Shown piece after piece: positions 1-64,000 of a DNA stretch of 64,000 bases (position 1 is its first letter; each line of letters opens with the position of its first letter). The DNA comes from Saccharothrix carnea (GTDB lineage Bacteria; Actinomycetota; Actinomycetes; Mycobacteriales; Pseudonocardiaceae). The stretch covers positions 186,001 through 250,000 of the forward strand of contig NZ_PYAX01000006.1 in assembly GCF_003014735.1 (NCBI RefSeq), in the 5' to 3' direction. The position numbers and the translations under genes are program-made. The notes under the pieces are model-generated. The model was not told the origin of the DNA. It saw only the letters and a list, made by a program, of their open reading frames with translations, and did no database searches.

Positions 1-3000
1 CCGGGGTGTGGTTGTCGAAGGCGCCGTTCTGCGCTTCGGCGACGGTGACCGGGTCGGGGGTGCGGACGTTGCCGTCGCTGTCGAACGTGCCGAAGTCGGG
101 CGGCAGCACGCGGCCGTCCGCCGGTGGCACGTCGACCTCGTGCAGCACGCCCAGGTCGATCAGGCGTTGCACGCTCATCTGGCCCGTGTTCGGGTCCGCG
201 AGGGCGGCGTCGAGGACGGGCTGGAGCTGGCGCGCGCCGCCGTTCTGGTCGAACGCGGGGGCGACCGGCGCCAGCTCGACGGTGAGCGGGGCGTCCAGGA
301 CGTAGACGTGGTAGCCCTTGCCGAGGCTGTCCGGCATGATCGCGCGCTCGCCGAACCCGTACGCCTGGCCGTCCGGGCGCAGCGGGGAGAGGAAGTCGCC
401 GTTCGGGCTGCCGAACCGGTCGAGCACGGTGCCGGCGGGCAGTTCCACGACCACGCGCGGGCCGTCCGCGCCCTGGTTCGGCGGCCAGTCGATGCTGCCG
501 TCCGGCTTGGAGTGGGCGTCGCGGAACGACTGGTAGTCGCCGTACGGGCCGTAGGGCTGGTAGGTCGGCTCGATGAGGGCCGCGGCGCGCTGGTCGTACG
601 TGCCGACCGACTGGTCCGTGGGGCCGGTGCTCTCGTGGACGGAGACGTAGGGGCCGTCGTGCGAGAAGCCCGGCACGACACCCGCGGGCTGGTTCCAGAC
701 GTTCTTCTCGGGGAACGGGTCCGCGCCCGCGCCCGGGTCGGTCTCGGACTTGGTGTCGGTCTGGGTGTCGGCGGGCCACTCGTGGCTGGAGGCCGGGGAG
801 TGCTCGTCACCGGGCTCGCCGACCAGGTCGACCGGCGCCTCGGTGCTGTCGGTGTTGTCCGGGCTGTCGGTGTTGTCCGGTGCGTCCGGACCGTCCGGGG
901 CGGGAGTGACGTCGGTCGGCGTGCTGTCGGGCTTGGGCCCTTCCGCCGCGGGCGCGGGACCATCGGTGGACGGTGCCGGGCTGCTGGTCGGCGGCGTCGG
1001 GCCGTCCCCGCCACGAGCGGCGGGAGCGGGACCGTCCGCGCGGACCGGCGCGGTCGGCGGCGTGGTCGGCGGCGCGGCGGGCCGTGTCGCCGGTTCCGAA
1101 GTACGGGCGGGAGCTGAAGCCTCCGGCCGGGCCGGCGCACCGGTTTGCGGCGCGGGTCCTCCCGGCTGCGGCGCGGGTCCTCCGGACTGCGGCACAGGCC
1201 CACCCGGCTGCGGCCCGAAGCCACCGGGCTGGGGCCCGAAGCCACCGGGCTGGGTCGTGGGCATGGACGTCTGCGGCGGCGCGGTGGACGCGGGGCCGCG
1301 CTGCTCGGGCATCAACACGGGACCGGTGGCCGGCAACGGCTGAACCGGCATGCCGGTCAGCGAACTGGCACTGACCGCGTCTCCCGCACGACCGTGCTGA
1401 TCCCGGCCGGACGACGGCGAGCCGGAAGTCTGAGCTCCGGAAGACGGCGAAGCAGCGGCATCCGGCGCGAACCCGCCGGCCGCCGGCGCGACGGGCCCAC
1501 GCCCACCACCGGCCGCACCACCAGCAGGCGGCGCAGCCCCACCAGCCATCGGAGCCCCGGCAGGAGCACCGCCACCAGGAGCCCCCGCGGCAGGCCCACC
1601 AGCCGCCGGAACCCCACCACCGGCAGGCGCGCCACCGTTCACGGGCGCGGAACCAGACGCAGGCCCACCCGGCGGCACCGCCCCACCGGGCGTGGCACCA
1701 CCGGACACCGGACCACCAGGCACCGAACCACCGGGCGTGGCACCACCGGACACCGAGCCGCCAGGCGCGGCCCCACCAGGCGCGGCTCCGCCAAGCGGCA
1801 TCCCGCCCGCGATCACGCCGCCACCGACAGGCCCACCGGGCACCGCTCCGCCGACAGGCGCACCACCCGGCGTCGACCCACCAACGGCCGGCCCACCAGG
1901 GAGCCCACCACCCGGAACCGCCCCTCCGGGCGTCGAACCACCCGGCGTCGGCCCACCGGGCGTCGAACCACCCGGCAGCGCCCCACCAGGCGTCGAACCA
2001 CCCGGCGTCGGCCCACCGGGCGTCGTTCCGCCAGGCAACGCCCCACCGGTTGTCGCACCGCCCGGCACACCGCTTCCGGGCACACCGCTTCCGGGCACAC
2101 CGCTGCCAGGCATCCCGGCCCCCGGCATACCGGTGCCGGGCGTCGGACCACCAGGCGTCGTTCCGCCGTGCACCGGTCCGCCAGGAGTAGTCCCACCGAA
2201 CGAAGAACCACCCGGCACAGCCCCGCCGGCAGCAGGACCGCCAGGCATCGCACTACCCGGCATGCCACCACCCGGCAGCGCACCGGGCATGCCACCGCCA
2301 GGCCGCATCCCGGGCGCGGCAGCCCCGCCCTGAGGCGTCGCACCAGGAGGCGCCGAGCTCAACCCGTTCGCCGAACCACCCACCGCACCGGGCGCGAACG
2401 CCGACCCGCCGGGAACCGGCCCACCAGCCGGCATCCCACCGGGCATCCGAGCCGCGGAACCACCCGGAGCCGAACTGCCGGCCGCCGGGCCACCGGGAGC
2501 ACCGCTCGGTGTCGAACCGCTCGGTGCCGGACCGCTCGACACCGGACCACCGAGGGCCGGGCCACCGGGAGCCGGGCCGAGCCGGCTGCTGATCGACGCC
2601 CCGGTCCCACCACCGGCGGGTGACGTCGGCACCGAAGCACCGCTGCGCCCACCGGCCGGCGTCCCGCCGAAACCGGAAGGCGCCGGAGCACCACCCGGCG
2701 AAGAACCGCCAGGCGAAGAATCCCCGCCGACCGAAGGCGGCGCACTCACCCTCGGCCCGGGCGCGGGAGGCGCGGCCACCGATGAAGTCCCGGTCGTCCC
2801 CCCGGCCGGCCGGTCCAACCCGGCACGGTTCACCGCGGGCCCACCCGGCGTGGCCCCAGGCCCGCCAGGCACCCCACCAGGCACTCCACCCGGCGCAGGC
2901 CCCACGCTCGGCGGCGCGCTGACCGGCGCACCGGCGTCGACCCGCGGCGGGTCGACGGAGATCCCGTCCTTCGCACCGCCGATCCCACCGGACACCGCAC

Positions 3001-3790
3001 CGGCCGACGCGCCCATCAGCACGTCCCGCGCCGAGATGTCCTGCCCCATCGCGGCCGCCGTGCCCACCGTGGACACCGCGCCCTCGACCGCGCCACGCGT
3101 CGCGCCGACGGCCACCTGCCCCGCCAGCCCGCCACCCTCGAACTTCAGCCCACCCGACACACCGCCGACCAGGCCGGACACCGCACCCGAGACCGCCGCC
3201 TCGGTCGTCTTGCCCCAGTCCCACGACTCACGGTCACCGCGCGCGACCTGCACCGCCTGGATGGCCGCGTCGATGCCGACCGAGATCGCGACCTCCTTGA
3301 GGATCGCGATGATCAGCTGCCGGAACGTGAACTGCACGATCAGCCGCGTCGCCTGCTGCGCGATCGGGATGCCCGCCGTCGACGCGCCGAACGTGCCGAA
3401 CGCCGCGGCGATCAGCGCGGCGATCTCGATCGCCAGCGCGATCAGCGACGCGATGATCGACAGCTTGGTGTACTCCACCTCCAGCGCGGTGTTGTCGCAG
3501 CTCTCCGCCAACTGCTCGCAGATCTTCTGCAACTTCGGCAGGTAGGAGTCGTCGCCCTCGGCGAACTTCTTCCAGTACTCCTCGAACGCCTGGACGGCCT
3601 CGCCGGTCTGGCTCGCGTACACGGTGGACGCCGCGCCGTTGCCCTCGTCGATGACCGACTTCACGCCCTGCGCGGCCGTGCGGTAGGCGTCGGCCATCCG
3701 CCGAAGCGCCGTCTCGTCGCCCTCCGGCCAGCTCTGCCCGACCACGATCGGGAAGAGCCAGGTGACCTCGCTCGGGATCTCGATGCCCAC
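1..3790 (-). CDS. CpnT-like ESX-type polymorphic toxin, C-terminal TNT domain (partial)
   Basis: The frame stays open from a GTG at 3790 (GAGGGG ribosome site 7 nt upstream) to the window edge, at least 1,263 codons. The first ~230 residues resemble the WXG100-like/CpnT N-terminal domain (starts MGIEIPSEVTWLFPIVVG, then helical and hydrophobic stretches). Residues ~300-830 are low-complexity Pro-Gly-Gly repeats, followed by a Pro/Thr/Asp-rich linker. From ~residue 1075 the sequence looks like the tuberculosis necrotizing toxin (TNT) fold: a G-T-V-L-D-R-F-G motif, a YHVY motif and a C-terminal GG-x-x-Q stretch, where TNT enzymes place their key His and Gln. TNT hydrolyses NAD+. By inference this is a secreted NAD+ glycohydrolase exported by a type VII-like route. 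The stop codon and any immunity gene lie outside the window. Fold assignment is by eye. Confidence 0.8.
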   Translation of the reverse strand, partial: MGIEIPSEVTWLFPIVVGQSWPEGDETALRRMADAYRTAAQGVKSVIDEGNGAASTVYASQTGEAVQAFEEYWKKFAEGDDSYLPKLQKICEQLAESCDNTALEVEYTKLSIIASLIALAIEIAALIAAAFGTFGASTAGIPIAQQATRLIVQFTFRQLIIAILKEVAISVGIDAAIQAVQVARGDRESWDWGKTTEAAVSGAVSGLVGGVSGGLKFEGGGLAGQVAVGATRGAVEGAVSTVGTAAAMGQDISARDVLMGASAGAVSGGIGGAKDGISVDPPRVDAGAPVSAPPSVGPAPGGVPGGVPGGPGATPGGPAVNRAGLDRPAGGTTGTSSVAAPPAPGPRVSAPPSVGGDSSPGGSSPGGAPAPSGFGGTPAGGRSGASVPTSPAGGGTGASISSRLGPAPGGPALGGPVSSGPAPSGSTPSGAPGGPAAGSSAPGGSAARMPGGMPAGGPVPGGSAFAPGAVGGSANGLSSAPPGATPQGGAAAPGMRPGGGMPGALPGGGMPGSAMPGGPAAGGAVPGGSSFGGTTPGGPVHGGTTPGGPTPGTGMPGAGMPGSGVPGSGVPGSGVPGGATTGGALPGGTTPGGPTPGGSTPGGALPGGSTPGGPTPGGSTPGGAVPGGGLPGGPAVGGSTPGGAPVGGAVPGGPVGGGVIAGGMPLGGAAPGGAAPGGSVSGGATPGGSVPGGPVSGGATPGGAVPPGGPASGSAPVNGGAPAGGGVPAAGGPAAGAPGGGAPAGAPMAGGAAPPAGGAAGGGRGPVAPAAGGFAPDAAASPSSGAQTSGSPSSGRDQHGRAGDAVSASSLTGMPVQPLPATGPVLMPEQRGPASTAPPQTSMPTTQPGGFGPQPGGFGPQPGGPVPQSGGPAPQPGGPAPQTGAPARPEASAPARTSEPATRPAAPPTTPPTAPVRADGPAPAARGGDGPTPPTSSPAPSTDGPAPAAEGPKPDSTPTDVTPAPDGPDAPDNTDSPDNTDSTEAPVDLVGEPGDEHSPASSHEWPADTQTDTKSETDPGAGADPFPEKNVWNQPAGVVPGFSHDGPYVSVHESTGPTDQSVGTYDQRAAALIEPTYQPYGPYGDYQSFRDAHSKPDGSIDWPPNQGADGPRVVVELPAGTVLDRFGSPNGDFLSPLRPDGQAYGFGERAIMPDSLGKGYHVYVLDAPLTVELAPVAPAFDQNGGARQLQPVLDAALADPNTGQMSVQRLIDLGVLHEVDVPPADGRVLPPDFGTFDSDGNVRTPDPVTVAEAQNGAFDNHTP

Positions 3791-3801
3791 CGCAGTGCCC
3801 C

Positions 3802-4113
3802 TCAGTAAGTCCGGGAGATCCCGGTCGCGTTGCCCTGGTCGGAACCCTCGTAGGCATCGGCGGTCTGGTCCACGCCGGTGCGGATGTCGGCAAGGGCCTT
3901 GGCGAGGTTGCCGAAGGCCTCCAACGTGGCCTGCGAGTTCGGCACGTACTGCTTGGCGAACGCCTGCCCGGACTCGTCACCGCCCCAGCACTGCCCCTCG
4001 GCCTGCAACGCCGAGTTCAACGACTGCAGCACGGCGCTCAGCGAGTCACCGGCCGCACCGAACTGGCCCGCGCCGCGGCGCAGACCGGACACGCTGACAT
4101 CGAACCCGCTCAC
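3802..4113 (-). CDS. WXG100/ESX-secretion-associated small protein
   Basis: Encodes 103 aa, mostly helical, with a W-G turn (QCWGGDESG, about residue 43) between two predicted helices, as in WXG100-family and ESX-associated proteins. It contains the motif SGFDVSVSGLRRGAGQF near the start. The GTG start overlaps the stop of the upstream YbaB-like gene (GTGA), and its own stop lies 11 nt before the toxin start, so the three genes should be translated from one message. By analogy with the esxE/esxF genes next to M. tuberculosis cpnT, it probably partners the large toxin during export. The partnership is inferred from position. Confidence 0.75.
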   Translation of the reverse strand: MSGFDVSVSGLRRGAGQFGAAGDSLSAVLQSLNSALQAEGQCWGGDESGQAFAKQYVPNSQATLEAFGNLAKALADIRTGVDQTADAYEGSDQGNATGISRTY

Positions 4114-4613
4114 CAGCCACTCCTGTCCATGATGCTGTCGCCGTCGTCATCGTCGGATCGCGGCGCGGGCCGGCGCGGTTGCGTCGACGGCTGCGGCACG
4201 ACGGGCGGCTGGGGGATGAGGTCGGCCAGTGACGGCACCCCGGGCAGCATCTCCGACAGGTCGACGCTCGCGCCCCGCTGCGCGGGCGCCAGCACCTCGT
4301 TCAGCTCGGTCCGGGCCTTGGCCACGGCCTGCCGCACGGTCTCGGTGGCGAGTCTGGCCAGCTTGTCCGGGGTGGTGCGCTCGAACGCGTTCGCGGAGAA
4401 CTCCAGCGACGTCAACGCGCCGGCGGAGTCGACGGTGGCGCGCACGGCACCGTCCTTGGACACCGCGGTCGCGGTGATCGCCATGGCCTGCGCCTGCGTC
4501 TCGCGCAGCTCGTCGGTCTTCTTGCGCAGCTCGGCCAGGAGGGAGTCGACCTGCTCGCGCATGGCCGCGTTCCGCGCCTCCAGCTCGGCCCGGCGTCCTG
4601 TCGGATCGGTCAC
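4110..4613 (-). CDS. YbaB/EbfC-family nucleoid-associated-like protein
   Basis: A 167-aa protein starting at GTG 4613, with GAGGGG 6 nt upstream. Residues ~5-45 form a charged coiled coil (AELEARNAAMREQVDSLLAEL), followed by the small YbaB core (SKDGAVRATVDSAGALTSLEF), then a Pro-rich acidic tail. YbaB/EbfC proteins dimerise and bind DNA. In actinobacteria, members with extra tails are often the first gene of WXG100/toxin loci, and this one is first in the three-gene operon. Whether it binds DNA or acts as a secretion accessory cannot be told from sequence. Confidence 0.75.
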   Translation of the reverse strand: MTDPTGRRAELEARNAAMREQVDSLLAELRKKTDELRETQAQAMAITATAVSKDGAVRATVDSAGALTSLEFSANAFERTTPDKLARLATETVRQAVAKARTELNEVLAPAQRGASVDLSEMLPGVPSLADLIPQPPVVPQPSTQPRRPAPRSDDDDGDSIMDRSGW

Positions 4614-4722
4614 AGCGGTCCCCTCGTGAGCGCTCTCCAGAGGTGCTGACGCTAACCGAGGCCGCCGGGTTCCCGCGGATATTCGGCATCGCGTTGTCGG
4701 TGCGGGCGGGCAGAGTGTCACC

Positions 4723-5922
4723 GTGCTCCGTCCGTACCGGGAACTCGCCGCGATACCCCACCTGCCCGGGCTGCTGCTGTGGTCCATGATCGGCCGCATC
4801 CACCTGCCGGGTACGCCGTTGGCGGTGTCGTTCCTGATAGCCGGGTGGACGGGGTCGTACGCGTTGGCCGGCGTGGTCGGCGGCGCGTTGACGCTGGGCA
4901 TGGGCGTGGCGGGGCCGCTGCGGGGCCGTGCCGCGGACCGGAGCCCGGCCGGGCGGTTGCTGCTGGTCACCTCGTCGGGCTACGGGGTGGGCATCGCGGT
5001 GCTGGGCGTGCTGCCCGCGGTCACGCCGAGCGCGGCGTGGCCGTTGGCGGTGGTGGTGGCGTTCCTGACCGGGCTGTCCACGCCGCCGGTGACGGCGATG
5101 AGCCGGGCGAGCTTCCCCCGGCTGACCACGGGACCCGCCGTGTTCACCGTCGAGGCGTCCATGCAGGAGGTCATGTACATCGTCGGTCCCGCGTTGGCGG
5201 CGACCGTGGTGGCGGTGTGGAACGCGCAGGTCGCGCTGTGGCTGTGCGGTGCGCTGGCGGTGTTCGGTGCGCTGGGCTTCGGTGGGGCGCTGCGGCGGGC
5301 GGGGCTGGACCGGCCGGTGGCGCGCGAGGTCGAGCGCGGTGGACGGACGCTGCTGCGCGACGGTTCGCTGGTGCTGGCGTTGCTGACGGCGCTGTTCATG
5401 GTGGCGTCGCTGGTGTCGATCGACATGGTGATCATCGGCTGGGCGCGTGACCTGGGCAGACCCGCGATGGCCGGTGTGCTGACGGCGGTGTGGGGCATCG
5501 GCTCCGTGGTTGGCGGGCTGATCGCGGGCGGGCTCGCCGGGCAGGCTCGGTTCACCCGGCGGATGCTGTTGATGGCGTTGGGCGTCGCACCGCTGGTCCT
5601 GGTGCTGCCGCCCGTGCTCGACCCGTCGTCGGCGTGGTTGATCGGCGTGGTGCTGGGGGTGGGCGGAATGGCGATCGCGCCCGCCATCGCGGCGAACAAC
5701 CAGCGGATCAGCGGGCTCGCGCCGGACGAGCGCAAGGCCGAGGCGTTCGGCTGGATGGGCACGTTCACCACGGCGGGCTCGGCGTTGGCGCTGCCGGTCG
5801 CCGGGGCGCTGCTCGACCACTTCGGGCCGGCGGCGGCGGCCGGGGCGAGCACGACGGCGGCACTGGTCGGCGCGGTGCTGGCGAGCCGGGTGCGCGACCG
5901 GAAGGCCGTGCCCGTTGGGTGA
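4723..5922 (+). CDS. MFS transporter
   Basis: A 399-aa integral membrane protein with about 12 hydrophobic segments in two halves separated by a charged central loop (RRAGLDRPVAREVERGGR, about residue 200). An MFS-like loop (GPLRGRAADRSPAGR) follows segment 2. It is an efflux-type major facilitator of unknown substrate. It is divergent from the toxin operon and overlaps the next transporter by 8 nt, so the two are probably co-expressed. No strong ribosome site is visible before the GTG start. Confidence 0.8.
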   Translation: MLRPYRELAAIPHLPGLLLWSMIGRIHLPGTPLAVSFLIAGWTGSYALAGVVGGALTLGMGVAGPLRGRAADRSPAGRLLLVTSSGYGVGIAVLGVLPAVTPSAAWPLAVVVAFLTGLSTPPVTAMSRASFPRLTTGPAVFTVEASMQEVMYIVGPALAATVVAVWNAQVALWLCGALAVFGALGFGGALRRAGLDRPVAREVERGGRTLLRDGSLVLALLTALFMVASLVSIDMVIIGWARDLGRPAMAGVLTAVWGIGSVVGGLIAGGLAGQARFTRRMLLMALGVAPLVLVLPPVLDPSSAWLIGVVLGVGGMAIAPAIAANNQRISGLAPDERKAEAFGWMGTFTTAGSALALPVAGALLDHFGPAAAAGASTTAALVGAVLASRVRDRKAVPVG

Positions 5923-6847
5923 CCGGGTTCGGCTGATCGGCGCGGTGCTCGCGTTCGCGGGCGGGGTGCTCCTGGCGGTCCAGGGCCGGTTGAACGGCGA
6001 GCTGGGGCACGTGTTCGGCGACGGGTTCCTGGCCGCGCTGGTGTCGTTCGGCGGCGGGTTCGCGCTGTTGCTGCTGGGTGTGCCGACGACGGTCGCCGGG
6101 CGGGCCGGGCTGGGACGGCTGCGGTCGTCGCTGCGCGCCGGGCGGATCCGCTGGTGGCAGTGCGCCGGCGGGGCGTGCGGCGCGTTCTTCGTGTCCACGC
6201 AGGGGTTGACGGTCGCGGCGCTGGGCGTGGCGGTGTTCACCGTGGCGGCGGTGGGCGCGCAGGCGGTGGGCAGCCTGCTGGTGGACCGGGCGGGCGTCGG
6301 TCCGGCCGGGCGGGTGGCGTTGACGGGGCCGCGGGTGGCCGGTGCGGCGCTGGCCGTGGTGGCGGTCGCGGTGGCGGTGTCGGACGAGGCCGGTGAGGCG
6401 TCCTCGTTGTGGTTGGCGCTGCTGCCCGCGCTGGGCGGGTTCGGCCTGGGCTGGCAGCAGGCGGTGAACGGGCTGGTGCGCGAGGCGGCGCAGAGCACCC
6501 GCGTGACCACGTTGGTCAACTTCGGCACCGGGACGGCGGTGCTGCTCGTCGTGTGCGCGGTCGACGTGGCGGTGCGGGGGCTGCCCGAGGCCGCGCCGAC
6601 CGAGCCGTGGTTCTACGCGGGCGGCGCGACCGGGATCTTCACCATCGGCTCGGCCGTGCTCGCGGTGCGGTGGCTCGGCGTGCTGCTGGTCGGGCTGTGC
6701 CAGGTCGCCGGGCAGCTCGTCGGCGCGCTCGCGGTGGACGTCCTCGCTCCCGCCGCAGGTGAGCAGGTGTCCGTGCTCGCGTTGGTCGGCACGGCGTTGA
6801 CGCTGCTCGCGGTGGTGGTCGCCGCGTTGCCCGGTCGGCGTGGATGA
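5915..6847 (+). CDS. DMT-superfamily (YdcZ/DUF606-like) transporter
   Basis: A 310-aa protein with about ten hydrophobic helices and an internal duplication typical of drug/metabolite transporters. The N-terminus ([23 protein letters not shown]) fits the YdcZ/DUF606 group. The start is a TTG inside the end of the upstream MFS gene, and no better start is available before the first helix. It ends just before folD. Substrate unknown. Confidence 0.75.
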
Positions 6848-6860
6848 GAGGATGAGGCAC

Positions 6861-7709
6861 GTGACTGCGACGATCCTCAACGGCAGGGCCACCCGGGACG
6901 CGATCTTCGAAGACCTGCGGGCGCGGGTCGGCGCGTTGCGCGAGCGGGGGGTGACGCCGGGGCTGGCCACCGTGCTGGTCGGCGACGACCCGGGCTCGCA
7001 CTCGTACGTGCGGGGCAAGCACCTGGCGTGCGAGAAGGTCGGCATCACGTCGATCCGCCGCGACCTGCCCGCGGACATCACGCAGGCGCAGCTGGAAGAG
7101 GTCATCGACGAGCTGAACGCCGATCCGGCGTGCACCGCGTACATCGTGCAGCTGCCGCTGCCGGGGCACCTCGACCCGAACCCGATCCTGGAGCGCATCG
7201 ACCCGTGCAAGGACGGTGACGGGCTGCACCCCGTCAACCTGGGCAAGCTGGTCCTCGGCGACGAGGCGCCGCTGCCCGCCACCCCGCGCGGCGTGGTGGA
7301 ACTGCTGCGGCGCTACGACGTGCCGCTGTCCGGGGCGAACGTCACCGTCGTCGGTCGCGGCGTGACGGTCGGCCGTCCGATCGGGCTGCTGCTGACCAGG
7401 CGTTCCGAGAACGCCACCGTGACGTTGTGCCACACCGGCACCAAGGACCTGGCCGCCGAGGTTCGCCGGGCGGACATCGTGGTGGCGGGTGCCGGCAGCC
7501 CCGGCCTGATCACCGCGGACATGGTCAAGCCCGGTGCCGCCGTGGTCGACGTCGGCATCACGCGCACCGAAGCCGGCCTGGTGGGCGACGTTCACCCGGA
7601 CGTGGCCGAGGTGGCGGGTTTCCTCGCGCCGATCCCGGGTGGCGCGGGTCCGATGACCATTGCCATGCTGCTGACCAACACGGTCGAGGCAGCCGAGCGC
7701 ACGGCCTGA
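6861..7709 (+). CDS. folD: Bifunctional methylenetetrahydrofolate dehydrogenase/cyclohydrolase
   Basis: Interconverts 5,10-methylene-, 5,10-methenyl- and 10-formyl-tetrahydrofolate in the cytosol, supplying one-carbon units to PurN and PurH (both encoded in this window). The 282-aa length matches actinobacterial FolD. Visible signatures are the substrate-site segment [14 protein letters not shown] with its catalytic Lys, the YIVQLPLP motif, and the NADP-binding [20 protein letters not shown] 6861 is preferred over an in-frame GTG at 6840 because AGGATGAGG sits just upstream and it gives the family's usual N-terminus. Confidence 0.97.
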
Positions 7710-7719
7710 GGCGGAAGCG

Positions 7720-8022
7720 GTGGAGTTGTTGCCGGAACAGCGCTGGCGGTCCGCGGCGGGCAAGCACCTGCCGTTCGCGCTGGTGCTCGTGGTGGTCGGC
7801 CTGGGCCTGCTCCGAATCGTGCAGTACCACTGGCGGCAGGGCGCGGTGCTGATCGGCGTCGCGCTGCTCATCGCGGCGATCCTGCGCGTCCTGGTGACCG
7901 ACGAGCAGGCGGGCCTGATCGCCATCCGGAGTCGCAGCGTGGACGCGCTGCTGTACTCCGGCCTGGGCTTCGCCGTGATCTTCGTGGCGATGACCATCAT
8001 CGGCGGCCCGCTGGACCGCTGA
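7720..8022 (+). CDS. DUF3017 small membrane protein
   Basis: A 100-aa protein with three hydrophobic helices (about residues 18-30, 40-57 and 78-94), a basic N-terminus and no catalytic motif. DUF3017 proteins are regularly found directly downstream of folD in actinobacteria; here the gap is 10 nt. The 3' end overlaps the convergent TetR gene by 26 nt. Function unknown. Confidence 0.8.
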   Translation: MELLPEQRWRSAAGKHLPFALVLVVVGLGLLRIVQYHWRQGAVLIGVALLIAAILRVLVTDEQAGLIAIRSRSVDALLYSGLGFAVIFVAMTIIGGPLDR

Positions 8023-8584
8023 CCTGCGTGCGCTCGACCAGTGCCGTGATGACCTCCGTCATCTCCTCCTCCGGCAGCACGTCGGGCAGCGTCAGGTGCT
8101 CCACCATCAGGCCGCTCATGGCCAGGTAGAGCGACACCACCGTGGTGCGGTCGCCGGGCAGGCCCGCGTCCAGGTGGAAGCGGACGTTCTGCTCCAGGTT
8201 CTCACTGATCGTCCTGGTCAGTGCGGCCTGGAGCTCGGGACGTCTGGTGGCCTCCAGCCTCAGCTCCAGCAGCGCCAGGTAACCCGTCCGGTCGACCTGG
8301 AGGCGGGTCAACAGCTCCTGGAGCAGCCGCACCACGAGGCTCTTGTCCGGCGGCGCGGCCATCGTCTCCGCCAACCGCTCGGCGTCCGGCGAAACCCGGA
8401 CGTGGATGTACTCACCGACCTGTCGCAGCAGGTCGTCGCGGCTGGTGAAGTAGTTCGACGCGGTGCCGTTGGGCACTCCCGCCTCCTGGTCCACGGCGCG
8501 GAACGTCAAACCACGCGCCCCCTCCCGCGCCAACACCTCGACCGCCGCATCGACCAGCGCGGTACGCCTGTTCGGGTTACGCAC
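7997..8584 (-). CDS. TetR-family transcriptional regulator
   Basis: A 195-aa protein with an N-terminal helix-turn-helix (LTFRAVDQEAGVPNGTASNYF, about residues 25-45) and a helical ligand domain. GTG 8584 is chosen because GGAGGG lies 6 nt upstream; an ATG 33 nt earlier has no comparable site. It is divergent from the reductase-like gene at 8663 and probably controls it and itself through the 78-bp spacer. Ligand unknown. Confidence 0.85.
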   Translation of the reverse strand: MRNPNRRTALVDAAVEVLAREGARGLTFRAVDQEAGVPNGTASNYFTSRDDLLRQVGEYIHVRVSPDAERLAETMAAPPDKSLVVRLLQELLTRLQVDRTGYLALLELRLEATRRPELQAALTRTISENLEQNVRFHLDAGLPGDRTTVVSLYLAMSGLMVEHLTLPDVLPEEEMTEVITALVERTQVSGPAGRR

Positions 8585-8662
8585 CAAGATCCCTCCCTTG
8601 ACAACCACTGCGGCCATAGTACTACAGTCAAAGTGGTAACCAACCTCCCGGAGGAGATCGAC
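8585..8662. promoter_or_regulatory. Divergent TetR/reductase promoter region
   Basis: This 78-bp spacer holds a plus-strand TTGACA at 8598-8603, a minus-strand TTGACT at 8626-8631, and a small palindrome TAGTACTA (8617-8624) between them. This arrangement suits a repressor sitting over overlapping divergent promoters. The -10 boxes are weak matches, so exact promoters are uncertain. Confidence 0.4.
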
Positions 8663-9226
8663 ATGCGAACCCTGTCCTACTTCGTCGCCACCTCGCTCGA
8701 CGGCTTCATCGCGGACCCGAAGGGCGGCTTCGGCGACTTCCTCTTCGAAGGCGACCACATGACCGCCCTGATCGAGGAGTACCCGGACACCCTGCCCGCG
8801 CAGCTGCGCGAGGCGATGGGCATCGACACCCCGAACAAGACCTTCGACACGATCCTGATGGGTCGCGCCACCTATCAAGTCCCAGGCGGCCTGCCGAGCC
8901 CTTATCCACATCTGCGCCAGTACGTCGCCTCCACCAGGCTGAGCACCACCCCGGACGACGTCGAGGTGATCACCGACCCACTGACCAAGGTCCGCGAACT
9001 GAAGGAAGAGCAGGGCCTGGGCATCTGGCTGTGCGGCGGGGGCAGGCTGGCCGCCACCCTTCTACCCGAGATCGACGAACTGGTCCTGAAAATCCACCCG
9101 ATCGTCCTGGGCAAAGGTATCCCCCTCTTCGCCGGCGACTTCCCCACCACCCGCTTCGCCAAAGCCACCACGAGAATCTTCGACTCCGGCGTCCTCTTCA
9201 CCACCTACACCAAAGCCAACCCCTAA
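8663..9226 (+). CDS. Dihydrofolate reductase/RibD C-terminal-like protein
   Basis: A 187-aa protein starting at ATG 8663 behind GGAGGAG. It begins LSYFVATSLDGFIADPKGGF, the hallmark of the DHFR/RibD-C family, and has the NADPH-binding stretch LGIWLCGGGRLAATLLPEIDE followed by LVLKIHPIVLGKGIPLF. It is likely an NAD(P)H-dependent reductase; the natural substrate is not predictable. Control by the divergent TetR is likely. Confidence 0.85.
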   Translation: MRTLSYFVATSLDGFIADPKGGFGDFLFEGDHMTALIEEYPDTLPAQLREAMGIDTPNKTFDTILMGRATYQVPGGLPSPYPHLRQYVASTRLSTTPDDVEVITDPLTKVRELKEEQGLGIWLCGGGRLAATLLPEIDELVLKIHPIVLGKGIPLFAGDFPTTRFAKATTRIFDSGVLFTTYTKANP

Positions 9227-9312
9227 CCCATGCCATCACCAAACCCGCCCGCCCTCCGTGGCCACCAAGCCCACCGTGCCCACAACGGACCCGCAGCCAG
9301 CCCACCGAGGCC

Positions 9313-9438
9313 CGATTTGACATGGGTTCGGGTGCTTTAGGCTGGTCGAAGCCGGCAGGCCTGGCGGGACGCTCTTCCCCGCCGGGCCTGCCGGCTTTGG
9401 CCTGCCTGGAGTGCCCGTAAGGGCCCCATGTCAAATCG
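9313..9438 (+). repeat. 126-bp inverted-repeat element, copy A
   Basis: The ends are a perfect 14-bp inverted repeat, CGATTTGACATGGG (9313-9326) and its complement (9425-9438). Inside is an 18-bp stem, 9351-9368 paired with 9378-9395, with one G-T wobble and a ~9-nt loop. The conserved flanks CTTTAGGCTGGTCGAAGCC and GGCTTTGGCCTGCCTGGAG recur in copy B at 48486-48613 in the opposite orientation. No protein is encoded. It lies between two genes whose 3' ends face each other, so it could be a small non-autonomous mobile element, a terminator cassette or a structured RNA. Confidence 0.85.
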
Positions 9439-9518
9439 AGCCGGACTCAACCACCGAGCCGGACCCAACCACCGAGCCGAAGAAAACACCGAGCCGAAAG
9501 AAACCACCGAGCCGGACC
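9438..9518 (+). repeat. 18-bp tandem repeat next to element copy A
   Basis: About 4.5 units of an 18-bp repeat of the form GAGCCGGACYCAACCACC (one unit is 17 bp, later units A-rich) begin exactly inside the right end of element copy A. The rest of 9227-9559 shows nothing gene-like. Confidence 0.8.
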
Positions 9519-9559
9519 TCGGCAATGGGAAAACGGTTGTTTCCGCGGCACCGGCCGAG

Positions 9560-12500
9560 TCAGCGAAAGTCCCGGGACCGGGAGGGAATACGGAGATCCA
9601 ATTGCTGCAACCGTTCCGCGCGAATGCTGATCACACCCTCGGCGGACTCGACCACGCCCCGAACCAACAACGCCGGGCTGCTCCGGGCGACCTTGCGATA
9701 ACGCGCCCACAACCCCGTGGTGCACACGACGTTCACCATCCCGGTCTCGTCCTCGATGTTGAGGAACGTGACACCGCCCGCGGTGCCGGGGCGTTGTCGG
9801 TGGGTCACCGCGCCGCCGATCAACACCCTGGTGCCGTTGGGCACCTCGGCCAGCTCCGCGGTGGCCAGGGCACCCAGCGCCGTCAGCCGGTCGCGGACGA
9901 ACTCGGTCGGGAAGCTGTCCGGGGACAGGCCCATCGCCCACACGTCCGCGACGGCCAGCTCGACCTCGTCCATGCCGGGCAACGCGGGAGCCTCGGTGCC
10001 GACCACGGTGCCGGGCAGCCGGTCCGGCCGGATCCTCGCCACGGCACCCGCCGACCACAGCGCCGCCCGCCGGTCCAACCCGAAGCACCCGAACGCGCCC
10101 GCGGTGGCCATGGCCTCCACCTGCACGGTGGTCAGTCGCACCCGGGCGCCGAAGTCCGCCATGTCCCGGAACGGTCCTGTGCCCGATTCCCGTTGCGCCA
10201 CAACCTCTTCGGCGACCTTCTGCCCGATGGTCCGGATGCCGCCCAGGCCGATGCGCACGGCCTGCGCACCGTCCACCAGCTCGAGGGTGGCGTGCGCGAG
10301 GCTCGCGTTCACGTCCGGACCGAGCACGCGCACGCCGTGCCGCCGGGCGTCCGCGACCAACGACTGGGGCGAGTAGAAGCCCATGGGCTGGGCACGCAGC
10401 AACGCCGCGCAGAACGCGGCCGGGTAGTAGAGCTTGAACCAGGCGCTGACGAACACGAGGTGCGCGAAGCTGAGCGCGTGGCTCTCCGGGAAGCCGAAGT
10501 TGGCGAACGCCAACAGCTTCGCGTAGATCTTCTCCGCCAACTCCCCACCGACGCCGTTGGCCCTGGCCCCTTCGTAGAACCGCTCCCGCAGCCGTTCCAT
10601 CCGGTGCGTCGAGCGTTTGGCGCCCATCGCCCGACGCAACTCGTCCGCCTCCGCCGGGCTGAAGTCGGCCACGTCGACGGCGATCTGCATGAGCTGCTCC
10701 TGGAACAACGGCACGCCGAGGGTCTTCTTGAGCGCACCCTCCAGCAGCGGGTGGTCGTAGTCCCACTCCTCCTTGCCGTTGCGGCGGCGGATGTAGGGGT
10801 GCACCGAGCCGCCCTGGATCGGGCCCGGGCGGATCAGCGCGACCTCCACCACCAGGTCGTAGAACGTCCGCGGCTTGAGCCGGGGCAGGGTCGCCATCTG
10901 GGCGCGGCTCTCCACCTGGAACACGCCCACCGAGTCGGCGCGCTGCAACATCTCGTAGACGCGCTGGTCCTCCAGGTCGAGGTCGCCGATGTCGACCTCG
11001 ACGCCCTCGTGCTCGCGCACCAGGTCGATGGCGTAGTGCAGCGCCGAGAGCATGCCCAGGCCGAGCAGGTCGAACTTGACCAACCCGATGGAGGCGCAGT
11101 CGTCCTTGTCCCACTGCAGCACCGTGCGGTCGGTCATCCGGCCCTTCTCGACCGGGCACACCTCGCTGACCGGCCGGTCGCAGATGACCATGCCGCCGGA
11201 GTGGATGCCGAGGTGGCGCGGGAAGTTCTCCAGCTCGGCGGCCAGTTCCAGCACCGGGCCGGGAATACCGCCCTCGTCCACTGTGGACCGCAGTGGGCCC
11301 CAGCGGTCGATCTGCTTGCTCCACGCGTCCTGCTGGCCGACCGAGTAGCCGAGCGCCCGCGCCACGTCCCGGATCGCCGACCGGCCGCGGTAGCTGATGA
11401 CGTTGGCGACCTGCGCGGCGTGCCGTCGACCGTACTTGCGGTAGACGTACTGGATGGCCTCCTCGCGGCGGTCGGACTCGATGTCGAGGTCGATGTCGGG
11501 AGGGCCGTCGCGGGCGGGTGCCAGGAACCGCTCGAAGAGCAGGTCGAAGCGGACGGCGTCGACGTTGGTGATGCCGAGGGCGTAGCAGACCGCGGAGTTC
11601 GCGGCCGAGCCGCGGCCCTGGCACAGGATGTCGTTGCGCCGGCAGAACGAGACGATGTCGTGCACGACGAGGAAGTAACCGGGGAAGTTCAACTCTTCGA
11701 TGATCTTCAACTCGTGCTCGATCTGCTGGTACGCCCTGGGGTTCTCGCCGATCGAGCGGTAGCGGCGGGCCGCGCCCTCATAAGTGAGGTGACGCAGGTA
11801 GCGGTTCTCGTCGAGTCCCGCCGGCACGTCGAACGGCGGCAGTTGCGGCGCGATCAGCTTGAGGTCGAACTGGCACTGCAGGCCGAGCACGGCCGAGCGG
11901 TGCACCGCGCCGGGGTAGCGGGCGAACCGGCGGGCCATCTCCTCCCCCGACCGCAGGCACGCCGTGCGGCCGGGTGGCAGCCAACCGGCCAGCTCGTCCA
12001 GGCTGCGCCGCGCCCGCACCGCCGCCATCGCCGCCGCCAGCCGACCGCGCGCGGGCACCGCGTAGTGCACGGCGTTCGTCGCCACGGTCGGCAGCCCCAG
12101 GTCGTGGGCCATGCCCCAGAGCAGGTCGTTGCGCGGACCGTCCTCGGGGTAGCCGTGGTCGGTCAGCTCCACGAACACCCGGTCCGCCCCGTACAGCTCG
12201 ACCAGCCGACGCAGCTGCGCGAACGCCGCCTCCGGCCCTTCCCGCGCCAGCGCACGGCGCACCGCGCCCTTGCGGCAGCCGGTGAGCACGACGCAGTCGT
12301 CCCGGGTGTCCGCGACGACCTCCTCCAACCGGTAGACCGGCCGGCCCTTCTCGCTGCCGTCCGCGAGCTGCCCGGTGGTGATCGTGCGGCACAACGCGTG
12401 GTAGCCGTCGCGGTTGGTGGCCAGCAGGAGCAGGTGCTCGCCCTCGGGGTCGGGCACGCCGTTCTGCGGCGCGGACAGCCCCAGGCTCAGCTCCGTGCCG

Positions 12501-12862
12501 AACACCGTGCGCATGCCGAGTTCCTTGGCGGCCTCGGCGAACCGCACCACGCCGTACATGCCGTCGTGGTCGGTCAACGCCACCCCGTCCAGCCCGAGCT
12601 GCTGCGCCGCCTCCACCAGCTCCTCCGGGTGGCTCGCGCCGTCGAGGAAGCTGAAGTTGGAGTGGCAGTGCAGCTCGACGTACGGCACGCGGGCACGCGT
12701 CGCCCCGAGGTCGTCCACCTTGACCGCGAAGTCGGGTGGCGCCTCGTAGCGGTCGCGGTGCCGCGTCCACGCCGGGCTGTCGCCGCCGTCCGGCACCGGA
12801 GGCTTGCCCGACAGCGCGCGCTCCAGCTCCGACCACCGGACCGGCGGGTTGTTCCAGCCCAT
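9560..12862 (-). CDS. dnaE2: Error-prone DNA polymerase III alpha subunit
   Basis: A 1,100-aa C-family polymerase that performs mutagenic translesion synthesis with ImuB and ImuA'. The N-terminal PHP domain shows YVELHCHSNFSFLDGASHPEE. The polymerase active site includes GRGSAANSAVCYALGI and PPDIDLDIES (about residues 455-462) with the catalytic aspartates. The C-terminus ends in SRSRDFR, typical of DnaE2. The ATG overlaps the stop of the preceding 76-aa ORF (TGATG), making dnaE2 the last gene of the SOS-controlled cassette starting at 15638. Confidence 0.95.
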   Translation of the reverse strand: MGWNNPPVRWSELERALSGKPPVPDGGDSPAWTRHRDRYEAPPDFAVKVDDLGATRARVPYVELHCHSNFSFLDGASHPEELVEAAQQLGLDGVALTDHDGMYGVVRFAEAAKELGMRTVFGTELSLGLSAPQNGVPDPEGEHLLLLATNRDGYHALCRTITTGQLADGSEKGRPVYRLEEVVADTRDDCVVLTGCRKGAVRRALAREGPEAAFAQLRRLVELYGADRVFVELTDHGYPEDGPRNDLLWGMAHDLGLPTVATNAVHYAVPARGRLAAAMAAVRARRSLDELAGWLPPGRTACLRSGEEMARRFARYPGAVHRSAVLGLQCQFDLKLIAPQLPPFDVPAGLDENRYLRHLTYEGAARRYRSIGENPRAYQQIEHELKIIEELNFPGYFLVVHDIVSFCRRNDILCQGRGSAANSAVCYALGITNVDAVRFDLLFERFLAPARDGPPDIDLDIESDRREEAIQYVYRKYGRRHAAQVANVISYRGRSAIRDVARALGYSVGQQDAWSKQIDRWGPLRSTVDEGGIPGPVLELAAELENFPRHLGIHSGGMVICDRPVSEVCPVEKGRMTDRTVLQWDKDDCASIGLVKFDLLGLGMLSALHYAIDLVREHEGVEVDIGDLDLEDQRVYEMLQRADSVGVFQVESRAQMATLPRLKPRTFYDLVVEVALIRPGPIQGGSVHPYIRRRNGKEEWDYDHPLLEGALKKTLGVPLFQEQLMQIAVDVADFSPAEADELRRAMGAKRSTHRMERLRERFYEGARANGVGGELAEKIYAKLLAFANFGFPESHALSFAHLVFVSAWFKLYYPAAFCAALLRAQPMGFYSPQSLVADARRHGVRVLGPDVNASLAHATLELVDGAQAVRIGLGGIRTIGQKVAEEVVAQRESGTGPFRDMADFGARVRLTTVQVEAMATAGAFGCFGLDRRAALWSAGAVARIRPDRLPGTVVGTEAPALPGMDEVELAVADVWAMGLSPDSFPTEFVRDRLTALGALATAELAEVPNGTRVLIGGAVTHRQRPGTAGGVTFLNIEDETGMVNVVCTTGLWARYRKVARSSPALLVRGVVESAEGVISIRAERLQQLDLRIPSRSRDFR

Positions 12863-13092
12863 CAGCGCGGTTCGTCCCGGCGGGGCACGTCGTCGAGCGC
12901 GCGCCGGGGCGCCGGGATCGACGGCGCCGCCGGTGGCAGCCGTGCCGGCAGCCAGCCGAAGCTCACCACGTAGGCCGGTCCGCCCCGCTGGTCCGGCACG
13001 CGCTGGTCCGGTACGCGCCGGTCCGGCACGCCGTGGTCGGCCAGCCACTCGGCCAGTCCTCGTCGGTCCTGCTCGGGAAAGTCACCGCTCAT
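12862..13092 (-). CDS. Small protein encoded between imuB and dnaE2
   Basis: A 76-aa frame coupled at both ends by TGATG overlaps, with the imuB stop and with the dnaE2 start. The N-terminal part is acidic/helical (SGDFPEQDRRGLAEWLADHG), the middle has a short tandem repeat (VPDRRVPDQRVPDQRG), and the C-terminal part has YVVSFGWLPARLPP and a Pro/Arg-rich tail. No family recognised. The double coupling argues that it is translated and may belong to the mutasome. Confidence 0.7.
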   Translation of the reverse strand: MSGDFPEQDRRGLAEWLADHGVPDRRVPDQRVPDQRGGPAYVVSFGWLPARLPPAAPSIPAPRRALDDVPRRDEPR

Positions 13093-14720
13093 CAGTCGTA
13101 CACCCCTTCCACCGCCCACTTGCCACCCGCGCGGATCAGCAGGAACGCCTGTTCCTCGCCGTCCGCCGCGGTTCCCAGCACTTGCAGTCGTGCACCGCGC
13201 AGCGCGGTCTCCGCGTCCCACCAGCGCTCGTCCACCGGCCACGGCCCCGACCACGCCACGACCTGCCGTGCCCGACCGCCGTGCACGATCCGGTGCGGCC
13301 GCGCGACCAGCTCGGCGTAGCCGGTGACCACGACGTCCGCGCCCGAGGAGTCCAGCAGCGCGACCGGTTCGGGTTCGGCGAACACCGTCGCGGGCGACGG
13401 CCCGGGCAGCTGCCCCGGCCACGGTTGGTCCGGGTCGGCCGCCGGGGTGCGCTCGTCGCCCCACGGCACCAGCCGCACCCGTTCGACCGGCCCACGCCCA
13501 CCGCCGAGCACGGGCGTGAGCACGGCGTCCGGCCCGAGCAGGCCCTGGACGTGCACCATCGCGCGCGCCGCCCGTTCCGCCGCCTCGCCCTGGTCCTGAC
13601 CCGCGCCCGGCCACAGGCCCAGTTGCAGGGCGGTGGCGTCGACCACCTCCTCCGGGTCGAGGCGGAGCAGGTGGATGCCCGAGGTGGGCCCTGCCCGGGA
13701 GAAGGTGGCACGGTCGAGGCGGGCGCGGGTGAGCCAGCCGTCGAGCTGCCAGCGGACCCGGTCCGCGATGCCCTGCGGGGTGAGCGGCTCGGCGCAGCGC
13801 CACACCCGGTGCAGCTCCTCGCCGTTCTCGGTGGTGGCGTGGATGCCGAGGCGGGTGCAGGCCAGGCCGCGGTCGGCGAGGCCGGCGTGCAGGCGTTCGG
13901 CGAGGCCCTTGGCCGCGAACGCCGCCGCGTCGACCCGGTCGATCGGCGGGTCGAGGTCGCGGGTGACCGACAGCTCGGGTGGCGGGCGGCGCCGTGACCT
14001 GGGACGTTCCTCCAGCCCGGAGGCCAGCCGGTGTGCCAGCACGGCGGCGCGGCCGAAGCGGGTGGCGACGTCCCGCTCGGGCACGGCGGCGAACGCGCCC
14101 AGGGTGCGCAGGCCGAGCCGGCGCAGCAGGTCGACCAGCGCGGCCCGGTCCTCCCGGCGCTCGGCGGGTTGGTCGAGTTCGTGGATGCCCAGCGGCGCGA
14201 GGAAGTCGCGGGTCCGGCCGGGCGGCACGACCAGCCCGCGGTGCGCGGCCAGGGTCGACGCGAACAGCCCATCGGCGAACCCGACCTGCGCCTCGACACC
14301 CGCGCGGACCGCGATGTGGTCGACCAGGCGCTCGGCGGCCGACTCGGCGGACTTGAAGTACCCGACCGGCCCTCGGGCCGCGACGACCACCAACCCCGGC
14401 CGGACCACCTCGATCCCGGGCGCCGACTCCTCCACCGCCGCCGCGACCGGTTCGAAGAGGCGGGCGTCGCGCACCTCGTCGTACTCGAAGACGGCCAGCT
14501 CGGGGCACTGCCCCTGGGCCGCCCGCCGCCGCATCCCGCGCCGCACCCCTTCGGCACGCGCGACCGCCGAGCAGGCAATGACTTCACCCGATCCGACGAT
14601 GACGGCGGCGGGCACGTGCGGTGGGAGCGCGGCCTCCGCGGCGGCCGCGACGACCGGCCAGTCAGGGCACCAGACGGCGAGCGTGTACAGGGGGTTCACC
14701 TTCTTCGACGGGACGTCCAC
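13092..14720 (-). CDS. imuB: ImuB, inactive Y-family polymerase-like mutasome adaptor
   Basis: A 542-aa Y-family homologue. The first catalytic motif position reads WCPDWPVVAAA instead of D-x-D-x-F-F, and the region normally holding the acidic S-x-D-E pair reads VVVAARGPVGYF. The catalytic carboxylates are therefore missing, as expected for ImuB, which bridges DnaE2, ImuA' and the sliding clamp. The little-finger-like C-terminus follows. GTG 14720 is 3 nt after the imuA' stop; an in-frame GTG eight codons in is an alternative start. Confidence 0.9.
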   Translation of the reverse strand: MDVPSKKVNPLYTLAVWCPDWPVVAAAAEAALPPHVPAAVIVGSGEVIACSAVARAEGVRRGMRRRAAQGQCPELAVFEYDEVRDARLFEPVAAAVEESAPGIEVVRPGLVVVAARGPVGYFKSAESAAERLVDHIAVRAGVEAQVGFADGLFASTLAAHRGLVVPPGRTRDFLAPLGIHELDQPAERREDRAALVDLLRRLGLRTLGAFAAVPERDVATRFGRAAVLAHRLASGLEERPRSRRRPPPELSVTRDLDPPIDRVDAAAFAAKGLAERLHAGLADRGLACTRLGIHATTENGEELHRVWRCAEPLTPQGIADRVRWQLDGWLTRARLDRATFSRAGPTSGIHLLRLDPEEVVDATALQLGLWPGAGQDQGEAAERAARAMVHVQGLLGPDAVLTPVLGGGRGPVERVRLVPWGDERTPAADPDQPWPGQLPGPSPATVFAEPEPVALLDSSGADVVVTGYAELVARPHRIVHGGRARQVVAWSGPWPVDERWWDAETALRGARLQVLGTAADGEEQAFLLIRAGGKWAVEGVYD

Positions 14721-14723
14721 GGC

Positions 14724-15638
14724 TCACACCGCCTCGACAGCGGCCGAAAAGGCCGGTAACGCCGAACCGGCGGCAGCCGACGACGACCCACCGGCGGGCA
14801 GCGACGAACCGGCAGCACCCCGCGACGGACCAGCAGCCGACAGCGGTGAACCGGCAGCGGTCAACGACGGACCGGCAGCACCCGGCGACCGACCGGCAGC
14901 CGAGAGCGGCGAACGGGCCGCCGACAGCGCCGGATCGGCGACCGACTGCGCCGAGTCGGCCGACAGCGGGACCAGGGCGGGACGCCGCGGTGGCGTGTTG
15001 GTGTTGTCAGTGGCATCGGTGGTGCCGGGCAGCACCAGCGTGGTGTGCCGCGGTCTGGCGGCGGCGCCTCGGCCGGTCGCCTGAACCGTCACCGTCCGGC
15101 TGGTCAGCAGGCCGTGGCCGGGTTCCAGGCCCGTCCACCGGCCCGAGGTCGCGGTCAGCTCCACGTCGGCACCCGGCCACGGCACCGCGAACGGCAGCAG
15201 GACCGCCTTGCGGTGGCGCGCCCGGCCCGAGAGCTTGCGCGAGGTCGCCGCGGTGACCGGTGTGGCCAGCGCGACCAGGTCGAAACCGTCCAGCAGTGCG
15301 GCGACGGTCTTCTCGACCTCGCTCTGGTCCCTCCCAGGTCGAGGGACCAGAGCGAGCCGATGGACGGCCACGCCCAACTCGGCCGCCGCGAGTGCCCCAC
15401 ACCCCGGCAGGCCGATCACGGCCGCCCAGCATCCTTCCCCTGTCGCCGCGGCCATCAGCGCGAGCAGCAACGATGTCGACCCGCGCACCGACACCGTGCT
15501 GCCCCGCCGCAGGCCGCCCCACGGGAGGAGCCCTGCCAGTTCCCCGCGAACCGGCAGGGTCCGGGCCGGTGCCGTGGTCAGCTCGCCCGCCGCGCCTACC
15601 CCGAGCGCGGTCAGCGTCGCCGTTGCCGACCTGGACAC
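14724..15638 (-). CDS. imuA: ImuA'-like RecA-fold mutasome protein
   Basis: A 304-aa protein beginning at GTG 15638 behind GGAGGAGGG. The core resembles actinobacterial ImuA', a degenerate RecA/SulA-like fold: LLPWGGLRRGSTVSVRGSTSLLLALMAA replaces a normal Walker A, so ATP binding is doubtful. The last ~90 residues are an unusual Ser/Ala/Gly/Pro tail built of degenerate 8-residue units (AAGSPLSA, AAGPSRGA, AAGSSLPA). First gene of the cassette, with a LexA box 72 nt upstream. Confidence 0.85.
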   Translation of the reverse strand: MSRSATATLTALGVGAAGELTTAPARTLPVRGELAGLLPWGGLRRGSTVSVRGSTSLLLALMAAATGEGCWAAVIGLPGCGALAAAELGVAVHRLALVPRPGRDQSEVEKTVAALLDGFDLVALATPVTAATSRKLSGRARHRKAVLLPFAVPWPGADVELTATSGRWTGLEPGHGLLTSRTVTVQATGRGAAARPRHTTLVLPGTTDATDNTNTPPRRPALVPLSADSAQSVADPALSAARSPLSAAGRSPGAAGPSLTAAGSPLSAAGPSRGAAGSSLPAGGSSSAAAGSALPAFSAAVEAV

Positions 15639-15648
15639 CCGCCCTCCT

Positions 15649-15690
15649 CCCACTGATCCGCGCGCACCCCTGTGCGCGGATCGCCGTGGG
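15649..15690 (-). promoter_or_regulatory. Stem-loop in the imuA' 5' untranslated region
   Basis: Outer arms CCCAC (15649-15653) and GTGGG (15686-15690) enclose a 9-bp stem, GATCCGCGC (15655-15663) with GCGCGGATC (15674-15682). It lies between the LexA box and the imuA' ribosome site, so it would be in the leader mRNA. Confidence 0.6.
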
Positions 15691-15709
15691 AAGTTCGGCG
15701 ACCTGTCTG

Positions 15710-15725
15710 TCGAACACCTGTTCGA
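15710..15725. promoter_or_regulatory. LexA-binding SOS box
   Basis: TCGAACACCTGTTCGA is an exact match to the actinobacterial SOS box TCGAAC-N4-GTTCGA. The dyad extends outward (CTGTCTGTCGAAC against CTGTCGTTCGAAC, 11 of 13 positions). It sits upstream of imuA' and should repress the imuA'-imuB-dnaE2 cassette until DNA damage. Confidence 0.93.
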
Positions 15726-15838
15726 ACGACAGGGTGATCTTATCCCGAACCGACCACCCGCTGTCAATGCCGGCGGCGTCCCCGATCGGGTGGCCGGCAG
15801 ACTGCTCCGCGCGCACCGACCGCACCACGGGGGGAACC

Positions 15839-16597
15839 GTGACCGCACCTCAACACCCGCAGCACCCGCAGAACCGGCCACAACAGGCCCAACAGCCCGG
15901 TTACGGCCCACCACCACCCGGCTACCAGCAGCCACCCGGCGCCCAGCCGCCCGGCTTCCACCAACCGCCGGGGTACGGCCCACCGCGCAAGAAGCGGACC
16001 GGGCTGGTCATCGGCATCGTGGTCGGCGTCGTCGTGCTCGTCCTGGCCGGTGTGGTCGGCTCGATGTACCTGAGCTACCTCGACGAGCCCGGCGGCGGCC
16101 CCGGCACGGACCCGATCGCCCAGTGCGTGCTGAGCGACGAGGTGAAGTCACAGGCGCACGTCAGCAGCTTCCGCCTCATCCAGGCGCCGACCGACGCCAA
16201 GAAGGGCATGAAGCAGACCCACTGCGCGTGGGAGCAGACCAAGGGCGAGGACGGCCGCGACCCGCGCCGCCTCAGCTTCCTCGTCTACGACTTCACCACG
16301 TTCTCCGACAAGCCGGACCGCAACCTCGACCAGGCGCACGACAACTACGGCAGCTTCACCTCGTACGCCACCGGCGAGCAGGCCAAGACCCTCGACATCG
16401 GTGACGAGTCGATGATCCTCATCCCGGCCTCGCCGACCGACCTCACCGAGGTGAACCTGCTGGTCCGCAAGGGCACGGTGCTGTGGAACATCCGCTACCA
16501 GGGCCGCGACAAGGGCTTCTTCACCGACTCGGGCTTCCCGATCGCGGACGCCGAGGCGGTGGCCGTCGAGGTGGCCGAGGAACTGACCTCGAAATAG
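15839..16597 (+). CDS. Membrane-anchored protein, Pro/Gln-rich N-terminus
   Basis: A 252-aa protein from GTG 15839 (GGGGGGA upstream). Residues 1-50 are Pro/Gln/Gly-rich (PQQAQQPGYGPPPPGYQQ), residues ~54-78 form one transmembrane helix, and the rest is an extracytoplasmic domain containing two cysteines (QCVLSDE and HCAWEQ) that could form a disulfide. This architecture is common among actinobacterial envelope proteins of unknown function. It is divergent from the SOS cassette. Confidence 0.75.
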   Translation: MTAPQHPQHPQNRPQQAQQPGYGPPPPGYQQPPGAQPPGFHQPPGYGPPRKKRTGLVIGIVVGVVVLVLAGVVGSMYLSYLDEPGGGPGTDPIAQCVLSDEVKSQAHVSSFRLIQAPTDAKKGMKQTHCAWEQTKGEDGRDPRRLSFLVYDFTTFSDKPDRNLDQAHDNYGSFTSYATGEQAKTLDIGDESMILIPASPTDLTEVNLLVRKGTVLWNIRYQGRDKGFFTDSGFPIADAEAVAVEVAEELTSK

Positions 16598-16601
16598 GCG
16601 A

Positions 16602-16633
16602 AGGGGCTCTTCGCACCCGAGCGAAGAGCCCCT
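16602..16633. terminator. Bidirectional hairpin terminator
   Basis: A perfect 13-bp stem, AGGGGCTCTTCGC (16602-16614) with its complement (16621-16633) and a 6-nt loop, lies between two converging genes, the membrane protein and purH. Confidence 0.8.
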
Positions 16634-16646
16634 CCGACACGGAGAA

Positions 16647-18230
16647 CTAGTGCGCGAAGTGCCGCGTACCGGTCAGGTACACCGTCGCACCGGCCGCCTC
16701 CGCCGCCGCGATCACCTCGGCGTCACGCACCGACCCACCGGGCTGCACGATCGCCCGCACACCGGCCTGCACCAGCACTTCCAGCCCGTCCGGGAACGGG
16801 AAGAACGCGTCCGACGCGGCGAACGAGCCCCGCGCCCGGTCACCGGCACGCGCCACCGCCAGCCGGGCCGCGTCGACCCGGTTGACCTGGCCCATGCCCG
16901 CGCCGACGGTCGCGCCACCGGACGCCAGCAGGATCGCGTTCGACTTCACCGCGCGGCACGCCCGCCACACGAACGCCAGGTCGGCCAGGCCTTCCTCGTC
17001 CAACGGCGTGCCGCACGCCAACGTCCACTTGGCCGGGTCGTCGCCCTCGGCCCCGATCGTGTCCGCCGTCTGCACCAACAACCCGCCGGACACCGCGCGC
17101 ATCTCCACGCCGCCGCGCACCGGCGCGGGCGCGACCAGGATGCGGAGGTTCTTCTTGCGCGTGAGCACGTCCACCGCGCCGTCCGCGTAGGACGGGGCGA
17201 TGATCACCTCGGTGAAGATCTCCGCGACCTGCTCGGCCAGCTCCACGGTCACCTCGCGGTTGACCGCGATCACGCCGCCGAACGCGCTCACCGGGTCGCA
17301 CGCGTGCGCGTTGCGGTGCGCCTCGGCGATCGCACCGGGACCGTCCACACGGGACACCGCGATGCCGCACGGGTTGGCGTGCTTGATGATCGCCACGCAC
17401 GGCAGCTCGTGGTCCCACGCCGCGCGCCACGCCGCGTCGGCGTCGACGAAGTTGTTGTAGGACATCTCCTTGCCGTGCAACTGCTCCGCCGTCGCCAGCC
17501 CGGTGCGCCCGTCGCCCTGCGTGTAGAGCGCGGCGCGCTGGTGCGGGTTCTCGCCGTAGCGCAGCACCTGCTTGCGGTTCCACGTCGCGCCGACCCAGCC
17601 GGGGAAGCCGGAGCCCTCGTCGTCCGGCGCGACCGCGCTGCCCAGCCACGACGCCACGGCCACGTCGTAGGACGCGGTGTGCCGGAACGCGTCCACGGCC
17701 AGCCCCTGCCGGTCGGCCAGCGTGAAGCCACCGGCCTCGACCTGCTCCAGCACCCACGAGTACCGCGCCGGGTCCACGACGACGGCCACGCTGGCGTGGT
17801 TCTTCGCCGACGCGCGCACCATCGCCGGACCGCCGATGTCGATCTGCTCCACGCACTCGTCCGGTGACGCGCCCGACGCCACGGTCTGCGTGAACGGGTA
17901 CAGGTTCACCACGAGCAGGTCGAACGGCTCGATGCCCAGCTCGCGCAGCTTCTCCACGTGCGCGGGGCGCCGCGTGTCGGCGAGCAGGCCCGCGTGCACG
18001 CCGGGGTGCAGCGTCTTCACCCGGCCGTCCAGCGCCTCCGGGAACCCGGTGACCTGCTCGACCGGCGTGACCGGCACGCCCGCGTCGGCCAGCGCGCGCG
18101 CCGTGCCGCCGGTCGAGACGATCTCGACTCCGGCCGCGTGCAGGCCGGTGGCCAGTTCCAGCAGCCCCGACTTGTCGGAAACCCCGATCAGGGCCCGGCG
18201 AACCGGTCGCCTCTCGGCAGGAGTGGTCAC
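16647..18230 (-). CDS. purH: AICAR transformylase/IMP cyclohydrolase
   Basis: Catalyses the last two steps of IMP synthesis using 10-formyl-THF. The 527 aa match the family length. The N-terminal MGS-like cyclohydrolase domain ([20 protein letters not shown], then STGGTARAL) is followed by the transformylase domain with KHANPCGIA and the catalytic Lys/His region. The GTG start overlaps the purN stop (GTGA). With purN, folD, guaA, guaB and guaB3 also present, this window holds much of the purine pathway's late steps. Confidence 0.97.
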
Positions 18231-18889
18231 GGGATGCTCACCTTTCGTCCGTTCACGGTGCAGCCCTCGCGGGCCAGGCGGGCGACCACGTCGACCAGCA
18301 GCCGCCGCTCCACCACCTTGATGCGCTCGTGCAGGCTTTCGACGTCGTCGTCATCGGCGACGACGACCGCTTCCTGGGCCAGGATCGGCCCGGTGTCCAC
18401 CCCGCCGTCCACCAGGTGCACGGTCGCGCCGGTCACCTTCACGCCGTAGTCGACGGCGTCGCGGACGCCGTGCGCGCCGGGGAACGCGGGCAGCAGGGCG
18501 GGGTGGGTGTTGACCATCCGGCCGCCGAAGCGGGCCAGGAAGGCGGGTCCGAGGATCTTCATGAACCCGGCGGAGACCACCAGGTCGGGTCGGTGCGCCT
18601 CGACGGCGTCGGCCAGCGCGGTGTCCCACGCGGCGCGGTCGGCGTGGTCGCGCAGCTTGACCGCGAAGCCGGGGACGCCGGCGCGCTCGGCGCGGCTCAG
18701 GCCCTCGATGCCGTCGCGGTCCGCGCCGACGGCGACCACCTCGACCGGGTAGCCGGGGTCGGCCGCCGCGTCCAGCAACGCCTGCAACAGGGTGCCGGAA
18801 CCGGAGACGAGGACGACGACCCTGGCGGGGACGGGAAGCCGGAGTGTGGTCGCGGCGCTCAGCGTGCTCTCCTTGCTGGGGACTGTCAC
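18227..18889 (-). CDS. purN: Phosphoribosylglycinamide formyltransferase
   Basis: Transfers formyl from 10-formyl-THF to GAR. A 220-aa protein with the N-terminal phosphate loop [16 protein letters not shown] and the catalytic segment [30 protein letters not shown] (Asn-His pair and the later Asp in DTGPIL). Overlaps purH by 4 nt. It has an N-terminal extension of about 18 residues before the fold. Confidence 0.96.
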
Positions 18890-18917
18890 AGCAGCTCAAG
18901 AGCAGCCTAGGCGTTGC

Positions 18918-20417
18918 CTAGCGGGGCTTGTCGGCCAGGTCCTCGTCGCCCTCGCCGTCCTCCTCCGACCCGTTCTCGGGCTCGTCGTCGGGCTCATCCT
19001 CGGGGTCGTCGTCCGGCTCGTCCTCGGGCTCGTCCTCGAACTCCTCGACGTCCTCCTCGAGGTCGTCGTACTCGTCGAGTTCGTGGTCGAACTCCTCGTC
19101 GTCCTCCTCTTCTCCCTCGGCCTCGTCCTCGTACTCCTCGGCTTCCTCGTCGTACTCGACTTCCTCTTCCGAGTCCTCGAAGTCGTCCTCTTCCGAGTCG
19201 TCATCCGGGTCCTCGGAGTCGACGGGCTCGGGCTCCACCACGCGCGGCGGGCGCGGTCCGGCGAACCAGGCCACCACCGCGCCCGGCACGGTGATCCACC
19301 CGAACGTGAGCACGGCCAGCAGCCCGGCCGGGATCGTGACCGGGTTGAACACCCCGCCACCGAGCGCACCACCGGCCGCCGCCGCCAGCACCAACGTGCC
19401 GACGCCCACCGTGACCGCCGCGACCAGCACCGCGCGCACCCTCGCCCGGGGCGTCTCGGCGGCGTCGCGCAACGACAACCCGGCCAGCACGCCGATCACG
19501 CCCGGCAGCACCAGCACCAGCGGCAGGTAACCCGCCTGCTCCTCGGGCAACGCGGCCAGCAGCGGCACGGCGGGCACCGGGCCGCCGACGAACTCCAGCG
19601 GGCCCACCACCACCGCGCCGATCGAGAACCCCGAGCCCACCACGTACGACAGCGCGCCCACCACCGCGTTGGGCAGGTAGGCCAGGCACAGCAGCCAGAT
19701 GCCCAGACCGGTGCCGATGGTGCCGCCGGCCTGGTCGAACAGCGACGCGGTGGTCGGCCACGAGAACACCAGCCCGAGCGCCAGCACCAGCGCACCGGCC
19801 GCCGCCAGCGCGAACAACGCCAGCGCGCCCGTGCGCAACCCGCGCCGCGCCACCGGGTCGACCCGCTCGAACACGACTTCGACCAGGCCGCAGCGCTGCG
19901 CGACACCGGCGACCGCCGCCAGCCCGGACACCACCGCGCACCCGAAGAACGCCACCGCGGGCGTGGCCCGGACCGGACCCTCGTCACCCATCAGGAACGC
20001 GATCACGCTGCCCACCACGGCGTGCGCGCCGGCGATGCTGAACACCACCGACCGCGCCTGCAACGGCTCGAACAGCCCCAGCCGGTCCGCCGCGCCCGCC
20101 GCCGCCCGGTACACCAGCAGCATCACCAGCACCGTGGGCAGCAGCGGCAGCAGGCCGAGCTGCCCGCCGTCGAAGCGCAGCGGCACGTGGTGCGCGACCA
20201 GCCAGCCCGGCGCGGCGGCGGTGAGCACGCCGGTCGTCGAGAACGACGCGTGCGCGGCGGTCGAGGAGACCAGCGCGAGCAGCGCGGCCACGCCCGCGTA
20301 GCCGATGACCACCGAACCGGCCGCCGTCATCGTGAGCACCCGCACGCGTTCGGCGCGGGAGAACTCGGGCGGGCGGACCGAATCCGTCACGACGCCGTGC
20401 GAGGTCGTTTGCGACAC
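18918..20417 (-). CDS. perM: PerM-like (DUF6350) membrane protein
   Basis: About 499 aa with many hydrophobic helices (residues ~30-400) followed by a ~95-residue strongly acidic tail (runs of Glu/Asp such as EEEDDEEFDHELDEYDD). The position directly upstream of purN-purH and downstream of the 34-kDa-antigen homologue matches M. tuberculosis perM (Rv0955), described as a cell-division-associated integral membrane protein. Start: GGGAGG abuts an ATG at 20423 with no spacing, so the GTG two codons later (20417, 6-nt spacing) is the better start. Confidence 0.85.
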   Translation of the reverse strand: MSQTTSHGVVTDSVRPPEFSRAERVRVLTMTAAGSVVIGYAGVAALLALVSSTAAHASFSTTGVLTAAAPGWLVAHHVPLRFDGGQLGLLPLLPTVLVMLLVYRAAAGAADRLGLFEPLQARSVVFSIAGAHAVVGSVIAFLMGDEGPVRATPAVAFFGCAVVSGLAAVAGVAQRCGLVEVVFERVDPVARRGLRTGALALFALAAAGALVLALGLVFSWPTTASLFDQAGGTIGTGLGIWLLCLAYLPNAVVGALSYVVGSGFSIGAVVVGPLEFVGGPVPAVPLLAALPEEQAGYLPLVLVLPGVIGVLAGLSLRDAAETPRARVRAVLVAAVTVGVGTLVLAAAAGGALGGGVFNPVTIPAGLLAVLTFGWITVPGAVVAWFAGPRPPRVVEPEPVDSEDPDDDSEEDDFEDSEEEVEYDEEAEEYEDEAEGEEEDDEEFDHELDEYDDLEEDVEEFEDEPEDEPDDDPEDEPDDEPENGSEEDGEGDEDLADKPR

Positions 20418-20481
20418 CGACATCCTCCCACTGTCCCAGTAGCGGTGAGCCGTTCGGGCGAGGCTCGCCGGACATGCGAAG

Positions 20482-20513
20482 AGGGGTGGCGCCGGACTAC
20501 CGGCGCCACCCCT
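20482..20513. terminator. Hairpin terminator
   Basis: A perfect 14-bp stem, AGGGGTGGCGCCGG (20482-20495) with 20500-20513 and loop ACTA, lies just after the stop of the minus-strand gene at 20526 and before perM. Confidence 0.8.
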
Positions 20514-20525
20514 CCCACGACGTGA

Positions 20526-21179
20526 TCAGCCCTGCTGGGGACCGCCGAACCCACCGGGCGGGGTGCCCTGGCCGGGCTGCTGGCCCGGCTGCCCGAACTG
20601 GCCAGGCTGCGGCATGTAGGACGTCGGCTGCGGCTGGCCCGCCTGCGGTGCGGCCTGCTGCGGCGGCGCCTGCTGGCCGAACTGGCCGGACGGCGGGCCG
20701 AACTGCTGCGGCTGCTGGCCCTGCTGCGGGAACGCGCCCGAGTGCGGGTTCCAGCCACCGGGCTGGCCGTAGACGTTCGCGGCCTTCGGCTGGAGCTTCA
20801 CCACGCCGGTCTCCAGCAGCAGGCTCAGCACCACGGCCGCGGTCAGCAGCAGCGCCACGATCAGCAGCACGATCTGCATGCCCTGGACGTCGGCCTCGGT
20901 GGTGATCAGACCCTGGAGCAGCCCCAGCGTGGGGATCAACGCGAACGGCACGGCCGCGTACAGCAGGCCCTTGGGCGCCTTCGGCAGCACGGACAGGCCG
21001 GCGAGGGTGCCCGCCGCGTACAGGTACTCCGAGGACGGCACGTCGTCGGCGAACGCCAGCAGGAACGCGATCAGCGCCAGACCGGCCGCGACCAGCGGAA
21101 GGATGAGGTTCAGGTTCACACCCACCGCCGGCTGCGCCGGACCCGGCTGCTGCTGAGGGGCGCCGTACGGCTGGGACAT
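20526..21179 (-). CDS. DUF5336 / 34-kDa-antigen-like membrane protein
   Basis: A 217-aa protein from ATG 21179. Four hydrophobic helices (about residues 22-45, 52-68, 72-90 and 100-122) are followed by a Gln/Pro/Gly-rich cytoplasmic-type tail (GQFGQQAPPQQAAPQAG). The family includes M. tuberculosis Rv0954, also placed between sucD and perM. Function not established. Confidence 0.8.
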   Translation of the reverse strand: MSQPYGAPQQQPGPAQPAVGVNLNLILPLVAAGLALIAFLLAFADDVPSSEYLYAAGTLAGLSVLPKAPKGLLYAAVPFALIPTLGLLQGLITTEADVQGMQIVLLIVALLLTAAVVLSLLLETGVVKLQPKAANVYGQPGGWNPHSGAFPQQGQQPQQFGPPSGQFGQQAPPQQAAPQAGQPQPTSYMPQPGQFGQPGQQPGQGTPPGGFGGPQQG

Positions 21180-21307
21180 GATGCGGTCTCCTCCACCTGC
21201 GAAACTGATTTCGGGTCGACAGAACGCTAGCCGATGCACACTCTCCGACGACGAGCGGACTCCCGTGGTTCCCCCCAATGTGCGCATTGACTGCTCCGGT
21301 GAACGCA

Positions 21308-21341
21308 CTGAGGGCCACCTCCCGGGGGAGGCGGCCCTCAG
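21308..21341. terminator. sucCD hairpin terminator
   Basis: The stem CTGAGGGCC (21308-21316) pairs with GGCCCTCAG (21333-21341), and the interior CCTCCC pairs with GGGAGG. It lies 24 nt downstream of the sucD stop on the minus strand. Confidence 0.75.
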
Positions 21342-21364
21342 CATGTCGCACGAACGGCCCAGTG

Positions 21365-22255
21365 TCAGCCGATCGCCTGCATGATGTCCCGCATGAGCGC
21401 GGCGGTCTCGCTCGGCGTCTTGCCGACCTTGACGCCCGCGGCCTCCAAGGCTTCCTTCTTCGCCTGCGCGGTGCCGGCCGAACCGGACACGATCGCGCCC
21501 GCGTGGCCCATCGTCTTGCCCTCGGGCGCGGTGAAGCCCGCCACGTAGCCGACGACCGGCTTGGTGACGTTCTCCTTGATGTAGGCCGCGGCCCGCTCCT
21601 CGGCGTCGCCGCCGATCTCGCCGATCATCACGATCGCCGCGGTCTCCGGGTCGGCCTCGAAGGCCGCCAGCGCGTCGATGTGGGTGGTGCCGATGATCGG
21701 GTCGCCGCCGATGCCGATGGCGGTGGAGAAGCCGAAGTCGCGCAGCTCGTACATCATCTGGTAGGTCAGCGTGCCGGACTTCGACACCAGGCCGATCTTG
21801 CCCGCGCCGGAGATGTTGGCCGGGATGATGCCCGCGTTGGACTGCCCGGGGCTGATCAGGCCGGGGCAGTTCGGGCCGATGATCCGGGTCTTGTTGCCGG
21901 TCGCCACGGCGTGCGCCCAGAACGCGGCGGTGTCGTGCACCGGGATGCCCTCGGTGATCACGACGGCCAGGTCGATGCCCGCGTCGATCGCCTCGATCAC
22001 GGCCGCCTTGGCGAACGCGGGCGGCACGAAGATCACGGTGACGTCCGCGCCGGTCGCCTCCATGGCTTCGGCCACCGAGCCGAACACCGGCAGCACGTTG
22101 CCGTCGAAGTCGACCTTCTCGCCCGCCTTGCGCGGGTTCACGCCGCCGACGATGTTCGTGCCGGACGCCAGCATCCTCTTGGTGTGCTTGGTGCCCTCGG
22201 CGCCGGTCATGCCCTGGACGATGACCTTGCTGTCCTTGGTGATGAAGATAGCCAT
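21365..22255 (-). CDS. sucD: Succinyl-CoA ligase alpha subunit
   Basis: A 296-aa TCA-cycle enzyme subunit that binds CoA and carries the phosphohistidine. The N-terminal CoA-binding domain ([21 protein letters not shown]) is followed by the ligase domain containing [16 protein letters not shown], where the active-site His is phosphorylated. Begins 2 nt after sucC. Confidence 0.97.
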
Positions 22256-22257
22256 CG

Positions 22258-23427
22258 TCAGACCCCCGCAGCCGCGAGCTCGGCGGCCTTGTCGGCCGCG
22301 TTGTCCATAGTGTCCACCACGGTGACCAGCGGGTGGTTGGCCTCGGCGAGGATCCGGCGGCCCTCCTCCACGTTGTTGCCGTCCAGGCGGACCACGAGCG
22401 GCTTCTTGGCCTCGTCGCCCAGGATGCCCAGGGCGGCCACGATGCCGTTGGCGACCGCGTCGCACGCGGTGATGCCGCCGAAGACGTTCACGAACACCGA
22501 ACGCACGTCCGGGTCGTGCAGGATGATGTCCAGGCCGTTGGCCATGACCTCGGCCGACGCGCCGCCGCCGATGTCGAGGAAGTTCGCGGGCTTGACGCCC
22601 TTGTGCTTCTCGCCCGCGTAGGCCACCACGTCGAGGGTGGACATCACGAGACCGGCGCCGTTGCCGATGATGCCGACCTGGCCGTCCAGCTTGACGTAGT
22701 TGAGGCCCTTCGCCTTGGCCTTGGCCTCCAGCGGGTCCTCCGCCTGCTTGTCCACCAGCGCCTCGTGGTCGGGGTGGCGGAAGGAGGCGTTCTCGTCGAG
22801 GGTGACCTTGCCGTCGAGCGCGACGATCTTGCCCTCGGGGTCGCGGACCAGCGGGTTGACCTCGACCAGCGTGGCGTCCTCGGAGACGAAGGTCTCCCAG
22901 AGCTTCACGATGACGTCGGCGACCTGGTCGGCCACCTCGGCGGGGAACTTGGCGGCGGCCACGATCTCGTCGGCCTTCGCGCGGTCGACACCCTTGATCG
23001 CGTCCACCGGCACCTTGGCCAGGGCCTCGGGCTTGGTCGCGGCGACCTCTTCGATGTCCATGCCGCCCTCGACGCTGGCCATGGCCAGGAAGGTGCGGTT
23101 GGCGCGGTCGAGGAGGAAGGAGAAGTAGTACTCCTCGGCGATGTCGGACGCGGGCGTCACCAGCACGCGGTGAACGATGTGCCCCTTGATGTCCAGACCG
23201 AGGATGGCCTCGGCCTTGGCTGAGGTCTCGTCCGGGTTCTCGGCGAGCTTGACGCCACCCGCCTTGCCCCGGCCGCCGGTCTTGACCTGGGCCTTGACCA
23301 CGACGGTCTGGCCGAAGCGCTCGGCGATGGCCTTGGCCTCGGCGGGGGTGGTCGCCACGTCGCCCGGAAGTACCGGGACGTCGTGGGCGGCGAAGAGGTC
23401 CTTCGCCTGGTACTCGTACAGGTCCAC
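22258..23427 (-). CDS. sucC: ADP-forming succinyl-CoA ligase beta subunit
   Basis: A 389-aa ATP-grasp subunit pairing with SucD to convert succinyl-CoA and ADP to succinate, CoA and ATP. Begins [19 protein letters not shown], has the ATP-grasp segment [21 protein letters not shown], and ends with the nucleotide-specificity and dimer region ([17 protein letters not shown]). GTG 23427 has AGGAGA upstream. The ~240 bp upstream region contains a plausible minus-strand -10 (TAGTGT near 23585) but no clear riboswitch. Confidence 0.97.
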
Positions 23428-23667
23428 TCGGGTCTCCTGCGACGTCGGTGTCGGACACCGCGTCTGGTCGTGCGGTCCTCTGAGGTCCGGCGCTCCAGGC
23501 TGGGGCCTGGTGCCCACACGTCCAGGCATCACCTGGAACGCCGGCACAGCCGTGGGGGACCGGCTCGACGCGGCTTCGCAAGACACTATCGACCAGCCCG
23601 GACTCCACCGCACCCCACGCCCGTGAAGTCCGTCATAGAGGTGGTGAGGTCGATCACCACCCACGAT

Positions 23668-25296
23668 TCAGCGTGCCGTCCGCAGGGCGCCCGAGATGAT
23701 GAACGCGGCCGTCGCGGCGGCGGCGAGCCAGAGGCCGGGACCGGGTGCGGCCTCGGCGGCACGGGCCGCGGTGAGCGGGTACTCCCAGGCGCGGACGGCC
23801 GTGACGACCGCCGCACCGAGCAGCAGCGCCGCGCCGCGGCTCGGCCTGGCCTTGAGCGCGATCGCGGCCGCCGCCACGACCGCGATCAACGCCACCAGCA
23901 GCCCGGACGAGCCGACGTGCAGGCCGAACGCGCCGATCGGCACGTAGTCCGGCGCCCGCAGCACGGGCAGGCTGAACGCGCCGAACGCGAGCAGCACCGC
24001 GATCAGGGTGGCGGCGATCAGCGGCAGCGACGGCTCGCCCGCGTCCGTGCCGACCTCGTCCCGCTCGACCGCGCCGGCCAGCGCGGCCGTGATGGCAGCC
24101 GCCGCGACGGCGACCACGGACGCCGCGGTGAACCAGACGCCGACGCCGGGCCGCACGACGTCGACCTTCGTCGCGGCGAAGACGGCGTCGAGCGCGACGG
24201 CGGCGCCCAGCGGGATCGCGGCGGTGGCGACGGTGAACGCGGGCCGGACGGCGGCCTTGGCCAGCAGCGCGGCGGCGAGCAGGCCGGTGGCGATCGCGGC
24301 GGGCCAGAGCAGGCGTGCCGCGTAGTCCGCGGGCGGCGGGGAGCCGTCCGGCAGGACCAGGTGGTCGGTCGACGCGCCGATCGCGGCGGCCGCGGCGGCG
24401 ACCAGGCCGAGCGTGGCGGCGATGACGTGCAGGCGTCGTTGGCCCGGCAGCTCGACGTCCCGCTCGGCACCGTCCTCGTCCTTGACGGCCCGCTGCGGCC
24501 AGGCGAGCGCGACGGCGGCGGCGAGCACCAGGAACGGGCCGACCGCCGGTCCGATGGCGTCGACCGCGAGGGCCGAGGCGATCGGCGGCGCGGCGGAGGC
24601 GAGCAGGACGGCGGAGAGGCCGAGCAGACCACCCTTGCGGGCCTCGGGCGTGGTGGCGCTGGCCGCGAGGACCGCGAGGGCGGGCGCGGCCAGGGTGAGC
24701 ACGATGCCGCCCAGCATCGGCAGGGTCGGCGAGTCGAACGTGCCGCGGGCCTGGATCAGCGCGTCGGTCGAGGTGAACGGCGCGGTGAACAGGCCGATGC
24801 CCGCGACGGCGCCCGCGGTGGCGGGCAGGGCGAACCTGGCGCGTTCGCTGCGCACGTCCGGTTCGGCGCCGAGGGTGGCCAGCGCGCCGGCGGCGATGAG
24901 CAGGACGTGCCCGGCCAGCAGCAGCCACAGGCCCGCGGCGGGGCCGGGCGGGTCCAGGCTCGTCGGCCGGAACAGCTCGGGCCGCGCGGCGTCGACCGGG
25001 TCGACGAGCAGCTGCAGGTCGTTGAGCAGGCGGCCGGCGGCGAACACGGCCGGTGCGACGAGGGCCGCCGCGGCGGTGAGCGCCTGCCCGCGGGCGAGGA
25101 AGACCGCGGCCAGGGCGGCGGGCAGCAGGGCGAGCGGCGCCAGCAACGGCCAGGCGGTGAACGCGGGCGGCACGGCGCCGTCGACCACACCGACAGCCGG
25201 GGCCGCCGCGGTGAGCAACGCGCCCGCCGCGGCCACCCCAACCGCCGTCCGGAGTCTCGTGGGGGCCGTTGAGACCGGTTCAGCGGTTCGGATCAC
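23668..25296 (-). CDS. Polytopic membrane protein, unknown
   Basis: A 542-aa protein, extremely Ala/Val/Leu-rich, with roughly 14 hydrophobic segments and few charged loops; the only sizeable soluble loop is around residues 270-285 (QRAVKDEDGAERDVELPGQ). Alanine content is exceptional. GTG 25296 lacks a clear ribosome site and may be leaderless. No family recognised. It is divergent from the lipase gene with ~110 bp between. Confidence 0.7.
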   Translation of the reverse strand: MIRTAEPVSTAPTRLRTAVGVAAAGALLTAAAPAVGVVDGAVPPAFTAWPLLAPLALLPAALAAVFLARGQALTAAAALVAPAVFAAGRLLNDLQLLVDPVDAARPELFRPTSLDPPGPAAGLWLLLAGHVLLIAAGALATLGAEPDVRSERARFALPATAGAVAGIGLFTAPFTSTDALIQARGTFDSPTLPMLGGIVLTLAAPALAVLAASATTPEARKGGLLGLSAVLLASAAPPIASALAVDAIGPAVGPFLVLAAAVALAWPQRAVKDEDGAERDVELPGQRRLHVIAATLGLVAAAAAAIGASTDHLVLPDGSPPPADYAARLLWPAAIATGLLAAALLAKAAVRPAFTVATAAIPLGAAVALDAVFAATKVDVVRPGVGVWFTAASVVAVAAAAITAALAGAVERDEVGTDAGEPSLPLIAATLIAVLLAFGAFSLPVLRAPDYVPIGAFGLHVGSSGLLVALIAVVAAAAIALKARPSRGAALLLGAAVVTAVRAWEYPLTAARAAEAAPGPGLWLAAAATAAFIISGALRTAR

Positions 25297-25408
25297 CGGT
25301 CGGACGCTAGCAAAACGGGGCCGGCGGCGACGGGCGACCGGTCCCCGGTTGTGGACATCGGACGTCGGGTACTCGCAGTTCGTGGGGACGTCACTTACTT
25401 TCAGCCCT

Positions 25409-26383
25409 ATGGGTGACGCGGTGCGGCGGCTCGTGGCGACGTGGGCGGACCGGGTCGGCACCGGCGTGGACGCCGGTCTGGGTGTGGCCGGCGATGCCCT
25501 GGAGCTGGCGGGCGGCGTGCTCCGGGCCGTCGCCTCGCCCGGCGGGGTGCGCGGCGTCGCGGTCGAGGCCGCCTGGTTGGCCGCGCACACCGTGCTCTAC
25601 CCGTGGGGCGTCCTCGAAGAACAGGTGAAGCCGGACGGCCACCTCCGCGCCTACCGCACCGACCACCTGCCGCCCCGCCGGCGCGGGCTCCTGGTTTCGG
25701 CGATGGACGCGGCGGGCACCCCGATCGTGTTGGTGCACGGCATCGGGGACAACCGCTCCGCCTTCGCAGTGCTGTCGGGGGCACTGCGAAGGCGTGGTTT
25801 CGGAGTGGTGCACGCCGTGAACTACAGCGTGCTGACCGCGTTGACGGGGGACGTCCGGCGGTCGGCGGCGCTGCTCGGGGAGCACGTCGAGCGGATCTGT
25901 GAGCAGACCGGGTCCGACCGCGTGCACGTCGTCGGCCACTCGCTGGGTGGCCTCATCGCCCGTTATTACGTGCAGCGCCTCAACGGCGACGCACGCGTGC
26001 GCACGCTCGTGACCCTCGGGACCCCGCACCAGGGCACGCTGACCGCCTACCTGGTGCCCACGTCGCTGACCAGGCAGTTGAGGCCCGGTTCCGACCTATT
26101 GTCCGAATTGGCCGAACCGTCCCGACCGTGCCGCACCAGGTTCGTCGTGGTGTGGAGCGAGATGGACCAGGTGGTCGTGCCGCAGCGGAACGCCCGGTTG
26201 GCGCACCCGGCGTTGGTCGTGGAGGAGCATCGGATACGTGATTCAGGTCACCTTTCACTACCGGTTGATCGACGCACCCTTCACCTCGTTGTGACCGCCA
26301 TCACGCGTTCGGATGACAACCTGGATCACCCCATCGTGCCTGGACCCGGTCGGTATGGGGAGCGCGTTCATGACCCAGCGTGA
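25409..26383 (+). CDS. Alpha/beta-hydrolase lipase/esterase
   Basis: A 324-aa protein with the oxyanion segment PIVLVHGIGDNRSAF, the nucleophile elbow VGHSLGGLIARYY (Ser about residue 180), an acidic residue in VVWSEMDQVVVP, and a terminal His in RIRDSGHLSLP. The catalytic triad is therefore complete. It resembles PGAP1/triacylglycerol-lipase-like esterases. A hydrophobic segment near residues 45-70 could be a membrane anchor; no classical signal peptide is seen. Confidence 0.85.
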   Translation: MGDAVRRLVATWADRVGTGVDAGLGVAGDALELAGGVLRAVASPGGVRGVAVEAAWLAAHTVLYPWGVLEEQVKPDGHLRAYRTDHLPPRRRGLLVSAMDAAGTPIVLVHGIGDNRSAFAVLSGALRRRGFGVVHAVNYSVLTALTGDVRRSAALLGEHVERICEQTGSDRVHVVGHSLGGLIARYYVQRLNGDARVRTLVTLGTPHQGTLTAYLVPTSLTRQLRPGSDLLSELAEPSRPCRTRFVVVWSEMDQVVVPQRNARLAHPALVVEEHRIRDSGHLSLPVDRRTLHLVVTAITRSDDNLDHPIVPGPGRYGERVHDPA

Positions 26384-26592
26384 CGGGTCATACGCGGGGG
26401 TGTCCCACTGACCGCTAAACGGTCATCTTCCGACTCGGGGATTGCCCTTAAGGGCTCCGCGCCGTTATCTTCCCCCGGTCCGTTGTCACGGTCTGGTCAC
26501 AAGCAGGACGACGAGCCGGTACCCCGACCGGCTCAACCGGGATCCCCCGCCCGGTAGTCCGACCGGACTCCCCGAAGACGGAAGGCCAGGTT
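26384..26592 (+). promoter_or_regulatory. Structured leader of the M23 peptidase gene, MtrA-like direct repeat
   Basis: This 209-nt leader has a perfect 12-bp palindrome GCCCTTAAGGGC (26444-26455), a small stem TGACCG/CGGTCA near 26409-26425, a strong stem GAGCCGGT/ACCGGCTC near 26513-26534, and a direct repeat GTCAC-N6-GTCAC (26485-26500, period 11). Repeated GT(A/C)AC pairs of this spacing resemble MtrA sites reported upstream of actinobacterial cell-wall peptidase genes. No match to the c-di-AMP riboswitch core was found. Confidence 0.45.
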
Positions 26593-27393
26593 TTGTCTCA
26601 ACACCGCTCCCCCGGCGGCCATACGAGTTCTCCTGCGCTCGAAGAAGCGGTAGACCGAGCTTCGACGCGCACGGTGAGCACGCACCGGCTTCCGCCTCCG
26701 CCCTCGGCGCTGCGCGGACGGATCGTGGTCGCCGCCGTCGCCGTCGGCGCCTTCGCCGCCGCCGGCGCAGGGCAGACGCTCCACGCGCTCGGCTCCGACT
26801 CGCCGTCCCAGGCCGACGAGGTCACCCCGCTCGCGAACTCCGCCGCTGACGGCGCCGCCGCGTTCGGCGTCGGTGGCACCGGCCCCGCCTCACCGCAGAT
26901 CCTGCCCGTCGCCAAGGCGGTCGACCCCGCGGCCGAGGCGCAGAAGCTCGTCAAGAGCCAGCAGATCACCGAGACCCGCGAAGCCGAACAGGCCGAGGCT
27001 CGGCGCCCCAAGTTCGCCCGCCCCGCCGCGGGCCTGTTCACCTCCGGGTGGGGTGGCCGCTGGGGCGAGATGCACTACGGCATCGACATCGCCGGCCCCA
27101 TCGGCACTCCGATCCTGTCCGCCGCGGATGGTGTCGTGATCGAGGCCGGTCCGGCAAGCGGTTTTGGGCTGTGGGTCAAGGTCGAGCACGCTGACGGCTC
27201 GGTCACCGTCTACGGCCACGTGGACACCTACTCGGTGCGCAAGGGCCAGCGGGTCCTGGCGGGCGAGCAGATCGCGCGCATGGGCAACCGCGGCTTCTCC
27301 ACCGGACCGCACCTGCACTTCGAGGTCTGGAACCCGGACGGCAAGAAGGTCAACCCGCTGTCCTGGCTGAACTCCAAGGGCATCAGCGTCTGA
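26593..27393 (+). CDS. M23-family peptidoglycan endopeptidase
   Basis: A 266-aa exported protein with one N-terminal transmembrane or signal helix (about residues 43-63), a helical spacer (EAQKLVKSQQITETREAEQAEA), then the LytM/M23 domain. Zinc ligands and catalytic His are visible in HYGIDIAGPIGTPI, VYGHVDTY and GPHLHFEVW. It probably cuts peptide crosslinks outside the membrane. The TTG start at 26593 is weakly supported and an internal start is possible. Confidence 0.85.
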   Translation: MSQHRSPGGHTSSPALEEAVDRASTRTVSTHRLPPPPSALRGRIVVAAVAVGAFAAAGAGQTLHALGSDSPSQADEVTPLANSAADGAAAFGVGGTGPASPQILPVAKAVDPAAEAQKLVKSQQITETREAEQAEARRPKFARPAAGLFTSGWGGRWGEMHYGIDIAGPIGTPILSAADGVVIEAGPASGFGLWVKVEHADGSVTVYGHVDTYSVRKGQRVLAGEQIARMGNRGFSTGPHLHFEVWNPDGKKVNPLSWLNSKGISV

Positions 27394-27422
27394 GACCGCC
27401 CGTCACCGGGCACGTGAACGCA

Positions 27423-27455
27423 AGAGGCCGGGCTGCTCGTCGCAGCCCGGCCTCT
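27423..27455. terminator. Hairpin terminator after the M23 gene
   Basis: A perfect 14-bp stem AGAGGCCGGGCTGC (27423-27436) with 27442-27455 and a 5-nt loop. The following stretch to 27672 is C-rich and shows no gene. Confidence 0.85.
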
Positions 27456-27672
27456 CCACTGTGTGCAACCTTCCCCCGAAGGTGATCCCCTCCTGCGATC
27501 GCCGCCCCCGAAGCGGCTCCCGCCCTCACTGCCCCCCTGCTACCCCCTGTTGCCGCCAGGCGGCTTCTTCTGACCGGTTCACCCCGAATGACCCGGCCGT
27601 CCCGCTGGTGACACCCCTATAGACGCCCCAGGGGGATTCGGGTTGCACGGGAATTCGGCCACGTTCAGGTGA

Positions 27673-27704
27673 ACACCGGTCGACCTCCGGGGGTCGACCG
27701 GTGT
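27673..27704. terminator. Hairpin terminator of pcrA
   Basis: The 13-bp stem ACACCGGTCGACC (27673-27685) pairs with 27692-27704, about 50 nt past the pcrA stop on the minus strand. An unusually AT-rich patch CTATATATG follows at ~27717-27725. Confidence 0.7.
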
Positions 27705-27756
27705 CCTGGCGGGCACCTATATATGCGTAAGGCGGCGAACTACGGCTGAGAGCGCC

Positions 27757-30078
27757 TCAGAGCTTCACGAGGGGCACGCCGCCGATGAGCATCAGCCGCA
27801 CCGTCCCCGCGCCGCCGAAGTCGATCGTGGCGGTCGCACGCGGCCCCGAGCCGTCCACGGCCACCACGCGGCCGAGCCCGTACTTGTCGTGGCTCACCCG
27901 GTCGCCCACGTCCAGCTTCAGCGCGGGCGTGTCCTTCCAGTTCGCGTTCGTCGGCGCGGGGCGCGACGGGCCGGACCCGCGGCCCCACGACGTCGGCGCG
28001 GACGGCGCGCTGCGCTTGGGCTCCACCCGCCGCCAGTCGAGGAGGTCGGCCGGGATCTCGTCCAGGAACCGCGACGCCGGGTTCGCGGACGGCTGGCCCC
28101 ACGCCGAGCGCACCAGCGCCCGCGACAGGTACAGCCGCTTCCGGGCACGCGTGATGCCCACGTACGCCAGGCGCCGCTCCTCGGCCAGCTCCGCGGGGTC
28201 GCCCAAGGCGCGCATGTGCGGGAAGACGCCGTCCTCCCAGCCGGTGCAGAACACCACCGGGTACTCCAGGCCCTTGGCGGTGTGCAGCGTCATCAGCGTG
28301 ACCACGCCATCGGACTCCGCGTCGGGCACCGAGTCGGCGTCCGCGACCAGCGACACCCGCTCCAGGAACGCGGCCAGCGAACCCTCGGCGGGCAGATCCC
28401 CGAAATCAGGAGATGCAGCCTCGTCGGGCGGGGGGGTGTTCAAGTCGGTGAACTCGCGGGCCACCGTGACCAGCTCGTTCAGGTTCTCCACCCGGGTGTG
28501 GTCCTGCGGGTCCTCGCTGGCCTCCAGCTCGGCCCGGTAGGCGGTCTTGTCCAGCACCGCTTCCAGGATGTCGGCCACGTCGTCGCCGCGCTCGACCAGC
28601 TCGCCGAGCTCGTCCATCATCTCGACGAAACCGGCGATCGCGTTGCGCGAGCGCGGGTTGAGCAGCGGCACCTTGCCCGTCACCGCGTCGCGCAGCGCCG
28701 CCGCGAAACCGATCCGCTCGCGCTCGGCGTACATCGACACGCACGCCTCCGCGCGCTCGCCGATGCCGCGCTTGGGCACGTTCAGGATCCGCCGCAACGA
28801 CACCGTGTCGTCGGGGTTGGACAGCGCCCGCAGGTACGCCAGGGCGTCCCGCACCTCGCGCCGCTCGTAGAACCGGACGCCGCCGACCACCTTGTAGGGC
28901 AGGCCGAGGCGGATGAAGATCTCCTCGAACACGCGCGACTGGTTGTTGGTCCGGTAGAACACGGCGATCTCGCCGTTGTTCGCCTCGCCCGTGTCGACCA
29001 GGCGGTCGATCTCGTTCGCGACGAACTGCGCCTCGTCGTGCTCGTTGTCCGCGACGTAGCCGACGATCTTCTCGCCGTCGCCCAGGTCGCTCCACAGCCT
29101 CTTGTCCCGGCGGTCGGGGTTGCGCGAGATGACCGTGTTCGCCGCGCTCAGGATCGTCTGCGTGGACCGGTAGTTCTGCTCCAGCAGGATCGTGGTGGCC
29201 TGCGGGTAGTCGCGCTCGAACTCCACGATGTTGCGGATCGTCGCGCCGCGGAAGGCGTAGATCGACTGGTCGGCGTCGCCCACCACGCACAGCTCGCCCG
29301 CCGGCACGCCGTCCGAGCCGGTCCCGATCAGCTCCCGGACCAGCGTGTACTGGGCGTGGTTGGTGTCCTGGTACTCGTCGACCAGCACGTGCCGGAACCG
29401 GCGGTGGTAGTGCTCGGCCACGTCCGGGTGGTTCTGCAGCAGCTCGACGGTCCGCATGATCAGGTCGTCGAAGTCGAGCGAGTTCGAGTCGCCGAGCCTG
29501 CGCTGGTAGCTCTCGTAGACCTCGGCGACCCGGCGCTCCAGGTCGTTGGCCGCGCGCTCCTTGGCGGTGGCCGCGTCGACCAGCTCGTTCTTCAGGTTCG
29601 AGATGTGGATCGCCAGCGTGCGCGCCGGGTAGCGCTTGGGGTCCAGGTCGAGGTCGCGCGCCACCAGCGTGATCAGCCGGCGGGTGTCGTCGGAGTCGTA
29701 GATCGAGAAGTTGGACGACATGCCGAGGGTCTTGGCCTCGCGGCGCATGACCCGGACGCACATCGAGTGGAACGTGGACACCCACATCGAGCGGGCCCGC
29801 GCGCCGACCAGGTCGGCCACGCGTTCCTTCATCTCGGCGGCGGCCTTGTTGGTGAAGGTGATCGCCATGACCTCGCCGGGGTGGACGTTGCGCTCGGCGA
29901 GCAGGTAGGCGATCCGGCGGGTGAGCACGCGCGTCTTGCCCGAGCCCGCACCGGCGACGACCAGCAGCGGGGCGCCCGAGTGCTCGACGGCCCGCCGCTG
30001 GGACGGGTTGAGGTCTTCGAGCAGCCGCGCGGACCGGGAGGCGGGGGGACTTGCAGGCAAGTCGAACAAGGCGCTCAT
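27757..30078 (-). CDS. pcrA: UvrD/PcrA superfamily 1 DNA helicase
   Basis: A 773-aa ATP-dependent 3'-5' helicase for repair and removal of nucleoprotein blocks (uvrD1 in mycobacteria). Motifs in order: Q motif LNPSQRRAVEH, Walker A GAGSGKT, motif Ia AITFTNKAA, Walker B VDEYQDTN, motif III VVGDADQSIYAFRGA, motif IV EQNYRST, motif V TLHTAKGLEYPVVF, and motif VI EERRLAYVGITRAR. The C-terminal beta-rich Tudor-like domain (DVGDRVSHDKYGLGRVVAVDG) binds RNA polymerase in relatives. Located opposite chorismate mutase as in M. tuberculosis. Confidence 0.96.
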   Translation of the reverse strand: MSALFDLPASPPASRSARLLEDLNPSQRRAVEHSGAPLLVVAGAGSGKTRVLTRRIAYLLAERNVHPGEVMAITFTNKAAAEMKERVADLVGARARSMWVSTFHSMCVRVMRREAKTLGMSSNFSIYDSDDTRRLITLVARDLDLDPKRYPARTLAIHISNLKNELVDAATAKERAANDLERRVAEVYESYQRRLGDSNSLDFDDLIMRTVELLQNHPDVAEHYHRRFRHVLVDEYQDTNHAQYTLVRELIGTGSDGVPAGELCVVGDADQSIYAFRGATIRNIVEFERDYPQATTILLEQNYRSTQTILSAANTVISRNPDRRDKRLWSDLGDGEKIVGYVADNEHDEAQFVANEIDRLVDTGEANNGEIAVFYRTNNQSRVFEEIFIRLGLPYKVVGGVRFYERREVRDALAYLRALSNPDDTVSLRRILNVPKRGIGERAEACVSMYAERERIGFAAALRDAVTGKVPLLNPRSRNAIAGFVEMMDELGELVERGDDVADILEAVLDKTAYRAELEASEDPQDHTRVENLNELVTVAREFTDLNTPPPDEAASPDFGDLPAEGSLAAFLERVSLVADADSVPDAESDGVVTLMTLHTAKGLEYPVVFCTGWEDGVFPHMRALGDPAELAEERRLAYVGITRARKRLYLSRALVRSAWGQPSANPASRFLDEIPADLLDWRRVEPKRSAPSAPTSWGRGSGPSRPAPTNANWKDTPALKLDVGDRVSHDKYGLGRVVAVDGSGPRATATIDFGGAGTVRLMLIGGVPLVKL

Positions 30079-30141
30079 CGCCTGTTCACGTTACCGGGTA
30101 CCCCCGACAGCCCGTGCCTGTGGCATGATGAGGCGGTGCGC

Positions 30142-30198
30142 ATGGCCCACTTCGAGTTTTTTTACGGGAACCGGACTCCGGCTCCCGTGGACCGCTAG
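30142..30198 (+). CDS. Phe/Tyr-rich leader peptide of the chorismate mutase attenuator
   Basis: ATG 30142 with GAGG 8 nt upstream opens an 18-codon frame ending in TAG 30198: MAHFEFFYGNRTPAPVDR. The control codons are Phe-Glu-Phe-Phe-Tyr (30151-30165). The two adjacent TTT codons are rare in this genome and create a 7-T run. It lies ~100 nt upstream of chorismate mutase, with a strong terminator between. By analogy with pheA-type leaders, ribosome stalling on scarce Phe/Tyr-tRNA would allow read-through. Confidence 0.85.
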   Translation: MAHFEFFYGNRTPAPVDR

Positions 30199-30248
30199 CG
30201 CCGACAAGCCACCACGAAGCCCCGGAGTCCTCGGACCCCGGGGCTTCG
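30173..30248 (+). promoter_or_regulatory. Transcription attenuator (antiterminator/terminator) of chorismate mutase
   Basis: Terminator: CGAAGCCCCGG (30215-30225) pairs perfectly over 11 bp with 30238-30248, extended by GTCC/GGAC inside. Antiterminator: GGACTCCGG at 30173-30181, inside the leader's Arg-Thr-Pro codons, is a perfect 9-nt complement of CCGGAGTCC at 30222-30230, which overlaps the terminator's 5' arm. The two structures exclude one another. No U-run follows, as is usual for this genome's terminators. Confidence 0.8.
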
Positions 30249-30294
30249 CTGCTGCCAGGGCTGGGACTCCAACCAGAGTCGAGAGGTCGTCACG

Positions 30295-30555
30295 ATGAAC
30301 AGCACCGAAGCCGCCCCGGACATCGATTCGCTGCGCCAGGAGATCGACCACCTGGACGCGGAACTGCTGCGGCTGGTCAAGCGACGGGTCGAGATCTCCA
30401 AGATCATCGGCGCGGCGCGGATGGCCGCCGGCGGCACGAGGATCGTGCACAACCGGGAGATCGACGTGATCAACCGCTACAAGGAACTCGGCCCGGACGG
30501 CCGCGACCTGGCGATGATCCTGCTCAAGCTGGGCCGCGGCCACCTGGGGCGCTAG
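30295..30555 (+). CDS. Chorismate mutase (AroQ type)
   Basis: An 86-aa all-helical AroQ-delta-type enzyme converting chorismate to prephenate, the branch to Phe and Tyr. The helix-1 region IDSLRQEIDHLDAELLRLVKRRVEISKIIG carries the conserved Arg/Lys. The C-terminal [23 protein letters not shown] is very like M. tuberculosis Rv0948c, whose C-terminus docks on DAHP synthase. Control by the leader upstream fits this role. Its last 32 nt overlap the convergent deacetylase gene. Confidence 0.95.
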   Translation: MNSTEAAPDIDSLRQEIDHLDAELLRLVKRRVEISKIIGAARMAAGGTRIVHNREIDVINRYKELGPDGRDLAMILLKLGRGHLGR

Positions 30556-31612
30556 CGCAGAACGCCCAGCTGGTCAGTGCTGATTTGGCCTTGGCCAGGT
30601 CCGCACTCACCAGCTGGGCGTCGTCCGGCACGTAGGCCAGTGGGTCCTCCAAGAGGTCCAGTCCGAGCAGGCCCTCCACCAGGGCGTGCAGGCACAACGC
30701 CGAGTAGCCGCGCAGGTAGCCGCCCTCCTGCGTGAGCACGGTCGGCAGGCCGAGCCCCGACACGACCCGGCCGATGTCGCGGTACCCGGCGGCGGTGAGG
30801 TTGTGCCTGCCGTTCGGGTCGAACGCCGACCCGTCGAAGCCCGAGGCGCACACCAGGAAGTCCGCGCCGAATTCGGCCAGCGCCGGCAACGCGATCTCCG
30901 CCAGCGCGCGCCGGTACGCCTCGTCACCCGCGCCCAGGGACAGCTCGACGTTGATGTTCGAGGCACCCGACTCGGCGGGCGCGCCGGTCTGGGCGTGGTT
31001 GGCGCCCCACGGGCCGTGCCGCATGTGCACGGACACCGTGAGCACGTCGGGCGTGTCGCGGAACACCTCCTGCGTGCCGTTGCCGTGGTGCACGTCCCAG
31101 TCCAGGACGGCGACCCGGCGGCCGGCGCGCCGTGCCGTCTCGGCGACCAGGGCGGCGTTGTTGACCAGGCAGTACCCGTCCGCCATGGCCGGCTGGGCGT
31201 GGTGGCCGGGCGGGCGCACCAGGGCGTAGGCCAGGCGGGTCCGACCGGCCGCGACCGCCTCGTACGCCGCCAGCGCGGTGCCGGCGGCGGCGCGGATCGC
31301 GTCCCACGAGCCGGGGCCGACGACGGTGTTGACCTCGACGGCGGTGCGCCGCTCGCACGCGGCGCGCAGTCCGGCCAGGTAGGACGGCTCGTGGACGCGG
31401 GCCAGCTCCTCGTCGTCGGCGAACCGACCGGTCGACCAGGACAGGTGCGGCGCGACGGGGCCGTGCGCCAGCGCGTGCCGGAACGTGCGCAGCCGGGCCG
31501 CGTTCTCCGGGTGCGGTTCGGGCGCGTCGAGCCAGTCCCACCGGCCGGGCAGCTCCCACAGCCCGGTGCCGGTGTCGTGCTCCAGGCAGGCGTCGTGCCA
31601 GAAGACCTCCAC
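30524..31612 (-). CDS. Class II histone-deacetylase-family hydrolase
   Basis: A 362-aa zinc deacetylase fold: [13 protein letters not shown] (catalytic His pair), [15 protein letters not shown] (metal Asp and His), the metal Asp in [12 protein letters not shown], and [10 protein letters not shown] with the transition-state Tyr. Bacterial members act on acetylated polyamines, proteins or other amides; the substrate here is unknown. The start [15 protein letters not shown] is characteristic of the class II subgroup. The gene is convergent with, and overlaps, chorismate mutase. Confidence 0.9.
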
Positions 31613-31676
31613 CCCTGGGAGATATCAGGGCGATCACGGATGGTCCAGCGGGTTTGGCCGAGGGCACACTGGTGTC

Positions 31677-31991
31677 ATGGTCATCGGTCTCATCACGGGC
31701 CTCATCGCGATCCTGGGTGTGCTCGCCGCGCTGGCGCACGACGGTTACCTCGCGATGCTCGGTTCCGCCGCCAAGTCCAAGCGCGCCGCGGGCGCGCCCA
31801 TCGCCCAGTACGTGCGCAGCCGGTGGACCCTCGCCGGGGTGACGACGATCATCGCCCTCGTCGGCCTGCTGATCACGTCGGGCGGGTCCACGTCGGGCGA
31901 CATCATCGGCGCGCTGATCGCGGGCGGTGCCGGCCTGGCCGCCACCAACGCGCTCCAGGGCACCAGGAAGAAGCTGAACAGCGGGAGCTGA
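31677..31991 (+). CDS. Small two-helix membrane protein
   Basis: A 104-aa protein with hydrophobic segments at residues ~2-20 and 53-72 and a Gly/Ala-rich third segment ([16 protein letters not shown]), with a basic C-terminus. GAGGG lies about 11 nt before the ATG. Not recognised. It is divergent from the deacetylase gene. Confidence 0.65.
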
Positions 31992-32142
31992 AGATTCACT
32001 CATCCGTGTGTCGCTCAGCCCCACAAGGCTGATCTGCGCAGCTCTACGTGCACCCTGCACCTAATCTGAGGCGGCGGGGTCCTCGGCGTCCCACCCCCAT
32101 GCCCCGCGCCAGTTGAACCCACCAGGTGAGTTCGAGCCCGAA

Positions 32143-32155
32143 CGGGTGACGCAAC
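32143..32155 (+). promoter_or_regulatory. Shared upstream motif CGGGTGACGCAAC, copy 1
   Basis: This 13-bp sequence, preceded by CCCGAA, lies 44 nt before the receptor-like gene at 32199. An identical 13-mer lies 69 nt before the kinase gene at 36963. A related CGAACGGGTG occurs at 35220 and 35279. It could be a shared regulator site; factor unknown. Confidence 0.4.
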
Positions 32156-32198
32156 CGCGAGGGCCGTCAGGTCGGGGGGCGGGAGGGGTCTGCAGAGC

Positions 32199-33086
32199 AT
32201 GGACATCGGGGAACCGGAACGGTCGGGTCGGCATCGGCTGGAGGACGGGGCGGCGATCTGGCTGCCGATGGGCGGTGAGCTGGACCACACACCGTTCGAC
32301 GACGCGGCCACGCGACCGGTGCCCGCACCGCTGCCGCCGCCGGACCCGTTCGTCGACACCGACGCCATGGGGCTGCGCAAGTTCAACATCGGCCTGGTGC
32401 CCGCCTCGGTGACCCCGCCCCGGACGTGGAAGCGGGCCGCCTGGTTCGCCGTGCTGTCGTCGGCGGGCGTCCTGGTCGGCCTGGCCGTCGCGGCGGCCAA
32501 CCTGGTCGGCACCAACCAGCCCGCCGAGCGCATCGGCCTGCCCGGCTACCCGACCGACGTACCGCTGCTGACCGGCTTCGCCACCACACCGCCTCCCCCG
32601 ACCACCTCCACGGCGCGCCGCGTGCCCGCCGAGGCCGTGGCGAACGGGCTCGTCGCCGCCAACGGTGACCGAACCGACCCGGGCGGCGGCTCCGCGGTCG
32701 ACCTCACCGCCGCCACCCCAGGCCCGGAGACCGCCCCGCACGTCACCACGGTCCCCGCGCACGCGGAGCCGATCGTGGACGCCGAGACGATCGCGGAGAG
32801 CACCGAGCTGTTCTACGAAGAGGTCGCGGCGAACTCCGACACCGCGCTGACGCTGGTCTCGGACACGTTCCGGCTGGCCGGCGGGGTGCTGCTGGAGCAG
32901 GAGTTCGCGGACGTGTCGCTGATCGAGGTGCGGGAGATCACCGTGGACCCGACGCGGGGCATCACGGTGAGCACGCTGGAGGTGACCCACCGGGACGGGT
33001 CCAGGACCACGCAGCGGCGCGAACTCGTCTTCACCACCGGCCGGGAACCGCTGATCGACGGCGAGCGGTCCGCTGCCGGTGCTTGA
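32199..33086 (+). CDS. Single-pass membrane protein with receptor-like C-terminal domain
   Basis: A 295-aa protein. A cytosolic Pro-rich stretch of ~80 residues is followed by one transmembrane helix (~80-103), a Pro/Thr linker, then a C-terminal ~100-residue domain (ESTELFYEEVAANSDTALTLV through RRELVFTTGREPLIDGE) that looks NTF2-like and resembles the extracellular ends of the kinases at 36963 and 41183. The ATG follows GGGAGGGG. It may be a kinase-less receptor or partner of those kinases. Confidence 0.65.
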   Translation: MDIGEPERSGRHRLEDGAAIWLPMGGELDHTPFDDAATRPVPAPLPPPDPFVDTDAMGLRKFNIGLVPASVTPPRTWKRAAWFAVLSSAGVLVGLAVAAANLVGTNQPAERIGLPGYPTDVPLLTGFATTPPPPTTSTARRVPAEAVANGLVAANGDRTDPGGGSAVDLTAATPGPETAPHVTTVPAHAEPIVDAETIAESTELFYEEVAANSDTALTLVSDTFRLAGGVLLEQEFADVSLIEVREITVDPTRGITVSTLEVTHRDGSRTTQRRELVFTTGREPLIDGERSAAGA

Positions 33087-33248
33087 AACCGCACTCCTGG
33101 TGGGCGTCGTTCCGTAGTCCTTCGTCCGTTCGAGGGACGGCTTTTGACCACTGGCCGCCACGAACGAGTGAAGTCCCTGGTTGAGCTGGATTCCCGCCGG
33201 TCCACCACGGTACGAGTCTTGGCGACGACACGACCGAGGGAGTCGCCA

Positions 33249-34034
33249 GTGCAGCGCCCTACGACGAGCGGTCGCAGGCACAACCGCGCGGGATCGGTCA
33301 CGGTGGCTGAGCTGCTCAGGAAGCAGCCGGCACCGGCGCGGGTCCGGCACCGCGAGCAGGCCGCCACCCATGGCCTGATCGCCGACCTGCTGCGCGAGCA
33401 GGAGGACCCGAGGCTGTCCGCGAGACGACCCACCCGGGCGGCGAAGCTCGCCGGTGTGACCACCGGGGCGGTGGTGCTGCTCGCCTCGATCGCCGCGGCC
33501 TCCGTCCTGGTGGGCAACCGCGACGCGGGGCCCGACCTGCCGCGGGTGGAGCCGCCCGGTTCGATCACCGGCTCGTCGGCGCTGCGGCCGGACCTGCTGT
33601 CGGCCCAGCTGGGCGGCGTGCGGCCGGAGCGCATTGCGGCACCCGCTCGGCCGGCCGTGCCGTTGACCGCCCACGTGACGGATGAATCGCCGGTGGTGAT
33701 GCCGTCTCCGCACGTCGACGTCGGGCCGGAACCGCAGGTCGACGTCGTGCGGCGGTTCTTCGAGCTGCTGCCCGCGCAGCCCGCGGAGGCGTCCCGGCTG
33801 CTGGCGCCGGAGCTGCTCGGTGGCAGCCCGGGCGACTTCGTCGAGTCCTGGGGTCACGTGCAGGCGATCACGATCGAGTCGACGTCGCTGCGGCCGGACG
33901 GCGCGGTGCTGGCGGTCGTCTCGCTGCAGGAGCGCACCGGTCGGTGGCTGCGGGTCGAGCAGGTTTTCCGGTTGACCGACACGAGCGTGCCGCGCATCGT
34001 CGCGACCGAAGTCCTATCGGCCCAACGGCGTTGA
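33249..34034 (+). CDS. Single-pass membrane protein with VAELL/IADLL motifs and NTF2-like domain
   Basis: A 261-aa protein from GTG 33249 (GAGGGAG, 6-nt spacing). The cytosolic N-terminus carries two copies of a short motif (VTVAELLRKQ, LIADLLREQ). One transmembrane helix (~67-90) is followed by a linker, then a ~95-residue C-terminal domain (VVRRFFELLPAQPAEASRLL onward) similar in pattern to the kinase receptor domains nearby. Upstream, 33087-33248 holds a small hairpin CGTCC/GGACG followed by TTTT near 33137-33155. Function unknown. Confidence 0.65.
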   Translation: MQRPTTSGRRHNRAGSVTVAELLRKQPAPARVRHREQAATHGLIADLLREQEDPRLSARRPTRAAKLAGVTTGAVVLLASIAAASVLVGNRDAGPDLPRVEPPGSITGSSALRPDLLSAQLGGVRPERIAAPARPAVPLTAHVTDESPVVMPSPHVDVGPEPQVDVVRRFFELLPAQPAEASRLLAPELLGGSPGDFVESWGHVQAITIESTSLRPDGAVLAVVSLQERTGRWLRVEQVFRLTDTSVPRIVATEVLSAQRR

Positions 34035-34192
34035 CGCTCGGTAGCGATCACGGTCTTGTTGTTCACTCAGCGTTCAACAAACCACAGATACCGTAGGAAA
34101 CTTCACTCAAAGGGGTTACGTAGACGGTCACGATTCGGTATCCATGGTCCCGGTCAGTAGCGCAACGCTCTCTCCGGGAAAGGTGTCCAGCG

Positions 34193-35146
34193 GTGTCGAA
34201 CGACGACAAACGCCGTCGACAGGATGGCTCGACGGCCAAGCTGTCGGTCGCCGACCTGCTCGCCAGGCGTGAGGCGGAGACGCAGCCGATCCCGCGGATC
34301 ACCGCCGGTGGAACCGGCAATCAGACAGCAGTCGGTGGAACCGGCCTTCAGACAGCAGTCGGTGGAACCGGCACCAGGATCACCGAACGGCCCGCCGTCG
34401 AGCGGCCGGACGACGACGAGGAGACCGTGCGGTTCTCGGCCGCCGCCCTGGCCGGTGCGACCAACCTCTCCGGTCGCGAGCTGCACGTCACCGAACTGCT
34501 GCGCCGCGAGGGCCGCGCCGGTGAAGAGGAGCGCGGCGGCGGGTTCTCCGTGCCGAAGCTCGTCGCGATGGCCAGCGGCGGCGTGGTGCTCGCCGGCACC
34601 GTCGCGTTCACCGCGTCCAACCTGATGTCGTCCCCGGACGAGCGCCCGCTGGCGGAGGTGCGCTTCGACGCACGCCCGGCGGCCCGCGCCACCAACACGC
34701 TCACGAAGGACCTCGCTGCCGCCGCTGCCCAGCAGCAGGCCCAGCAGCCGCAGGCCGAGACCACCACGACGACGCCGGAGCAGGCGCCCGAACCGACGAC
34801 CCAGCGCGCGCCGCGGCCCAACACGCAGCAGCAGCAGCAGACGACGACCACGACGACCCAGCAGCAGACGCAGCAGCAGGCGCCGACGAGCACGACCACG
34901 CAGCCGCCGAGCTCCAGCAGCCAGCAGACGACGACCCCGGCGCCGAGCACGAGCACCACGACGCCACCGCCGCCGAGCAGCAACAGCACGCAGCCGCCGT
35001 CGTCCTCCACGCCGCCGTCCTCGTCCAACCCGAGCACCCCGCCGTCCGAGGACAACGGCTCGGGCCTCGGCCTCGACCTGGACCTCGACCTGGGCGGGAT
35101 CCTGAACCCCATCGGCGGGTTCGACTTCTTCGCTCCGGCCAGCTGA
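34193..35146 (+). CDS. Single-pass membrane protein, VADLL motifs and Thr/Gln/Ser/Pro-rich stalk
   Basis: A 317-aa protein. The cytosolic part has LSVADLLARRE and LHVTELLRREG, the same short motif as the preceding gene, and a GGTG-x-QTAV tandem. One transmembrane helix (~123-145) is followed by an extracytoplasmic low-complexity stalk (runs of Thr, Gln and Ser-Pro) and a Gly/Leu/Asp-rich end (GLGLDLDLDLGG). It looks like a wall-spanning or O-mannosylated stalk protein. No enzymatic domain. GTG start at 34193. Confidence 0.65.
   Translation: MSNDDKRRRQDGSTAKLSVADLLARREAETQPIPRITAGGTGNQTAVGGTGLQTAVGGTGTRITERPAVERPDDDEETVRFSAAALAGATNLSGRELHVTELLRREGRAGEEERGGGFSVPKLVAMASGGVVLAGTVAFTASNLMSSPDERPLAEVRFDARPAARATNTLTKDLAAAAAQQQAQQPQAETTTTTPEQAPEPTTQRAPRPNTQQQQQTTTTTTQQQTQQQAPTSTTTQPPSSSSQQTTTPAPSTSTTTPPPPSSNSTQPPSSSTPPSSSNPSTPPSEDNGSGLGLDLDLDLGGILNPIGGFDFFAPAS
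34307..34372 (+). repeat. 27-bp coding tandem repeat
   Basis: Two nearly identical 27-bp units (34307-34333 and 34334-34360, differing by two bases) plus a 12-bp partial unit encode GGTGNQTAV, GGTGLQTAV, GGTG. The near identity suggests recent expansion by slippage. Confidence 0.85.
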
Positions 35147-35169
35147 CCACCACCCCGACGTTCCGCCAC

Positions 35170-35198
35170 CCCGCCGCTCGGTGTGCCCGAGCGGCGGG
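35170..35198. terminator. Hairpin terminator
   Basis: A 12-bp GC stem (CCCGCCGCTCGG with 35187-35198, loop TGTGC) lies 24 nt after the preceding stop. The rest of 35199-35448 has no gene but holds CGAACGGG at 35220 and 35279 and its complement CCCGTTCG at 35247. Confidence 0.75.
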
Positions 35199-35448
35199 TT
35201 CGCCGCGACCTCTGGCACTCGAACGGGTGATCCAGTGGGCAATTAGCCCGTTCGGCCTCAAAACTGGTGATCTTCGTGCGAACGGGTGTCCTTACGGCTC
35301 GGTATCAGGTATCCCTTCCCGGTCACCTCTCGGCTCACGTGACCTGCGCAACGGCTCGAAAGGCGTAGTCACGGCCGGGGTAGGCTCTGCGGGCGAGCGG
35401 TGGCCTAGCCTGTTCCGCGCACCGATCCGCACGACGAGGAGCCCGAGC

Positions 35449-35505
35449 GTGAGACCTGCTGCCCTTGCCGCGGTCACGCAGCGCCCCAGCGAGGTGGTCC
35501 GGTGA
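35449..35505 (+). CDS. 18-codon upstream ORF coupled to the first kinase
   Basis: GTG 35449 has a strong GAGGAG site 7 nt upstream and encodes MRPAALAAVTQRPSEVVR. Its TGA overlaps the kinase GTG (GTGA), a typical translational-coupling junction. The peptide has no family. It may be a regulatory leader or a device to set kinase translation. Confidence 0.6.
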   Translation: MRPAALAAVTQRPSEVVR

Positions 35506-36854
35506 GCAACGACGGTCGCGTCATCGCCGAGCGCTACCGCTTCCTGGACCGGATCGGCAGCGGGGCGATGGGCGTCGTGTGGCGCGCCCAGGACGAGCGC
35601 CTGGGCCGCGTCGTGGCGATCAAGCAGCTGCTGCTGGCGCCGAGCCTGGACGAGCGCGAGCAGGACGAGGCGATCCAGCGCGCCATGCGCGAGGGCCGCA
35701 TCGCCGCCAAGCTGCACCACCCCAACGCCATCGCCGTCTACGACGTGGTGGAGGAGAACGGCGCTCCGTGCCTGGTCATGGAGTACCTGCCGTCCTACAG
35801 CCTGGCCGACACGATGGCCGAGCACGGCCCGCTGGACCCCATCGAGGTGGCCCAGATCGGCATGCAGGCCGCCGCCGCGCTGGCCGCCGCGCACGCCGCC
35901 GGGATCGTGCACCGGGACGTCAAGCCCGGCAACGTGCTGCTGGCCGACAACGGCCTGGTCAAGATCACCGACTTCGGCATCTCCCGGGCCAGCGACGACG
36001 TCACGGTCACCAAGACCGGCCTGATCGCGGGCACCCCCGCCTACCTGGCGCCGGAGATCGCGCGCGGCCAGGACCCGACGCCCGCCTCGGACGTGTTCTC
36101 GCTCGGCTCGACGCTGTACGCGGCGTCGGAGGGCGAGCCGCCGTTCGGGCTGTCCGAGAACACCCTGGGCGTGCTGCACGCCGTGGCGGCGGGCCGGATC
36201 AACCCGCCGCAGGTCGACCACCCGTTGACCGACGTGCTGCTGCGGCTGCTCAACTACGACCCGGCCGACCGGCCGACCATGGCGCAGGCCCGCGACATGC
36301 TCAGCGCGGTCGCGCACGGCCGCAACCCCAGCCTGACCGGCCTGCTGCCGGCCAGCTCGCCGGGGTTCGCGCCGGTGCCCGCGGGCGCCACGGCCGTCCT
36401 GGACGCCGACCGCACCCGCGTGGTGCGGCCCGGCCCGCGGTCGACGGGCGGCGCCACGCCGGTCGTCGCGCCGCCGCCACCGCAGCGCAACGACAACCGG
36501 CCGCTGGTGATCACCGCGGTCGTGCTGGCCGCCATCCTGCTGCTCGGGTTCCTGGCGGTGGCCCTGGACTGGTTCGAGAAGGACGCGGTCACGCCGCCGG
36601 CGGGCGGGTCGAGCTCGGCTTCGGCCACGCCGACCACCACGACGACCACGCCCCCGCCGACCACCACCGTCGAGACGCAGACGGTCACCGTCGAGCCGAC
36701 GACGACCACCACGACGCCGCCGCCCACGACCACGACGACCACCACGACGCCGCCGCCGCCCACGACTACCACTACCACGACTACCACGACGACGACCACC
36801 ACGACCACCACTGGGGCCTCGACACCCCCCACGGTGGGCCCGGGGGGTTCGTGA
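35502..36854 (+). CDS. Membrane serine/threonine protein kinase (PknB type), Thr/Pro stalk
   Basis: A 450-aa Hanks-type kinase. Domain at residues ~11-265: glycine loop RIGSGAMGVVW, catalytic Lys in VVAIKQLLL, HRDVKPGN, DFG (ITDFGIS), and activation loop TKTGLIAGTPAYLAPE. A Pro-rich juxtamembrane part precedes the transmembrane helix (~333-352). The extracellular end is almost pure Thr/Pro (~95 residues) with no PASTA or NTF2-like domain, unlike the next kinase. Translation is probably coupled to the 18-codon ORF. Confidence 0.93.
   Translation: MSNDGRVIAERYRFLDRIGSGAMGVVWRAQDERLGRVVAIKQLLLAPSLDEREQDEAIQRAMREGRIAAKLHHPNAIAVYDVVEENGAPCLVMEYLPSYSLADTMAEHGPLDPIEVAQIGMQAAAALAAAHAAGIVHRDVKPGNVLLADNGLVKITDFGISRASDDVTVTKTGLIAGTPAYLAPEIARGQDPTPASDVFSLGSTLYAASEGEPPFGLSENTLGVLHAVAAGRINPPQVDHPLTDVLLRLLNYDPADRPTMAQARDMLSAVAHGRNPSLTGLLPASSPGFAPVPAGATAVLDADRTRVVRPGPRSTGGATPVVAPPPPQRNDNRPLVITAVVLAAILLLGFLAVALDWFEKDAVTPPAGGSSSASATPTTTTTTPPPTTTVETQTVTVEPTTTTTTPPPTTTTTTTTPPPPTTTTTTTTTTTTTTTTTGASTPPTVGPGGS
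36630..36815 (+). repeat. ACC/ACG microsatellite in the kinase stalk
   Basis: A nearly continuous ACN triplet array, broken by CCG/CCC codons, encodes Thr runs of up to 17 residues. The tract is prone to length change. Confidence 0.8.
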
Positions 36855-36881
36855 ACCTCGTAAGGTGGTGCCGAACCCGTT

Positions 36882-36894
36882 CGGGTGACGCAAC
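36882..36894 (+). promoter_or_regulatory. Shared upstream motif CGGGTGACGCAAC, copy 2
   Basis: Identical to the 13-mer at 32143-32155. It is embedded in CGAACCCGTTCGGGTGACG, which includes the dyad CGAAC-CC-GTTCG, 69 nt before the second kinase start. Confidence 0.4.
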
Positions 36895-36962
36895 GTTCTT
36901 GTCCTAGTGGCGTCTTGTCGTTCGCCACTGAATGAAGCCCTAGCAGCTACTGGGAGCACGCC

Positions 36963-38576
36963 GTGAGCGACGATGGCCGCCTGGTTGCCGGCCGCTACCG
37001 ACTTGGCCGGCGGATCGGCAGCGGTGCGATGGGCATCGTCTGGGAAGCGCACGACGAGCGCCTGCACCGCACGGTCGCGGTCAAGCAGCTGCTGCTCCAG
37101 CCCGGCTTGGCCGAGTCCGACACGGACGAGGCGAAGCGCCGCGCCATGCGCGAGGGCCGGATCGCGGCCCGCCTGCAGCACCCGCACGCGATCGCGGTGT
37201 ACGACGTGGCGGAGGACGACGGCCAGCCGTGGCTGGTGATGGAGTACCTGCCGTCCAAGAGCCTGTCCACGGCCCTGTCCGAACGCGGCACGCTGCCGCC
37301 GCGCGACGTGGCGTCGATCGGCTCGCAGGTCGCCTCCGCGCTCGCCGCCGCGCACAACGCGGGCATCGTGCACCGCGACATCAAGCCGGGCAACATCCTG
37401 CTCGGCAACGACGGCACGGTGAAGATCACCGACTTCGGCATCTCCCGGGCCACCGGCGACGTCACGGTCACCGCGACCGGGATGCTCGCGGGCACGCCCG
37501 CCTACCTCGCGCCCGAGGTGGCCAAGGGCTACGACCCCGGCCCGCCCTCGGACGTGTTCTCGCTGGGCTCGACGCTGTACGCGGCGATCGAGGGCGCGCC
37601 GCCGTTCGGCCTGAACGAGAACACCATCGCGCTGCTGCACCAGGTCGCGTCGGGCAAGGTGGTGCCGCCGAAGCAGGCCGGTCCGCTGACCGCGCTGCTG
37701 ATGCGCCTGCTGCGCGCCGAGCCGGAGGACCGGCCGACCATGGCCGAGGCCCGCGAGGCGCTGGCCGCGGTGGCGGCGGGCCGGGCCGCGCCGGAGTTCC
37801 CGGTGGCGCTGCCGCAGAGCCACCCGCCGTCGTGGCAGGGCGCGCCCGTGCAGGCCCAGCAGACCCGGGCGCTGACCCCGGCCGCCCAGCACAGCCCGCC
37901 GGCCACGCCGAACAACCCGCCGCACGCCGCGACCAGGGTGGCGCCCGCGCCGACCCCGCCGCCCGCGCCGCAGCGGCAGCCGAGCCACAACCCGCCTCCC
38001 GCCCGCCCGGTCGGCGCGTCGAGACCGGCCGGCGGTCCGATGAAGAGCAAGCGGTCGACGGTGTTCACCGCGCTCGCCATCGCGGGCGCGGCCGTCGTGG
38101 GCATCCTGCTGGCGAGCGTGCTGTCCAGCGGTGAGGACCCGGCGGACAACCAGGCCGGCGGCTCCACCACGTCGACCACCGCGGTGGAAGCGGGCGGCGA
38201 GGCGTCGGTGACGCCGTCGAAGAAGCCGTCCACGCCGACGGTCAAGATCACCACGGAGCCCTCGGCCGAGCAGCAGGAGCAGGCGGTCCGCGACTACTTC
38301 GGCCTGCTGCCGGACCACGTGGACGAGGGCTACGGCCGGCTGACCGCCAAGATGCAGGCGGCGACCGGTGGCCCGGGCGGCTACCAGGGCACGTGGAACC
38401 AGGTGAAGTCGATCGAGCTCAAGGGCGTGCGGATGAACTCGCCGTACGCGTACGAGGTCGACATCGCCTACCACATGAAGGACAGCTCGATCAGCACCGA
38501 GCGCAAGCTGATCATCCTGAAGTGGGAGAACCAGGGCATCTACATCGACGGCGAGCAGAAGCTCGGCCAGCCGTAG
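36963..38576 (+). CDS. Membrane serine/threonine protein kinase with NTF2-like receptor domain
   Basis: A 537-aa protein. Kinase domain residues ~11-270 (RIGSGAMGIVW, VAVKQLLL, HRDIKPGN, ITDFGIS, GTPAYLAPE), about 70% similar by eye to the upstream kinase, followed by a Pro/Gln-rich cytosolic linker. The transmembrane helix is at ~365-388, and a ~100-residue extracellular domain follows (VRDYFGLLPDHVDEGYGRL through WENQGIYIDGEQKL). GTG start with GGGAG 6 nt upstream. Together with its neighbours it forms a recently duplicated receptor-kinase group. Confidence 0.93.
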   Translation: MSDDGRLVAGRYRLGRRIGSGAMGIVWEAHDERLHRTVAVKQLLLQPGLAESDTDEAKRRAMREGRIAARLQHPHAIAVYDVAEDDGQPWLVMEYLPSKSLSTALSERGTLPPRDVASIGSQVASALAAAHNAGIVHRDIKPGNILLGNDGTVKITDFGISRATGDVTVTATGMLAGTPAYLAPEVAKGYDPGPPSDVFSLGSTLYAAIEGAPPFGLNENTIALLHQVASGKVVPPKQAGPLTALLMRLLRAEPEDRPTMAEAREALAAVAAGRAAPEFPVALPQSHPPSWQGAPVQAQQTRALTPAAQHSPPATPNNPPHAATRVAPAPTPPPAPQRQPSHNPPPARPVGASRPAGGPMKSKRSTVFTALAIAGAAVVGILLASVLSSGEDPADNQAGGSTTSTTAVEAGGEASVTPSKKPSTPTVKITTEPSAEQQEQAVRDYFGLLPDHVDEGYGRLTAKMQAATGGPGGYQGTWNQVKSIELKGVRMNSPYAYEVDIAYHMKDSSISTERKLIILKWENQGIYIDGEQKLGQP

Positions 38577-38593
38577 TTCGGCCGGGCCGCTGG

Positions 38594-39487
38594 TCAGCCG
38601 GCCGACGCCTTCAGCGCCTCCAGCAGGCTGGTCACCGCCGGTGAGCCCGCGCCGTCCTCGCGGATCGCGGCGCAGATCGTCCTGGTCGGCTCCGGGTGGC
38701 GCAGCTTGCGGACCACCACGCCGGGGTGCACGACGCCGAGGCTGAGCTTCGGCACGATGGTCACCCCGAGCCCGGCCGCGACGAAGCCCTGCGCGGTTGG
38801 GTAGTCGTCGGCCTCCACCACGATGTTGGGCGCGAACCCGGCGCCCGCGCAGGCGTTGAGCACGATGTCGCGGCACGGCCCGGGCGGCGCCACGGCGTCC
38901 ACCCACTGCTCCTCGGCGAGGTCGGCGAGGTCGAGCACGCGCTTGCGGGTCAGCTCGTGGCCGCGCCGCAGCACGGCCAGGTAGGGGTCGTCCAGCAGGT
39001 GCACGAGGTGCACGCCGCGCGGTGGTTCGCTGCCCCGGTGGTGCACGACGATGGCCACGTCGGCGCGACCGGCCTCGACCTCGACCATCGGGTCGTCCGG
39101 CTCGGTGAGCTTGAGGTCGAGTTGGACGTCGGCGTGCTTGGCCCGGAACAGGGCCACGGCCGGCGGCACGAGGGCCGCGCCCGCGGTGGCGAAGTAGCGC
39201 ACCCGCAGGCGACCGGTGCGGCCCGCGCGCAGGTCGGCCAGCGCCGCCTCCGCCTCGACCAGCCGGTCGGTGATGTGGGCGGCGTGCTCGGTGAGCAGGC
39301 GGCCCGCCACCGTGGGCCGCACGCCGCGCCCGACCCGGTCCAGCAGCGGCAGGCCCGCCTGCTTCTCCAGGGCCGAGACCTGCTGGCTGATGGCCGAGGG
39401 CGTGTACCCGAGGTTGACCGCCGCGGCGGTAATGGAGCCGGTGGTGACCACGGCCCGGAGCACCTGCATGCGTCGCACGTCCAACAT
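38594..39487 (-). CDS. LysR-family transcriptional regulator
   Basis: A 297-aa protein with the N-terminal winged helix (MQVLRAVVTTGSITAAAVNLGYTPSAISQQVSALE) and a C-terminal periplasmic-binding-like effector domain. Divergent from the DMT transporter gene; LysR regulators usually control the divergent neighbour. Effector unknown. Confidence 0.93.
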   Translation of the reverse strand: MLDVRRMQVLRAVVTTGSITAAAVNLGYTPSAISQQVSALEKQAGLPLLDRVGRGVRPTVAGRLLTEHAAHITDRLVEAEAALADLRAGRTGRLRVRYFATAGAALVPPAVALFRAKHADVQLDLKLTEPDDPMVEVEAGRADVAIVVHHRGSEPPRGVHLVHLLDDPYLAVLRRGHELTRKRVLDLADLAEEQWVDAVAPPGPCRDIVLNACAGAGFAPNIVVEADDYPTAQGFVAAGLGVTIVPKLSLGVVHPGVVVRKLRHPEPTRTICAAIREDGAGSPAVTSLLEALKASAG

Positions 39488-39569
39488 GGCACAACCGTAC
39501 AGCGGTGCTTAAGGCTCGTGCAGTTCTATTCACTTGTGCTGATACTTCGTGCTCGCGCAGAGTACGGGG

Positions 39570-40541
39570 GTGAACAAGCCTGGCACGCTGATCAGGATGG
39601 GTGTCCTGGCCCTGCTCTGGGGTTCCAGCTTCCTGTGGATCAAGATCGCACTCACCGGCCTCTCGCCGCTGCAGATCACGCTCACCCGCACCGCGCTCGG
39701 CGCGCTGGTGCTCGTCGCGCTCGTGTACTGGAGCAAGCAGCGGCTGCCGCGGGACCGGACGTCCTGGCTGCACCTGAGCTTCGCCGCCCTGTTCGGCAGC
39801 GCGGTGCCGTTCGCGCTGTTCGCGTTGGGCGAGCAGACGGTGGACTCGGGCGTGGCGGGTGTGCTGAACGCCACCACGCCGCTGTTCGCGCTGGGCATCG
39901 GGCTGGTCCTGGGCACGGACCGGCGGCGCAACCCGGCCCGGCTCGTCGGCCTGGCGCTCGGCTTCGCCGGTGTGCTGCTCATCTTCGCCCCGTGGCAGAA
40001 GGCGGGGCTGGCGAGCTGGGGCGCGCTGGCGTGCCTGGCCGCGGCGGCGTCCTACGCGGTCAGCTACGCCTACATCGGCCACAAGGTGTCCGGGCGCGGC
40101 CTGACCCCGATGCAGATCTCCTCGGCGCAGCTGGTGGCCGCGGCGGGCATGACGGCGGTCGTGGTGCCGGTGGCCGGGATGCAGCCGGTGCACCTGTCCT
40201 GGCAGCCGCTGGTGGCCGTGGCGATCCTGGGCGTGTTCGGGACGGGCGTGGCGTTCGTGCTGAACTACCGCGTCATCGAGGACGAGGGCGCGACCAACGC
40301 CACGATGGTCGGCTACCTGCTGCCCGTGGTGTCGGTGTTGCTGGGCGCGCTGTTCCTCGGCGAGGCGCTCAACCTCCGCGTCGTGCTGGGCATGGTGGTG
40401 GTGCTCGCCGGCGTCGCGCTCACCCGCAAGCAGCCCGCCACGGCGATCGTGCCGGTGCCGGAGGCCGACGAGCCGGTCGGGGAAACGGGCGCGGAGTCGG
40501 TCGGCGAGCCGGTCGGCGGCAAGGTGACTACGCTCAAGTGA
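39570..40541 (+). CDS. EamA-family (DMT) transporter
   Basis: About 323 aa, ten hydrophobic helices in two EamA repeats (first repeat begins LALLWGSSFLWIKIALTGLSP). Probably an exporter of an amino acid or metabolite under the divergent LysR regulator. GTG 39570 gives the family's normal N-terminus; a GTG at 39549 is possible. A bulged stem-loop (TGGG-A-TAAC / GTTACCCA, 40545-40564) follows the stop. Confidence 0.85.
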   Translation: MNKPGTLIRMGVLALLWGSSFLWIKIALTGLSPLQITLTRTALGALVLVALVYWSKQRLPRDRTSWLHLSFAALFGSAVPFALFALGEQTVDSGVAGVLNATTPLFALGIGLVLGTDRRRNPARLVGLALGFAGVLLIFAPWQKAGLASWGALACLAAAASYAVSYAYIGHKVSGRGLTPMQISSAQLVAAAGMTAVVVPVAGMQPVHLSWQPLVAVAILGVFGTGVAFVLNYRVIEDEGATNATMVGYLLPVVSVLLGALFLGEALNLRVVLGMVVVLAGVALTRKQPATAIVPVPEADEPVGETGAESVGEPVGGKVTTLK

Positions 40542-40736
40542 CCTGGGATAACGCAGTGTTACCCACCGGTACGGTGTGCTCCGCGGCCAACTGAGACAAC
40601 CGTCCTGGGCAAACGGGTGGACTTGAGACCCAGGTCTCCCCCGATCGCGTGGTGTTCACGCGATCCGCGTCCTGATTCGCCCTCTCGGACGTCTCCTCAC
40701 ATGAGAGGGACGACTCCGGAAGGGAACCCACAGGCC

Positions 40737-41147
40737 ATGAGCAACGACAGCATCACCATCACCACGACGTTCCACCTCCTCGTCCCGGGCGTGGCCCCGG
40801 CGCCGGTGGAGGCCGAACTCCACTACGAACCGGAGGACCCGTACGCCGTAGCCGTGCTGTTCCACACCGGCCAGGGCAAGGTCGAGTGGATCTTCGCCCG
40901 GGACCTGCTGGCCGATGGCCTGCTCACCTCGTCCGGCGAGGGCGACATCCTGGTCCGGCCGGCCGCCGACGACCCGGAGCGGGTCCTGGTGGAGCTGAAC
41001 GCGCCCACGGGCTTCGCGATCCTGTCCGCCGACGCGGAGGACATCGCCGAGTTCCTGGACCTCACCTACGACGTGGTGCAGCCCGGCGAGGAAGACCTGT
41101 GGATCGACTTCGACCGCGAACTGGCCAAGCTGGTCTCGACCAACTGA
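40737..41147 (+). CDS. SsgA/SsgB-family sporulation and cell-division protein
   Basis: A 136-aa protein, the normal SALP length, with family signatures: ELHYEPEDPYAVAVLFHTGQGKVEWIFARDLLADGL and GEGDILVRP. SsgB-type proteins recruit FtsZ in sporulating actinomycetes. The presence of this family supports a morphologically complex host. GGAAGGG lies ~12 nt before the ATG. Confidence 0.92.
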   Translation: MSNDSITITTTFHLLVPGVAPAPVEAELHYEPEDPYAVAVLFHTGQGKVEWIFARDLLADGLLTSSGEGDILVRPAADDPERVLVELNAPTGFAILSADAEDIAEFLDLTYDVVQPGEEDLWIDFDRELAKLVSTN

Positions 41148-41182
41148 CCGTCGCGGGCCACGCCATCGCCTAACCTGCTGGC

Positions 41183-42523
41183 GTGGCGGAGTCCGGGGGG
41201 ACGGGGACGGTTGGCGGTCGGTACGCGCTGGTCGAGCGGATCGGCAGCGGCGCCATGGGCGTCGTCTGGCGGGCGCGGGACGAGCTGCTGGACCGCGAGG
41301 TGGCGGTCAAGCGGCTCCGCTGGCCCGACCTGACGGCCGACGAGGTCGAGGTGGCCAGGGCGCGGGCCATGCGCGAGGCGCGCAACGCGGCGCGGCTGCA
41401 GCACCCCGACGCGATCTCCGTGTTCGACGTGGTGGTGGAGGACGACCGGCCCTGGCTGGTCATGGAGTACCTGCCCTCGCGCAGCCTGGCCGGGCTGCTG
41501 GCCGAGCGGGGCAGGCTGAGCCCGGACGAGGCGGCCAGGATCGGCGGTCGGGTGGCCGCCGCGCTGGCCGCGGCGCACGCGGCGGGCATCGTGCACCGGG
41601 ACGTCAAGCCGTCGAACGTGCTCATCGGGCACGACGGCACGGTCAAGCTCACCGATTTCGGCATCTCGCGGGCAGCGGGCGACGGCACGCTCACCGACAG
41701 CGGCATGATCACGGGCACCCCCGCCTACCTGGCGCCCGAGGTGGCGCGCGGCGAGCAGCCCGATCAGGCGTCGGACGTGTTCTCGTTGGGTGCGACGCTG
41801 TACGCGGTGACCGAGGGCCAGTCGCCGCACGGGGTGAGCGACAACAGCTTCGGGCTGCTGTACCGGGCCGCGGCGGGGCTGATCGAGCCGCCCACGCGCT
41901 CGGGGGCGTTGACGGGTGTGCTGAACAGGTTGCTCGCCTCGGACCCGGCTGAGCGGCCGTCAGCGGCCGAAGCGGTCGAGCTGCTGGCCGACCTCGAACC
42001 GGAGGTCACGCCCGACCGGGCGGTCGAGGACGAGCCCGGCAGGTCCGAGCCGGAGCCCGAGTCCGGTGACGTGGGAGGCACGAAGCGGAAGCGGTGGCTC
42101 GCGCCCGTCGTGGCGGCGGTCGTGCTGCTGGTCGTCGCGGGTGCGGTCGCGGTGGCCGCGCTCCAGCCGTGGACGACCCGCGAGGCGGCCCCGACGACGA
42201 CGTCCCTGGGCCTCACCGCGAGCGACGCGGCCGAACTCGTGCGCAGGCACTACGAGGCGCTGCCCGAGGACACGGCGGCGGCCTACGCGAACCTGGCCGT
42301 GCCGTTCCAGCGGCCGTTCGAGGAGTACCAGGCGTTCTGGGGCCAGTACGACGACGTGCGCGTGGAGGGCATCGTGGTCGTCGAGGTGAGCCCGGCCAGG
42401 TACGCCGTGCGGGTGGACGTGAACTTCACGCACGGGGGCGTCGCGTCGCACGGGCGCTACGAGCTCGGCGTGTGGCCAGACGGCGGCCGGTTGCAGATCT
42501 TCTCGTCCCAGCAGCTGGAGTAG
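41183..42523 (+). CDS. Membrane serine/threonine protein kinase with NTF2-like receptor domain
   Basis: A 446-aa kinase: RIGSGAMGVVW, VAVKRLRW, HRDVKPSN, LTDFGIS, activation loop TDSGMITGTPAYLAPE. Transmembrane helix ~304-326 and extracellular domain LVRRHYEALPEDTAAAYANL to the C-terminus, matching the pattern of the kinase at 36963. TAACCT sits 6 nt before the GTG, suggesting a leaderless transcript. Confidence 0.92.
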   Translation: MAESGGTGTVGGRYALVERIGSGAMGVVWRARDELLDREVAVKRLRWPDLTADEVEVARARAMREARNAARLQHPDAISVFDVVVEDDRPWLVMEYLPSRSLAGLLAERGRLSPDEAARIGGRVAAALAAAHAAGIVHRDVKPSNVLIGHDGTVKLTDFGISRAAGDGTLTDSGMITGTPAYLAPEVARGEQPDQASDVFSLGATLYAVTEGQSPHGVSDNSFGLLYRAAAGLIEPPTRSGALTGVLNRLLASDPAERPSAAEAVELLADLEPEVTPDRAVEDEPGRSEPEPESGDVGGTKRKRWLAPVVAAVVLLVVAGAVAVAALQPWTTREAAPTTTSLGLTASDAAELVRRHYEALPEDTAAAYANLAVPFQRPFEEYQAFWGQYDDVRVEGIVVVEVSPARYAVRVDVNFTHGGVASHGRYELGVWPDGGRLQIFSSQQLE

Positions 42524-42564
42524 CGCAGGGGCGGGTCAGCGGCTCCGGGCCGGGGTCGAGCCCG

Positions 42565-43215
42565 TCAGACCAGCCTGCGGTCCGAGGCCCAGCGGGACAG
42601 CTCGTACCGGTTCGACAGCTGCGTCTTGCGCAGCACGCTCGACACGTGCGTCTCGACCGTCTTCACCGAGATGAACAGCTCCGACGCGATCTCCTTGTAC
42701 GCGTAACCGCGCGCCAGCAGCCGCAGCACGTCCCGTTCCCGGGGGGTCAGCAGGTCGAGCTCCGGGTCGCTGATCGGCGCCGCGCCGGGGCGGTCGGCGA
42801 ACGCGTCCAGCACGAACCCGGCCAGCCGAGGGCTGAACACCGCGTCGCCCTCCGAGACCCGCACGACCGCGCGCACCAGCTCCTGGCTGGAGATGGTCTT
42901 CGTCACGTACCCGCGCGCACCGGCGCGGATGACCGCGATCACGTCCTCGGCCGCGTCGGACACCGACAGCGCCAGGAACACCACCTCGGGCAACGCCGTG
43001 CGGACCTGCCGCAGCACCTCCGCGCCGCCGCCATCGGGCATGTGCACGTCGAGCAGCACCACGTCCGGGTGGTGGTGCCCGATGCCCGCGACCGCCTCGC
43101 CGACCGAACCGGCCTCGCCGACGACCTCGATCTCGTCGGTGATCGAGTCCAGCTCGGCCCGCACCCCGGCGCGGAACAACGCGTGGTCGTCCACCAGGAA
43201 CACCCGAACGGTCAT
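42565..43215 (-). CDS. NarL/LuxR-type response regulator
   Basis: A 216-aa protein. The receiver has the acidic pair near VRVFLVDDHALF and the phospho-acceptor Asp in DVVLLDVHMPDG, then a LuxR-type HTH (LTPRERDVLRLLARGYAYKEIASELFISVKTVETHVSSVL). Starts inside the end of the histidine kinase gene (ATGA overlap), so the two form a two-component pair. Confidence 0.94.
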   Translation of the reverse strand: MTVRVFLVDDHALFRAGVRAELDSITDEIEVVGEAGSVGEAVAGIGHHHPDVVLLDVHMPDGGGAEVLRQVRTALPEVVFLALSVSDAAEDVIAVIRAGARGYVTKTISSQELVRAVVRVSEGDAVFSPRLAGFVLDAFADRPGAAPISDPELDLLTPRERDVLRLLARGYAYKEIASELFISVKTVETHVSSVLRKTQLSNRYELSRWASDRRLV

Positions 43216-44450
43216 GTCCTGGCCCCCGTCTCTCGCTTGTCTGCGGTTTTCCTCGGCATCATCAGCTGCACCTCCGTGCCCTCACCCAGCCGGGTGCGGA
43301 TCCGGACTTCGCCGCCGTGCCGCTCCATCCTCCCCCCGATGGAGTCCGCGAGGCCATGCCGGTCCTCCGGAACCGTGTCCGGGTCGAAGCCCTTGCCCCG
43401 GTCGCGGACGAACACGGTGACGCGTTCCGGCTCGACTTCGCCGTACACGCTGATGTCGGCCACGCCCGCGTGCTTGGCCGCGTTGACCATCGCCTCGCGG
43501 GCGGCCTGCACGAGGGCGTACAGGTTCGGGTCGAGGTGGCAGTCGCCGACCACGACCTGCTGCACGGCCAGCGCGAAGCTGTCCTCGACCTCGCCCGCGG
43601 CCTTGGCGATCGCGGCGGACACGGTGCTCGGCTCGTTGTTGTCCTCCACGACCCGCCCGTACAGCCACTCCCGCAACTGCCGCTCCTGGCCTCGGGCCAG
43701 GCGCTTGACCTCGCGCGGCTGCTCGGCCTGCTTCTGGATCAGGGCGAGCGTCTGGAGCACGGAGTCGTGCAGGTGGGCGGCGATCTCGGCGCGTTCCTCG
43801 GTGCGGATGCGGACCCGGCGCTCCTCGCCCAGGTCGTTGATCAGCTTGATCCACAGCGGCACGGTGAGCACCGCCACACCACCGAGGGTCGCGACCACGG
43901 CCAGCAGCGCGAAGCGGAGCTGGTCGATGCCGTAGCTGTTGACCAGCAGGACGCCGATGCCGATGGCGACCAGCGCCACGCCCGCGGCCACGCGCACGAT
44001 CGTGCTGCGGCCCGTGCCGAGGATCCCGGACTTCGCGCCGGCCCGCCAACGGCGGCGCTGCGCCTCGTCGGCCTCGCGCCACACCACTGCCGCGCCGACG
44101 AGCGCGACCGCGAGCGGCCCGGCGATCCAGCCGCTGACCGGGCCGGAGAACAGACCGGCCAGCACGGCCGCGGCGATGCCCAGGGCGACCAGGCCGAGCG
44201 CCTGCTGGCGTTCCCTCGGGTTGGCGGAGTCCTCCTCCGGCTCGCCGGCCGCGCGTTGCGGCACGAACAGCCACAGCAGGCCGTACGCGATCACGCCGAC
44301 GCCGTTGAGCGCGGTCAGCGCGGCGAACGCCGCCCGCACCCAGAACACCTCGATGCCGAGGTGGTCGGCGACACCGCCGGCCACGCCCGCGACCACCCGG
44401 CCGGTCCGCCTGCGGCGCACCGGCTCGACGGCCTTCGTCTCCACACTCAC
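43212..44450 (-). CDS. PspC-domain sensor histidine kinase
   Basis: A 412-aa protein. The N-terminal PspC domain (residues ~12-70: RRTGRVVAGVAGGVADHLGIEVFWVR) is followed by about four more transmembrane helices, the HisKA_3 dimer/phosphoacceptor segment (ERAEIAAHLHDSVLQTLALIQKQ, His about residue 227), and an HATPase domain (AAREAMVNAAKHAG, DRGKGFDPD). It likely senses envelope stress. Divergent from a second PspC gene at 44561. Confidence 0.93.
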   Translation of the reverse strand: MSVETKAVEPVRRRRTGRVVAGVAGGVADHLGIEVFWVRAAFAALTALNGVGVIAYGLLWLFVPQRAAGEPEEDSANPRERQQALGLVALGIAAAVLAGLFSGPVSGWIAGPLAVALVGAAVVWREADEAQRRRWRAGAKSGILGTGRSTIVRVAAGVALVAIGIGVLLVNSYGIDQLRFALLAVVATLGGVAVLTVPLWIKLINDLGEERRVRIRTEERAEIAAHLHDSVLQTLALIQKQAEQPREVKRLARGQERQLREWLYGRVVEDNNEPSTVSAAIAKAAGEVEDSFALAVQQVVVGDCHLDPNLYALVQAAREAMVNAAKHAGVADISVYGEVEPERVTVFVRDRGKGFDPDTVPEDRHGLADSIGGRMERHGGEVRIRTRLGEGTEVQLMMPRKTADKRETGART

Positions 44451-44560
44451 CCTTTGATGGTCACACGCGGGTCGGGGCCGGTCATCAGGGTTCCACCCGA
44501 TGCGCGGTTCAGGGTGGGTCCCGGATGTGCGGGCGAGTCGCGTTGAGCAAGCTTGTCGTC

Positions 44561-45796
44561 GTGAGCGGGAACATCAGCGCAGCCAGCGTCGAAGAGACGC
44601 TGAAGGACTTCTGGGCCACGCGGCCCAGGCGGCCTCACGACGGTCGCAAGATCGCCGGTGTCGCCGCCGGTATCGCCAAGCGGTACCAGATCGACCCGGT
44701 GATCGTCCGGGTGGCGTTCGTGGCCATGGCGCTGTGCAACGGCGCCGGGGTGCTCATCTACCTGCTCGGCTGGTTGTTGCTGGCGCAGGGCGACGACGAG
44801 GCGTCACCCGCGGAGGCGCTGCTCGGGCGTGGCCACAGCTCGACGCCCACTGCGTTGACGGTGTTGCTGGGGCTCGCGGTGGTGCCGGCGACCGGGTTCT
44901 TCGTGGACGGCGGATTCACCATGGTCGGCGGCGTGCTGCTGTCCGTGGGTGCGGTCTACCTGCTGCACCGCGGACGCGGGCAGCTCAACCGGCCCGAGTC
45001 GAAGGTCGGGATCGGCGGCCTGGGGATCGGTGACTCGGTGGGGGAAAAGGTGTCGACGGAGGAGCACACGACAGACCGCGTGACGCCACCGGCGTGGGAC
45101 CCGCTGGGCGCGGCGCCGTTCGCGTGGGACCTGCCCGAGCCGGGCGGGACGCCGGAGCCGGTGAGCGCGTCGGCGGTGCCCGCGGTGCGGCGGCGCAAGT
45201 CGCGGGTGGGTGCGGCGACGTTCGGCGCGGCGCTGGTCGTGCTGGCCGGGTCGCTGGTGGCGTCGTCGTACTCGGACTGGTTCCACGCGCAGCACGTGCT
45301 GGGGTTGTTGGTGGCGGTGCTGGGCGCGGGGATGGTGCTCGGCTCGTTGCGCGGCGGCGGTGGTCGCGGGCTGATCTGGCTCGTCGTGCCGCTGTCGTTC
45401 GTCGGGGTGGTGCTGACCTCGGTGGACTTCGACGTGGACGCGAGGCAGATGGGCAAGATCGAGGCTCGGCCGGCGACGATCGCAGAGGTGCGGGAGCGGT
45501 ACGAGGCGAGCGTCGGCGAGGTGGGGCTGGACCTGACCGGGTTGCCGAACAGCGGCTCGGTGACGACCGAGGTCGAGGTGGGGCTGGGCCGGGCGGCGGT
45601 CAAGGTGCCCGCGGACGCGGACGTGACGGTGAACTGCCGGACGGACCTGGGTTCGATGAACTGCCTGGGCCAGGAGTCCGGTGGTGAGGGCAACCACCAC
45701 GAGGACACGGACTACGGCGTCGACGGGCCCGGTGGGTTGAAGATCGTGCTGGACGTGCGCAGCGATGTCGGAGAGGTGGAGGTGAGTCGTGGCTGA
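44561..45796 (+). CDS. PspC-domain membrane protein with LiaF-like C-terminus
   Basis: About 411 aa. PspC domain at residues ~20-80 (DGRKIAGVAAGIAKRYQIDPVIVRVAF), further helices, a Pro-rich linker, more helices, and a C-terminal beta-rich domain (VEVGLGRAAVKVPADADVTVNCRTDLG) like LiaF/toastrack-type adhesin domains. Probably regulates or is regulated by the divergent PspC kinase. GTG 44561 is used; an upstream start adding 12 residues is possible. Confidence 0.8.
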   Translation: MSGNISAASVEETLKDFWATRPRRPHDGRKIAGVAAGIAKRYQIDPVIVRVAFVAMALCNGAGVLIYLLGWLLLAQGDDEASPAEALLGRGHSSTPTALTVLLGLAVVPATGFFVDGGFTMVGGVLLSVGAVYLLHRGRGQLNRPESKVGIGGLGIGDSVGEKVSTEEHTTDRVTPPAWDPLGAAPFAWDLPEPGGTPEPVSASAVPAVRRRKSRVGAATFGAALVVLAGSLVASSYSDWFHAQHVLGLLVAVLGAGMVLGSLRGGGGRGLIWLVVPLSFVGVVLTSVDFDVDARQMGKIEARPATIAEVRERYEASVGEVGLDLTGLPNSGSVTTEVEVGLGRAAVKVPADADVTVNCRTDLGSMNCLGQESGGEGNHHEDTDYGVDGPGGLKIVLDVRSDVGEVEVSRG

Positions 45797-45992
45797 CCAG
45801 GATTCGATCGAGAAGCGCGGGGTCGACGTGGTGGGGCTGGTGTTCGGGGTCGCGGCCCTGATCGCCGCCGCCTACATGCTCTCCGACGGTGCGGCCTGGC
45901 CGGAGTTCCTCGACCTGAGGTGGGCGTTGGCCGGAGGGGCGATGGTGATCGGGCTGGGATTGCTGGCGGGATCGGCACGACGTCGCCGGTGA
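45789..45992 (+). CDS. Small two-helix membrane protein
   Basis: A 67-aa protein with two hydrophobic helices and a basic end (GSARRRR), overlapping the PspC gene by 8 nt and so co-translated. Typical companion of actinobacterial PspC/toastrack genes. Function unknown. Confidence 0.7.
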   Translation: MADQDSIEKRGVDVVGLVFGVAALIAAAYMLSDGAAWPEFLDLRWALAGGAMVIGLGLLAGSARRRR

Positions 45993-46038
45993 GGGTGAGA
46001 CGACGTCGGTAGGGGTGAGACGACGTCGTCGGTAGGGG
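45983..46038 (+). repeat. Short tandem repeat with AGACGACGTCG core
   Basis: Two copies of GGTGAGACGACGTCGGTAGGGG-like sequence, the second with an inserted GTC, follow a third partial copy (ACGACGTCGCCGGTGA) that covers the end of the small membrane gene. ACGACGTCG contains the palindrome GACGTC. Confidence 0.6.
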
Positions 46039-46068
46039 CGGTCGAGGGGGTTGTGCGGGGGAAGTGAA

Positions 46069-46105
46069 AGAGAAAGGCCCGTCCTGGGGAGGACGGGCCT
46101 TTCTC

Positions 46106-46106
<1 letters not shown>
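46069..46106. terminator. Bidirectional hairpin terminator
   Basis: A perfect 16-bp stem AGAGAAAGGCCCGTCC (46069-46084) with 46091-46106, loop TGGGGA, lies between converging genes. Read on the plus strand, its 3' arm runs into TTATT. Confidence 0.9.
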
Positions 46107-47665
<1,559 letters not shown>

Positions 47666-47716
47666 TGGGGAAAAACCTCTCGTCTGGCGGATCCGCGCAG
47701 GTGAAGGATGTCATGC

Positions 47717-48433
47717 GTGGAAGAGGAAGTGCTCACCGGAGGCGGGCTCAACGAGGTCGTGCGGGTCGGGTCGACGGTGCGGCGGCCGACCGGTCCGTGG
47801 ACGCCCACCGTGCACCGGTTGTTGGAACACCTTGCGCCGCTTGGCCTTTCGCCGGTGGTGCACGGGGTGGTCGAGGTGGGTGGTGAGCGGAAGGAGGTGT
47901 TGTCGTACCTGGAGGGTGAGGTCGGCCACCCGCCGTTGCGGGAGGAGTTGCGGTCGGACGAGGTGTTGGTGGCGGTGGCGCGGATGGTGCGGAGGTTGCA
48001 CGACGCGTCGGTGGGGTTGGTGGGGGTGCGGGAGGGGTGGCAGTTTCCGGCGGTGGAGCCGGTGGAGGTGATCTGCCACAACGATCTCGCGCCGTACAAC
48101 ATGGTGTTCCGCGATGGGATGCCGGTGGGGGTGTTCGATTTCGACGGGGCGCGGCCGGGGCCCCGGTGGTGGGATCTGGCTTATACGGCGTATTGCTTGG
48201 TGCCGTTTTCGCCGGAGTTCGGTGGGGTTGAGGAGCAGTGGCGGAGGGCGCGGTTGTTCTGTGCGGCGTATGGAGTGGGAGTGGAGGGGTTGGGGCGGTG
48301 GGTGTTGGCGCGGTTGGAGGATATGGTGGGGATGATTCGGGATCGGCCCGAGTTCTGGAGGCAGCGGGAAGAGGGGCATGAGGTGTATTACTTGGGGCAT
48401 GTGGAGTATGTGAAGGATAATTTTTTGGGGTAG
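47717..48433 (+). CDS. APH-family phosphotransferase
   Basis: A 238-aa protein of the aminoglycoside-phosphotransferase/choline-kinase fold: catalytic loop VICHNDLAPYNMVF and metal-binding VGVFDFDGARPGPRWWDLAY are intact. The usual N-terminal glycine loop is reduced. GTG 47717 has GAAGG 9 nt upstream; an ATG at 47708 is the alternative. Codon use is unusually rich in GGG, TTG and GTG, and the 3' end carries a TTTTTTGGGG run. Substrate unknown; the sequence does not establish antibiotic resistance. Confidence 0.8.
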   Translation: MEEEVLTGGGLNEVVRVGSTVRRPTGPWTPTVHRLLEHLAPLGLSPVVHGVVEVGGERKEVLSYLEGEVGHPPLREELRSDEVLVAVARMVRRLHDASVGLVGVREGWQFPAVEPVEVICHNDLAPYNMVFRDGMPVGVFDFDGARPGPRWWDLAYTAYCLVPFSPEFGGVEEQWRRARLFCAAYGVGVEGLGRWVLARLEDMVGMIRDRPEFWRQREEGHEVYYLGHVEYVKDNFLG

Positions 48434-48480
48434 GCAGGGGCAGGGGCGGGGGTTGGGGGTTGGGGGTTGAGGGTTGGGGC
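48427..48480 (+). repeat. G-rich tandem tract
   Basis: At least seven runs of 3-5 G occur in 54 nt, including about three GGGGGTT heptamers. The tract can form a G-quadruplex on the plus strand and lies immediately before element copy B. Confidence 0.75.
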
Positions 48481-48485
48481 AGGCT

Positions 48486-48613
48486 CGATTTGACATGGGG
48501 CCCCTTACGGGTACTCCAGGCAGGCCAAAGCCGGGCAGGCCTGGCGGATGAAGCGCCCGCCAAGCCTGCCCGGCTTCGACCAGCCTAAAGCACCCGAACC
48601 CCATGTAAAATCG
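48486..48613 (-). repeat. 128-bp inverted-repeat element, copy B
   Basis: Reverse-oriented homologue of 9313-9438. The outer inverted repeat is 13/14 (CGATTTGACATGGG at 48486-48499, with one A-for-C change in the other arm). Read on the minus strand the stem is GCCGGGCAGGCTTGGCGG with its partner. Relative to copy A, one G:C pair has been added in both arms and two positions differ while still pairing. Confidence 0.85.
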
Positions 48614-48620
48614 GGCCTTT

Positions 48621-48681
48621 TGCGGTCCCGCTGCGGTCCCGCTGCGGGTTCGATGTGGGTTCGATTCGGGTTCGATGTGGG
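48621..48681 (+). repeat. 11-bp tandem repeats next to element copy B
   Basis: Two perfect units of TGCGGTCCCGC (48621-48642) and three units of GGGTTCGATGT (48646-48678, the middle one ending TC) share an 11-bp period. Together with the G-rich tract and the element they fill the 336-bp gap between the phosphotransferase and aldehyde dehydrogenase genes. Confidence 0.75.
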
Positions 48682-48769
48682 TAAGTGGTTTGTGGTCCCG
48701 GTGCGGTTTGTTCATCCCTCCCTGCAAGCTGCATGGCGGTGATGTGTGGGTTGGGCTTACGGTTGCGGC

Positions 48770-50215
48770 ATGGACGCGTTCACGCCTCAGCCACGGCCCT
48801 GTTGGATTGCTGGACACGCTGAGCAGGGCGTTTCAGCTCTTGCGGTGCACCATCCGTTCGATGGGACGGAGGTGGCGTCGGTGGCGGTGCCCGGACCTGA
48901 GCAGGTGGAGCGGGCCGTGGTGGCGGCGGTGGGGGTGGCGAAGGAGTTTCGGCGCACGCCGGCGCACGTGCGAGCGGAGGCGTTGTTGCACGTGTCGCGG
49001 GGGTTGGCGGAGCGGGCTGAGGAGATCGCGGAGACGATCACGGCGGAGAACGGGAAGCCGTTGAAGTGGGCCGAGGTCGAGGTTCGGCGGGCGGTGAACA
49101 CCTTTCGGTTCGCGGCGGAAGAGGCTCGGCGGTTTACCGGTGACCTGCAGCGGTTGGATACCGATGCGGGTGGGGAAGGGCGGATGGCGGTGGTGCGGCG
49201 GGTGCCGCGTGGGCCCGTGCTGGCGGTGGCGCCGTTCAACTTCCCGTTGAACCTGGTGGCGCACAAGGTGGCGCCGGCGTTGGCGGTGGGGGCGCCGGTC
49301 ATCGTGAAACCGGCGTCGGCTACGCCGTTGTCGGCGTTGTTGTTGGGTGAGTTGTTGGCGGAGACGGGGTTGCCCGAAGGTGCTTTCTCCGTGTTGCCGG
49401 TGCGTGGGGCGGACATGAAGAGTCTCGTGACGGATGAGCGGTTGCCGGTCATTTCGTTCACGGGGTCGACGGCGGTGGGGTGGTCGTTGATGGACTCCGC
49501 GCCGAGGAAGCACGTGGTGATGGAGTTGGGGTCGAACTCGGCGGCGATCGTCTGCCCGGATTGGGACGATCTGGACTTCGCGGCGCAGCGGATCGCGACG
49601 TTCGGGAACTACCAGGGCGGGCAGTCGTGCATCGCGGTGCAGCGGGTGTTGGTGCACCGGGAGGTTGCCGGGGAGTTCGTGCCGAAGTTGGTGGAGGCGG
49701 TGCGGGGGTTGAAGACCGGTGATCCGCACGACCCCGAGGTGGAGGTGGGGCCGTTGATCGACGAGGACAACGCCCGGCGGGTCGAGGAGTGGGTCGCGGA
49801 GGCCGTGGCCGGTGGTGCGGTGCTGCACGTCGGGGGTGGGCGGTCGGGGACGTCCGTGGAGCCCACGGTGGTGCAGGACGTGCCGGTGGAGGCGAAGTTG
49901 TGGCACCAGGAGGTGTTCGGGCCGGTGTTGGCGGTGGCGGTGGTCGGGTCGGTGGAGGAGGCGTTCGAGCTGGCCAACGCGACCGAGTACGGGCTGCAGG
50001 CCGGTGTCTTCACCAAGGACGTGACGGTGGCGTTCGCGGCGGCGGCGGAGCTGGAGGTCGGTGGGGTGATCATCGGGGACGTGCCGTCCTACCGCGCCGA
50101 CCAGATGCCCTACGGCGGGGTGAAGGGGTCGGGCACCGGGCGGGAAGGGGTGCGGTCGGCGATGGAGGACTTCACCGAGGAGCGCACGATGGTGCTCACC
50201 GGCATCACTCTTTGA
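48770..50215 (+). CDS. NAD(P)-dependent aldehyde dehydrogenase
   Basis: A 481-aa ALDH-superfamily enzyme. Catalytic Asn in VAPFNFPLNLVAHK, NAD-binding SFTGSTAVGW, general-base Glu in VVMELGSNSAAIV, catalytic Cys287 in GGQSCIAVQRV, and the late EVFGPVLAV motif. Substrate unknown. TACGGT 6 nt before the ATG suggests a leaderless transcript. The 3' end overlaps the convergent TetR gene by 11 nt. Confidence 0.92.
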   Translation: MDAFTPQPRPCWIAGHAEQGVSALAVHHPFDGTEVASVAVPGPEQVERAVVAAVGVAKEFRRTPAHVRAEALLHVSRGLAERAEEIAETITAENGKPLKWAEVEVRRAVNTFRFAAEEARRFTGDLQRLDTDAGGEGRMAVVRRVPRGPVLAVAPFNFPLNLVAHKVAPALAVGAPVIVKPASATPLSALLLGELLAETGLPEGAFSVLPVRGADMKSLVTDERLPVISFTGSTAVGWSLMDSAPRKHVVMELGSNSAAIVCPDWDDLDFAAQRIATFGNYQGGQSCIAVQRVLVHREVAGEFVPKLVEAVRGLKTGDPHDPEVEVGPLIDEDNARRVEEWVAEAVAGGAVLHVGGGRSGTSVEPTVVQDVPVEAKLWHQEVFGPVLAVAVVGSVEEAFELANATEYGLQAGVFTKDVTVAFAAAAELEVGGVIIGDVPSYRADQMPYGGVKGSGTGREGVRSAMEDFTEERTMVLTGITL

Positions 50216-50780
50216 GCGCGCCCTTCGCCAGGGTCAGCAGGCCGTTGACCAGGTCGTCGGTGTGGGTGCCCGTGGCCAGGGCGCGGAGTTTCAGGCCCAT
50301 GACCATGCCGACGACGGCGCCGGCGACCTGGTCGGCGTCCTTCACCCCGATGGACGCCAGGACGGTCTCCGCGAGCTTGTCGTAGGCGGCGAAGCACTCG
50401 GCGGCGGCGGCGCGCAGTTCCGGGTCGCGGCCGGCGTGCAGGTAGAGCTCGTAGGGCGCGATGCGCTCGCTGTCGGTACCGGTGGCTTCAGCGACCTGGC
50501 CGACGAGTTCCGCCACCTGGTCGAGGTCGGCGCAGACGGTTTCGTTCTGCGTGGCGAGGTCGGCGAAGCGCCTGGTCTCCTCGGTGACGAAGTGGCGCAG
50601 GCTCTCCCGCAGCAGGTCCTGCTGGGTGGCGAAGTGGTAGGTGACGGAGCCGAGCGAGACGCCCGCCTCTTGGGCGATGCGCCGGTTGGTCACGCCGGCG
50701 ACGCCGTCGTCACCGATGATCCGCAGCACGGCCGCGATGATCCGCTGCCTGGTCTCGGCCGGTCTCGTCATGTCGTTCAT
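50205..50780 (-). CDS. TetR-family transcriptional regulator
   Basis: A 191-aa protein with HTH at residues ~25-47 (VTNRRIAQEAGVSLGSVTYHF) and a C-terminal ligand-binding helical domain. Divergent from the SDR-P450 pair; the 16-bp palindrome in the spacer is its probable operator. Confidence 0.92.
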   Translation of the reverse strand: MNDMTRPAETRQRIIAAVLRIIGDDGVAGVTNRRIAQEAGVSLGSVTYHFATQQDLLRESLRHFVTEETRRFADLATQNETVCADLDQVAELVGQVAEATGTDSERIAPYELYLHAGRDPELRAAAAECFAAYDKLAETVLASIGVKDADQVAGAVVGMVMGLKLRALATGTHTDDLVNGLLTLAKGALKE

Positions 50781-50817
50781 TGTCCGCCATGGGACGGGTC
50801 GGCGGATTCGCGATACT

Positions 50818-50833
50818 GTTCGTTCGAACGAAC
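50818..50833. promoter_or_regulatory. Palindromic operator GTTCGTTCGAACGAAC
   Basis: A perfect 16-bp palindrome between the TetR gene (start 50780) and the SDR gene (start 50847), immediately before the SDR ribosome site GAGAGG. Binding here would block the divergent promoters. Confidence 0.8.
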
Positions 50834-50846
50834 GAGAGGTGGGCGC

Positions 50847-51587
50847 ATGCGGTTGTCGGGCTCGACGGTGTTGGTGACGGGCGCTACGGGCGGGATCGGG
50901 CACTCGATCGCGCGGAGGTTGGCGGGTCGGGGGGCGAAGCTGGTGCTGACCGGGCGGAAGGTCGCCGAGCTGGAACGCCTCGCCGACGAGGTCGGCGGAC
51001 GGGCTGTGGTGGCGGACCTGGCGGGTGGTGTCGGGCAGTTGGTGGAGGAGGCCGGGGCGGTCGACGTGCTGGTGGCGAACGCCGCGCTGCCGGCCGGCGG
51101 GCCGTTGCTCGACTTCACCGACGAGCAGGTCGGGCAGGCGCTGGCGGTGAACCTGGAGGCGCCGATCGCGTTGGCCCGGGCGTTGGTGCCGTCGATGACG
51201 GCGGCGGGGCGCGGGCACGTGGTGTTCGTCGGGTCGTTGGCGGGCAAGGTGGCGTCGGCGGGTTCGGCGCTGTACAACGCGACGAAGTTCGGGTTGCGCG
51301 GGTTCGCGTTGGGGTTGCGGGAGGACCTGCGCGGCAGCGGCGTCGGGGTGTCGGTCGTCCAGCCGGGGTTCGTGCGGGACGCCGGGATGTTCGCCGACTC
51401 CGGTGCGACGGCGCCCGCCGGGCTACGGACCGTCTCGCCGGAGCAGGTAGCGGACGGTGTCGTGAGGGCGGTCGAGGAGGACCGGGCCGAGGTGAACGTG
51501 GCACCGGTGGAGTTGCGGGTGCTCAGCGCCCTGGGTGGCCAGTTCCCGGCGTTCTCGTCGGGGTTGCAGCGGAGGTTGGTGCGGTGA
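50847..51587 (+). CDS. Short-chain dehydrogenase/reductase
   Basis: A 246-aa Rossmann enzyme: TGATGGIGHSIA cofactor loop, VLVANAALPAG in place of NNAG, Ser in VVFVGSLAGKV, and YNATKFGLRG supplying the catalytic Tyr-Lys. Likely NAD(P)H-linked alcohol/ketone chemistry. The stop overlaps the P450 start (GTGA), so the two are translated together and may act on one substrate. Confidence 0.93.
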   Translation: MRLSGSTVLVTGATGGIGHSIARRLAGRGAKLVLTGRKVAELERLADEVGGRAVVADLAGGVGQLVEEAGAVDVLVANAALPAGGPLLDFTDEQVGQALAVNLEAPIALARALVPSMTAAGRGHVVFVGSLAGKVASAGSALYNATKFGLRGFALGLREDLRGSGVGVSVVQPGFVRDAGMFADSGATAPAGLRTVSPEQVADGVVRAVEEDRAEVNVAPVELRVLSALGGQFPAFSSGLQRRLVR

Positions 51588-52921
51588 CGGCGGCGACGAT
51601 CCCACACCCGCGGTGGCGGGTCCCCTTCCTGGGCGACGTCCTGGGCACGAACCCGCGCACGCCGGTGCAGGACACCATGCGGATGGGCCGGGAGCTGGGG
51701 CCGATCTTCACCCGGCGGTTCCTGGACCAGGAGATCGTGTTCGTCGGCGGTGCGGCGCTGGCCGCGGACCTCGCCGACGAGTCGCGGTTCGCCAAGCACC
51801 TGGCGCTGGGCGTGGAGGCGTTGCGGGACGTCGGCGGCGACGGGCTGTTCACCGCGTACAACGAGGAGCCGAACTGGAAGGCGGCGCACGACGTGCTGCT
51901 GCCCGCGTTCACCCAGAGCGCCATGCGCGCCTACCACCCGACGATGGTGGACGTGACCGCCCAGTTGGTGGCGAAGTGGGACCGCGGCGGGGTGGTCGAC
52001 GTGTCGGCGGACATGACGAACCTGACGTTGGAGACCATCGGGCGGGTCGGGTTCGGGTACTCGTTCGAGTCGTTCTCGCGCACCGAGGTTCACCCGTTCG
52101 TGCGGGCGATGATCGGGTCGTTGCGGTACGCGCAGCGCAAGAACTTCGTGCTGCCGGTGGTCGGCCGGTTGCTGGGACGGGCGGCGGAGGAGCGCTACCG
52201 GGCTGATCTCGCGTTCCTCGCGGAGGTCGTGGACGAGGTGGTGCGGTCGCGGCGCGGGTCGGGCGGGTCGGACCTGCTCGGGCTGATGCTGGCGTCCGGG
52301 GAGCTGGACGAGGTGAACATCCGCAACCAGGTGATCACGTTCCTGATCGCGGGGCACGAGACGACGTCCGGCGCGCTGTCGTTCGCGCTGTACTACCTGT
52401 CGCGGCACCCGGAAGTGGTCGAGAAGGCCCGTGCGGAGATCGACGCGGTGTGGGGTTCGGCGGACGTGCCGGAGTTCGAGCAGGTCACCAAGCTGCGGTA
52501 CGTGCGGCGGGTGCTGGACGAGGCGTTGCGGCTGTGGCCCACGGCGCCGGGGTTCGCCCGGGAGGCGCGGGCGGACACCGTGCTCGGTGGGCGGTACCCG
52601 CTGCGGGCCGGGCAGTGGGCGCTGGTGCTGCTGCCGCTGGTCCACCGGGATCCCTCGGTGTGGCCGGCACCGGAGGCGTTCGACCCGGACCGGTTCGCGC
52701 CCGCGGCGGTGAAGGCCCGGCCCGCGCACGTCTACAAGCCGTTCGGGACGGGGGAACGGGCGTGCATCGGGCGGCAGTTCGCGGTGCACGAGGCGACGTT
52801 GGCACTGGGCACGGTGTTGCGGCGGTACGACCTGGTCGGTGTCCCCGACTACGAGTTGCGGGTGGCCGAGATGCTGACGTTGAAGCCGGACGGGTTCACC
52901 GTGACACCTCGGCGGAGGTGA
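51584..52921 (+). CDS. Stand-alone CYP102/BM3-like cytochrome P450
   Basis: A 445-aa heme monooxygenase. I-helix FLIAGHETTSGALSFALYYL, ExxR in LDEALRLWPTAPGFARE, heme loop FGTGERACIGRQ (Cys394). From memory, the whole chain aligns closely with the heme domain of Bacillus P450 BM3 (DGLFTAY for DGLFTSW, TLKPDGFTV at the end), but there is no fused reductase. At the positions of BM3 Arg47 and Tyr51 I read Gln and Phe, so the fatty-acid carboxylate anchor is probably lost. Overlaps the convergent hydroxylase gene by 26 nt. Confidence 0.9.
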   Translation: MTAATIPHPRWRVPFLGDVLGTNPRTPVQDTMRMGRELGPIFTRRFLDQEIVFVGGAALAADLADESRFAKHLALGVEALRDVGGDGLFTAYNEEPNWKAAHDVLLPAFTQSAMRAYHPTMVDVTAQLVAKWDRGGVVDVSADMTNLTLETIGRVGFGYSFESFSRTEVHPFVRAMIGSLRYAQRKNFVLPVVGRLLGRAAEERYRADLAFLAEVVDEVVRSRRGSGGSDLLGLMLASGELDEVNIRNQVITFLIAGHETTSGALSFALYYLSRHPEVVEKARAEIDAVWGSADVPEFEQVTKLRYVRRVLDEALRLWPTAPGFAREARADTVLGGRYPLRAGQWALVLLPLVHRDPSVWPAPEAFDPDRFAPAAVKARPAHVYKPFGTGERACIGRQFAVHEATLALGTVLRRYDLVGVPDYELRVAEMLTLKPDGFTVTPRRR

Positions 52922-54191
52922 AGCCCTTGGCGCGGCGCAGCGCCGCGGTGAGGTCGGTCCCGGTGGCGGCGGTGTGGCCGTCAGGGCGGATCAGGGCGTC
53001 GCCCTCGACGGTGAAGCCGGGGCCGTAGCGGCGGCTGTCCGGGCGCAGCTCGCCGTCGCCGTTGGTGGTGAGGGGTGAGTCGCGGTAGGCGAAGGGCTCG
53101 AAGAGGCGGCCGGAGTCGATCTCGTCGGTGAGGTTGTTCGTCAGCACGTGGCGGCGGTGGGCGCGTTCGGCTTCGGTCCGCGGCACGAGGAAGCGCATCG
53201 TGGCGTCGGTGACCCGGAGGTTCTCGTCGGCGGCCGCGGCACGTTCGTGGTGGTAGGAGTCGAGGAGGTGCGGGCCCGCCTCGCCCGCCCGGTCGAGGGC
53301 GATCTTCCACGCGGCGTTGTCGGCGTCGCAGATGCCGGAGTTGAGGCCGCGGGCGCCGAACGGGCTCATCACGTGGGCGGCGTCGCCCGCGAGGAGGACG
53401 TTGCCGACGCGGAAGTGGGTGGCCCGCCGCTGGTGGAAGCGGTAGGTGGACTGCCAGAGGATCTCGTGCGGGCGGTCGCCGGTGATGGCGCGGACGTGGT
53501 CGGGCGTGAGCTCGAAGTCCTCGGGGACCTGCCAGTCGATCCGGTGCACGCCGTCCGGTTGCGGGTGGACCAGGACCTGGCGGCCGGGGTTCCACGGCGG
53601 GTCGAAGTAGAAGCGGCGCTCCGGCTCGGGGTGGCCGAGGTCGACGCGGATGTCGGCGATGACGAACCGGTCGGTGAACGAGTGGCCGTCGAACGGGATG
53701 CCGAGCAGGTGCCGGACGGTGGAGTGGGCGCCGTCCGCGGCGACGCAGTGGGTGCCCTCGAAAGTGCGGTTCCGGGTGTGGAGGGTGACGTGGTCGGTTT
53801 GTTGTACGCGATCGACTCGCTGCCCGAAGTGGACGGTGATGAGGGGTTCGGTTGCGGCTTTTGTGTGCAGGATGCGTTCTACGGTGGTCTGCGGTGTGTT
53901 CACGAACGGCGGGAAGCCCTCGGTGCGGGGTAGTTCGAGGGTGAGCACTTCGCGGTCGCGGTAGTACGTGCGGCCGCGGTACCAGGTGACGCCGGCGTCC
54001 ACGACGGCCCGGCCGACGCCGACGCGGTCGAGGATGTCCAGCACGGCCCGGTGGACGCAGATCGAGCGGCTGCCGATGGCCTGGTGGTGCGGTGCGGCTT
54101 CCAGGACGGTCGTCGGCACGCCCGCGCGGGCCAGCAGGAGCGCGGTGGTCAGCCCCACCGGGCCCGCGCCGACGACCAGCACCGGTGTCAT
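52896..54191 (-). CDS. FAD-dependent aromatic-type monooxygenase
   Basis: A 431-aa PheA/TfdB-like flavoprotein: ADP-binding VLVVGAGPVGLTTALLLARAG, a DG motif in VAADGAHSTVRHLLG, and the flavin ribityl site VLLAGDAAHVMSPFGARGLNSGICDADN. It hydroxylates or epoxidises aromatic or polyketide-like substrates in relatives. It lacks the thioredoxin-like C-terminal domain of the longest family members. The ATG overlaps the MBL-fold stop (ATGA). Confidence 0.92.
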   Translation of the reverse strand: MTPVLVVGAGPVGLTTALLLARAGVPTTVLEAAPHHQAIGSRSICVHRAVLDILDRVGVGRAVVDAGVTWYRGRTYYRDREVLTLELPRTEGFPPFVNTPQTTVERILHTKAATEPLITVHFGQRVDRVQQTDHVTLHTRNRTFEGTHCVAADGAHSTVRHLLGIPFDGHSFTDRFVIADIRVDLGHPEPERRFYFDPPWNPGRQVLVHPQPDGVHRIDWQVPEDFELTPDHVRAITGDRPHEILWQSTYRFHQRRATHFRVGNVLLAGDAAHVMSPFGARGLNSGICDADNAAWKIALDRAGEAGPHLLDSYHHERAAAADENLRVTDATMRFLVPRTEAERAHRRHVLTNNLTDEIDSGRLFEPFAYRDSPLTTNGDGELRPDSRRYGPGFTVEGDALIRPDGHTAATGTDLTAALRRAKGFTSAEVSR

Positions 54192-55159
54192 CGCAGCGCC
54201 GCCCACACCTCTCGGTCCCGTTCGGCGGTCCAGATCCGGGGCCAGTCCACGCCGTCGCACTCGTCCCAGTACCGCTGCACGTCGAACGGCAGGCAGTGCT
54301 CGAAGATCGGCCAACGCCCGTAGCGCGGCGCCAGCGCGGCGTGCGCGGCCTCGAACGCGTCCTTCACCGTGCCGCCGCCGCGGTGCGCGGTCCCGACCGT
54401 GCGGCGCAGTTCGTCCAGGAAGTGCCGTGACTGGGCGATCGCCGCGTCGACCTCGGTCCGGTCGCGGGCCGGCGCACCGCGTCCGCCGACGAGCTGCTCG
54501 GCGCCCAGCGCGGCCACCCGGTCCAGCGTCGTCGTCGCCCACTCGTCGTGGAACGCGTCCCCGGTGTAGAGGGCGGCCTGCGACTCGACCAGGTCACCCG
54601 CGAACAGGATCCGCTGGTGCGGCAGCCACGCCACGATGTCCCCCGCGGTGTGGCCGCGACCGCAGTAGCGCAGCTCCACCTCGCCCCGGTCACCGCCGAG
54701 CGGGATGGTGAGCCGGTCGGAGAACGTGACGGTCGGCCAGGTCAGGCCGGGGATGCCCGCGGGCTCCTCGAACAGCCGGGGCATGCGGCCGTGCTCGCTG
54801 AGCCAGTCCTCGCGACCGCGTTCGGCGATCAACGCCCTGGTGTTCTCGTGCGCGATGATCTCGGCGGCGCCGAACGCGCTCGCGCCCAGCGTGCGGACCG
54901 CGTGGTAGTGGCTCAGGACCAGGTGGCGGACCGGCTTGTCGGTGTGCTCGCGGAGCAGGTCGAGCCAGCGCCTGGCGGCCTTCGGCGTGGCGCGGGCCTC
55001 GACGCAGGCCAGGAAGTCCTCGCCCTCGATCGCGCCGACGTTCGGGTCGCCTTCGGCGGTGAGGGTGTAGACGCCCTCGGCGAGTTCGACGAACCGCTCT
55101 TCCTTGGGCGTGAGGTCGGCGCTGGACGCGAACGGCTTCGTGGCCACACCACCCACCAT
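54188..55159 (-). CDS. MBL-fold hydrolase with altered metal motif
   Basis: About 323 aa. Metallo-beta-lactamase fold features are visible: VLSHYHAVRTLGA at the HxHxDH position, GRGHTAGDIVAWLP, and LFAGDLVESQAAL. The Asp-His of the first motif is replaced by Val-Arg, so only one full metal site may form. Co-transcribed with the flavin hydroxylase downstream. The start is ATG 55159 or GTG 55147; neither has a good ribosome site. Confidence 0.8.
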   Translation of the reverse strand: MVGGVATKPFASSADLTPKEERFVELAEGVYTLTAEGDPNVGAIEGEDFLACVEARATPKAARRWLDLLREHTDKPVRHLVLSHYHAVRTLGASAFGAAEIIAHENTRALIAERGREDWLSEHGRMPRLFEEPAGIPGLTWPTVTFSDRLTIPLGGDRGEVELRYCGRGHTAGDIVAWLPHQRILFAGDLVESQAALYTGDAFHDEWATTTLDRVAALGAEQLVGGRGAPARDRTEVDAAIAQSRHFLDELRRTVGTAHRGGGTVKDAFEAAHAALAPRYGRWPIFEHCLPFDVQRYWDECDGVDWPRIWTAERDREVWAALR

Positions 55160-55166
55160 AGGGCGA

Positions 55167-56894
55167 TCAGGTCGACTTGACCTCCACGATCGGCAGCCGG
55201 GGCAGCCGCAGGGCACCGGGGGCGTCGGCGGGGACGGCGGGTTTCTTCGGCGCCACGGGAGCGATCCGCCGGTAGCCCGCCGACTGGTCGGGGCGGTCGT
55301 CCGGCTCGCCCTTGTTCGGCCACACCGAGAACGCCCGCTCGGCCTGCGCGGTGATGGTGAGCGACGGGTTCACGCCCAGGTTCGCCGAGATCGCCGCACC
55401 GTCCACCACGGACAGGCCCGGGTACCCGTAGACCCGGTGGTAGGGGTCGATGACGCCGCTGGCCGGGTCCGAGCCGATCGGGCAGCCGCCGATGAAGTGC
55501 GCGGTCAGGGGGATGTTGAACAGCTCACCCCACGTGCCGCCCGCGATGCCGTCGATGTGCTTGGCCGCGAGCAGGTTGGCCTCGTGGCCCGCTTCGATGA
55601 ACGTCGGGTTCGGCCGGCCGTGCCCCTGCTTCGAGGTGAGCTTGCGACCGAACAGGCCCTTCTTCGTGAAGGTGGTGATGGAGTTGTCGAGGCTCTGCAT
55701 CACCAGCAGGATCACGGTCCGCTCGCTCCACCGGTGCACGGACATGAGCCGGGCCAGCCGCAGCGGGTGGCGGACGGCCTGGGACAGGAACTGCAGCAGG
55801 CGCGGCGTCGACTTCGCTCCGTCCGTGGCCAGGGTCTGGAGCAGGCCCATGGCATTGCTGCCCTTGCCGTAGCGGACCGGTTCGATGTGGGTCTGCTCGT
55901 CCGGGTGGATCGAGGACGTGATCGCCACGCCCTGGCTGAAGTTGCGCTCCTCGTCCACGGTGAAGCGGGCCGCGCCGATGATCGACTCGGAGTTCGTCCT
56001 GGTCAGCTCGCCGAGCTTGGGCGAGAGGTTCGGCAGGGCGCCCTCAGCCTTCATCCGGTGCAGCAGCTGCTGGGTGCCCCAGGTGCCGGCGGCCAGCACG
56101 ACCTGGTTCGCGGTGATCGTGCGGCGGCCCTTGCGCAGCTTGCCGCCGGTGCGCCGGGTGCCGACCGCCCACGTGCCGTCCGGGGCTTGGCGCAGGTCGG
56201 TGACGGTGGTCAGCGGCAGCACCCGGGCGCCGTTGCGCTCGGCCAGGTAGAGGTAGTTCTTGACCAGGGTGTTCTTCGCGCCGACCCGGCAGCCGGACAT
56301 GCACGCGCCGCACTGCGTGCAGCCGGTCCGGCTCGGGCCCGCACCGCCGAAGTACGGGTCGTCGGCGGGCTTGCCCGGCTCGCCGAAGAACACGCCGACC
56401 GGCGTCGGGTGGTAGGTGTCGGCGACGCCCATCTCCTCGGCGACGCGCTGCATCACCACGTCCGATGGTGTGGTGGTCGGGTTCTGCACCACGCCCAGCA
56501 TCCGGCTCGCCTGGTCGTAGAACGGGGCCAGCTCGGCTTCCCAGTCGGTGATGTGCGCCCACTGCCGGTCGGCGTAGAACGGTTTGAGCGGCCGGTACAG
56601 GGTGTTGGCGTACACCAGCGACCCGCCGCCGACGCCCGACCCGGCCAGGATCATCACGCTGCGCAGGGCGTGGATGCGCTGGATGCCGTAGCAGCCGAGC
56701 GCCGGCGCCCACAGGTAGCGGCGCAGGTCCCACGACGTCTTGGCGAACTCGTCGTCGGCGAACCGGCGGCCTGCCTCGATGACGGCCACGCGGTAGCCCT
56801 TCTCGGTGAGCCGGAGGGCGGCGACGCTGCCACCGAAGCCCGAGCCCACCACCACGACGTCGTAGTCGGTGTTGTTACCGGCGAGTTCACCCAT
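55167..56894 (-). CDS. choD: GMC-type oxidoreductase (cholesterol oxidase-like)
   Basis: A 575-aa flavoenzyme: VVVVGSGFGGSVAALRL dinucleotide fold, SGVGGGSLVYANTL, a cysteine-rich GCTQCGACMSGC segment, and the C-terminal active-site region AHFIGGCPIGSDPASGVIDPYHRVYGYPGLSVVDG. Most like mycobacterial ChoD (Rv3409c), also adjacent to guaB3. Oxidation of a 3-beta-hydroxysteroid is assumed from the family; the true substrate in this lineage is unsettled. Confidence 0.85.
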   Translation of the reverse strand: MGELAGNNTDYDVVVVGSGFGGSVAALRLTEKGYRVAVIEAGRRFADDEFAKTSWDLRRYLWAPALGCYGIQRIHALRSVMILAGSGVGGGSLVYANTLYRPLKPFYADRQWAHITDWEAELAPFYDQASRMLGVVQNPTTTPSDVVMQRVAEEMGVADTYHPTPVGVFFGEPGKPADDPYFGGAGPSRTGCTQCGACMSGCRVGAKNTLVKNYLYLAERNGARVLPLTTVTDLRQAPDGTWAVGTRRTGGKLRKGRRTITANQVVLAAGTWGTQQLLHRMKAEGALPNLSPKLGELTRTNSESIIGAARFTVDEERNFSQGVAITSSIHPDEQTHIEPVRYGKGSNAMGLLQTLATDGAKSTPRLLQFLSQAVRHPLRLARLMSVHRWSERTVILLVMQSLDNSITTFTKKGLFGRKLTSKQGHGRPNPTFIEAGHEANLLAAKHIDGIAGGTWGELFNIPLTAHFIGGCPIGSDPASGVIDPYHRVYGYPGLSVVDGAAISANLGVNPSLTITAQAERAFSVWPNKGEPDDRPDQSAGYRRIAPVAPKKPAVPADAPGALRLPRLPIVEVKST

Positions 56895-56901
56895 GGGTGG
56901 G

Positions 56902-56925
56902 AGGTTAGGCGTAACTTCCGGTAAC
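56902..56925 (-). promoter_or_regulatory. Candidate leaderless promoter of choD with GTAAC repeat
   Basis: On the minus strand TAACCT (56907-56902) lies 7 nt before the ATG, the spacing of a leaderless promoter. Just upstream is a direct repeat GTAAC-N5-GTAAC on the plus strand (56911-56925). Confidence 0.5.
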
Positions 56926-56965
56926 AGGCTAGTGATGAATCGGTTCAGTCCGCGCGGGCGTGAAA

Positions 56966-56990
56966 AAGCCCCCGCCTGGAGCAGGGGCTT
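56966..56990 (-). terminator. guaB3 intrinsic terminator
   Basis: On the minus strand the stem AAGCCCC...GGGGCTT is followed by TTT, the clearest U-tailed terminator in the window, 15 nt after the guaB3 stop. Confidence 0.85.
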
Positions 56991-57004
56991 CTCCACGGAG
57001 AACC

Positions 57005-58138
57005 TCAGCCGCGGATGGTCAAGCCGACCTTCTGGAACTCCTTGAGGTCCGAGTAGCCGGTCTTGGCCATGGCACGGCGCAGTGAGCCGAACAGGTTGGT
57101 CACGCCGCGGGGGTCGACGGACGGGCCGAACAGCAGTTTGCGCAGGTCGACGACCTGGTCGACGCCGGTCGACACGTGGCTGCGCGGGACGGACGGGTGT
57201 GCGGAGGCGGCGGTCCAGTAGAGGCCCTGGCCCGGCGCCTCGGAGGCCGCCGCGAGCGGCTCGCCCAGCATGACCGCGTCGGCGCCGCAGGCGATCGACT
57301 TCGCGATGTCGCCGCTGGTCAGCACGCCACCGTCAGCGATCACGTGGACGTACCGGCCGCCGGTCTCGTCCAGGTAGTCGCGGCGGGCGGCGGCGGCGTC
57401 GGCGATGGCGGTGGCCATCGGGACGCCGATGCCCAGCACCGAGTCGGTCGTGGTCACGCCCGGGGTGTAGCCGTAGCCCACGATGACGCCCGCGGCGCCC
57501 GTGCGCATCAGGTGCATCGCGGTCCGGTAGTCGCCCACGCCGCCCGCGATGACCGGGATGTCGAGGTCCGCGATGAACGACTTCAGGTTCAGCGGCTCGC
57601 CGTCGCGCGAGACGTGCTCGGCGGAGATGATCGTGCCCTGCACGACCAGGATCTCCACGCCGGCCGCCAGCAGGTCCGGGGTCAGCTCGGCCGCCCGCTG
57701 CGGGCTGACCCGCACGGCGACCGTGACGCCCGACTCGCGGACCTGCTTGATCGCCTCGGCGATCAGGTCCATCCGCACCGGCTCGGCGTGCAACTCCTGC
57801 AGCACCTTCACCGGCGCGGCCGGGTCGTCGGTGTCCTCCACCGCCTGCACCAGCCGGAACAGGGCCTCTTCCACGTCACCGTGCCGGGCCCACAGGCCCT
57901 CCGCGTTGAGGACGCCCAAGCCACCCAGCTCGCCGATCGCGACCGCCGTGCCCGGCGACACGATCGCGTCCGTCGGGTGGGTGATCAGGGGAATCTCGAA
58001 CCGGTAGGCGTCGATCTGCCACGCCGTCGAGACGTCCTTCGAGGATCGGGTCCTGCGGGACGGGATGATCTCGAGGTCGTCCAGCTCGTAGGCCCGCCTC
58101 GCGGTCCGGCCCATGCCGATCTCGACCAGATCGCGCAC
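57005..58138 (-). CDS. guaB3: GuaB3-family IMP dehydrogenase-related protein
   Basis: A 377-aa TIM-barrel protein of the GuaB3 subfamily, lacking CBS domains. Residue stretches VIAGGVGDYRTAMHLMRTGAAGVIVGYG and VIADGGVLTSGDIAKSIACGADAVMLGEPL form the nucleotide-binding face. The catalytic loop GPGSICTTR of true GuaB is replaced by a GYGYTPGVTTTDS segment without Cys. Role in GMP/IMP balance uncertain. GTG start after AAGGACGACAAAG; 61 nt downstream of guaB. Confidence 0.93.
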   Translation of the reverse strand: MRDLVEIGMGRTARRAYELDDLEIIPSRRTRSSKDVSTAWQIDAYRFEIPLITHPTDAIVSPGTAVAIGELGGLGVLNAEGLWARHGDVEEALFRLVQAVEDTDDPAAPVKVLQELHAEPVRMDLIAEAIKQVRESGVTVAVRVSPQRAAELTPDLLAAGVEILVVQGTIISAEHVSRDGEPLNLKSFIADLDIPVIAGGVGDYRTAMHLMRTGAAGVIVGYGYTPGVTTTDSVLGIGVPMATAIADAAAARRDYLDETGGRYVHVIADGGVLTSGDIAKSIACGADAVMLGEPLAAASEAPGQGLYWTAASAHPSVPRSHVSTGVDQVVDLRKLLFGPSVDPRGVTNLFGSLRRAMAKTGYSDLKEFQKVGLTIRG

Positions 58139-58199
58139 CTTTGTCGTCCTTCCGTGGAGCTAGCGGAACCTGGGAACACTAGCCCAAGGCGATCCGAAT

Positions 58200-59783
<1,584 letters not shown>

Positions 59784-59837
59784 TCAGGTCATGGTATCTG
59801 GACGTGGCCGGGGGTCCGCCCGGTACCGTGCGGGGTC

Positions 59838-60227
59838 GTGCCGCACGACGCGTTGCCACCAGACCCGTTCGCGGGTGACCCGGAGGACCCGGCCCGGGTC
59901 CTCGGCGAACCCGACCACGACCACGACCACCCGCCGATGGACGACGCCGAGCGGGCCGAGCTGATCGGCGACCTCAGCGACCTCGCGGTGTACCAGGCGC
60001 TGCTGGAACCCCGTGGTGTCAGAGGGATCGTGGTGGACTGCGGCGAGTGCCAGGAGCCGCACTACCACGACTGGGCGCTGCTGCGGTCGAGCCTGGAGCA
60101 GCTGCTGTCCGATGGCCGGATGCGCCCGCACGAGCCCGCGTACGACCCGGATCCGGTGGCGTACGTGAGCTGGGAGTACTGCCGCGGTTACGCCGATGGG
60201 GTCACCGCGACCGAGAGCGCCCGCTGA
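59838..60227 (+). CDS. DUF5319 protein
   Basis: A 129-aa acidic soluble protein containing VVDCGECQEPHYHDWALL, a Cys-x-x-Cys plus His cluster that could bind metal. Homologues (Rv3412) lie between guaB and the sigD locus in mycobacteria, as here. Divergent from guaB. GTG start. Function unknown. Confidence 0.85.
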   Translation: MPHDALPPDPFAGDPEDPARVLGEPDHDHDHPPMDDAERAELIGDLSDLAVYQALLEPRGVRGIVVDCGECQEPHYHDWALLRSSLEQLLSDGRMRPHEPAYDPDPVAYVSWEYCRGYADGVTATESAR

Positions 60228-60230
60228 CCA

Positions 60231-60273
60231 TGTGACGAAGCCCGCTCCCGGGCGGGGAGCGGGCTTCGTCACA
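60231..60273. terminator. Bidirectional hairpin terminator
   Basis: A perfect 19-bp stem TGTGACGAAGCCCGCTCCC (60231-60249) with 60255-60273 and a 5-nt loop, between the DUF5319 and rsdA genes. Confidence 0.92.
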
Positions 60274-60279
60274 GGCGGG

Positions 60280-61221
60280 TCAGTTCTCCGGCGTGCCCTG
60301 CGTCTGGCCATCGGTGACGCCGGGGGTCTGCGGCGGGTCACCCCGGCTCTGACCGCTGGCCGGAGGCTCGCCCGACGTGGGCGGCGGTGGCGGCTGCGCC
60401 GTGCCGTCCGTGGTCGGGACCGTCTCGGTGGTCGTCGTCGGCGTGGTCGTCGTGGTCGGTTCCGGCACCGTCGTCAGCACCGCGGACGACGGCCGGCTCG
60501 GCTCGGTCGTGGGCAGCGGCAACGACGTGGCCTGGTCCGCGGTGGTCGGCGTGTTCGGCGACGGCGTGGTGCTGGTCAGCTCCTCCAGCAGCGACTCGTG
60601 CTGCTGGGCCAGGGCGTCTTTGTCGTCGTCCGGCGAAACGGACGGCAGGATCTCGCCCGCCTTGAGCAGCGCGTCACGCGCTTCGCTGTACCGGCCGTCG
60701 CGCAGCGCGGCGCGAGCGGTGTCGAGGTCGGTGCGCACCGCGACGGCGGCTTCCACCGACCGCGCGTGCTCGGAGTAGAGGACCCTGGTCAGGCCCCAAA
60801 GCGCGTCACCGGGCTGGGCGTCGCGCGCGACCAGGCTCATCCCGGTGAACGCGATCGCCAGCACGGCGGCGGCGCTCGCGAGGGGGATGAGGAAGCGGTG
60901 CCTGCTCCTCGGCTGGGGGCGGGCGGCGGCGATCGTGGCCACCGCGGTCTCGGTGTCGACCAGCTCGCCCATCGGCGGGCTGTCGACCTCGCGCCGCCAG
61001 GCCAGCAGCAGCGCGTTCAGCTCGTCGTCGACGAGCGACGCCGGCGGCTCGCCGGCACGTCCGCCCAGCGCGTCGAGCAGCGCGTCGTCAGCTCGGATGT
61101 CCGCGAGGTCGTCCCCGGGGTCCACCAAGGTGTCCTCGACCAGGGCGTCATCAGACTGCGGCGGTCTCTCATCTCGTCCGCGCACGACTTTTCCGTTGCC
61201 CTTCTCGTGCTGGTCAGCCAC
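60280..61221 (-). CDS. rsdA: Anti-sigma-D factor RsdA-like membrane protein
   Basis: A 313-aa protein. The N-terminal cytosolic part contains the sigma-binding region (DDLADIRADDALLDALGG, then DDELNALLLAWRREVDS). One transmembrane helix (~107-128), an extracellular helical segment, and a Pro/Thr-rich tail follow. Matches the M. tuberculosis RsdA arrangement next to sigD. The GTG start follows the sigD stop directly (TGAGTG), giving tight translational coupling. Confidence 0.9.
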   Translation of the reverse strand: MADQHEKGNGKVVRGRDERPPQSDDALVEDTLVDPGDDLADIRADDALLDALGGRAGEPPASLVDDELNALLLAWRREVDSPPMGELVDTETAVATIAAARPQPRSRHRFLIPLASAAAVLAIAFTGMSLVARDAQPGDALWGLTRVLYSEHARSVEAAVAVRTDLDTARAALRDGRYSEARDALLKAGEILPSVSPDDDKDALAQQHESLLEELTSTTPSPNTPTTADQATSLPLPTTEPSRPSSAVLTTVPEPTTTTTPTTTTETVPTTDGTAQPPPPPTSGEPPASGQSRGDPPQTPGVTDGQTQGTPEN

Positions 61222-61794
61222 TCAGACCACCTCCTCCGCTGCCAACGTTTTGCGAAGGCGGGCCAGGGCGCGGTGTTGCGCCACCCGAACCGCGCCCGGC
61301 GTGGAGCCGACCGCGTCGGCGGTCTCCTCGGCCGACAGGCCGACGACCACGCGAAGCAGCAGGATCTCCCGCTGCTTCTCCGGAAGGACTTTCAGGAGCA
61401 CGGCCATCCGCTCCGACAGCTCGCCCTGCATGGCGCGCTGCTCGGGACCGGCCTCCGTCTCAGGGGCATCGGGCACCTCCGGGACCGGTTCGGACCGGTT
61501 CCGGGCTGCGGAGCGATGCGCGTCGGCCACCTTGTGCGCGGCGATCCCGTAGACGAACGCCAAGAACGGCCGACCCTGGTCGCGATAGCTGGGCAGGGCC
61601 GTCAGCACCGCGAGACACACCTCCTGGGCCACGTCGTCCGCCGAAGCGAAAGACCTCTCCTGCCTTCCGACTCTGGCGCGGCAGTACCGCACCACAAGGG
61701 GTCGGATGGATGCCAGGAGCCGCTCGATCGCGTGGCGTTCGCCATCGACGGCTGCGCCCACTTCGGCGTCCAGTCCGTCCCCCAAGTTGGTCAT
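61222..61794 (-). CDS. sigD: SigD/ShbA-type ECF sigma factor
   Basis: A 190-aa group 4 sigma factor: region 2 (SFASADDVAQEVCLAVLTALPSYRDQGRPFLAFVYGIAAHKVAD) and region 4 (LPEKQREILLLRVVVGLSAEETADAVGSTPGAVRVAQHRALARL). The orthologue in Streptomyces (ShbA) sits beside bldM and guaB, as here. ATG 61794 is chosen by homology; an upstream in-frame GTG at 61836 is possible. Held inactive by RsdA. Confidence 0.92.
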   Translation of the reverse strand: MTNLGDGLDAEVGAAVDGERHAIERLLASIRPLVVRYCRARVGRQERSFASADDVAQEVCLAVLTALPSYRDQGRPFLAFVYGIAAHKVADAHRSAARNRSEPVPEVPDAPETEAGPEQRAMQGELSERMAVLLKVLPEKQREILLLRVVVGLSAEETADAVGSTPGAVRVAQHRALARLRKTLAAEEVV

Positions 61795-62017
61795 CGCAGA
61801 CAACTGCCCTGGTGTTACGCGTAGGCGTACCGACAAAGAACAGCACGGGACGATCGACGTCGCCCGTACTGGTGAGGCTCACCGTACCGGTCGCACGACC
61901 GAATGTTGGGCAACGGGGTCCAGATGGGGTCTTTAGACCTCACCTGATCAGCCGACACGCCGTGGACGTCGCCGAGGTCGTGGGTGCGGCGGGCATCGGG
62001 AGGTCGTGGGCGCACAG

Positions 62018-62050
62018 CGGCCCGGTGACGCGCGTGGCGTCACCGGGCCG
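62018..62050. terminator. Hairpin terminator after the bldM homologue
   Basis: A perfect 14-bp stem CGGCCCGGTGACGC (62018-62031) with 62037-62050. The rest of 61795-62128 holds the sigD promoter region, with the palindrome TACGCGTA near 61816, and no gene. Confidence 0.8.
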
Positions 62051-62128
62051 TGGCTGGAGGAAGGAGTGCCGGTGCGACTCGCCTGACGAGTCCGACGAGC
62101 CTGGCCCCGAGCCTGTGCGTCCTGCGGA

Positions 62129-62726
62129 CTAGGACACGAGACCGCGCCGGAAGCCGTGCGCGACGGCCTGCGCCCGGTCGCGCACGCCGAGCTTGCGGAA
62201 CAAGCGCCGGGCGTGGGTCTTCACCGTGTCCTCGGACAGGTAGAGCTCACGCCCGATCTGCCCGTTGCTCTTGCCCTGGCTCATCCCGCGCAGCACCTGG
62301 AGCTCGCGCTCGGTGAGCTGGACGCCCGGGTCCGACGGCTGGCGCGGCGCGGGCACGCTCGTGCTCGCGAGCGTGTGCGCCAGTGCGGCGACCAGCTCGG
62401 GGCGCGAGGCGTCCCAACGCAGGTAGCCGCGGGCCCCGCCGGCGATCGCGGCGGCGATGCTGCCCGCGTCGTCCGGTGCGCCGAAGACGATGACGTTTGC
62501 CTGCGGGTTGGCCGAGACGAGTCGCCGGGTCGCTTCGACCCCGGTCGGGACGGCGCGCTGGGTGCCAACCAGTACGACGTCGACCGGCTGCCGAGAGAAC
62601 CGAGCCAACAACTCGTCACCGTGCGCTACGCAGTCGATGCGGCTAACCCCCTGGGACAGCCGACATCACGCGGGTGAGACCCTCCCGCACACTGCGCCGG
62701 TCGTCGCAAATAAGGACCGTGGTCAC
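62129..62726 (-). CDS. bldM: BldM-type response regulator, reading frame interrupted by +1 shift
   Basis: GTG 62726 has a strong GGAAGGAG site and opens a receiver (MTTVLICDDRRSVREGLTRV, MSAVPGG) that hits TAG at 62643-62645. The downstream half continues one base out of frame (VSRIDCVAHGDELLARFS... to the stop at 62129), with a LuxR HTH, LTERELQVLRGMSQGKSNGQIGRELYLSEDTVKTHARRL, matching BldM. Removing one G from the G5 run (62647-62651) restores one ~199-aa protein. The receiver has VGTQ where a phospho-Asp would normally be, so it is an atypical receiver. Could be a sequencing error, a mutation, or slippage. Confidence 0.8.
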
Positions 62727-62806
62727 GGGGACTCCTTCCTGCAGCCGAGTGACGTTCCACATCCCCTATCGGACGCTAGAGGCCGAACCTTGACACGATC
62801 CGGTGC

Positions 62807-63712
62807 TTAATCCGTCAAGAAGTTCGTCTCAGGGTCTGCGTTCGGGGGTTCCCCGGAACGGAGCAGCGCAGTCGGGATCCACGGCGATCGGTCCGCGAGA
62901 CGGCGGCCCGACGGGTCGGCCCTGCGCAACACGCAGCTCAGAGCGTTTTCCGCGCGTTCCTTCACGTTTTCCGTGCCCGCAATACTGCGGTCTGCCTGGG
63001 CGTTTGCCACGACAAGCGCCGTCGGCCAGACCAACGAGAAAAGCCCTCGGCGGTCAGTGTGATTTAGGTCACACAGTAGCAGGTCCACCCCGCGATCGAC
63101 GCTTTCGGGTGTCCCCCACACCACGAGGGCGGTGCCGAGGACGAGGTCGGACTTGAGGATGTGTCGCGTTGCACCGGCCTCCCGAGCGGTCGCCGCGGCG
63201 ACCTCGGCCGGGTGCACCGCCTGCCCGGCGTGACCGCCGGCCAACGCGATCTCGGCGGCCAGCCACTGGTGCCGCACTCGGCTGCGCCAACCGTGTGGCC
63301 GGACCCTCGCGTGCAGCCGCCGTGCTTCGACGAGCCGCCCGGCACCGACCGCGTCGGCCGCGAGCCCGAGCAGCGCGTCGGCCCGCGCACCGGCCACGTC
63401 CACGTCGTCCGGGTCTTGGCCGCCGGAGTCCCGGTCTTCGGGCACCATCGCCAACGCCCGCCCGTCCAGCACCCGTGCCGCCGCGTGGCCGCCGAGCTGG
63501 CGCCGGTGCGAGGCCAGCGTGGAAGCCGCCAACGACCCGAACAGCCCACCGCGTCCGATCAACTCCCCGAGCACCGCGGCCGCCGCCGCGTAGTACCCCT
63601 GCCCCCCGAGCACCACCGCCGCCAACCACCGCTCTTCCACCCCACCGCCCAACGCACCCCACACCTCGGCCTCGGGCCGATCCCCGAACGCCGCCTCCCG
63701 CACCCCCACCAC
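62807..63712 (-). CDS. Conserved actinobacterial protein, TPR-like helical
   Basis: About 301 aa, Ala/Arg/Gly-rich and probably all-helical, with TPR-like periodicity (VVLGGQGYYAAAAAVLGELI, LLGLAADAVGAGRLVEARRLHARV, LAAEIALAGGHAGQAVHPAEVAAATAREAG). GTG 63712 is chosen because GGGGGGAGGGG lies just upstream. It occupies the place of Rv3415c in the mycobacterial sigD-whiB3 neighbourhood. Function unknown. Confidence 0.7.
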   Translation of the reverse strand: MVGVREAAFGDRPEAEVWGALGGGVEERWLAAVVLGGQGYYAAAAAVLGELIGRGGLFGSLAASTLASHRRQLGGHAAARVLDGRALAMVPEDRDSGGQDPDDVDVAGARADALLGLAADAVGAGRLVEARRLHARVRPHGWRSRVRHQWLAAEIALAGGHAGQAVHPAEVAAATAREAGATRHILKSDLVLGTALVVWGTPESVDRGVDLLLCDLNHTDRRGLFSLVWPTALVVANAQADRSIAGTENVKERAENALSCVLRRADPSGRRLADRSPWIPTALLRSGEPPNADPETNFLTD

Positions 63713-63842
63713 CTCAACCCCTCCCCCCGGGCCGAGCCACCGCCGGCCACTCGCTCGCGGGTTATCCACAGGCAGCCGGCGGACACGTCGGAACGCCGGA
63801 CCCTCGTGGCAGGGTAGGTGCAGGCAGAACGCATGGAAGGGG

Positions 63843-64000
63843 GTGGATCGGACCGTGGCGCCGGAGGACCAGCGGCCCGAGCCGAGCAGTGCGGCCACGC
63901 CCAGCCAGACGGGTGAACCAGCAACCGGCTTGGCCGATGGGGCCACCCCCGCAGGCCTTCGGGCAACACTTTCGGGTGGTCATCGCCCAAAAATGTACGG
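63843..64000 (+). CDS. N-terminal part of an unidentified gene (partial)
   Basis: An open frame from GTG 63843 (or GTG 63855) runs off the window: MDRTVAPEDQRPEPSSAATP and on to GGHRPKMYG. GGAAGGGG overlaps the first start. The head is disordered and unrecognised. In mycobacteria the gene divergent from this neighbour is whiB3, but nothing WhiB-like (Cys cluster) is visible in the 52 residues available. Confidence 0.4.
   Translation, partial: MDRTVAPEDQRPEPSSAATPSQTGEPATGLADGATPAGLRATLSGGHRPKMY

Follow-up and report, generated by a model that had tools for sequence, protein, structure and literature searches.

A predicted ribosome-mediated attenuator with a Phe/Tyr leader peptide ahead of chorismate mutase in Saccharothrix carnea and its relatives

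Introduction

Does the DNA immediately upstream of a chorismate mutase (CM) gene in Saccharothrix carnea encode a leader peptide through which the supply of aromatic amino acids could govern transcription of that gene? The question was raised by a sequence-only reading of a 64,000-nt stretch of the genome, the whole of which we refer to as the window. That reading proposed a leader-peptide attenuator with Phe and Tyr codons directly ahead of CM. We followed the proposal up computationally, by folding, by comparison with related loci and by a search of the literature. The analysis leads us to predict a ribosome-mediated transcription attenuator ahead of CM, with a probability of roughly 0.85; its regulatory action is something that we infer.

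Results

The chorismate mutase locus

The product of the gene in question scored above the cut-off for both TIGR01808 and PRK07857, and we take it to be a chorismate mutase of the AroQ type. Its sequence relatives of known structure are Rv0948c of Mycobacterium tuberculosis (PDB 2qbv, E 2e-34; also 2w1a) and the chorismate mutase 5hub (E 6e-21). The closest named relatives are from Saccharothrix, the CMs of S. luteola and strain NRRL B-16348 being 97% identical. Reading of the DNA bore out the gene start at 30295 and the placement of the leader device directly ahead of it. On the minus strand, a pcrA helicase gene (27757-30078) is divergent from the leader and CM. The features of the locus are given in Table 1.

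Table 1. Coordinates of the leader features and of the chorismate mutase gene in the window
Feature	Position	Strand	Basis or remark
Extended −10 promoter element, TGG-CATGAT	30121..30129	+	Conserved in the leader alignment; −10 box itself at 30124-30129
Putative leader peptide ORF, VRMAHFEFFYGNRTPAPVDR; GTG start, stop TAG at 30196-30198, 20 codons	30136..30198	+	Start position conserved
Control codons TTT TTT TAC (Phe Phe Tyr)	30157..30165	+	Conserved in 86 distinct leaders
Hairpin 1:2 (30163-30169/30183-30189 plus 30171-30174/30178-30181), inside the leader ORF	30163..30189	+	Folding, covariation
Antiterminator strand 2, GGACTCCGG	30173..30181	+	Pairs with 30222-30230
Antiterminator strand 3, CCGGAGTCC	30222..30230	+	Shared with the terminator stem, overlapping its 5′ arm
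Terminator-like stem 3:4, without a U-run in the genus	30215..30248	+	Folding; one covarying pair
Putative CM ribosome site, GAGAGG	30281..30286	+	Sequence; similar in most rows of the leader alignment
CM gene, 86 aa	30295..30555	+	Presumed controlled gene

Immediately 5′ of the putative CM ribosome site, we observed a small GACTC-loop-GAGTC hairpin (30263-30280); a part of strand 2, GGACTC, recurs in its first half. The hairpin is present in many, not all, of the aligned Saccharothrix and Lentzea rows, and in read-through RNA it could act as a competitor for strand 3.

Leader start and promoter

Relatives of CM were gathered by protein search from 25 of 25 genomes of the genus and from 44 named loci, chiefly of Saccharothrix, Lentzea, Umezawaea, Pseudonocardia and Mycobacterium. 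Removal of four weak or second CM hits (L002, L027, L028 and L029) from the 73 CM-hit loci left 69, with 60 distinct upstream regions. An aromatic DNA motif (F-F/Y-Y-G) was found in 59 of these 60, L067 reading FTYG. In a larger set, the strict motif occurred at 116 of 119 loci, corresponding to 86 distinct leaders; the three loci without it were L067, L098 (FFHG) and L123 (FPYG).

The leader had originally been read as an 18-codon ORF beginning at ATG 30142 behind a ribosome site. This ATG does open a frame, MAHFEFFYGNRTPAPVDR, that ends at TAG 30196-30198, but it is confined to some Saccharothrix leaders and is missing from L008, L013 and L017. As a start, ATG 30142 with its ribosome site was accordingly rejected: the ribosome site was not confirmed, and conservation falls on a GTG or ATG six codon positions upstream or so, at GTG 30136. 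An in-frame ATG or GTG stands at this place in 85 of the 86 distinct leaders, 6-7 nt after a −10 box and 18-24 nt ahead of the codon that corresponds to 30160; L111 has no start in range. The gap from box to start is 6 nt in 66 and 7 nt in 19 of these 85 leaders, a result that is informative yet not independent, being partly selected because the start-finding script tried gaps of 4-9 nt and picked the start by its −10 score. That scoring also rewarded the features seen in the boxes themselves, namely A at position 2, T at position 6 and a preceding extended TGn, the last in 83 of 85.

Since 6 nt separate the conserved start GTG 30136 from an extended −10 box, a spacing of the kind that would place the transcription start on the start codon, the leader peptide is most likely translated leaderless from this GTG, and the transcript probably begins at or beside it. 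The conserved promoter lies upstream of 30198.

Control codons

The Phe-Glu-Phe-Phe-Tyr codons of the sequence-only reading are present as TTC 30151, GAG, TTT 30157, TTT 30160 and TAC 30163. The first Phe codon, TTC 30151, is not conserved across families. Codon 30157 is TTT in 84 of the 86 distinct leaders and TTC in the other two. At 30160, Phe is encoded in 75 leaders, Tyr in eight and Ser in three, and at 30163 all 86 encode Tyr, both positions being partly fixed by the motif used in collecting the leaders. TTT is as rare as had been claimed, accounting for 7 of 381 Phe codons when codon use was counted on 39 long, high-GC3 ORFs of the window chosen by script. By sequence, the locus thus has a short putative leader ORF with tandem codons for a pathway product.

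Alternative RNA hairpins

The whole stretch of the original proposal folds with a z score of −3.8, and one of 200 shuffles was as good. To evaluate the individual helices, we used an alignment, A2, in which 83 of the 86 distinct leaders (the stem finder failed for L071, L095 and L112) were thinned to 45 at 93% similarity. Hairpin 1:2 had a folding energy of −17.3 kcal/mol (z −3.9; 0 of 200 shuffles as good). Over the 45 sequences, 94.5% of its cells were paired, and it was the best of seven registers. Both-side changes occurred in 23 cells versus 9.0 in shuffles and affected three pairs, shuffles here and below taking no account of relatedness among the 45 sequences. The count of three such pairs was matched by 70 of 500 shuffles, and the remaining measures by five or fewer. 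The unpaired 1:2 cells of four Streptomyces-like hairpins are mostly an artefact, since their register was off by one base in the family energy test.

Strand 2 is the exact complement of strand 3, as expected of the 9-nt antiterminator that had been proposed. The antiterminator stretch 30171-30234 was less striking than the other elements (z −2.5; 4 of 200 shuffles as good). Among the 45 sequences, 91.8% of the cells of helix 2:3 were paired, and both-side changes were seen at five of its nine pairs. When a weak lower helix was included, pairing was 72.2%, with 26 both-side-changed cells versus 10.0 in shuffles. This lower helix, an extension of the antiterminator in the single-sequence fold (30186-30190/30211-30215), was rejected, as it was paired in 35.2% of cells and is at most a local addition.

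We also compared the 2:3 energies of native arms with those of foreign and shuffled arms. As family means, 0.29 of foreign and 0.14 of shuffled arms were as good as native. The corresponding fractions were 0.04 and 0.01 in Pseudonocardiaceae, 0.04 and 0.03 in Streptomyces-like genomes, 0.21 and 0.22 in Mycobacterium, 0.26 and 0.32 in family f2, 0.73 and 0.06 in f4, and 1.0 and 0.40 in f12, in which the anchor was misplaced. The test was weak in several families, namely Mycobacterium, f2, f4, f16, f50 and f12.

Strands 1 and 2 lie within the leader ORF and constraints on peptide and RNA therefore overlap. This overlap bears on the idea that the nascent peptide itself is the sensor: FFYGxRTPAPV would stall the ribosome, possibly together with phenylalanine, a pathway intermediate or another effector, and the stall would in turn set the RNA switch. 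The residues after FFY are indeed conserved over several families (G-x-R, then P-V or A-V), and Pro-rich peptide ends can slow ribosomes. However, the conserved residues lie in the 1:2 and 2:3 strands, and in families f13 and f15 the change of Pro CCC to Ala GCC is accompanied by that of Gly GGG to GGC, such that GGG/CCC becomes GGC/GCC in keeping with the pairing demand of the RNA. Although the two kinds of constraint are not fully separable because both arms are coding, we regard peptide arrest as improbable.

The strong terminator that had been read at stem 3:4 held up in part. The stem is strong (30213-30250, −29.7 kcal/mol, z −6.8; 0 of 200 shuffles as good), but it is not followed by a U-run and a terminator scan did not flag it. 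On the raw MAFFT alignment, it received no covariation support because the 3′ arms were shifted by one column. After re-anchoring, 93% of cells were paired versus 51% in shuffles, and one outer pair was A-U in 26 and C-G in 16 of the 45 sequences; the five core pairs were invariant. Of the covarying stems by which the proposal was to be checked, 2:3 was thus found to covary, and the terminator stem contributed a single clear pair, after re-anchoring. These data describe a mutually exclusive antiterminator and terminator with covariation. Together with the conservation of the leader codons and the conservation and covariation of 1:2 and 2:3, they support the core of the initial reading, a Phe/Tyr leader-peptide attenuator before CM.

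The stem could instead be an element of stability or spacing, with leader translation altering ribosome loading on CM, directly or by re-initiation. Such translational control would account for a stem that lacks a U-run in the genus, and it has been proposed that leader genes increase the translation of genes downstream of them (PMC4833913). It is opposed by the position of the putative CM ribosome site, which is outside the conserved pairings, and by the other family groups: in 7 of 13, at least one leader has four T or more immediately 3′ of this stem. We consider it very unlikely that translational control explains the leader.

Ribosome-mask folding and a proposed mechanism

The attenuator reading was further evaluated by folding the leader under a ribosome mask, whose assumed footprint reached 13 nt upstream and 15 nt downstream from the first base of the P site. 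For a stall with TTT 30157 or 30160 in the A site, before strand 3 was present, the probability of 1:2 fell from 0.95 to 0.05 or 0.02, respectively. Once strand 3 was out, that of 2:3 was 0.88-0.89. A stall at TTC 30151 left hairpin 1:2 at 0.88, this codon not being placed to mask strand 1. A stall at TAC 30163 lowered 2:3 to 0.55, and one at GGG 30166 lowered it to 0. With the assumed footprint, a ribosome stalled at the control codons would cover strand 1 while strand 2 stayed accessible, and the codons that are conserved are those placed to work in mask folding. This codon geometry points to Phe as the main signal and to Tyr as a partial one. The earlier notion of a signal shared by Phe and Tyr is therefore retained in that both kinds of codon are present, and modified in that the modelled geometry favours Phe.

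Once strand 4 exists, the finished terminator wins at equilibrium in every mask state. Before that, 2:3 forms readily even if no ribosome is present (0.84) or if one is stalled at TTC 30151 (0.88). Because equilibrium favours 2:3 early and the terminator late regardless of stalling, the switch would have to be kinetic, trapped by a 1:2 hairpin that has already formed. Release of the ribosome would have to be quick, since one waiting at the stop codon would still permit 2:3 (0.76).

In the mechanism that we propose, RNA polymerase would start on GTG 30136 or next to it, and a ribosome would load straight onto the 5′ end of the transcript. When charged tRNA-Phe is plentiful, the ribosome would pass TTT-TTT-TAC, hairpin 1:2 would re-form behind it, strand 3 would be free for strand 4, and transcription would stop after 30248. 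When tRNA-Phe is poorly charged, the ribosome would stall with TTT 30157 or 30160 in the A site and cover strand 1. Strand 2 could then pair with strand 3, and the polymerase would continue into CM.

Conservation within the order

To extend the comparison, we built a covariance model, R1, from 25 distinct upstream regions. At E 1e-3, R1 matched 237 of 298 genomes of the GTDB order, which is wider than the NCBI Pseudonocardiales, at least one match being false. The false match (L141, genome G091, E 6.5e-4) was an isolated hairpin after a tRNA-like stretch, with neither leader nor CM. Second R1 matches within one genome either overlapped the element on the opposite strand or lay elsewhere at E 7e-5 or worse; we presume that none is a second copy. 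In the window, R1 also scored weakly on the minus strand at 30208-30340 (contig C6, 216208-216340, E 6e-5), a signal that echoes the palindrome of the terminator.

CM itself (NF005894) was matched in 288 of the 298 order genomes at 1e-3, and order genomes with CM and without the element exist. Among the matches listed, the element was upstream of CM and on the same strand in 102 of 102 compared places, with 12-224 nt (median 49) between the end of the element and CM. These places comprise 101 of the 150 listed R1 order matches (of at least 237) and one, G052, from the class search, and were chosen because their CM matches were also listed. We also read 50 loci as sequence (30 including the window, plus 20), whose genomes partly overlap the 102. 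CM was next in 48 of these by tblastn, and in the remaining two, L105 and L115, by reading of the translation. The conservation of leader codons and pairings on which the proposal had been made to depend was thus found in the Pseudonocardiales and beyond.

These data bear on whether the pattern could be a product of chance, with hairpins and an ORF arising by accident in GC-rich DNA. At window codon use, five or more Phe/Tyr codons in 20 have a chance near 0.001, and a 64-kb window offers many places; Phe/Tyr richness by itself is therefore modest evidence, and it is conservation that makes the case. Conservation and covariation over many genera, with a constant place before CM, refute an origin by chance, to which we assign a negligible probability.

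In 20 CM upstream regions from order genomes without an R1 match, no Phe/Tyr leader was found by pattern, and the element is therefore missing or changed there. In three genomes of genus g72, presumed to be Corynebacterium (L149-L151), no such leader was found by pattern before CM. In genus g39 (L152-L154), the region upstream of CM retains a promoter-like box and an ATG that looks leaderless, and the ORF reads MVCP... with no Phe/Tyr run. Its sequence suggests a decayed or re-purposed leader.

Occurrence beyond the order and at other aromatic genes

In the class, R1 matched 53 of 296 genomes at 1e-3, order members included. In the phylum, it matched 11 of 198 at 1e-4, all inside the class. 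We fetched and read 20 of the class matches, which comprised eight Streptomyces-like loci, three from other families, four from family f31, three hairpins and two order members. By eye, the DNA of the eight Streptomyces-like loci encodes leaders of the form M-x5-F-x-F-T-Y-G before CM. The CM was identified with tblastn in four of these loci and with NCBIfam in another three; in L127, it was recognised by reading. In the three loci from other families (L136, L137 and L138), the element precedes CM by tblastn. L139-L141 (E 2.4e-4 to 6.5e-4) were isolated hairpins. The two order members, L142 and L143, have CM; in L142, the leader before CM reads RFIYGYR and no full 3:4 stem was seen, and this leader is perhaps a decaying copy.

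In the f31 loci (L132-L135), MRTAWSFWYGDG... stands ahead of a type I DAHP synthase by reading. The identity of the synthase was tested by NCBIfam search in L132 and rests on near-identical N-termini in L133-L135. At about 200-300 in the match direction, these loci have a leader, MRTAWSFWYGDGPVRTDR..., with Trp, Phe, Trp and Tyr codons and a strong stem. From its sequence, this is an apparent all-aromatic attenuator.

We also inspected the type II DAHP synthases of the window's genome, which occur at three places on contigs C3, C14 and C18 (L144-L148). In the 420 nt upstream of each, nothing was found for two and one unconvincing Trp-rich frame for the third. The latter, upstream of the C14 synthase, ends ...AFWWWT and is possibly a Trp leader. 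No match to a PRK08673-type DAHP synthase was found in the window's genome.

Discussion

The analysis describes a leader that is widely conserved and, judged by its sequence, very probably a functional attenuator of a known mechanistic kind. In the enteric pheL-pheA system, a Shine-Dalgarno-led leader with Phe codons acts through 1:2, 2:3 and 3:4 hairpins on the bifunctional PheA. The present leader shares this codon and hairpin logic before CM activity, but is unrelated in sequence and has a probably leaderless rather than Shine-Dalgarno start. The aroR leader of Corynebacterium glutamicum is likewise leaderless. It is also the closest likeness in other respects, as an actinobacterial leader peptide with adjacent Phe/Tyr codons (F-Y-F) before a gene of the aromatic pathway. 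Neshat et al. (2014) described aroR as an attenuator before aroF, as reported in the available portions of PMC4046766 and PMC11802643, and the latter adds that it responds to the availability of Phe, not Tyr, and also cites the enteric pheA attenuator. The targets differ: aroR controls the DAHP synthase AroF, whereas here CM follows in all of the compared places among the matches listed. For C. glutamicum CM, the control reviewed in the accessible text of PMC11802643 is that Phe acts on the CM complex with DAHP synthase.

Other attenuators show the same logic with different codons or targets. In Streptomyces lividans, trpL, leuL, ilvL and thrL have short leaders, several of them called leaderless, and some hairpins lack a U-rich stretch; of the eight leaders in Table 4 of that study, none is described, in the part of the article available, as Phe/Tyr-dependent or as preceding CM (PMC8079986). 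The ilvB1 attenuator of M. tuberculosis is also actinobacterial, with LVVI (branched-chain) codons and another target (excerpted in PMC13236596). The uORFC-13-1 motif of Acholeplasma likewise has a Phe-codon uORF before aroF, but belongs to unrelated bacteria, is led by a ribosome site and targets DAHP synthase (PMC8632094, as excerpted).

Neither the window nor six relatives matched any Rfam family at gathering score, the enteric pheA leader, T-box and known riboswitches included. At E up to 1, nothing credible was found in 30100-30320, the best hit (E 0.013) reaching 25.1 bits where the gathering score is 46. In the open-access literature searched, we found no CM leader attenuator in actinobacteria, and a paper on premature termination in M. 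tuberculosis (PMC10122055) may list a site upstream of Rv0948c. According to the available text of a 2005 comparative survey of actinobacteria, no conserved RNA structure was observed ahead of the operons for phenylalanine or tyrosine (PMC1262725), and a CM attenuator would therefore fill a stated gap. We conclude that this is a known kind of attenuator on a CM target, new within the literature searched.

The distribution prompts a broader and more tentative interpretation, to which we give slightly less than even odds. The leaders may form one ancient family of single origin, leaderless and tRNA-Phe-sensing, that extends over several orders of the class. It would stand before CM in most of the order and in Streptomyces-like genomes, would have been lost or replaced in some relatives, and would have a Trp/Phe/Trp/Tyr cousin before DAHP synthase, with the rare UUU fixed as a tuned sensor.

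A widespread CM attenuator would add a genetic layer of control at the branch point of Phe and Tyr synthesis. The CM leader would offer a defined target in strain work on aromatic products, and its fixed UUU codon would allow the role of codon choice in tRNA sensing to be tested cleanly.
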